Positions 1 to 23,848 of a stretch of DNA of 23,848 nucleotides are shown in pieces. Under the pieces are notes generated by a model. The model made no database searches. It was not told the origin of the DNA and saw only the letters and a list, made by a program, of their open reading frames with translations. A program made the position numbers and the translations under genes. Within the stretch, counting starts at the first letter, position 1; each line of letters begins with the position of its first letter. Source of the DNA: a virus; IMG/VR virus record IMGVR_UViG_3300034418_009954, positions 1 through 23,848 of that record; one strand, given 5' to 3'.

Positions 1-162
1 GAATGTGTCGCTATACTCTTGCGGCCACTGTTCGCTGTTAGCTTGCACATGAACTTCAGTGCATGAAGGTTTGCGAGCGACGTGGACATTAACGCACCTG
101 CCTGATGGTAACTGTACGTATTCTGTGCAGCCACGGTGAAGATCAAAAACGGAGAGTTTCAT
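1..162 (-). CDS. Hypothetical protein, C-terminus cut off by window edge
   Basis: Reading leftward from an ATG at 160-162, an open frame continues without a stop to the window edge, giving 54 visible residues beginning MKLSVFDLHRGCTEYVQLP. The visible part has two cysteines and several beta-prone stretches but no motif I can name. The start is supported by its position directly after the repeated 45-base leader that also precedes the next upstream gene, and by the absence of an alternative ATG. No Shine-Dalgarno sequence is seen. It is the most distal visible member of a leftward cluster of tiny genes. The function is unknown and the true length cannot be seen. Confidence 0.6.
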   Translation of the reverse strand, partial: MKLSVFDLHRGCTEYVQLPSGRCVNVHVARKPSCTEVHVQANSEQWPQEYSDTF

Positions 163-207
163 GGTGATTGTGTTGGTATTGTGTGAGTTGGCCCGCGTTA
201 GCGGTTA
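163..207 (-). repeat. Intercistronic leader repeat, copy 1 (hairpin plus AC-rich leader)
   Basis: Read on the minus strand it starts TAACCGCTAACGCGG, where CCGC-TAAC-GCGG is a 4-bp hairpin with a four-base loop. It continues into the AC-rich TCACACAATACCAACA and then the ATG at 162. Copy 2 at 337-379 shares the 15-base hairpin block and the 16-base AC-rich block exactly and differs only in the short joining segments. The first TAA of this copy is the stop codon of the gene at 205-336. The AC-rich part is unstructured and has no Shine-Dalgarno, so it may be an RNA-processing plus ribosome-loading module. Confidence 0.75.
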
Positions 208-336
208 CTCTTCTTCGTCAGGAAAGTAGTTACTATCTGTAAACACTGAGTCGTTGTAAGGGTCACCCATACAATCAGAATCAAGCCAAGGAAAGAGAAC
301 AGATTCCTGCGCTAGTTGTTCGTAATCAATAGCCAT
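205..336 (-). CDS. Small acidic hypothetical protein (43 aa)
   Basis: The ATG at 334-336 opens a 43-codon frame starting MAIDYEQLAQESVLFPWLDS and ending PDEEE before TAA at 205-207. The protein is strongly acidic, with many Asp and Glu residues and hardly any basic ones. It has no signal peptide, membrane segment or motif I recognise. It is accepted as real because it fills the gap exactly between two copies of the leader repeat: its start follows copy 2 and its stop codon is the first triplet of copy 1. Small acidic proteins in phage early clusters sometimes inhibit or mimic host factors, but nothing here shows that. The function is unknown. Confidence 0.55.
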   Translation of the reverse strand: MAIDYEQLAQESVLFPWLDSDCMGDPYNDSVFTDSNYFPDEEE

Positions 337-379
337 GATGTTGTTGGTATTGTGTGAAGGCGCACCGCGTTAGCGGTTA
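337..379 (-). repeat. Intercistronic leader repeat, copy 2 (hairpin plus AC-rich leader)
   Basis: This is the second copy of the element at 163-207. Minus-strand reading gives TAACCGCTAACGCGG, a short variable joint, TCACACAATACCAACA, a further short variable stretch and the ATG at 336. Here the second TAA inside the hairpin loop (370-372), not the first, is the stop codon of the upstream gene. The sequence is therefore conserved although the reading frame through it differs, which points to selection on the DNA or RNA rather than on protein. Confidence 0.75.
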
Positions 380-597
380 GGTTCTAGTTCGCCGAACATT
401 TGATCAAACAAAGATGGCTCAGATTCATACTTAATCTGCTCACGAACTTTATGCAGTTCGGATAGCAAAGCTTCGTGCTTGAGCTTCATCTTGTGCAGTT
501 CATTCCAGCTGGCTAAAACATCACGCTGTAGGGTGAATTGCCTGTTGATGAGATCATCCATGATGATGTAAGTGTCGTCGATGTTGTTAGTTGTCAC
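370..597 (-). CDS. Hypothetical coiled-coil protein (75 aa)
   Basis: This 75-residue protein starts at GTG (595-597). Roughly residues 18-60 form a continuous amphipathic helix with leucines at heptad-like spacing (LQRDVLASWNELHKMKLKHE onward), consistent with a short coiled coil. The C-terminus is acidic. The start is decided by a GTGA overlap with the TGA of the upstream gene at 594-596, a typical translational-coupling arrangement. Its stop codon lies inside leader repeat copy 2. No enzymatic or nucleic-acid-binding motif is visible. It could be a small oligomeric accessory protein; the function is unknown. Confidence 0.65.
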   Translation of the reverse strand: MTTNNIDDTYIIMDDLINRQFTLQRDVLASWNELHKMKLKHEALLSELHKVREQIKYESEPSLFDQMFGELEPNR

Positions 598-905
598 CAG
601 AAGTTACCAAGACGGAACTCAGATACAAAGCCGTGGGCGATAGATTCTGCAGCCACAAGTCGCTCGGGCTTGGGGAACATTTGATTCCACGATGTAGACA
701 TAGAGCCGTTAATCAGCTTGTAGTCTTTAGCAGCTGGCACAAGTAAGTAGCGCTCGATGTAAGCAATAGCCCGGTCGAGGTTGAATGTGCCTTGCTTGTA
801 GAACTTAGAAAGAGTCTTTGCCACTGTGTTGTAGTGAGACTCTGAGAAGTTGACTGCGTAGAGTTCGAGTTCTCGTGCAGCGACTGTGTCGATTGTGTTA
901 GCCAT
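594..905 (-). CDS. Hypothetical protein (103 aa)
   Basis: The ATG at 903-905 begins a 103-residue protein starting MANTIDTVAARELELYAVNF. The sequence is rich in tyrosine, phenylalanine and charged residues and appears all-helical in its first two thirds. There is no cysteine pair, signal peptide or membrane span. Its size and composition resemble small soluble accessory proteins found in T7-like and cyanophage early regions, but I cannot name a family. The stop overlaps the GTG of the next gene by four bases. The region just before the ATG (CTGATCACA) is related to the junctions ahead of the genes at 911-1078 and 1081-1341. Confidence 0.7.
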   Translation of the reverse strand: MANTIDTVAARELELYAVNFSESHYNTVAKTLSKFYKQGTFNLDRAIAYIERYLLVPAAKDYKLINGSMSTSWNQMFPKPERLVAAESIAHGFVSEFRLGNFW

Positions 906-910
906 TGTGA

Positions 911-1078
911 TCAGATTTGCAGAGCGAATGTTTGAAAAGCATCGAGAAAGTTATAGAACTCGTCTTGCTCTATAGGATCAATCTCGCCGGATTGTGCGAG
1001 TTGATTAAGTGCAGCAAGAGTGAACTCAACCTCACGACGATTAACGAAGTTGAAGTTAGGAATAGGTTGCATGTTCAT
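911..1078 (-). CDS. Small hypothetical protein (55 aa)
   Basis: The ATG at 1076-1078 opens 55 codons starting MNMQPIPNFNFVNRREVEFT and ending QTFALQI before TGA at 911-913. The second half is acidic and helical. The first four residues MNMQ and the DNA around the start are identical to those of the next upstream gene (16 identical bases at 1068-1083 and 1331-1346), which supports this start. The gene fits exactly between its neighbours, with only two bases after the upstream stop. The function is unknown. Confidence 0.6.
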   Translation of the reverse strand: MNMQPIPNFNFVNRREVEFTLAALNQLAQSGEIDPIEQDEFYNFLDAFQTFALQI

Positions 1079-1346
1079 GATCAATCAAGGTACATAGAGA
1101 CAACACGTTCGTTGTATGCGTCACGATTCTTGTCGTCGTCATACCAATCGTCCATAGCTTGCATGTCAGCTTGGAACTGTAACTGTTGCTTGATCTTGTA
1201 ATGTTCTTGATCAAGTAACCACTCCTGCTGATACAAAGAGTCCACAAGATCCCATTGTTGATTCTTGCGAGCGTTAAGTTTCCGCGTGGCCAGCACATCA
1301 AGCTGGGCGCTAAGTTCATCTAAACGAGCTTGCATGTTCATGATCA
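1068..1346 (-). repeat. Pair of identical 16-base start-region repeats
   Basis: The 16 bases TGATCATGAACATGCA (minus strand) occur at 1068-1083 and again at 1331-1346, each covering a gene start and coding for the same first residues MNMQ. The junction before the gene at 594-905 carries the related AATCTGATCACAATG. The repeats may come from gene-start duplication or from selection for a shared translation-initiation context. Confidence 0.65.
1081..1341 (-). CDS. Hypothetical coiled-coil protein (86 aa)
   Basis: This 86-residue protein starts MNMQARLDELSAQLDVLATR from the ATG at 1339-1341. Almost the whole length (about residues 3-70) is predicted helix with leucines at regular spacing and alternating charges, so a coiled coil or long helical hairpin is likely. 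The tail is acidic and aspartate-rich. It is co-oriented and two bases from the gene at 911-1078 and shares that gene's start region. No catalytic motif is seen. It may be a small oligomeric regulator or structural adaptor, but this is not established. Confidence 0.65.
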   Translation of the reverse strand: MNMQARLDELSAQLDVLATRKLNARKNQQWDLVDSLYQQEWLLDQEHYKIKQQLQFQADMQAMDDWYDDDKNRDAYNERVVSMYLD

Positions 1347-1369
1347 GATTGCGATGGTGCTGGTGTTAA

Positions 1370-1720
1370 TCAGCGAAGCGGATCTGCAAAGATGAAGCCA
1401 TTAACAAAAGGCACACGGTGAGCTTTATCACCTTCCTGGTTGATAACGGTGATGAACCATTCGCCCGCTTTCTGATAGATACCCTCGCCCTGAATACAAT
1501 GGCGAGTACAGATAGCGTTCAGGCGAGACTTTGTAGTCTTTGACTGATAGCCTCCGTCAAAGATCTTGACGAAGTTATCACCAACAATGGCAATCTCGTT
1601 GCCGTAAAGATAAACGTGAGAGTTGCCACTGTGGGGGTTATAAACAACCTCAGTGTTAGCTTTGCGCCAATCGCGATTGTCGAGAATGGCCTGATTCATT
1701 TCGAGTTCGATGTTTCGCAT
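1370..1720 (-). CDS. Small phage protein of unknown function (116 aa)
   Basis: I start this gene at the ATG in 1718-1720, giving MRNIELEMNQAILDNRDWRK and 116 residues. The open frame extends upstream to a GTG at 1801, but that stretch is built of inverted repeats and is better read as untranslated leader. The opening part, with an invariant-looking N-x-x-x-W and N-T-x-V-V pattern followed by a V-Y-L-Y-G-N-x-I-A segment, resembles a short protein widespread in podoviruses and cyanophages, recalled from memory without a name. The rest is beta-rich with two cysteines near the centre. It is the first gene of the leftward cluster. The function is unknown. Confidence 0.7.
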   Translation of the reverse strand: MRNIELEMNQAILDNRDWRKANTEVVYNPHSGNSHVYLYGNEIAIVGDNFVKIFDGGYQSKTTKSRLNAICTRHCIQGEGIYQKAGEWFITVINQEGDKAHRVPFVNGFIFADPLR

Positions 1721-1988
1721 GTTAGGAATGAACGAAAGTAATGTGATTTGGTGAGGGTAGAGGCCCTCAGTGTGCACTATAGCGCACAGGGAGAGCGTCA
1801 CACTCAGAGAGTGAAACTAAACTTTGCACCATGATCAAATGTGATCACGAATACAAACAAACCCACCCCTAAGTGAGACCACGTAGTTAATACATGGCCC
1901 CACTAAAGAGTGAATCTGGGAAATTGGCCCTAAAGTAAAGCCAATCATGGCGCACATAAAGTGCACAAACCGCAGGAAGTGTGCGGGC
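1721..1988. other. Gene-free, hairpin-rich intergenic stretch
   Basis: No credible gene. Successive perfect inverted repeats are visible: GAGGG/CCCTC (1753-1757 with 1764-1768); a near-perfect 18-bp palindrome TGTGC-ACTATAGC-GCACA (1771-1788); CACTC/GAGTG (1801-1813); TGATCA twice around AATG (1832-1847); CACT/AGTG (1901-1912); ATTGGC/GCCAAT (1923-1928 with 1940-1945); GCAC/GTGC (1952-1964); and CCGCA/TGCGG (1970-1974 with 1982-1986). The left part must hold the promoter and leader of the leftward cluster, but I see no convincing -35/-10 pair. The right part may be the 5' portion of the structured RNA that follows. Confidence 0.55.
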
Positions 1989-2904
1989 CACGGGTTAATC
2001 GAACCGTTTCAAGTTTGCATTATGGGGCGTCGCACAAACTTTTAAGTTTGCCGACCATGTGCCCTAGCGAGTTGGGGTGAGAAAGGCGAACCCGTGACAG
2101 GCGATGACCGTAGAAGATAACTTCTTGGGGCATTGTCCAGCGTACCTGTCGTAGGGACAGATACTCTGGACACAACATCCCTGCGGTTGGGAAAGTTAAA
2201 AGGTGCCCGAGCTTGGTAGGACGGGCTATTGCGTCAGGCCACACCAGATCTATAAAGGTTGCAACGATACATATAGCCGGGAATCTGATTCTCACTGGGC
2301 TATAGCGTTAGTTACAAGCTCGCAAGTCTAGGGACTTAACTATCGACAACCTGCCAAAGATAAATACTTTGAGCATGGGACCAAGGGCCTCTCGGGCAAG
2401 CTACTGGCTCCTAACCTTCCTGAGTGTGGCGCGCAGGCCAGCACCGGATCAGTGGGAGATTCTCAATAGGTGCATGGGGCTTAGGCCCGCGAGGGCTTGT
2501 GGGCACACCATGCCTCTGGCTACTAGCCTCTGAGGGTATCGGTCCCCGCCCGCCTAACTGCCAGCCACTACTACCAGGTGCGATCCCTTATGGGTCTGCT
2601 CTCACCCTGGTGGGCGTCAGTCTTGACGGACGGAAGTCCTATGTCGTCGAGCCTCTCGGCCCGTTGCTGGAATCCTACAGCACGGTGCGGAGCCTGTCGG
2701 AACGATGGGGTGACGGTTTGGGGATTGGCACAAGCGGGAGAGCGTAGTCTCGCAGGGCTTGACCGATCGACCGCCGGGATCGTACCGGGTGGCGACGCGT
2801 GGGCTGCAGGTTGTCCAGGTTCCGCCTCTCGGTTTCCCGATCGGCTTGAGCCCATCATCACCACGCCGGGCGCCATAGGTCAACCCCTTGCAACCGGATT
2901 GCAG
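1989..2904 (+). ncRNA. Large structured noncoding RNA candidate (GOLLD/ROOL-like class)
   Basis: No gene-like frame exists here, yet complementary segments are dense and nested. CACGGGTT 1989-1996 pairs AACCCGTG 2089-2096 around a CAAACT/AGTTTG hairpin. TGTCCAG 2134-2140 pairs CTGGACA 2166-2172 around CTGTC/GACAG. A 13-bp helix 2205-2217 pairs 2380-2397 with a five-base bulge and encloses GGTTG..CGATA 2257-2269 with TATCG..CAACC 2341-2351, TATAGCC/GGCTATA 2272-2304 and AAGTC/GACTT 2324-2337. Further stems: GCATGG/CCATGC 2472-2513 capped by a GCGA tetraloop, ACCAGG/CCTGGT 2573-2611, CGTCA/TGACG 2615-2628, a GGAA-capped stem 2628-2639, 2661-2685, and GGGC..CCGATCG 2755-2769 with 2838-2853. G-U pairs (2484-2497, 2737-2750) fit the plus strand. 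Giant phage RNAs such as GOLLD and ROOL lie near tRNAs, and a tRNA follows. Exact class and ends are uncertain. Confidence 0.6.
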
Positions 2905-2973
2905 ATTGGCACACTAGGTGAGCTCAGTGAGGGTAGGGAGGAACCGCACGCGTCATGCGCTCGCGCGAATGTA

Positions 2974-3103
2974 ACGCGCACGCACACACATGCGCAGGCA
3001 CACACACGCACGCGCACACGCACACACGCACGCGCGCATTACGCGCACACCCGCCCGCACACGCACACACGCACGCACACGCACGCACACACGCGCACGC
3101 GCG
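2974..3103. repeat. Alternating purine-pyrimidine CA/CG tract (about 130 bases)
   Basis: The tract is made almost entirely of CA and CG dinucleotides. Uninterrupted purine-pyrimidine alternation runs over 2974-2996, 2998-3039, 3040-3050 and 3056-3103, a pattern known to favour left-handed Z-DNA. It is bracketed by an 8-bp complementary pair, CTCGCGCG 2960-2967 with CGCGCGAG 3098-3105, so in RNA it would form a closed, largely unpaired C/A-rich loop. Open frames through it encode only Arg/Thr/His/Ala repeats and are not credible genes. Such a microsatellite is unusual in a phage. Confidence 0.85.
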
Positions 3104-3277
3104 AGGTTAGTTATACAAACCGTGTGCCGCAATGTAACAAATAGTGGGCGCAATCTGCCCGCAATCCGGCCTTTTTTTTAAATATAGAGCTCAGGTGACG
3201 ACGGGGGCGAGATACCTATGGTTTTCGGCGGGGTAAACTGACCCTAAAAGGTCCATTGCCAGTATAGTGACAGGCGC
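3104..3277. other. Gene-free spacer between CA/CG tract and tRNA
   Basis: No gene is seen. After the terminator-like element at 3144-3179 there are two small overlapping hairpins: GGGT/ACCC near 3231-3245 and GACC/GGTC near 3240-3253. A TATAGT hexamer at 3263-3268 could serve as a -10 box for the tRNA, but no good -35 box stands 16-18 bases upstream. The motif CGCAAT occurs three times between 3128 and 3166. Confidence 0.4.
3144..3179 (+). terminator. Possible intrinsic terminator before the tRNA
   Basis: GTGGGC 3144-3149 pairs GCCCGC 3157-3162 (six pairs, one G-U) with a seven-base loop, followed nine bases later by eight consecutive T residues at 3172-3179. The distance between stem and T-run is longer than usual. 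CCGGCC immediately before the T-run could pair with GCCG near 3127 instead, making a branched stem. It would terminate the structured RNA on the plus strand and leave the tRNA separate. Confidence 0.4.
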
Positions 3278-3350
3278 GGGGGTCTAGCTATCTGGTGAAA
3301 GCGGTCGACTCATAATCGATTTCAGGCGAGTTCGATCCTCGCGACCCCCA
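3278..3350 (+). tRNA. tRNA with CAT anticodon (elongator Met or lysidine-type Ile2)
   Basis: The 73-base cloverleaf is complete: acceptor GGGGGTC/GACCCCC with discriminator A3350, three-pair D stem GCT/AGC with GG in the loop, anticodon stem GTCGA/TCGAT (one G-U) with loop CTCATAA, a five-base variable loop, and T arm GCGAG-TTCGATC-CTCGC. The anticodon is CAT. The fully paired acceptor end and the lack of consecutive G-C pairs in the anticodon stem argue against an initiator tRNA. Whether it reads AUG or, after lysidine modification, AUA cannot be settled by eye. CCA is not encoded. Confidence 0.93.
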
Positions 3351-3405
3351 TAAAAAAATTTTCGCCGCCGCGTGGGCGCTGTAAAATGTTTTAAGCGTAT
3401 TAGCG

Positions 3406-4971
3406 TTGTCCAAAGTGGTTGAAGAATACGATTTTGATACCAGGGGGCAATTTGCTGGCTTAATTCGTGACTGGAAAGAGAGATTAGAAGCGATTGACCC
3501 TTATGTACCCGTTGTTCCGCAAGAAGGTATACCTTCTCGGGAGCGGGAACGAGTCGCTGAGTTATATCAAGCGATATATTCTGACCCTGAAAAGCGAGCA
3601 GACGTTTTTTACGCCCCAAATAGGGTTCCAGAGGCTCGTGAGTTTTATGACGCGTACTCTAAGTATCAGGATCTAGTTAAAAACGAGCTTAGGGATAGAG
3701 GAGCTGTACCTATTCGAGAACGTTTTCGTGCGTTTGAAGAGGGTACTGGACTTGATGACTACAGTCCAGTGTCTACCTACAACAACTCTGGAGCATTTCA
3801 AGCCGCAGAACATGAGTCCTATTCTCATCAAATTCCATACGAGGAAGGATTTGCTCTTGACTACCGGCCGTTTAATGCCGGCCGGGACGTTGAAGGTAAT
3901 CGGATTATTGTCCCTGCTAACACAGTTACGCCTCTGAACGAAAACCTAGCTGGTGTTGTAGATACGCTCTGGGATAGGTTACGTAGAACTAAAAATGAGT
4001 TGCCTCCTTATTCTTCTTTTAGGCAAGCTATTGAACGTAATAATGTTGCGTTACTCGAAGGCGATCTTCGAAAAAATCTGAGCGGACGTGGAGAGCTTGA
4101 CCCTGCTTCTCAGGAATTATTAGAGACAAGACTGGGTTTAGCTTATCCTGAAAACTTAGGGACAAAGGAAGCGCAGGTTCGCGATCCTGCACTAGAGGCT
4201 GATATAGCTAGAGCAGGTGAGTTGTTTACAGAAAAATATGTACGTCCTGCGTTTAGCCAAATGCAGGGTTTAATTAGGACACAGTTTCCCGGTATACCGA
4301 AAGACGCTGGTGAGTTTTTATACGCTTACCTTTACAAGCCCACGCTTGAGCGGATGGATAAAGCATTTGGCGGGAATGTAGCAGATCTAGGTAATTACTA
4401 CTTTGCTGGAGATCCTGTTTCCGCAGCAGCTTCTGCTATTCCGGGTGTTTTGCAGAATATCAAAAAAGTACCGTCTTCCCTCCTTCCCGGCGCAGCTGAT
4501 TTAATCCCCAGCCCCGAAGCAATCCGCACTGGGTACGCTCAAGGCCCCGTGGCAATGGGTAAGCAGATGGCGAAGGAGTTTGCACAGAGTTTACCTACTG
4601 CTGCTGGTATGGCGATGATAATGTCCACGCCGGCTGCAGCTCCTTTTGCACCTGGAATTGGCGCCGGTATGGTCGGAACTGCTGGCGCTAAAGCGTTGAA
4701 TGAGGTGGTTCGGCAGGAAACTGGCGAAGGTATCGTGCCCAAGGTGCGTCAATTCATCGGAACTGCGCCCCGAACTGGTGTTTCGGCACCCACGGCGCAA
4801 GGCGCAAAGCCGCTCGTGGCTGAGATTAAGCCATTAACGGCGGCTCAGAAACAGCAAATGTATAAGGATCAGACTCGAAGTGAGATGCAACGTCGTATGG
4901 ACCTTGCGAGAGAGCGCTTTAACCCGCGTAAAGGTGAGTTCGGAGTGTCCGAGCTACTGTTTGGGCGGTAA
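3406..4971 (+). CDS. Probable virion/ejection protein (521 aa)
   Basis: This is a 521-residue protein. The N-terminal 390 residues are mostly helical, charged and soluble in character. Residues about 395-430 are an Ala/Gly/Met-rich hydrophobic stretch (SLPTAAGMAMIMSTPAAAPF and on), followed by a basic, helical tail of about 90 residues. Hydrophobic Gly/Ala segments in otherwise soluble proteins are common in phage proteins ejected into the host with the DNA, so an ejection or internal virion role is inferred. The start is uncertain: no ATG is available, an upstream in-frame TAA lies at 3382-3384, and the choices are TTG at 3406 or GTG at 3415. No Shine-Dalgarno is visible. It opens the rightward series after the tRNA. 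Confidence 0.8.
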   Translation: MSKVVEEYDFDTRGQFAGLIRDWKERLEAIDPYVPVVPQEGIPSRERERVAELYQAIYSDPEKRADVFYAPNRVPEAREFYDAYSKYQDLVKNELRDRGAVPIRERFRAFEEGTGLDDYSPVSTYNNSGAFQAAEHESYSHQIPYEEGFALDYRPFNAGRDVEGNRIIVPANTVTPLNENLAGVVDTLWDRLRRTKNELPPYSSFRQAIERNNVALLEGDLRKNLSGRGELDPASQELLETRLGLAYPENLGTKEAQVRDPALEADIARAGELFTEKYVRPAFSQMQGLIRTQFPGIPKDAGEFLYAYLYKPTLERMDKAFGGNVADLGNYYFAGDPVSAAASAIPGVLQNIKKVPSSLLPGAADLIPSPEAIRTGYAQGPVAMGKQMAKEFAQSLPTAAGMAMIMSTPAAAPFAPGIGAGMVGTAGAKALNEVVRQETGEGIVPKVRQFIGTAPRTGVSAPTAQGAKPLVAEIKPLTAAQKQQMYKDQTRSEMQRRMDLARERFNPRKGEFGVSELLFGR

Positions 4972-5020
4972 TCAAACCGCTTGAATAGTCCTAAGCTGGT
5001 ATATACGTTCGTACAGTCGA

Positions 5021-5335
5021 ATGCTTTCTACGGATGTGCGTCAGAAGGTTGAATTTATCTGTCAGCGGATAGCTAAAGGTGAGGAAGTTCAGTTCAGGGA
5101 TATGGAGTGGATACAAAAATGGGCCAAATCTAACCATTCTGTAGACGCTATGCTCCGAAAAGCACGTCGTGCGGCGGTAAACGGCGACGTACAGGACGGA
5201 AGTTTGGATGATTTTATGCAAAAAATGGATTTAGGTGACCCAGATCCCGCTAATCACCTGGTTGGGCCGCAAGATCCGCTTACTTTGGCCGAATGGTTCT
5301 CGGAAAAACGGAAATGGTTCCGTGGCGAGTACTGA
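5021..5335 (+). CDS. Conserved phage protein of unknown function (104 aa)
   Basis: The ATG at 5021 opens 104 codons. Residues 1-55 form a basic helical region (VRQKVEFICQRIAKGEEVQF, then an M-x-W-I-Q-K-W pattern), followed by an acidic linker and an aromatic C-terminus with three tryptophans. The first half recalls a short protein I associate with cyanophages, but I know no function for it. There is no membrane span, signal or catalytic motif. It lies 49 bases after the 521-residue virion protein and 29 bases before a 49-codon gene, in the same orientation, so it is probably in the same transcript. No Shine-Dalgarno sequence precedes it. Confidence 0.75.
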   Translation: MLSTDVRQKVEFICQRIAKGEEVQFRDMEWIQKWAKSNHSVDAMLRKARRAAVNGDVQDGSLDDFMQKMDLGDPDPANHLVGPQDPLTLAEWFSEKRKWFRGEY

Positions 5336-5364
5336 GTTGGCGACTAAACCTTTAAAATAGAGTG

Positions 5365-5514
5365 ATGGAAGAGTTTAAAAACGAGCTTCTGAAGCTCGCA
5401 CGCGTAAAACTGGGTGATCCGTCGTTAGTCGGTTCGACCCGCGTGGATCCTGACGCGTATAAAACTTATATTCAGCAAGTTTTAAATAGTCTTGCCGCCG
5501 GTGCTGTTAAGTAA
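5365..5514 (+). CDS. Very small hypothetical protein (49 aa)
   Basis: The ATG at 5365-5367 starts 49 codons beginning MEEFKNELLKLARVKLGDPS and ending at TAA 5512-5514, immediately followed by the ATG of the next gene. The protein looks like two short amphipathic helices joined by a polar loop (GSTRVDPDAY). It is accepted because it fills the space between co-oriented genes exactly, abuts the downstream start and has phage-like codon use. No motif is recognised. It may be a small assembly or chaperone-like protein; this is speculation. Confidence 0.6.
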   Translation: MEEFKNELLKLARVKLGDPSLVGSTRVDPDAYKTYIQQVLNSLAAGAVK

Positions 5515-6327
5515 ATGGATTTTTTTCGTGCTGCCGGTGATATTTGGCGTCAGGCTGATCGAGCTACAGGAGGTTGGTTACCTGGAGGAGGTACTCCGAG
5601 CCCCGTAACTCGTGCTGTTATTGCACCAGCTAAAGCAGCTTTTGAGAAAAGTGTTAGAGATGCTGCATTAAACACTGCTGCGGCTGTTAGTAATATGCTG
5701 CCTGATCGTGTGAATCTGTATACACGCTACGTAACCGGTCTAGGAAATAGAAATTTAGAGTTAGATCCTTCTACATTGAACGCTCTACGTGCTGCTGCCG
5801 AGCGAACACCTTCTGTAACGGTTGAGTTGTTTCCAGGAGATGCCACTCGGGGACTCGCTCCTATTTACAACGACGAACCGACGTATGGGCCTGGTGTGCC
5901 TGCTACAGGTGCCGTTATTCCTTACGGTGCTGACACTCCTAAGTCTGTTACTAACACCTTAGGTAGTTTTAATGCTTATGTTGACCCTGTTGCCAATACA
6001 GTAACTTTTAAAGATACCTACGACATGGTCAATCGATCAGAAGACCCTGATTTAGTTTCGGGCAAGGTCCAACCTTGGAAGGCGTGGAAGAGTATTGAAT
6101 CAATCTGGAACCCTGACGCCATGAATGAACTTCGCTCTGGTATCTCTAACCCGCCTAAATATCCCTTATCTGGTCTTGGTCGCGACCAAGGAGAACTTGG
6201 TGTTAGTCCGTCTAGTAAAACATTTAGCCCCGCCACGCAACTTGGTCGGGCGCTTCTTTATGCGTTGCCGGTTAAACCACCCGCTTACGAGGTTGAAGCC
6301 ACTGTTCCGTTGTTTAGTGGGTCTTGA
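5515..6327 (+). CDS. Probable virion-associated protein (270 aa)
   Basis: This 270-residue protein starts directly after the TAA of the previous gene. Residues 1-60 are rich in Ala, Gly and Arg, with an amphipathic alanine-rich helix (about 33-60). The middle contains a beta-rich segment around residues 150-175 (GSFNAYVDPVANTVTFKDTY). The C-terminal 50 residues are proline- and serine-rich. No signal peptide or strong membrane segment is seen. Its position between a hydrophobic-segment protein and a metallopeptidase-like protein suggests a structural or ejected protein, but no family is recognised. No Shine-Dalgarno is present. Confidence 0.75.
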   Translation: MDFFRAAGDIWRQADRATGGWLPGGGTPSPVTRAVIAPAKAAFEKSVRDAALNTAAAVSNMLPDRVNLYTRYVTGLGNRNLELDPSTLNALRAAAERTPSVTVELFPGDATRGLAPIYNDEPTYGPGVPATGAVIPYGADTPKSVTNTLGSFNAYVDPVANTVTFKDTYDMVNRSEDPDLVSGKVQPWKAWKSIESIWNPDAMNELRSGISNPPKYPLSGLGRDQGELGVSPSSKTFSPATQLGRALLYALPVKPPAYEVEATVPLFSGS

Positions 6328-6362
6328 TTTAGAGTATTTGTACGACGAGTTGGGCGTCTTAA

Positions 6363-7217
6363 ATGAATAGAGCTGGTTCACCTTTAATACCTTCTGCCGG
6401 GTCTTTTACTGATGGCCAGTTTACGGCGTCTCCACAAGGACAGCTATTACTTGACTACCTTCAAGATAAGTTTGGTATTCCCGTTGAGATCCAGAAAGGT
6501 AATGCTGGGGGTGCCGGCTACTTTAGTGCTTACGGAGGTAAAGATGGTTACGGGGGCAGTTTAGACAAGGATCGCCGCGTGGTGTACTTTAACACTGAAG
6601 ATCCTGACGTTCACCTACTTGCTCATGAGTCTGCTCATGCGTATGATCCAAGTTTGATCAAGATGCACAAGAACGAGGAGATACTTGGAGAGCGGATTAA
6701 CCCCTTAGCGGGATATACATACGGAAACGAAGTAAAGGCTGAAGAAGCTGCCGATTACTTGAATGCGTTTGTCGGTGCTTCTCCTGCCCACACGCGCTTA
6801 ACTTCAGAAGCTCTAGCCCAAAAAGAGGCCAACGAATACTTAAAGGCTGTCGGTTTACCTAATCCTGGTTTAAACGATCCTTGGTACCGCAACTATCCTG
6901 GTGAGCACGTAGAAGCCGCTGTGGACAAAGCCTACGCTTTGATGGCTAACCCGTATACACCGGGGACATCAGCTCGTGATCAGTACATACGGAATACTTT
7001 TGACACATCCGATATGTTTAATGCTCCAGTTGTACCAGGCGCTCGAAATTTAGGAGACTCGACTCAATGGGATATGCGTGATGCCATAACACAGAGGTAT
7101 TTAGATCTTGGATTAAATCCAGGGTTAGATAAAGCTACTCAAAAAATCAGAGGACGAGCAGAAGCTTATCTGGATCGGATGCTTCCAGATGCTAGAAAAG
7201 ACGATTCAAAGTTTTAA
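6363..7217 (+). CDS. Zinc metallopeptidase-like protein with HESAH motif (284 aa)
   Basis: Residues 84-95 contain HLLAHESAHAYD, with H88-E89-S90-A91-H92 matching the HExxH zinc site of metallopeptidases. A glutamate-rich helix follows at about 121-130 (GNEVKAEEAADYL); one of E123, E127 or E128 could be the third zinc ligand, as in gluzincins. The N-terminal 80 residues are Gly/Tyr-rich and form strand-like repeats before the active site. The C-terminal 100 residues are helical and may be a substrate or virion-binding domain. No signal peptide is present, so it probably acts in the infected cell or after delivery with the virion. Candidate roles are a virion-protein processing protease or an ejected peptidase. 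Thirty-five bases separate it from the upstream gene. The third ligand is unproven. Confidence 0.75.
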   Translation: MNRAGSPLIPSAGSFTDGQFTASPQGQLLLDYLQDKFGIPVEIQKGNAGGAGYFSAYGGKDGYGGSLDKDRRVVYFNTEDPDVHLLAHESAHAYDPSLIKMHKNEEILGERINPLAGYTYGNEVKAEEAADYLNAFVGASPAHTRLTSEALAQKEANEYLKAVGLPNPGLNDPWYRNYPGEHVEAAVDKAYALMANPYTPGTSARDQYIRNTFDTSDMFNAPVVPGARNLGDSTQWDMRDAITQRYLDLGLNPGLDKATQKIRGRAEAYLDRMLPDARKDDSKF

Positions 7218-7226
7218 TCGTAGACG

Positions 7227-7424
7227 TTATACCTGATTTTTTTCAGTCTCTAATATAATCTCTTTCACATAAGACACGTACTGTCTTAAGTAATGTGCAG
7301 CTACAAGGTGTTTATAATTGTTTGTCTTTAGATAATGGTCGTTGTGTCGGTCTACTGCATCCAGTGATGCTTTGATCATCCCGTTCCATGGTTCGCGGAC
7401 GGGTGTGTTCCACTCCCTTGCCAC
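7227..7424 (-). CDS. Small conserved phage-type protein (65 aa)
   Basis: Leftward 65-codon frame from a GTG at 7422-7424. It begins MAREWNTPVREPWNGMIKAS and has an H-N-D-H-Y-L-K-T-x-N pattern at about residues 28-37, followed by a helix with regularly spaced leucine and tyrosine residues. I recall similar short proteins with an N-x-x-Y-x-x-T-G-N pattern in cyanophages, of unknown function. It is convergent with the metallopeptidase gene, nine bases away, so it has its own promoter somewhere in 7425-7556. An alternative start at the internal ATG (7376-7378) would leave 49 residues. No Shine-Dalgarno is visible. Confidence 0.6.
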   Translation of the reverse strand: MAREWNTPVREPWNGMIKASLDAVDRHNDHYLKTNNYKHLVAAHYLRQYVSYVKEIILETEKNQV

Positions 7425-7556
7425 GGGAGGATTGCAAAGTACTTAACAAGTCTAGGATCTTTGTCCGAATTTACTAGCTAGTTCTGTGTTCTGTATAGCA
7501 GTTATACAGTATCAATCGCTACCGTTTCCTACACTAGAGGGAGTTGCTACCCTTTC
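7425..7556. promoter_or_regulatory. Divergent intergenic region with 7-bp inverted repeat
   Basis: It lies between divergent small genes. CTGTATA 7491-7497 and TATACAG 7503-7509 form a perfect 7-bp inverted repeat with a five-base spacer, a good shape for an operator. TATAGC at 7494-7499, inside the repeat, with TTACTA at 7471-7476 seventeen bases upstream, could be a weak sigma70-type promoter for the rightward gene. If so, a repressor on the repeat would cover the -10 box. A GAGGGAG stretch near 7536-7542 is too far from the ATG to be an ordinary ribosome site. Confidence 0.4.
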
Positions 7557-7718
7557 ATGACTGTTTTAACGTATCGCGGCAAACAGTATGACACCGTAGA
7601 GCACCAGAACGAGGTGCGCGAGTGGCAAAAAACGACCCGTGAGGCAAGCCCCCGTTGTGTCTACCGTGGGGTGGAGATTGATTCTCGTTATTCGCACGAG
7701 AACACCACGCTTGCATGA
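7557..7718 (+). CDS. Small protein with DUF4278-like signature (53 aa)
   Basis: The ATG at 7557 opens 53 codons starting MTVLTYRGKQYDTVEHQNEV and ending at TGA 7716-7718. The L-T-Y-R-G-x-x-Y signature at residues 4-11 is repeated in shortened form as V-Y-R-G-V-E-I at about 35-41. This paired Y-R-G pattern is the hallmark of DUF4278, a family known mostly from cyanobacteria and their phages, of unknown function. The gene stands alone between a probable operator region and a strong terminator, so it is an independently controlled, monocistronic unit. It is the best single clue to a cyanobacterial host. Confidence 0.65.
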   Translation: MTVLTYRGKQYDTVEHQNEVREWQKTTREASPRCVYRGVEIDSRYSHENTTLA

Positions 7719-7779
7719 TCGGATCGGCTAGCTAGACTTGTGTTGTTCCTGCCAAGGGACAAGTGGACGAGGGAACTTT

Positions 7780-7801
7780 GGGGCTCAGCAGCCCCTTTTT
7801 T
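7780..7801 (+). terminator. Rho-independent terminator
   Basis: GGGGCT 7780-7785 pairs perfectly with AGCCCC 7790-7795 across a CAGC loop and is followed at once by a run of T residues (7796-7801). This textbook intrinsic terminator closes the transcript of the DUF4278-like gene and insulates it from the virion operon starting at 7854. Confidence 0.92.
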
Positions 7802-7820
7802 ATTTGAATTATGGCTGGCT

Positions 7821-7826
7821 TATAAT
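7821..7826 (+). promoter_or_regulatory. Probable -10 box of the promoter for the 7854 operon
   Basis: A perfect TATAAT sits 28 bases upstream of the ATG at 7854, just after the terminator. The -35 position (7798-7803) reads TTTTAT and is poor; TTGAAT at 7804-7809 is too close. It could be a promoter read by host RNA polymerase with an activator or by a non-housekeeping sigma factor. Confidence 0.45.
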
Positions 7827-7853
7827 TATGGTTGAGAAGTAATTCGTTTAAAA

Positions 7854-8630
7854 ATGAGCTGGCTTGATGACTTGAAGAATCGGGTTTGGCTCGAAGTAAG
7901 AAAAGCTCAACAGGCAAAGAATATTTTTAATCCGCCATCCGTCGTTCCAGCTAGTCCTGTCTCCAAAAGCCCCTTACGGATGGCTGGTAGGGTTCTTGGA
8001 CACCCTGTAGCTCAGGGAGCTATTGATGTTGGCTCAGAGGTTTTAAGCGGTAAGGATCCTCGAGATGCTGTAATTAACGTAGGTGCGGGTATGGCCGCTT
8101 CTGCAGCGGCTTCTAAAGTTTTACCCAAGGGTCCTTGGTTCCAGATTCCAGGCACAATCGGTGCATACATGGTGGGATCTGGTACTACTGATTGGATAAA
8201 TCAGAATTTAGTTAAGCCGATGTTTGCTGGCCAGGAAGAAGAAATTCCTGCTCGCGTGCCTGCAGCCACTTATGGGCCTACCGGAGCACCTATTGGCGGT
8301 GTCGGCGGAGGTAATGCTGGTGCAAGTGTTCAGCCTGCGCTTGGTCCTGCCCCCGCAACTCGTCGCCCCGTGGAAGAGCAGCGTGCTCCTGTAACTCGTG
8401 AGGTGCCAGCATCTCCTACTCCCAGCATGAACGAGCTTGCTCAGATGTACGCTAAACAACGTATTCTTGGCGCTGAGATGGCTAAAGGCGGTGAGCTGCA
8501 GCGTCGCTTATATGAAGGCGGTGCTGTTGAAGGCATGTCGCCTGAAGCCCTAATGACTTGGGTCGAGGCACACCCCGACCTTGCTTACCGCTTGGCCGAG
8601 AAGCGTGGTTTGTTACCTGGGCCTGTTTGA
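7854..8630 (+). CDS. Probable DNA-ejection/internal virion protein (258 aa)
   Basis: This is a 258-residue protein. It begins with a short amphipathic helix (MSWLDDLKNRVWLEVRKAQQ). Residues about 72-115 are Ala/Gly-rich and hydrophobic with glycine-zipper spacing. A Pro/Ala/Gly-rich linker spans about 130-190, and the C-terminal 65 residues are helical and charged. A soluble protein with a central Gly/Ala membrane-seeking segment and low-complexity linkers fits the ejection proteins of P22- and T7-like phages, although sequence similarity is not evident by eye. It is the first gene after a strong terminator and a TATAAT box. Its stop overlaps the ATG of the following membrane peptide by one base (TGATG). 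Confidence 0.75.
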   Translation: MSWLDDLKNRVWLEVRKAQQAKNIFNPPSVVPASPVSKSPLRMAGRVLGHPVAQGAIDVGSEVLSGKDPRDAVINVGAGMAASAAASKVLPKGPWFQIPGTIGAYMVGSGTTDWINQNLVKPMFAGQEEEIPARVPAATYGPTGAPIGGVGGGNAGASVQPALGPAPATRRPVEEQRAPVTREVPASPTPSMNELAQMYAKQRILGAEMAKGGELQRRLYEGGAVEGMSPEALMTWVEAHPDLAYRLAEKRGLLPGPV

Positions 8631-8731
8631 TGACTCATGTAGTTTGGCCTGTTATCGGACTTATCGGAATAGGTTTTGTCGCTCTAGGACTTGTCGTGGC
8701 GATTGTTATTCTTGAGGCTAATAATTTGTGA
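8630..8731 (+). CDS. Single-span membrane peptide (33 aa)
   Basis: The ATG at 8630-8632 overlaps the preceding TGA by one base. It opens 33 codons, MTHVVWPVIGLIGIGFVALG and on, ending EANNL before TGA 8729-8731. Residues 5-28 form one uninterrupted hydrophobic span. The overlap with the upstream stop and the clean hydrophobic profile argue that it is real and translationally coupled. Its last 48 bases overlap the 3' end of a leftward membrane-protein gene, which weakens certainty. A holin-like or virion membrane role is possible; nothing shows which. Confidence 0.5.
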   Translation: MTHVVWPVIGLIGIGFVALGLVVAIVILEANNL

Positions 8732-8857
8732 ATATTGGGAATCCAAGTACATAATCACGCTGCCGATTGCCCACAGGAGCAGGATAACTATTATGGAGCG
8801 TTTCACTCCTTTAGGTTGCTCTAAACTGGATTGAGGCTTATTTCTGAAAAGAAACAT
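8684..8857 (-). CDS. Small membrane protein (57 aa)
   Basis: Leftward ATG at 8855-8857, 57 residues. A basic N-terminal tail of 19 residues (MFLFRNKPQSSLEQPKGVK) is followed by one hydrophobic span (about 20-38, SIIVILLLWAIGSVIMYLD) and a polar C-terminus. The positive-inside rule predicts N-in, C-out topology. Its start codon overlaps the ATG of the rightward gene at 8856 on the opposite strand through a shared CATG. No other gene occupies 8732-8855, which supports it. A longer reading from a start at 8899 would run into that rightward gene and is less likely. The function is unknown. Confidence 0.5.
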   Translation of the reverse strand: MFLFRNKPQSSLEQPKGVKRSIIVILLLWAIGSVIMYLDSQYSQIISLKNNNRHDKS

Positions 8858-9164
8858 GTACCGGGATCTGGTGTATCGGCCTGGGGTAGACAGTAACACT
8901 GTTGAGACGTTACCTTATGACCCTAGTACAGAAGAAAAAGCTCAGTTACTTTTAGACATTTTTATCGGCGATTTGACCGGAGGCCCTGTTGCTGGGCTGC
9001 CTGAGCGTATGTCTCAAGAAGATTTCCGTGATCGGGTCGAGCGTCGCATTGATGCTCGCGGTCCCTCGATCCAAGAACGACTTCGCCAGTTAGGTGCGTC
9101 GAGTTTCCAGGACGCGATCAACAAAGGCACCTTCCCTGGGGCTCCCCGCCTGTCTGGTGTGTAA
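8856..9164 (+). CDS. Hypothetical protein (102 aa)
   Basis: The ATG at 8856 opens 102 codons. The first 30 residues are polar with tyrosines (MYRDLVYRPGVDSNTVETLP), followed by a helical segment (about 27-40). An arginine- and glutamate-rich helical region then runs through residues 50-90. There are no cysteines, signal or membrane span. It follows the ejection-type protein in the same direction and may belong to the virion module. The start codon shares CATG with a divergent small membrane-protein gene, so promoters for the two would have to lie inside each other's coding region. The function is not recognised. Confidence 0.7.
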   Translation: MYRDLVYRPGVDSNTVETLPYDPSTEEKAQLLLDIFIGDLTGGPVAGLPERMSQEDFRDRVERRIDARGPSIQERLRQLGASSFQDAINKGTFPGAPRLSGV

Positions 9165-9209
9165 GTTCATAATTTCTTTCATTCGCTGAGATCCCCTGCG
9201 GCAGCTAGC

Positions 9210-9226
9210 GTCCTAAAGTTAAGGAC
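9210..9226. other. Small hairpin in intergenic spacer
   Basis: GTCCT 9210-9214 and AGGAC 9222-9226 are complementary around a seven-base loop, 14 bases before the GTG at 9240. There is no T-run, so it is not an obvious terminator. It may occlude or frame the translation start of the following small gene. Confidence 0.4.
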
Positions 9227-9239
9227 ACGCAAAAGAACC

Positions 9240-9425
9240 GTGGGGGACCCCTGCAAGGCGATCGATCGAATCACGACGCAATTTGGCAAGCTTTTGGCTT
9301 TGACTTCTGGATCGGACCCAAATCGGGCTTCAGTTCCTGTTTCCACGAGGCAGATGAAGGAGCCTCCTTATCAGTTGATGCACAGCATGACCTGGGATGA
9401 GAACGGCGAATTGGATATTCGTTGA
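9240..9425 (+). CDS. Small hypothetical protein (61 aa)
   Basis: The frame is open from a TAA at 9162-9164, but GTG at 9240 is the first good start, giving 61 residues. The N-terminal half is basic (about residues 5-18, CKAIDRITTQFGKLL), and the tail ends in the coding-like sequence MTWDENGELDIR before TGA 9423-9425. There is one cysteine and no membrane span. It lies between two clear rightward genes and nothing else fills the space, which supports it. It has no recognisable family, and the start could be wrong because no ribosome site is visible. Confidence 0.5.
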   Translation: MGDPCKAIDRITTQFGKLLALTSGSDPNRASVPVSTRQMKEPPYQLMHSMTWDENGELDIR

Positions 9426-9428
9426 GTT

Positions 9429-9442
9429 TTTTCCTAGGAAAA
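9429..9442. promoter_or_regulatory. 14-bp perfect palindrome, possible operator
   Basis: TTTTCCTAGGAAAA at 9429-9442 is a perfect palindrome located just after the stop of the small gene and 34 bases before the methyltransferase start. With no spacer it cannot form a normal hairpin loop, so a binding site for a dimeric protein is more likely than a terminator. No partner is known. Confidence 0.4.
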
Positions 9443-9475
9443 TATGTAGGCTAGGGCCAGCTTTAAGAGATCGCC

Positions 9476-10033
9476 GTGCACGACGAGCTTCTGTTCGAAC
9501 GCCAGTTCTGGGGTGATTGCTGTAATACATTCAGCGAAGATCAGAAGCACTATGTGTATGCCCGTTTTATGGAGTTAATCCCACGTGGATTCCACTTCGA
9601 GGCATCGGGTAAGCGGATCTTAGATATTGGAGGCGGCCCTACCTCCATGTTGTTGAAGTGCATGAGTCTGTTGGAGGGTATGGTCGTCGTCCCGATCAGT
9701 TACCCCCAGTGGACTGTTTCGCGCTACGCCACCAAAAACATTCGTGTTCAGGTGGGGCGCGGTGAGGATGTGAGTGAAGAAGGCTGGGACGAGGTTTGGA
9801 TTTATAACTGTCTGCAACACACAGACGACCCTGAGCGCATTATCAAGAATGCACTTAGGGCCGCCCCCACTCTTAGGCTCTTCGAGTGGATCGATATCCC
9901 GCCTCACGACGGGCATCCTGTGATGCTGACTAAAGACCTGCTCGATCAATGGATCGGTAATGAAGGCCTTGTCTGTGACTTAAACGAGTCTGGCTGTGTA
10001 GGCCGTGGCTACGGGAACGTTTATAAGCGTTGA
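9476..10033 (+). CDS. Class I SAM-dependent methyltransferase (185 aa)
   Basis: Residues 48-55 read ILDIGGGP, the glycine-rich SAM-binding motif I of class I methyltransferases. At about 105-120 DEVWIYNCLQHTDDPE matches the motif seen in UbiE/Methyltransf_11-type enzymes, where a strand ends in N-x-L-x-H. At 185 residues it is short and lacks an added substrate domain. The substrate cannot be read from sequence; small molecules, sugars or proteins are possible. The start is GTG at 9476. The gene shares the window with another methyltransferase and several glycosyltransferases, so modification of a glycan or virion component is a reasonable inference. The TTTTCCTAGGAAAA palindrome upstream may control it. 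Confidence 0.82.
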   Translation: MHDELLFERQFWGDCCNTFSEDQKHYVYARFMELIPRGFHFEASGKRILDIGGGPTSMLLKCMSLLEGMVVVPISYPQWTVSRYATKNIRVQVGRGEDVSEEGWDEVWIYNCLQHTDDPERIIKNALRAAPTLRLFEWIDIPPHDGHPVMLTKDLLDQWIGNEGLVCDLNESGCVGRGYGNVYKR

Positions 10034-10037
10034 GTGC

Positions 10038-10145
10038 TCACCAATAACGATCCTGCCATTCTTTTTCCCTGCTCGCACACCAACCTATGAACAAGAGAAC
10101 GCAGAACACAATAAAAACAACACCAAGGAACGCTAAGAACTGCAT
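10038..10145 (-). CDS. Single-span membrane peptide (35 aa)
   Basis: Leftward ATG at 10143-10145 opens 35 codons, MQFLAFLGVVFIVFCVLLFI followed by a short polar tail ending in DRYW, with TGA at 10038-10040. Residues 2-21 are one strong hydrophobic span and the C-terminal 14 residues are charged and aromatic. It lies exactly in the 159-base gap between two rightward genes and its stop is five bases from the convergent methyltransferase stop. The composition is too sharply hydrophobic-then-polar to look accidental. The function is unknown; it belongs to a set of tiny membrane proteins in this genome. Confidence 0.5.
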   Translation of the reverse strand: MQFLAFLGVVFIVFCVLLFIGWCASREKEWQDRYW

Positions 10146-10204
10146 GTGATTAGTTAAGTATTGCCCGAGGATTCTATACCGCCAATACCTGCGTGCACTC
10201 AAAA

Positions 10205-10384
10205 ATGCGCCGACGTCAGAAAGTTTTCAAAATCTGGGCTAACGCTTTGGGTCCTAAAAGTGCTGAGTGTCAACAGGTAGCAGACCGCGTGGCTTGGGTG
10301 AGGACTTTCATATTCGTTACTTACTTTGTGACGAACTGCTTTATCGTTGCGGGTGTAATCCGCCATTGGAACGATGTCCTTTGA
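10205..10384 (+). CDS. Small membrane protein (59 aa)
   Basis: From the ATG at 10205 (a GTG at 10193 would add four residues) the protein has a basic N-terminus, MRRRQKVFKIWANALGPKSA, a polar helix and one membrane span (about residues 33-53, TFIFVTYFVTNCFIVAGVI). The strongly positive first ten residues predict a cytoplasmic N-terminus. The stop lies eleven bases inside the next gene, so translation is probably coupled. No family is recognised. Confidence 0.65.
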   Translation: MRRRQKVFKIWANALGPKSAECQQVADRVAWVRTFIFVTYFVTNCFIVAGVIRHWNDVL

Positions 10385-10598
10385 ATCAAGTCTCTACGAG
10401 AGCAATGTGTACAAAAGGTTAGAGGAGAGTGTATTTGAGTACTTCGATGAAGATATGATCGATAAGCTTGTTCCACATCTTAAGAAAGCCTTGTGTGAGG
10501 AGCTTGCAGCTCGGAGAAAAAGGGTAGCGCAGCTAGAATCCGTCATGAATACTCTCTTCCCCGGCGAGGGTTATGCCCCGACTGAGCAGTCAGAATAA
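10374..10598 (+). CDS. Small acidic hypothetical protein (74 aa)
   Basis: The ATG at 10374 overlaps the preceding gene by eleven bases. The 74-residue product is acidic and helical, with tyrosines and acidic residues in the first 30 positions (MSFESSLYESNVYKRLEESV), a Lys/Arg-rich helix at about 34-52, and an acidic tail. No motif or membrane span is present. Overlaps of 11 and 26 bases with its two neighbours indicate a three-gene rightward operon at 10205-10803. The function is unknown. Confidence 0.7.
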   Translation: MSFESSLYESNVYKRLEESVFEYFDEDMIDKLVPHLKKALCEELAARRKRVAQLESVMNTLFPGEGYAPTEQSE

Positions 10599-10803
10599 GA
10601 AGCTACTCCGTAAACTGGAGAACGCCTATGTTGTGTGTAACGACTGCGGTTCTAAATACGGCGTTTACTCGGTTGGTTGTAGCTCCGTTTGGGAGGGTGA
10701 CTGCGATGTTTGCGGTGAGTCGAAACCTGTTACGGAGGCGCGTGACTACGCCTACCTAATTACAGGTATACGCAAAGTCACCCGTGGTGAGAATCTAGAT
10801 TAA
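10573..10803 (+). CDS. Zinc-finger mini-protein (76 aa)
   Basis: This 76-residue protein starts at the ATG of 10573. C22-x2-C25 and C44-x2-C47 bracket a 22-residue loop containing another cysteine (C36) and read VCNDCGSKYGVYSVGC and CDVCGE, a treble-clef or zinc-ribbon type arrangement. I recall close relatives in cyanophages and other marine phages, without a known function. The N-terminus is basic (NKKLLRKLEN), suggesting nucleic-acid contact. It ends nine bases inside the 3' end of the convergent gene at 10795. Zinc binding is inferred from the four cysteines; DNA or RNA binding is a guess. Confidence 0.75.
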   Translation: MPRLSSQNKKLLRKLENAYVVCNDCGSKYGVYSVGCSSVWEGDCDVCGESKPVTEARDYAYLITGIRKVTRGENLD

Positions 10804-11640
10804 AGACTTAGGTGTGCCGAAGCCTCTTTGAGCTAAGGCAGCCGCAGCAGCTCCTCCTGCCGCAGGTCGGTATTGAGGGGCTGTTTCTTTTTGTTCTTTT
10901 TGGGCCGCCCGTTCTAGTAGGAGCTTGAGCATCGTTTGATCGATGTTTTCCCGTCGTTGGCGGAAGGTCTCTTCACTAGGTCCGGTATAGGTTTCGGTTA
11001 CTTCGATTTTTGGCTTAAGCAGCTCGTCGATCTTTTCGACCAGCAGCTCTTCGGCAGATTTGGTTTTAGGGGTTTCAGGCGCTGTACCCTGCTGAGTCTC
11101 AGGCAGTTGTTCTGCGACAAGAATCTCGCCTTGTTCTTCCGGGCGGTTGATGTCTCCGTGGCCGACACGGAAAACCACGCGGCCACTGGGATCCATGGCT
11201 TCGCTGAAATATCCGTAACCACCACCTTGACCTCGACGGATCTTGCCGCCGGGAACACCAGGAAGATAAATTGAGGCGCCTTCGACTGCACCTGTATCAA
11301 AACGGGACTTGCCCTTAAATGGGACGTAAAAGTCCAGAGGGTCCCAACCTGGACGAGAAGCGTGGGCTGCTGTAGCAGCTTCAAATAAAGCTTTCTTTTC
11401 TTCGGGGCTGGCGTCTGGGTTCCAGCGACGACCAGATACAGCTTGGTTAGAGAACTCGATCTCGCGGCCAATATTGCGGTATTGGGCGGCCAGTGAATCG
11501 AGGGCTCGAATCTTTTCTTCGTAAGGAAGACTCTGAAGGATTTTTAAGTCGATGTGATATGGCGATGAGCCGCCAATGCGCTCGCTAGGGCCGGTGTAGC
11601 CGGAGCGATATGTCGGTAAGTATTGGATTGAATTAGACAT
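10795..11640 (-). CDS. Virion-type protein with degenerate M23-peptidase-like fold (281 aa)
   Basis: I start at the ATG in 11638-11640 because it lies two bases after the upstream stop. The frame runs on to 11715, but that would overlap the upstream gene. Residues about 113-163 resemble the M23 (LytM) core: R-F-D-T-G where M23 has H-x-G-x-D, then G-A-S-I-Y-L-P-G-V-P-G-G-K-I, G-G-G-Y-G-Y-F, and V-G-H-G-D where M23 has H-x-H. The first histidine is absent, so catalysis is doubtful. The C-terminal 100 residues are helical, Glu/Lys-rich and end in an Ala/Gly-rich tail. Degenerate M23 folds occur in phage tail and virion proteins. The alignment was made by eye and could be coincidental. Confidence 0.6.
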   Translation of the reverse strand: MSNSIQYLPTYRSGYTGPSERIGGSSPYHIDLKILQSLPYEEKIRALDSLAAQYRNIGREIEFSNQAVSGRRWNPDASPEEKKALFEAATAAHASRPGWDPLDFYVPFKGKSRFDTGAVEGASIYLPGVPGGKIRRGQGGGYGYFSEAMDPSGRVVFRVGHGDINRPEEQGEILVAEQLPETQQGTAPETPKTKSAEELLVEKIDELLKPKIEVTETYTGPSEETFRQRRENIDQTMLKLLLERAAQKEQKETAPQYRPAAGGAAAAALAQRGFGTPKSLI

Positions 11641-11642
11641 GA

Positions 11643-11960
11643 TTAATGACCGCAAGCTCTCGCGCAAGGATCCATTATGTTCTTCACGCCACTTTTTGCT
11701 TGAGCTCTGCGACACTCAGCGCACTCATTTGAGCCGTACAATGTGCGGTCTAGGTCTTCGAGGCTTTCGATACGTGGTTTTGGCCTAGGTGTCCAGTTAG
11801 GAGGCACCATCATCGCTTTTTGGTTGTCGTCGCCCATCAAGACGCTTTCATTCACGTCGTAAGTATTAGAGTCGCCAAGAAGAATAGATTTAATAAAAGT
11901 GTTTAAAAAGCTATTAGCTTTTTCAGGAGCTAGTATGCTTATAATGTCATTCATTTTCAT
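11643..11960 (-). CDS. Hypothetical protein with cysteine-rich C-terminus (105 aa)
   Basis: This 105-residue protein starts MKMNDIISILAPEKANSFLN from the ATG at 11958-11960 (a second ATG two codons later is possible). The N-terminal 40 residues are helical and moderately hydrophobic, and the middle is Pro/Arg-rich. The last 30 residues carry four cysteines (NECAECRRAQ and MDPCARACGH) plus a terminal histidine, a plausible zinc site. It lies two bases upstream of the M23-like gene in the same direction, so the two form a leftward operon. The function is unknown; a structural or packaging partner of its neighbour is possible. Confidence 0.65.
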   Translation of the reverse strand: MKMNDIISILAPEKANSFLNTFIKSILLGDSNTYDVNESVLMGDDNQKAMMVPPNWTPRPKPRIESLEDLDRTLYGSNECAECRRAQAKSGVKNIMDPCARACGH

Positions 11961-12059
11961 TTTTAGATTGCCGCAAACCTACCTATTGTTACTTTAACAC
12001 GCACAACTTCGGAGGTCGCCTATAGTTGGGTCTAGTCTAGTGAATTGACTGTGAAGTGT
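11961..12059. other. Divergent intergenic region
   Basis: It separates a leftward and a rightward gene and must contain start signals for both. TATAGT at 12021-12026 could be a -10 box on the plus strand, without a good -35. Read on the minus strand the same place gives CAACTATAGG, which faintly recalls a T7-type promoter core. I do not call a promoter. Confidence 0.3.
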
Positions 12060-12281
12060 ATGACGTATGTGCAAGTTGATGACGATGATTTTGAAGTAAT
12101 TGGGATTGATGCGTATGGGATCTTAGTTAAGGCAGCGTGGGGCGCACAGAGTTTTGTAAGCAGTTGGCATCTCGTGGATGAGAGGAAGATCCAGTTGACG
12201 AGACGGACAAAACCGCTGGGTTGGGACGCAAAGAAACGCACCATAGCGCAAGCTGTAGAAGAGCAAGGGCAAGCGGTGTAA
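12060..12281 (+). CDS. Small hypothetical protein (73 aa)
   Basis: Of three possible in-frame starts (TTG 12045, GTG 12051, ATG 12060) I choose the ATG. The 73-residue product begins MTYVQVDDDDFEVIGIDAYG. The first 50 residues alternate as beta strands, with a run of four aspartates and a W-G-A and S-W-H-L motif, much like a small SH3-like or Tudor-like barrel. The tail is basic (RRTKPLGWDAKKRT). A small barrel with a basic tail is consistent with nucleic-acid contact, but this is inference. It stands alone, rightward, between two leftward operons. Confidence 0.6.
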   Translation: MTYVQVDDDDFEVIGIDAYGILVKAAWGAQSFVSSWHLVDERKIQLTRRTKPLGWDAKKRTIAQAVEEQGQAV

Positions 12282-12306
12282 GAAAAAACTGCGTGCGCGT
12301 CAAGCT

Positions 12307-12350
12307 GCTAGTGGGAGAAGGTGTGGGGCGCGCGCCGAAACTCCCCTAGC
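12307..12350. terminator. Large hairpin between convergent genes
   Basis: GCTAG-T-GGGAG 12307-12317 pairs CTCCC-CTAGC 12341-12350 (ten pairs, one bulged T). It encloses the 10-bp palindrome GGCGCGCGCC at 12327-12336. There is no T-run on either side, so it is not a standard intrinsic terminator, but its position between convergent genes ending at 12281 and 12367 fits a bidirectional transcription block. Confidence 0.45.
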
Positions 12351-12366
12351 GCCAATCTCATGTGTG

Positions 12367-12573
12367 TCATTTGAGATTTGATTTGATTGGCTTGTACTGT
12401 CCGCACCAATCCTTGTCGGCGTTGACTTGAGGCCACTGAGCCCGTGGGAGCAACGCCGATTGAATATAGACGGGGACAGGAGAGAAACGCCGACACTGTC
12501 CGCCCGAATTAACCTCCGCTTCGTGTGTCATTTGAAAGTAGCGGCAGGTTTTGCAGGTTTCCTCAGCACTCAT
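12367..12573 (-). CDS. Cysteine-rich mini-protein, probable zinc binding (68 aa)
   Basis: The leftward ATG at 12571-12573 overlaps the upstream TGA (ATGA). The 68 residues show C7-x2-C10, C27 in G-Q-C-R-R-F, and C57 in D-W-C-G-Q-Y. This C-x2-C-R-Y/F, G-x-C-R-R, W-C-G pattern recurs in small proteins of phages and bacteria, where a four-cysteine metal site is assumed; I know no function. The middle contains W-P-x-V-N-A before D-W-C-G, also typical of those proteins. It is co-transcribed with the methyltransferase at 12570-13283. Confidence 0.75.
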   Translation of the reverse strand: MSAEETCKTCRYFQMTHEAEVNSGGQCRRFSPVPVYIQSALLPRAQWPQVNADKDWCGQYKPIKSNLK

Positions 12574-13283
12574 GCGACCTTAGTTACGAGTTGCCAACCA
12601 GTGAAGATCGCAGATTTCATAGTTGCGAAGGCTGTGAGAGCGCCATCTACTCCTCGTTTGACGTCAGGGTGTCCGTAGTCGTCGAAAATAACGACGCCGC
12701 CAGTCTTAACCATAGGAACGAACAGCGTGGTATCCCGTGCTACAGAGGTCGGATCGTGAGCACCATCAATGTATAGGAGGTCAATCCAGGGCTCTCCGTT
12801 GTTGCGGCGGTTCAGCTCAGGAAACACGTCCCAGCTGCAGCCCTTGATTAATTCAATCTTAGCGGCGTTATCGGATTTCGCGATGTTTCCTCGTGCCGTC
12901 AGCTCAATATTCTCTAATTCGGGGTAATTTTCCGGTTTTTCGTGGTGTTCTGAGCTTCCTGTGAACGGATCAATCGAAATTAGACGGGATTCAGGGTGCG
13001 ACAGGTAAAAATCAGACCAAAAACAGCTGGAAGCGCCTTCGTAAACGCCGATTTCTACGATCTGACGCTTGCTAGTTGGGTTTAGACGGAAGTCTGCAGC
13101 CTCATCTCGGGTGCAGAGCACCATATCTGTGTTGAGAAGAGCGTCGAACCAGGTTTGGTTGAAGTTATATCGATCGTCGAGCTTCTTTTTGCCTTGGATC
13201 TGAACCACGGGGGCGACAGCTGCGGTTTCTTCGCCCAGCTGGGCCATCAGCTCCTTGAAGCTAGGCTTTCTCGTCGTGGTCAT
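12570..13283 (-). CDS. SAM-dependent methyltransferase, Methyltransf_24-like (237 aa)
   Basis: Residues 76-85 VEIGVYEGAS form motif I, 103-106 S-I-D-P the acidic ribose-binding strand end, 171-177 YIDGAHD the conserved motif of the Methyltransf_24 family, and 198-204 VIFDDYG the following strand. This order is typical of class I methyltransferases acting on sugars and small molecules, often encoded beside glycosyltransferases. The first 45 residues are an extra polar, helical extension. The ATG at 13281-13283 is the only good start. The substrate is unknown; several glycosyltransferases nearby make a glycan plausible. It forms a two-gene leftward operon with the four-cysteine protein. Confidence 0.85.
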   Translation of the reverse strand: MTTTRKPSFKELMAQLGEETAAVAPVVQIQGKKKLDDRYNFNQTWFDALLNTDMVLCTRDEAADFRLNPTSKRQIVEIGVYEGASSCFWSDFYLSHPESRLISIDPFTGSSEHHEKPENYPELENIELTARGNIAKSDNAAKIELIKGCSWDVFPELNRRNNGEPWIDLLYIDGAHDPTSVARDTTLFVPMVKTGGVVIFDDYGHPDVKRGVDGALTAFATMKSAIFTGWQLVTKVA

Positions 13284-13321
13284 GTCCGCTGCTCTAGTGT
13301 CCGTATGGTAGCAGCTTTTTA

Positions 13322-13350
13322 TTGACAGGTCGTGCCTGATGCCCTATGAT
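13322..13350 (+). promoter_or_regulatory. Canonical sigma70-type promoter
   Basis: TTGACA at 13322-13327, a 17-base spacer, and TATGAT at 13345-13350 match the bacterial housekeeping consensus in eleven of twelve positions. Transcription would start near 13357, about 17 bases before the ATG at 13374. It is the clearest promoter in the window and may drive the genes from 13374 onward, including the tRNA-Leu. Confidence 0.88.
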
Positions 13351-13356
13351 TGCTGT

Positions 13357-13369
13357 GTCACTAGGTGAC
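13357..13369. promoter_or_regulatory. Inverted repeat at the transcription start
   Basis: GTCAC 13357-13361, TAG, GTGAC 13365-13369: a 5-bp inverted repeat lying on the predicted start site and leader of the promoter just upstream. It could be an operator that blocks initiation, or a small hairpin at the 5' end of the mRNA. Confidence 0.45.
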
Positions 13370-13373
13370 CCAC

Positions 13374-13664
13374 ATGAACAACAAATTTCAAACGTCTTTC
13401 AGAGCTGACAGCAGGGACTTAGTTCTCTTTGCTTTTCTAAAGTACCTGCCTCTTTACGTACTTCTTGCTTGCGTGCTGCCTGTAGTGGTTACTTTTGTTA
13501 GCCACCTACTTAATCCAAACAACCCTAATGCTGTTGCGGGTCGTAAATACACTGAACTTGTGCATCGGTGTAAAGCTGAAAACTTAGCTAAGTTCGGAGT
13601 AACGAAAAACCGAGACTGTAAAGTTTGGGCAAATACTATCGTTCCCTACTATGAAAATCTCTGA
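13374..13664 (+). CDS. Small membrane protein (96 aa)
   Basis: From the ATG at 13374 (the GTG at 13365 lies inside the inverted repeat and is less likely) the protein has 96 residues. A polar N-terminus of 14 residues is followed by a hydrophobic stretch of about 30 residues (LVLFAFLKYLPLYVLLACVL and on), long enough for one long or two short spans. A C-terminal domain of about 50 residues carries two cysteines and many basic residues. The topology is uncertain. It is the first gene after a strong sigma70-type promoter, so it is probably expressed early. Its stop overlaps the next gene by 14 bases. The function is unknown. Confidence 0.7.
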   Translation: MNNKFQTSFRADSRDLVLFAFLKYLPLYVLLACVLPVVVTFVSHLLNPNNPNAVAGRKYTELVHRCKAENLAKFGVTKNRDCKVWANTIVPYYENL

Positions 13665-13881
13665 CAACTCTCCTGACGAGCTGACACCCGAGGAGCAAGA
13701 GCTTCTCGATGAGGCGATCAAAAACCTCCAATCGTTTATTGAGACGGAGACTACGCACTACGTGTTTGTAGAAGATCCCCGTAACGACGAGGACTATGAT
13801 ACGTTTGAGTACGGCACAGAACCGCTGCCTGGCGACGAAACCTGGAAAAAACCTGAGACCGACCGCTCGGATAGCCAATAA
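13651..13881 (+). CDS. Small highly acidic protein (76 aa)
   Basis: The ATG at 13651 lies inside the end of the preceding gene. The 76 residues are very acidic (MKISDNSPDELTPEEQELLD, then further runs of Asp and Glu) with only a few lysines and no cysteine. A helix at about 13-32 is followed by a disordered-looking acidic tail. Proteins of this sort can mimic DNA or bind basic host proteins, but no motif shows it. It ends 20 bases before tRNA-Leu. Confidence 0.7.
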   Translation: MKISDNSPDELTPEEQELLDEAIKNLQSFIETETTHYVFVEDPRNDEDYDTFEYGTEPLPGDETWKKPETDRSDSQ

Positions 13882-13901
13882 GTTGCTATAGTCCGTCTGC
13901 C

Positions 13902-13983
13902 GCTGCAGTGGCGGAATGGTATACGCTGCGCACTTAAAATGCGTTGAGTTTGTCTCATGTGGGTTCGAATCCCACCTGCAGCA
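13902..13983 (+). tRNA. tRNA-Leu (anticodon TAA)
   Basis: An 82-base class II tRNA: acceptor GCTGCAG/CTGCAGC with discriminator A13983, D stem GCG/CGC with GG in the loop, anticodon stem GCGCA/TGCGT with loop CTTAAAA (anticodon TAA), a long variable arm (TGAG/CTCA stem), and T arm GTGGG-TTCGAAT-CCCAC. CCA is not encoded. It reads UUA, a codon that GC-richer hosts often use rarely. It sits between genes on the same strand and is probably cut from the mRNA started at 13357. Confidence 0.95.
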
Positions 13984-13997
13984 TTATTAAATCTTTC

Positions 13998-14459
13998 ATG
14001 GCTCCTCAAAAGAAGGAACACACAGCAGCACAGATTTCTGGTCTTATCAGTGCTCATCAGCTTAAGGAGTGCCCCTCCTGCGGCGAATTAAAGTCAAAAG
14101 TGAAGGAGAGTCGCAAGGTTTTTGATGGCACTAGAAGACGGTATGCGTGCCTTTCGTGCGACTACAAGTACACAACGTATGAAGTCAGCTCCGTGATCTA
14201 CGAAGAGCTTCGATCCCTTCGTGCCAAGTTTTCACAACTGCAGTCGATCTTCGGGGAAGTAAGTCCGCCGCTTCAACAAGTCATTACCGAGCCCGCTGTG
14301 GCTGAGCCCACTGTTACTCAACCTGACGGTATTCCGTGTTGCGACTGTGTGCACATAACATCTTATGGTTGTTCGTTTGACATACCTGAAGCGCAAACAG
14401 AAGACGCCCGCGACTGCAACCTGTTTCAAGCGATAATTTCTGATAACATGCTGACATAG
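13998..14459 (+). CDS. NrdR-type zinc-ribbon protein without ATP-cone (153 aa)
   Basis: The start is the ATG at 13998; the open frame continues back into the tRNA and must be discarded there. Residues 25-62 read C-P-S-C-G, then S-R-K-V-F-D-G-T-R-R-R-Y-A-C-L-S-C-D-Y-K-Y-T-T-Y-E. This closely matches the zinc ribbon of the ribonucleotide-reductase repressor NrdR (C-P-x-C, R-R-R-x-x-C-x-x-C-x-x-R-F-T-T-Y-E). The ATP-cone that normally follows is absent. Instead there is a helix (about 67-87), a Pro/Val/Thr linker and a second cysteine cluster (C114, C115, C117, C125, C140). It may bind DNA through the ribbon; NrdR-like repression of nucleotide-reductase genes is not shown. It lies 15 bases downstream of tRNA-Leu. 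Confidence 0.75.
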   Translation: MAPQKKEHTAAQISGLISAHQLKECPSCGELKSKVKESRKVFDGTRRRYACLSCDYKYTTYEVSSVIYEELRSLRAKFSQLQSIFGEVSPPLQQVITEPAVAEPTVTQPDGIPCCDCVHITSYGCSFDIPEAQTEDARDCNLFQAIISDNMLT

Positions 14460-14470
14460 ATCAGTTGTTT

Positions 14471-15241
14471 ATGTCCGAATCCATTCCGGTTCTGGGTACC
14501 GCTATCGTCAATAACCCCTACTGGCTACACAGGCTCTTTATGAGCATCGACTATCCAGTAGATAATTTCGTCGTATTTAATAACAACGGAAGGGGTCAAA
14601 TTACGGACGCGGTAGAAAGTGTTCGTAAGTTGTCGAATCCGTTCGTTAAACAAGTACACGTAACTCACATGCCGGCCAACGTCGGTTGTTCTGGCGCCTG
14701 GAACCTAATTATTAAGTGCTTTATGAAAGCACCTTATTGGGTTATATCAAATCATGATGTTATGTTTGAGCCTGGATTTCTCCAGGAGATGAGCGAGAAG
14801 GCTCAGGATGTAGATACTGGGGTTATCCATGGATCCGGCGGTGGTTGGGATATCTTTTTACTGAAAGATTGGGTCGTCGACAAATATGGATTATTTGACG
14901 AGAATCTGTATCCAGGGTATTGCGAAGATATGGATTATGGTATGCGGTTCATACATGATGATTTAAAACGTGTCTTGAGTTTGGATCACGGCTACTACCA
15001 CGGTTTGCATAAAGATTATTCTGATGGTTCTCAGACATGGCGCTCAGAGCCTCGCCTTCAGACGGCTATCCACGTTGCGCACGAGATGAACAAAAGATAT
15101 CTCCATATGAAGTGGGGCGAGGGTTGGCAAGCTCATATTGATGAACCTACGCACGAACACCCTTTCAATAATCCAGAGTTTCCTGCCAGCTTTACGACCT
15201 TCGATCTAGGGTTCTGTCGGCGTAAACACTTGGGCTTTTAA
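14471..15241 (+). CDS. Glycosyltransferase, GT2-like GT-A fold (256 aa)
   Basis: The ATG at 14471 gives 256 residues. The N-terminus (IPVLGTAIVNNPYWLHRLFM) has the first strand and turn of GT-A enzymes. N-V-G-C-S-G-A-W-N at 70-78 corresponds to the nucleotide-binding loop. W-V-I-S-N-H-D-V at about 90-97 sits where the metal-binding D-x-D is found, and Y-C-E-D-M-D-Y-G-M-R at 150-159 provides the E-D acceptor or catalytic motif typical of GT2 enzymes. There is no membrane segment, so it acts in the cytoplasm, transferring a sugar from a nucleotide donor to an unknown acceptor (virion protein, phage DNA base or host glycan precursor). The unusual H-D-V in place of D-x-D is worth noting. Confidence 0.8.
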   Translation: MSESIPVLGTAIVNNPYWLHRLFMSIDYPVDNFVVFNNNGRGQITDAVESVRKLSNPFVKQVHVTHMPANVGCSGAWNLIIKCFMKAPYWVISNHDVMFEPGFLQEMSEKAQDVDTGVIHGSGGGWDIFLLKDWVVDKYGLFDENLYPGYCEDMDYGMRFIHDDLKRVLSLDHGYYHGLHKDYSDGSQTWRSEPRLQTAIHVAHEMNKRYLHMKWGEGWQAHIDEPTHEHPFNNPEFPASFTTFDLGFCRRKHLGF

Positions 15242-15287
15242 CTATTTCGTAACTCAAAGTATCATGTGCTGATCGGGTAGTTAAGTC

Positions 15288-15560
15288 GTGCCTTTTTACT
15301 CTGCGCGTACAGCCTCAGGGCAGCTTGTAAATACTCTTAGGTCCCTGTTGGATAACAGGCGGTTGTCGTCGTTTGCGCTAAGTAAACAGGCGAACCTGTC
15401 GCCCACCACGACAAGGAAAATATACACTGACCCAGAGTATATCCCTTCTCCTGATGTTCTTGAGAAGTTGTGTATGACCCTAGAGTGTTTGCCTGGCGAT
15501 ATCCTTAATATTCGCGGTAATATAGAAGAATCAGCTGTGGTGGTATCCGGTGTTTTCTAA
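15288..15560 (+). CDS. Cro/C1-type helix-turn-helix regulator (90 aa)
   Basis: GTG start at 15288. Residues about 15-75 have the pattern of the XRE/Cro-C1 family (closest to the HTH_26 type). The core is L-S-S-F-A-L-S-K-Q-A-N-L-S-P-T-T-T-R-K-I (helices 2 and 3, residues 26-45), then a P-S-P-D-V-L-E-K-L-C-M-T-L-E-C-L-P-G-D-I-L segment that packs the fold. Such proteins bind operators as dimers and control transcription. It is the first gene of the virion operon that follows, overlapping it by 11 bases, so it may autoregulate that operon. The 46 bases upstream show no clear promoter or operator. Confidence 0.82.
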   Translation: MPFYSARTASGQLVNTLRSLLDNRRLSSFALSKQANLSPTTTRKIYTDPEYIPSPDVLEKLCMTLECLPGDILNIRGNIEESAVVVSGVF

Positions 15561-16047
15561 AGCCGATTACGAGTTAGCTGCCCGTATTCTCGGGTTGCCT
15601 GTTCCGCAGACTCCGGCTGAGATAGCCGCAGCGACGCCCGCTACGGCTCAGATCGTTCGTCGATTTGGTCAAGGTCTTCCTCCTATGCCGGGTCAGGAAG
15701 GCGATGGGATGTATACAGGCGCTACGCGTTCGCTGAATGTGTATCCCGATAACACGATGCCGATGGAGAAAGCCAAACTGGCTTCTCGGCTGCGTACAGA
15801 ACCTGAGCGTCCCCACGAGGATGCGTATCTGATGGAGTTGCTTGCTCAGCTCGATCCTCAGGAATTTGATTTGATCATGGCTTTGCTTGAGCAGCTGGCC
15901 GAGCAAGAAGATGCTGAGTCGGATCGCCTATCGTCTCAGCGCCCGCTTGAGTACGACACCCCGAACATGGGTTCGAACTACAGCGTGCTGAATGCACCGT
16001 CTTCTAATGGCATTGAACCTTCCCGCGCTTATCAACCCCTGAGCTGA
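15550..16047 (+). CDS. Probable virion or assembly protein (165 aa)
   Basis: The GTG at 15550 lies inside the end of the HTH gene. The 165-residue product has a short helical N-terminus, an Ala/Pro/Thr-rich segment (QTPAEIAAATPATAQIVRRF), and a predicted acidic helical pair at about 100-135 (LMELLAQLDPQEFDLIMALL and following). The C-terminus is a polar, Asn/Ser/Pro-rich tail. There is no cysteine or membrane span. By position it belongs with the glycine-rich virion proteins downstream; the long acidic helices could serve oligomerisation or chaperoning. No family is recognised. The stop overlaps the next ATG (TGATG). Confidence 0.7.
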   Translation: MFSKADYELAARILGLPVPQTPAEIAAATPATAQIVRRFGQGLPPMPGQEGDGMYTGATRSLNVYPDNTMPMEKAKLASRLRTEPERPHEDAYLMELLAQLDPQEFDLIMALLEQLAEQEDAESDRLSSQRPLEYDTPNMGSNYSVLNAPSSNGIEPSRAYQPLS

Positions 16048-16286
16048 TGACACTCAACGCCCGCCAACAACAACTGCGAGAGCGTGATGTTCGTAAGCTT
16101 TCGCCTGAGCTTAATGCTGCTGCGTTCATGCAAATGTACATGGAAAGCAACTTTCCGCAAACAGCTTCGTTACCGTCACCGCAGCAAATGCAGCGCGGTT
16201 TAGATAGTAATTATCAGGTTGATGATCTAAAATCTATAAAGAAGCCTCTTAGCGGCACCAAGTACGACAATCCTGGAGGATTTTGA
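16047..16286 (+). CDS. Small hypothetical protein (79 aa)
   Basis: The ATG at 16047 shares its A with the preceding stop (TGATG), and its own stop in turn overlaps the next ATG. The 79 residues start MTLNARQQQLRERDVRKLSP and are rich in Gln, Arg and Asn. A helical first half is followed by a polar, probably disordered C-terminus ending YDNPGGF. No motif is recognised. The double stop-start overlap indicates translational coupling within the virion operon. Confidence 0.7.
   Translation: MTLNARQQQLRERDVRKLSPELNAAAFMQMYMESNFPQTASLPSPQQMQRGLDSNYQVDDLKSIKKPLSGTKYDNPGGF
16275..16280 (+). promoter_or_regulatory. Strong Shine-Dalgarno sequence GGAGGA
   Basis: GGAGGA at 16275-16280 stands five bases before the ATG at 16286. 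It fixes the start of that gene at the ATG rather than at the in-frame TTG one codon earlier. It is the strongest ribosome-binding site in the window; most other genes lack one. Confidence 0.8.
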
Positions 16287-16768
16287 TGGCTGCTCCTAGT
16301 ACTGGAGGCAAGATTCTAGGCGGATTAGCCGCTATCGATCTGCTCCGAGACGCTATTGGTTACTTTGCAGGTCCAGCAAAGACCGGACTCGAAGCGGTAG
16401 CTGAGTCGCCCGTGCCCGGAGGCGGTGGTAAGAGCAGGTATATGCTCACGGCTCAGGATGAGCTGCAGATTCGTGACTATGTGGCGAAGGAAAACTTTAG
16501 ACGTAGTGTGCTAAGGGCTTTCCCAGGTATGGCAGATGCGCCTGATCTGCAGCCTCTTGACGCACAAGAAATTATTGCGGATGCCATTAGCCGCGCTTCT
16601 ACACAGGCTGCCGAAGCTGGCGCCCGAGAGTATGCGATTGAACAATTAAAGACGCAAGCGGCTGTACAGCCGGCTTACGCTAATATGTTAGGAACAGTTG
16701 CATCCAACGCTCTTTACGAGCCTGATTTAGATCCCGCTTCCCTCACCGCTCTCGCTACAGGTAGGTAG
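16286..16768 (+). CDS. Probable virion/ejection protein (160 aa)
   Basis: The start is set by the Shine-Dalgarno at 16275. This 160-residue protein begins MAAPSTGGKILGGLAAIDLL, a Gly/Ala-rich amphipathic or membrane-seeking segment of about 25 residues. A Pro/Gly linker (VPGGGGKSR) follows, then a mostly helical, alanine-rich remainder with charged faces (about 55-140). The build, a short glycine-rich hydrophobic head plus helical body, repeats in the two genes downstream and is typical of proteins ejected with phage DNA. No sequence family is recognised, so this is inference from architecture and position. Confidence 0.72.
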   Translation: MAAPSTGGKILGGLAAIDLLRDAIGYFAGPAKTGLEAVAESPVPGGGGKSRYMLTAQDELQIRDYVAKENFRRSVLRAFPGMADAPDLQPLDAQEIIADAISRASTQAAEAGAREYAIEQLKTQAAVQPAYANMLGTVASNALYEPDLDPASLTALATGR

Positions 16769-16770
16769 AT

Positions 16771-17532
16771 ATGGCCAAGTTTGGTATTGATCCTCGTGTT
16801 CTACTAAACGCTGTTAGAGCAACTGCTCGCAGAGGTCCGAGGATTACGGGAGATGTCGCTCGACAGGCGGCGGCTCCTGTTATGCGCACAGCCGGCGGCA
16901 TTCCTATTACATCTAGCGCAGCCCGCAGCGCTGCACAGAGAGCAAGTTCGCCCTCGGCAGGCGCTGTTTTAGGTGGATTAGGCACTCTCGGGGGGCTTGG
17001 CGCTGGTGCTGCCGCGCTGTTCGGTGCAATGTCACCTACTTCTCCTCCACCAGCTGCGACGAGTGGAGGTACTGCGGACCCGAGCACTGGTCAAGGTGGC
17101 TCAGGACAAGGCGGTTCAGGACAAGGTGCCGAGTGGGAAAACAGATACCCACCCGATCAAACGTCCACAACCGCTGAGCAAAAACTTTTAGAGCTTCTGC
17201 TCGAGCAGGCAAAAACTCTCTCGGATCCTGCTTACTACGCTCAACGTCGAGCTATTGATCTCGATATCTACAAAGCGCAGTCTCAGTTAGCTCGCGACTT
17301 CGGGATGGAGCAGACCCGTGAGCTGACTCGACGCAAGATCGAGGGTGACACCATTGCCGCATGGCGTGGCATTACCGAAGCTCAGATCGACGCTAACGCC
17401 AAGATTGGCTTGGGCATGATGAACCTGGCGTATGCAGCAGGTGTTCCCAATCCGAACATCCTTACCGGTGGCGCAGCTTTAGCTGGCCAAGGCAGAGCTA
17501 CTTTCGGTACTCCTTCCTCCACCATTAGCTAG
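16771..17532 (+). CDS. Probable virion/ejection protein with Gly-rich hydrophobic segment (253 aa)
   Basis: This is a 253-residue protein. Residues 1-60 are basic and alanine-rich (RATARRGPRITGDVARQAAA). Residues 63-88 are a glycine-zipper hydrophobic segment (AGAVLGGLGTLGGLGAGAAA). A low-complexity linker contains a tandem G-Q-G-G-S repeat at 107-119. From about 133 onward the protein is helical, Gln/Glu-rich and likely coiled coil, and the last 30 residues are Gly/Pro-rich. This order resembles phage internal or ejection proteins that insert in a membrane. It lies two bases after the previous gene and two before the next. No enzyme motif is present. Confidence 0.75.
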   Translation: MAKFGIDPRVLLNAVRATARRGPRITGDVARQAAAPVMRTAGGIPITSSAARSAAQRASSPSAGAVLGGLGTLGGLGAGAAALFGAMSPTSPPPAATSGGTADPSTGQGGSGQGGSGQGAEWENRYPPDQTSTTAEQKLLELLLEQAKTLSDPAYYAQRRAIDLDIYKAQSQLARDFGMEQTRELTRRKIEGDTIAAWRGITEAQIDANAKIGLGMMNLAYAAGVPNPNILTGGAALAGQGRATFGTPSSTIS

Positions 17533-17534
17533 TC

Positions 17535-18263
17535 ATGGTACTTCCAGCAATCGGTGCAGCTATTGCCGGCGGTCTCGCTAGCGGTGTTGGCGGTTCCTTA
17601 GTCAACAACCTTTTTGGTGGTGGGGGCGGAAGCTCGCAGCCTAGTGCTTATGAAACTTTCGCAGCTCAAATGGCTGCGCAGAACAATCCTCTAACTGCGG
17701 CTTATCAAGGCTTAAGTCTCCTCCAAGGTGCTCTTGCCGGAGCCATTGGACAAGAGGCGACGACAAAGGCATCAGCTCAGCTAAGTATGCTGACCGAAGC
17801 CCTCCAGCGAGCTCAAAAAGACGCCACGCTTCAGTCGTCTGTCGCTGGCTACGCTTCTGGCAAAGGTTTAGACACTCTCTACAACCTGGGTCAGGCTCGA
17901 CTCTCTACTGAATTACAGGCGCCTCAGTTACTCGCTCAAGCTGGATCCGCTGCGCTCGCTGGTGAGAACCAGCTTGCTAACCAGCTCGGTTTGACGAACA
18001 TGGGAGTTCGTTCCTACCAAGAACAGCTCCGTGGTGACGTCGCCAAAAATCAAGCTGAGACCTTAAATCAGGTCTACCAGACTCGTGCCAAGAACGAAGG
18101 GCTTCTTGCATTAGGAGCGCAGCAGTTTGAAAGTGCCGCTCAGTTAGATAAAGTACGGACGCTTGGGGACCTCGCTCGCACTAAAGCGTCGACTAAGGCC
18201 CAGCTTGCTCTCAAGAAATTCGGAGCTAACCAAGCTATTGCCGGTACGCGAATGTTTGCGTGA
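17535..18263 (+). CDS. Probable internal virion/ejection protein (242 aa)
   Basis: This 242-residue protein starts MVLPAIGAAIAGGLASGVGG, a glycine-zipper hydrophobic head of about 30 residues ending in a run of glycines. It is followed by about 200 residues of alanine- and glutamine-rich helix with heptad spacing. The layout matches the smaller internal core or ejection proteins of podoviruses (T7 gp14 and P22 gp7 have a similar hydrophobic start and helical body), though no residue-level similarity can be shown by eye. It overlaps the next gene by four bases (GTGA). It is the third protein in a row with a glycine-rich hydrophobic segment. Confidence 0.75.
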   Translation: MVLPAIGAAIAGGLASGVGGSLVNNLFGGGGGSSQPSAYETFAAQMAAQNNPLTAAYQGLSLLQGALAGAIGQEATTKASAQLSMLTEALQRAQKDATLQSSVAGYASGKGLDTLYNLGQARLSTELQAPQLLAQAGSAALAGENQLANQLGLTNMGVRSYQEQLRGDVAKNQAETLNQVYQTRAKNEGLLALGAQQFESAAQLDKVRTLGDLARTKASTKAQLALKKFGANQAIAGTRMFA

Positions 18264-18790
18264 TTAAATCCTCTATTGGTGACTCTACGACTGTTGGTGC
18301 TTGGCTTGGTTCATTAGACAAGTCACAGCAGGACGCGTTCAAGCACTACGCCAAGAACGCAGCTAGCGATATCGAAGCCTATCTCTTTGCTAGGTTCTTG
18401 AAGCCTGGCTATGCGGGTTCAATCTCAGACCTCACTGCTTGGGTTCAGGAGAAGTACCCAAAAGAAGACCTCCGCAAGGTCCTCTTGATTGAGATTGATT
18501 CGCTAAAAACTGATCTACACAACGTAAGGCAAATGACCCTTACGGGGATGTTGGATCACGCCACAGCAGCAACAAAGATTGCTGTCTTACAGAAAGAGAT
18601 CCGCTCACACATCCAAGCCGTCAGACAACTTACGGACGGCATGGATCGTCGTGGCTTGTTATTAGCTGGCGCGGATAGGTGTCTTCGCGAACTGATGAAC
18701 AGTTTTGAAGACGCACCTACAGTTTATTCCCTGCTCGAAGACGCTTCCCTCGTCATCTGGTCGACGATCGAGAAAGAAGAGAAAAGCTGA
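18260..18790 (+). CDS. Possible small terminase subunit (176 aa)
   Basis: The GTG at 18260 overlaps the preceding TGA. The 176-residue product is all-helical. An N-terminal part (about 18-70) could form a small helix-turn-helix-like domain (F-K-H-Y-A-K-N-A-A-S-D-I through W-V-Q-E-K-Y-P), and a central coiled coil spans about 75-125 (LLIEIDSLKTDLHNVRQMTL onward). A C-terminal helical tail with one cysteine follows. A DNA-binding head plus central oligomerisation helices is the usual plan of small terminase subunits, and the large terminase lies 2.4 kb downstream. The link is interrupted by two leftward genes, so this is only a candidate. A virion protein is the alternative. Confidence 0.5.
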   Translation: MIKSSIGDSTTVGAWLGSLDKSQQDAFKHYAKNAASDIEAYLFARFLKPGYAGSISDLTAWVQEKYPKEDLRKVLLIEIDSLKTDLHNVRQMTLTGMLDHATAATKIAVLQKEIRSHIQAVRQLTDGMDRRGLLLAGADRCLRELMNSFEDAPTVYSLLEDASLVIWSTIEKEEKS

Positions 18791-18799
18791 TTATGTGGC

Positions 18800-18823
18800 G
18801 AAGGTAGACCTTGGCCTACCTTC
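18800..18823. terminator. Hairpin after the rightward operon
   Basis: GAAGGTAG 18800-18807 pairs perfectly with CTACCTTC 18816-18823 around an eight-base loop, ten bases after the stop of the possible small terminase. It lacks a T-run, so termination may be weak or factor-dependent. Confidence 0.5.
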
Positions 18824-18850
18824 TAGCCCGTCCTGGCTTCGTGGAATATT

Positions 18851-18870
18851 AGAGACGTTAGAGGGTCTCT
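18851..18870. terminator. Hairpin at the end of the leftward operon
   Basis: AGAGAC 18851-18856 pairs GTCTCT 18865-18870 around an eight-base loop, immediately beyond the stop of the leftward GH130-like gene. Together with the hairpin at 18800 it probably separates the two convergent operons. Confidence 0.45.
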
Positions 18871-19955
18871 TATTCAACGGGCTCCATCAACGATAGCACA
18901 TTCAGCACAGGTGTTCTGAAGATGCCCATGAAGTAGTCATTAACACCTAGTGACATAACTAATTCATCTTCATCCTCTATAAAGCATCCGAAAGGAAGAA
19001 TGCACGCAGGCTGACAAGAGATATCGTTGCCGACAGAGTCCGACCACGTAACTAGGTCGTCGTTTGTCGAACCTACGAATAAAGGTTCTTTGAGCATTCT
19101 GGTGATCTTTGTCAGATCTCGATCAAGGGTATAAGCCCCTAGCGCGTACAACAGGTAAGGACGACGATCGAGTTCCTTACACATAAACTTCCAGTGGAAG
19201 AATACAAGCCACTCGTCGTCTATTAAGACAGGCGCCGTGGAGTTATAAGTTGGGTGATCAGACGTAACTTCTTTCAGACAAGAAGAATCAATTACTTTGT
19301 CTTCTTGGTTAGGGGTTTTGATAACAATCGGCCGGGTGGAATAAAGAAGACGTAAGTCCTTTCCGTCCGCGAAGAAACACCAGTTCTTCTCTGACTTACC
19401 TTCGGTTAAGTTGTCTCCGATTGGAGGGAAGAACCGATCGATAAGTTCTCCGTACTCGTTGATAACACCCGTACAAATTTTGGGTGTTTTTATCATCTTG
19501 TGGTTTGTTGAGTCCCACTTAGATGCGTACGTACTCGTCACAAACTGACAAAGCAGATTGTCGTCTGGGGATACGAAGATACGAGGGTCTTCGTAGCTCA
19601 GGCGATGTCTTTTATTTATTAGTTTTCTAGGAGCTACAATAGTATCGTCGGTAAGCAGCTGACCTACCCAGATGTCTGTAGGTGTGTTGTTGTAGTAGAA
19701 GTACTTCATATCGTGCCTAAACACAAAGTGCTCAGGCTGTGATCGCCACGCGATTAAGTTTGCGCCGCGATGCTGGATGATGCAGGGACTAAAGTTCGCG
19801 AAACTGTTCTTCGGTAGTCCTGAAGTGATTTTTGTAAAAGTTCCCCCAATGTCATAAGCCTGGTTATAGACAGAAGGGAACCCAGAGCGGGTCGGAGCAA
19901 ACGCCCTTTGAGCTACGTGGTTGTAGTAAGTGCGGTAGCGATGAAACTGCGTCAC
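18870..19955 (-). CDS. GH130-like five-bladed propeller, sugar-active protein (361 aa)
   Basis: This 361-residue protein starts at a GTG (19953-19955) that overlaps the upstream TGA. Landmarks of the GH130/GH43-type five-bladed propeller are Y-E-D-P-R-I-F at 121-127, S-E-K-N-W-C-F-F at 188-195, S-T-A-P-V-L-I-D-D-E-W-L-V-F-F-H at 239-254, Y-A-L-G-A-Y-T-L-D at 270-278, and a final blade V-M-S-L-G-V-N-D-Y-F-M-G at 333-344. GH130 members are mannoside phosphorylases or hydrolases with an aspartate as general acid; E122-D123 is the likely candidate. It may instead be a non-catalytic or transferase-linked propeller. It is translationally coupled to the GT4 glycosyltransferase upstream, so both should act on the same glycan. 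Confidence 0.68.
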   Translation of the reverse strand: MTQFHRYRTYYNHVAQRAFAPTRSGFPSVYNQAYDIGGTFTKITSGLPKNSFANFSPCIIQHRGANLIAWRSQPEHFVFRHDMKYFYYNNTPTDIWVGQLLTDDTIVAPRKLINKRHRLSYEDPRIFVSPDDNLLCQFVTSTYASKWDSTNHKMIKTPKICTGVINEYGELIDRFFPPIGDNLTEGKSEKNWCFFADGKDLRLLYSTRPIVIKTPNQEDKVIDSSCLKEVTSDHPTYNSTAPVLIDDEWLVFFHWKFMCKELDRRPYLLYALGAYTLDRDLTKITRMLKEPLFVGSTNDDLVTWSDSVGNDISCQPACILPFGCFIEDEDELVMSLGVNDYFMGIFRTPVLNVLSLMEPVE

Positions 19956-21124
19956 TTGTTCAACTCCTCCATGGCTGCGTTAAATGCTTCGGCAATCCGG
20001 TCCCAACGATACGAAGGGTTTTGAGTGACTTTGTAACAGTCCTCAGCCACTTGGTTGTAGAACTCTTTATCTTTATAAAGCTTTGTCAGTTTTGTTGCTG
20101 CGTCTTTGACGTCAACAATTCCTCGTTCGACGCTCAAGTCTTTGTCGTAAACCCACGCGGCGACGTCCGCAAGTAACGCACTCCCTTTCCAGATATCTAT
20201 AAATGAAGTGTGGTTTGGCAGCACGAGCGGCTTTTTGCAAGAAGCGTGTTCGAAGGGAACCAGGCCCCAGCCCTCGCCGTTTGCTGTGTTGATACCTACA
20301 TCACAGGCGTTATAAATCGTATTTAGTAGTTCATCCGGCGGCGCGTTCGTGTAATCAATATTGGTTGTTGTCATGATCATTCGGTTATCTGACGGTATGT
20401 TCTTGCGCCTCATTTCTGTATCGAAGATCGCTCGAACATCCCAGCCGAGATCCTTTTCACTCATGTGCAAATACAACAGAGTGTCAGGCTTGTCGACAGC
20501 AAACTCCACAAAAGCTTTGATCGTCAAATCGATCTGCTTGCGGGGCTGGTTGCGGTTAGCGTTCAGAACAATAAATTTATCTTCAGGCAGTCGGAGCGCC
20601 TTTCGGGCTTCCTTCTGGTCCTTCGGGTAGAACTTACCCTGATCAAGCCCGTGGGGAACTACACCTAGCAACTTAGGTTGTACTCCCTGCGCCATAATCC
20701 GGTGAGCTTGCTCAACCGAGAAGGTGATCGCAAAGTCCCAGTCTTTGATGTACGCAAGCATGGAGCTCGCGTAGTACGACGAATCGACTGGGAAGTAAGC
20801 GATGAATTTAAATTTAAGAGAGTCCTTTAATAGGTGGATGCGTTCCCATACCTGGTTTACGATCCAGATGTCGTTTAAACAGATAATGAAGTCGGGTTTC
20901 TCTGCCTCAATAACACCAGGGAGTCTCCCGATACCGAAACGATCTGATGGATTGTGCGTCCCTGCTGGGTACACCTTGAAGGGAAGATCGTGTGGGTCTC
21001 CTGTGTAGTTGATACCGAATGCTACAACCTCATGTGTATTCGCTAGATGCTCTAGAATACTATGTGTAACTCTAGCGAATCCTGTATTAGAAAGAATGTC
21101 GCCGTACCAGAGGATTTTTGCCAT
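19952..21124 (-). CDS. Glycosyltransferase family 4-like (GT-B) (390 aa)
   Basis: This is a full-length 390-residue GT-B enzyme. The N-terminal Rossmann domain opens MAKILWYGDILSNTGFARVT with the G-F-A-R acceptor-side loop. V-P-H-G-L-D at 156-161 marks the domain linker, and N-A-N-R-N-Q-P-R-K-Q-I-D at 188-199 matches the start of Glycos_transf_1 (R and K contact the donor phosphates). G-E-G-W-G-L-V-P-F-E-H-A at 283-294 contains the E-x7-E pair (E284, E292) of retaining GT4 enzymes. No membrane segment is present. It transfers a sugar from a nucleotide donor to an unknown acceptor. The ATG at 21122-21124 is preceded by a 48-base divergent region facing the terminase gene. Confidence 0.9.
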   Translation of the reverse strand: MAKILWYGDILSNTGFARVTHSILEHLANTHEVVAFGINYTGDPHDLPFKVYPAGTHNPSDRFGIGRLPGVIEAEKPDFIICLNDIWIVNQVWERIHLLKDSLKFKFIAYFPVDSSYYASSMLAYIKDWDFAITFSVEQAHRIMAQGVQPKLLGVVPHGLDQGKFYPKDQKEARKALRLPEDKFIVLNANRNQPRKQIDLTIKAFVEFAVDKPDTLLYLHMSEKDLGWDVRAIFDTEMRRKNIPSDNRMIMTTTNIDYTNAPPDELLNTIYNACDVGINTANGEGWGLVPFEHASCKKPLVLPNHTSFIDIWKGSALLADVAAWVYDKDLSVERGIVDVKDAATKLTKLYKDKEFYNQVAEDCYKVTQNPSYRWDRIAEAFNAAMEELNK

Positions 21125-21172
21125 TTGGCAGTAGAATCTTGCTAACAGTATACAGACACTTTTTTAAAGAAC
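21125..21172. promoter_or_regulatory. Divergent start region between GT4 and terminase genes
   Basis: The 48 bases separate two divergent starts. GTATAC at 21147-21152 is palindromic and gives TATACT on the minus strand and TATACA on the plus strand, so it could serve as a -10 box in either direction. No good -35 is seen on either strand. A run of seven T residues precedes the terminase ATG. Confidence 0.35.
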
Positions 21173-22696
21173 ATGCCGAGTAGAGAGACTTTTGCATACC
21201 GTCGTGCTCTAAAACTACGTGCTGCTAAAGCTGTAGAGTCTGAGAGCAGTTCTATTGATAATATCTTTTTACGTGCGTCAGATGACTTTCATACTTTTTG
21301 TACAATTATGGATAAAGCTCCTGCGGCGCATATGCTGGAGTGGCATAAGCATTTGATAACAGGCGAGAGTAATAGGTATCTTTTAGATATTGCAGGACCC
21401 AATCTTGATATTCTGGCTCCACGAGGTTCTGCAAAATCCACGGTGCTTAACATGTTCACCGCTTGGATTATTGGAAGGCACACGACTGCTGGTTTACCTC
21501 TGCAAATTATTTACTGTTCTTACAACATCGCGACTGCGATACCTAAGAGTCGAATCATCAAACAGATTATCGACTCCTCTACGTATAAAAAGATTTTTCC
21601 GAAAGTCCTGCTCCGTTCAGGTATGCAGTCGGATATCGGCTGGAGTATTGATTTCGACTATGCAGGCATCAGCCGTGTGGGTGATGAAGAATTCACATTG
21701 CGCGCCGCTGGTTTGCGTGGCTCAATCACGTCTAAGCGTGCGCACCTTGTTATCGTAGATGACCCTATCAAGTCCAGCACAGATATTAAGAATCCTACCA
21801 TTAGGGAGGAGATGAACAATAACTGGAGCTCAGTTATCGCTCCGATTATCTTCGAGGGCGGTCGCGCTATCTGCTTAGGAACTCGGTTCCATCCTCTCGA
21901 TATCCACAAGACGATGTTCGTCCCGGATAAAGGTTGGAAGCAAGTTCAGCAGGAAGCCCTTACGTACGATGACGGCGGTGATCCTGTTAGTTATTGGCCT
22001 GAGCAGTGGAGCGTCGACTACTTGTTGGGGCAAAAAGAACTAGACCCTGTTGCTTTTGCTTTCCAGTACCAGCAGCAACCAGTCATGACGTCGGACCTGG
22101 TCTTGTCGCCTGACTTGCTTATTAAAGGGGACGTCGTTACAGAATTTGACAGTCTGGCAGTTGGGATTGACCTGTCAGCCAGCAAAAACGAGACCTCTGA
22201 CTACACGGCGTTTGTACTAGGCGGAAGATTAAAGGATAAGTACTACATTATTGACGCACATCAGGTGCGCTCTATTGGCAACCTCGAAAAGATCGACCTT
22301 CTGTGCAAAATGCTCGTGGAGTGGGGAATTTTGCAGGAAGATACCGAGGGTAAGTACTTTCCCACGTATTCAACTTGTTCCCTTGTCGTTGAGTCTGTTG
22401 CGTACCAGGCTTCCTTGGCTGCTGATTTACGCCGAGTGATGCTTAACGAATGGGGCTTAGGTAATCTCCATATTCATGAAGTCAAAGGATTCCGAGGAGA
22501 CAAGATCGCTCGTTTCCGTGGAACACTGGGCCTTCTGGAGAATAAAAAAGTGACTTTTAACAGATATCGCAAATTCGATGCTCTCTTCGATCAGTTGATT
22601 AATATCGGTGCGACTTCTCATGACGACCTATTAGACGCTTACACTCACCTCGTGTGCTTTCTTCAGCGTCGCGGTAATTTCGAAATGGAGTACTGA
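21173..22696 (+). CDS. terL: Terminase large subunit (DNA-packaging ATPase/nuclease, 507 aa)
   Basis: Length and motifs fit a complete large terminase. L-A-P-R-G-S-A-K-S-T at 81-90 is the Walker A loop. H-L-V-I-V-D-D-P at 191-198 is Walker B (D196, D197). C-L-G-T-R-F-H at 234-240 is the coupling motif. The nuclease domain has G-I-D-L-S at 331-335 (D333), V-V-E-S at 405-408 (E407) and H-D-D-L-L-D-A at 483-489 (D484, D485, D488), giving the acidic metal-binding cluster of the RNase-H-like fold. It powers DNA translocation into the prohead through the portal and cuts the concatemer. The ATG at 21173 is the only good start. It heads a rightward operon; the stop overlaps the following glycosyltransferase (TGATG). 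Coupling of terL to a glycosyltransferase is unusual. Confidence 0.95.
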   Translation: MPSRETFAYRRALKLRAAKAVESESSSIDNIFLRASDDFHTFCTIMDKAPAAHMLEWHKHLITGESNRYLLDIAGPNLDILAPRGSAKSTVLNMFTAWIIGRHTTAGLPLQIIYCSYNIATAIPKSRIIKQIIDSSTYKKIFPKVLLRSGMQSDIGWSIDFDYAGISRVGDEEFTLRAAGLRGSITSKRAHLVIVDDPIKSSTDIKNPTIREEMNNNWSSVIAPIIFEGGRAICLGTRFHPLDIHKTMFVPDKGWKQVQQEALTYDDGGDPVSYWPEQWSVDYLLGQKELDPVAFAFQYQQQPVMTSDLVLSPDLLIKGDVVTEFDSLAVGIDLSASKNETSDYTAFVLGGRLKDKYYIIDAHQVRSIGNLEKIDLLCKMLVEWGILQEDTEGKYFPTYSTCSLVVESVAYQASLAADLRRVMLNEWGLGNLHIHEVKGFRGDKIARFRGTLGLLENKKVTFNRYRKFDALFDQLINIGATSHDDLLDAYTHLVCFLQRRGNFEMEY

Positions 22697-23586
22697 TGCT
22701 CGATCTTAGGTTCTTAGTATTCGTAACGGCACACGACCCTCTCGCTCGTTTCGATGTCCTTCTAAAAACGCTTCGAGGGTACGAAGAAATACCAGGCGTT
22801 AAAGATGTATTTATATACGTTGATGCTGATCATGAGTCTGATGTCGAAACACTCGATGAGCTGCTTAAGACAAACGTTACCTTTAATTCTTTAGAGATTG
22901 TCGTAGCTTCCCCCTCGTGGGAGGGCTTCTCTCTTACCTGGGCACATAAGGGACTTCTCAGGGAAGCGGTAAGGAATAAATATTATGACTTCTATGTCTA
23001 TACAGAGAACGATATGTACTTTAGTAGTGAGAACTTTATTTATTGGTTCTTATACAAAGACAGGCTTAAGAAATTAAATCTTGAACCTGGCTTCTGTAGA
23101 TACGAAGAGTGCGGATCAAAGCTAGTTCCTTTCGACAACCACAGGATCTGGCAACTGAACAGCGAGACAAAAGAGGTATGGGGTGATCGACCTTATAAGG
23201 TTCAGTCTTATCTCACTCCCTTAGACGACTGGTTTGTTGGCTTCGTGTCTCTTGGCAATCCCTACATGGGCATGATGATCTTGGACCAGGAGATGGCTGA
23301 GAGGTACGTAAATTCTCAGAGTGCTGACCCCTTAAGAAGTTTTGAACTAACGCAGTTTCGTTGCTGGCCGCTGGCTGACAGAAGTTCTATGGGCCTTGCG
23401 TTTGAAAACCTGCTTCCTGGGCAAGAGCACCGCCGTGTCGTCCCAGTTATCGCATCAGAAGGAAAGATACAGATCGCACCATGCGGCCTCGTCGAGCACT
23501 GCGATACGAAGTACAGCAAGGAGCTGCAAAAGAAGGCGGGAGATGTTATCGATATTTCCGAGATGTTTGGTTATGCTTCCCTGTAG
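22696..23586 (+). CDS. Glycosyltransferase-like protein, GT-A fold (296 aa)
   Basis: This is a 296-residue protein. The N-terminus L-R-F-L-V-F-V-T-A-H-D-P forms a first strand and turn like GT-A enzymes. Y-V-D-A-D-H-E-S-D at about 41-49 follows the second strand. Y-V-Y-T-E-N-D-M-Y-F at 100-109 lies where the metal-binding D-x-D of GT-A proteins occurs, here E-N-D. C-terminal parts include L-D-D-W-F-V-G-F at about 175-182 and conserved-looking histidines near the end. The donor and acceptor are unknown. It is coupled to the terminase by the TGATG overlap, so both are made in fixed ratio. A catalytically inactive relative cannot be excluded. Confidence 0.65.
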   Translation: MLDLRFLVFVTAHDPLARFDVLLKTLRGYEEIPGVKDVFIYVDADHESDVETLDELLKTNVTFNSLEIVVASPSWEGFSLTWAHKGLLREAVRNKYYDFYVYTENDMYFSSENFIYWFLYKDRLKKLNLEPGFCRYEECGSKLVPFDNHRIWQLNSETKEVWGDRPYKVQSYLTPLDDWFVGFVSLGNPYMGMMILDQEMAERYVNSQSADPLRSFELTQFRCWPLADRSSMGLAFENLLPGQEHRRVVPVIASEGKIQIAPCGLVEHCDTKYSKELQKKAGDVIDISEMFGYASL

Positions 23587-23603
23587 TTAAACCAAGATCA
23601 GCT

Positions 23604-23834
23604 GTGGAGAACGATACGCACGATGCTGTAAATCACCCGGCACACTATACGCAGGGTGCTATAGAAACTATTGATTATATGGAGTCTGCTCTGACCGAAG
23701 ACGAGATTCGGGGCGGTTTTAAGATGAATATCCTTAAATACGTTTCGCGTGAGAGACATAAGAATGGCCTCGAGGATTTAAAAAAGGCTAGATGGTATCT
23801 CGATCGTTTGATCTCTTATCTAGAAAAGAATTAG
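23604..23834 (+). CDS. DUF3310 family protein (76 aa)
   Basis: I start at the GTG in 23604-23606; the frame is open further left, but that part overlaps the glycosyltransferase and has no family match. D-A-V-N-H-P-A-H-Y-T-Q-G at residues 6-17, I-E-T-I-D-Y-M-E, and the closing N-I-L-K-Y-V-S-R-x2-H-K-N-G-L-E-D-L-K-K-A-R-W-Y-L-D-R-L are the signature of DUF3310. This is a short protein very common in phage genomes and linked by context to nucleotide metabolism; its biochemical role is unsettled. The gene is complete, ending 14 bases before the window edge. Confidence 0.88.
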   Translation: MENDTHDAVNHPAHYTQGAIETIDYMESALTEDEIRGGFKMNILKYVSRERHKNGLEDLKKARWYLDRLISYLEKN

Positions 23835-23848
23835 TAAGCGCGTTAGAA

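Follow-up and report, generated by a model that had tools for sequence, protein, structure and literature searches.

The stretch of DNA analysed here (the window) is a 23,848-bp IMG/VR virus fragment. Its closest isolate in the collection is Synechococcus phage S-EIV1, with 54% identity between the two large terminases (21173-22696 in the window). Because of this S-EIV1-related terminase, and because the first leftward gene belongs to the Kyano_Gp96 family, the window was assigned to a cyanophage; judged from its sequence, this phage is a distant relative of S-EIV1. The Pfam match to Kyano_Gp96 runs from residue 28 of a long open reading frame (ORF), near an ATG at about 1720, and the leftward gene block begins near this position, about 30 nt past the terminal hairpin listed in Table 1. 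Between this gene and a rightward tRNA lies a gene-free region of about 1.5 kb (1745-3277), with a GC content of about 0.57-0.63 vs about 0.47 in its surroundings.

The initial annotation had placed in this region, at 1989-2904, a giant structured noncoding RNA read from the plus strand and lying next to a tRNA, either a divergent GOLLD or ROOL RNA or a new class. The gene-free character of the stretch was borne out: over 1745-3277 no ORF is kept intact across homologues, the plus frames reaching stops and the minus frames being shifted or lost, and protein coding was ruled out on account of these breaks. The proposed extent was too small, as the element described below covers about 1745-3180. 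Its features and those of its neighbourhood are collected in Table 1.

Table 1. Position and strand of the features at the divergent junction of the window
Feature	Position	Strand	Remarks
Kyano_Gp96-family gene, first leftward gene downstream of the RNA	1370-1722	-	Pfam match
Whole element, very probably a giant structured RNA	1745-3180	-	Homology and minus-specific covariation; putative 5' end ~3170, putative 3' end ~1750
3'-terminal hairpin, UGAGGG-N6-CCCUCA	1752-1769	-	In every covering member, with small variants
P_c, imperfect stem-loop with a fast-covarying apical stem	1760-1799	-	19 homologues
P_b hairpin with GATCA..TGATC	1823-1857	-	GATC/GATC pairs invariant in 19
27-bp hairpin, 3' domain	1858-1918	-	Minus fold; 2 compensatory, 3 wobble and 11 broken changes
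11-bp hairpin, 3' domain	1922-1946	-	2 compensatory, 4 wobble and 7 broken changes
14-bp helix 1968-1982/2175-2188	1968-2188	-	Encloses H1; minus fold
H1 hairpin, UGUCCAG..CUGGACA	2134-2172	-	Aligned in 14 homologues; common to other cyanophages
Rod-like nested domain	2190-2420	-	Minus fold; contains the main helix of the initial annotation
Rod domain, helices	2190-2202/2408-2420, 2204-2216/2381-2398, 2224-2229/2346-2351	-	
Rod domain, helices (continued)	2233-2251/2325-2340, 2255-2265/2311-2321, 2269-2278/2298-2308	-	
Hairpin ACCAGGUGCGA/UCACCCUGGU	2573-2611	-	4 compensatory changes
Long-range helix 2892-2902/3161-3171, 5' end, around the GT tract	2892-3171	-	Predicted on both strands; weakly supported (1 compensatory, 4 wobble and 8 broken changes)
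Alternating purine-pyrimidine (CA/CG)n tract, GU-rich on minus	2955-3110		Variable linker; several members without it
TATATTTAAAAAAAAG, putative promoter-like leftward start block	3171-3186	-	
Control block GACGACGGGGGCGAGA...GGGGTAAA...TATAG	3187-3270		Adjoins T8; kept in all members
tRNA-Met(CAT), neighbour outside the RNA	3278-3350	+	Group A only

Homologues and mosaic organisation

A terminase scan returned 399 relatives, 80 of which were kept, and the region was compared by blastn with 49 of their records, giving strong matches (80-88% identity, well above chance) at the same divergent junction. Further homologues were obtained by scanning for patterns taken from conserved pieces, which brought the collection to about 25 IMG/VR contigs, from which 20 representatives were used. 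No matches came from searching with the Gp96 protein or a 20-nt core pattern, and no prophage or host copy was found when genome contigs were scanned for the 3' block and H1.

All members carry the T-run block at the right end. In 19 of the 20 the left end is formed by the GAGGG..CCCTC hairpin, which shows small variants; the distance from this hairpin to T8 is 866-1428 nt in these 19, the remaining one (L133) ending at a contig edge. Between the two ends the element is a mosaic, some pairs of members being alignable nearly throughout and others at the ends only, which gives a general layout with a 3' domain alignable in 19 of the 20 and a mosaic 5' body. Blocks of sequence reappear in unrelated surroundings: about 170 nt of L141 are found in L150 and L138 with 92-93% identity and different flanks, and the bases that close this module co-vary (CGGGAC/GTCCCG vs GTGGGAC/GTCCCAC). 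These comparisons show that related phages exchange whole, self-contained modules. The word ATTGTC(A/C/T)AGGT(T/G)C (window 2809-2823) is repeated at module boundaries in many members, and in L140 (10600-11400) an AT-rich body with many short palindromes like TAGGTATnnnnTACCTA replaces the GC-rich modules.

At the right end, the putative start motif TATNTNTAAAAAAAAG occurs once per genome in 5 genomes, always at this site and in this orientation. Every member also contains the elements seen in the window at 3155-3270, over about 100 bp after T8, namely a repeated CCCGCAAT, T8, ATATA, GACGACGGGGGCGAGA, GGGGTAAA and TATAG. The conserved block by T8 is possibly a divergent promoter or an origin, and it is also faintly conserved in S-EIV1. 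The divergent junction exists in this isolate too, where it has a T9 block; the intergenic region is short there and gives no match to a covariance model of the 3' end, and part of the wider lineage therefore lacks the RNA.

The tRNA-Met is indeed a neighbour in the window, as had been pointed out, but only 6 of the 20 members (group A only) have it; it is encoded on the other strand, about 100 nt past the putative 5' end of the RNA. This is therefore probably not the GOLLD-like linkage that it resembled.

Folding energy and covariation on the two strands

The stretch 1989-2904 folds modestly better than its dinucleotide-preserving shuffles, with z-scores of -2.7 on plus and -3.6 on minus, but the strongest signal lies outside it (best 200-nt window 1800-2000 on minus, z -8.4), and much of 2400-3100 folds no better than shuffled sequence. 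Relative to shuffles, minus windows outfold plus windows (mean difference -0.40, s.e. 0.10). Folding energy alone would not have been sufficient to settle the question.

For covariation, both strands of each homologue were folded (span of at most 300) and the high-probability pairs were mapped onto the aligned relatives. In the null, the same substitutions were redistributed among positions with the same base; it ignores phylogeny and the comparisons overlap, and a near-independent subset of comparisons served as a guard against overlap and kinship. The CA tract was masked because it artificially favours the minus strand, and an unmasked run went in the same direction. Pairs found only in the minus fold underwent 218 compensatory double changes vs 51 expected (54 vs 13.4 in the near-independent comparisons) and were broken at 0.79 of expectation. 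Those found only in the plus fold gave 13 compensatory changes vs 9.7 expected in the near-independent comparisons, with broken pairs at 1.07 of expectation; summed over all ordered comparisons they show some excess (89 vs 40), which is probably due to the non-independence of the comparisons and to overlapping alternative helices.

Pairs shared by both folds were broken at 0.59 of expectation. The view that G-U pairs favour the plus strand proved wrong, since these shared helices keep A.C, which corresponds to G.U on minus, at 0.74 of the expected rate, vs 0.48 for G.T. Counted by helix, compensated pairs number at least two and are not outnumbered by broken ones in 74 of the 711 minus helices vs 41 of the 690 plus helices; at least three supporting changes with at most one broken pair are found in 35 minus and 11 plus helices. 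Considering the minus covariation, the G-U exchanges and the P_c stem described below, the RNA is therefore read leftward, from about 3170 to about 1750. We consider it very likely that a structured minus-strand RNA is present in the region.

Structural domains

On the minus strand, the order from 5' to 3' is start block, GU-rich linker, modules (2190-2900), enclosed H1 and 3' domain. In the last of these, P_c is 99.1% paired (cells over 19 sequences), and its 44 double-change cells compare with 14.3 in shuffled controls and no more than 12 in slid ones. One of its pairs is U.G in all 19, corresponding to a C.A mismatch on plus; a second reads G-C in 11 sequences and G-U in the other 8, again a mismatch on plus. 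Since P_c and the terminal hairpin need the same GAGGG, only one of them can form at a time. A stem extended to 15 bp is predicted for P_b in the window, and a hairpin comparable to the 27-bp one is present in the MFE folds of most homologues. A covariance model of the 3' end gave one strong match per genome, at this locus. A terminator scan detected no recognisable intrinsic terminator at the 3' end of the RNA.

Weaker copies of P_c, all on minus, were observed between leftward genes of L140 (8957-9034, 9762-9840 and 10156-10209), L144 (1154-1244), L151 (9187-9277) and L159 (6280-6372). These copies suggest that the phages have a hairpin recurring between their genes, with a processing or regulatory role. 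As they lie in the same orientation between leftward genes, a leftward transcript is the natural home of P_c, and they fit such a transcript independently of folding.

The helix that encloses H1 is retained although its sequence is wholly replaced between subgroups, an unrelated GUUAGUUACAG/CUGUAACUAAC helix standing at this position in group B and in L136, L138 and L149. H1 itself (TGTCCAGCGTACCTG..CTGGACA) was observed with a near-identical stem in 49 IMG/VR stretches with unrelated settings, such as after thymidylate synthase or beside tail fibre genes (L142-L184), and in Synechococcus phage S-CBP4 it lies across the record junction, with a tract similar to (CA/CG)n beside it. H1 looks like a mobile or shared element.

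In the rod-like domain, compared over 3 homologues, no more than one pair is broken in most of the inner helices, vs 5 in the outermost. This domain includes the 13-bp two-part helix (2205-2217/2380-2397) on which the initial annotation had relied; its complementarity is real and it appears in the minus fold (p 0.5-0.7), but it is absent from the plus fold. The other helix singled out (2755-2769/2838-2853) is likewise complementary in sequence, but it is predicted on plus only and shows 17 distinct broken places vs 1 compensatory change. As for the two supposed GNRA tetraloops, relatives read GGTT or GGCT at 2632 (GGAA in the window) and L178 reads TCGC at 2489 (GCGA), so that neither backs a plus-strand GNRA motif. 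Many individual helices of the 5' body retain broken pairs, and the structural model is therefore incomplete there.

Known RNA families and possible function

Cmscan of the window and its relatives against Rfam, with gathering and E-value thresholds, returned only tRNA and low-complexity or chance-level matches, mostly in the CA tract. The region thus contains a conserved, covarying minus-strand element of 0.9-1.4 kb that is noncoding and outside known families. Of the two options first suggested, a new class of giant structured noncoding RNA is well supported by the covariation, the lack of a conserved ORF and the lack of an Rfam match. The other option, a divergent GOLLD or ROOL, is not supported: GOLLD (RF02032) has no match in any of 21 genomes at E <= 10 and none in cmscan, and neither ROOL nor OLE was matched in cmscan of the window or relatives.

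OLE is a large ornate bacterial RNA of about 600 nt, with many stacked helices, found in Bacillota; the present RNA resembles it as a large ornate RNA with stacked helices and differs in its length and in being from a phage. GOLLD RNAs have a conserved 3' region and a variable 5' region, exceed 800 nt, lie near tRNAs, form an RNA-only multimeric cage and have their expression raised in lysis. The element described here would also be a very large phage noncoding RNA longer than 800 nt (866-1428 nt), with one subgroup beside tRNA-Met, and it has the same conserved 3' and variable 5' layout, an analogy of layout and not of sequence. It differs from GOLLD in being longer (up to 1.4 kb), in having a tRNA on the other strand and in 6 of the 20 members only, in heading a leftward gene block and in having modules swapped between phages. 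GOLLD and ROOL are described as large phage RNAs that assemble into cages of RNA alone and whose function is unknown, and ROOL is highly structured and often near tRNAs (PMC12286853). The present RNA, also large and highly structured, is about twice as long as ROOL, in another genomic setting and without an Rfam match.

We propose, as a reasonably probable mechanism, that leftward transcription would start at the TATATxTA8 block (~3170-3186), a putative promoter, and that the first 0.9-1.4 kb of the transcript would fold into a multi-domain RNA in which the conserved 3' domain (P_b, 27-bp hairpin, P_c and terminal hairpin) bears a variable 5' body of exchangeable modules. P_c and the terminal hairpin could be the point of separation from the following leftward mRNA, by processing or termination, and the freed RNA may act in trans during infection, in a manner analogous to GOLLD and ROOL though it is neither. 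More tentatively, it might represent a new class of giant phage RNA, ornate, trans-acting and possibly multimeric, which would evolve by domain shuffling between a fixed 5' start block and 3' domain.

As the main alternative, the same minus-strand RNA could be a giant 5' leader that controls the leftward block in cis; P_c and the terminal hairpin would then serve as an antiterminator/terminator switch or as a processing switch. The leftward gene starting about 30 nt after the terminal hairpin, the conservation of two mutually exclusive hairpins and the position of P_c copies ahead of other leftward genes all speak for such a leader. However, attenuation needs far less than 0.9-1.4 kb of modular, exchangeable structure, the body is freely replaced while the 3' switch stays, and no clear U-tract follows the terminal hairpin; we regard this explanation as rather unlikely. 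An element acting at the DNA level (an origin of replication, or a packaging or recombination region with palindromes) would suit the position between two divergent gene blocks, the conserved T8/AT block, the repeated CCCGCAAT and the arrays of short palindromes in L140, but it should treat G.T and A.C alike and the support is strand-specific instead, which makes it improbable. The flanking block 3187-3270 may well be a DNA-level control site, which would leave the RNA part unexplained.

A giant RNA on the plus strand, beside the tRNA and ended by T8, is more improbable still: T8 does follow on plus, complementary segments are present and the plus fold reaches z -2.7, but plus-only pairs lack covariation in the near-independent comparisons, the wobble exchanges favour minus, the U.G pair invariant on minus would be C.A, and the terminator scan found no plus terminator at T8. 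The strand originally proposed is thus contradicted by covariation and wobble exchanges alike. Finally, the complementarity could be due to chance in an intergenic region that is rich in GC and recombines. This would agree with the modest plus z-scores and with 2400-3100 being no better than shuffles, but it is hardly credible given covariation far above the null in many genomes and the same ends in 19 of the 19 members that cover both.

To our knowledge, few RNAs this large are known besides ribosomal RNA and introns. A family in Synechococcus phages, one lineage of which is a distant relative of the cultivable S-EIV1, would be a further, independent example, and would offer, if its domains swap as cassettes, a natural experiment on which parts matter. 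Open-access literature searched for the H1 sequence and for large cyanophage noncoding RNAs held no earlier description.

The genome-junction noncoding regions of S-CBP1- and S-CBP4-like cyanopodoviruses have H1 in common with the present RNA, and the S-CBP1-like ones also covary. They differ in their locus (after thymidylate synthase), in having no overall sequence similarity and in a structured strand that is apparently plus relative to H1. The unrelated S-CBP1-like noncoding region, of about 0.9 kb and sampled around H1 in L147, L157, L171, L175, L176, L177 and L180, showed 34 compensatory changes vs 8.9 under the null in shared pairs.
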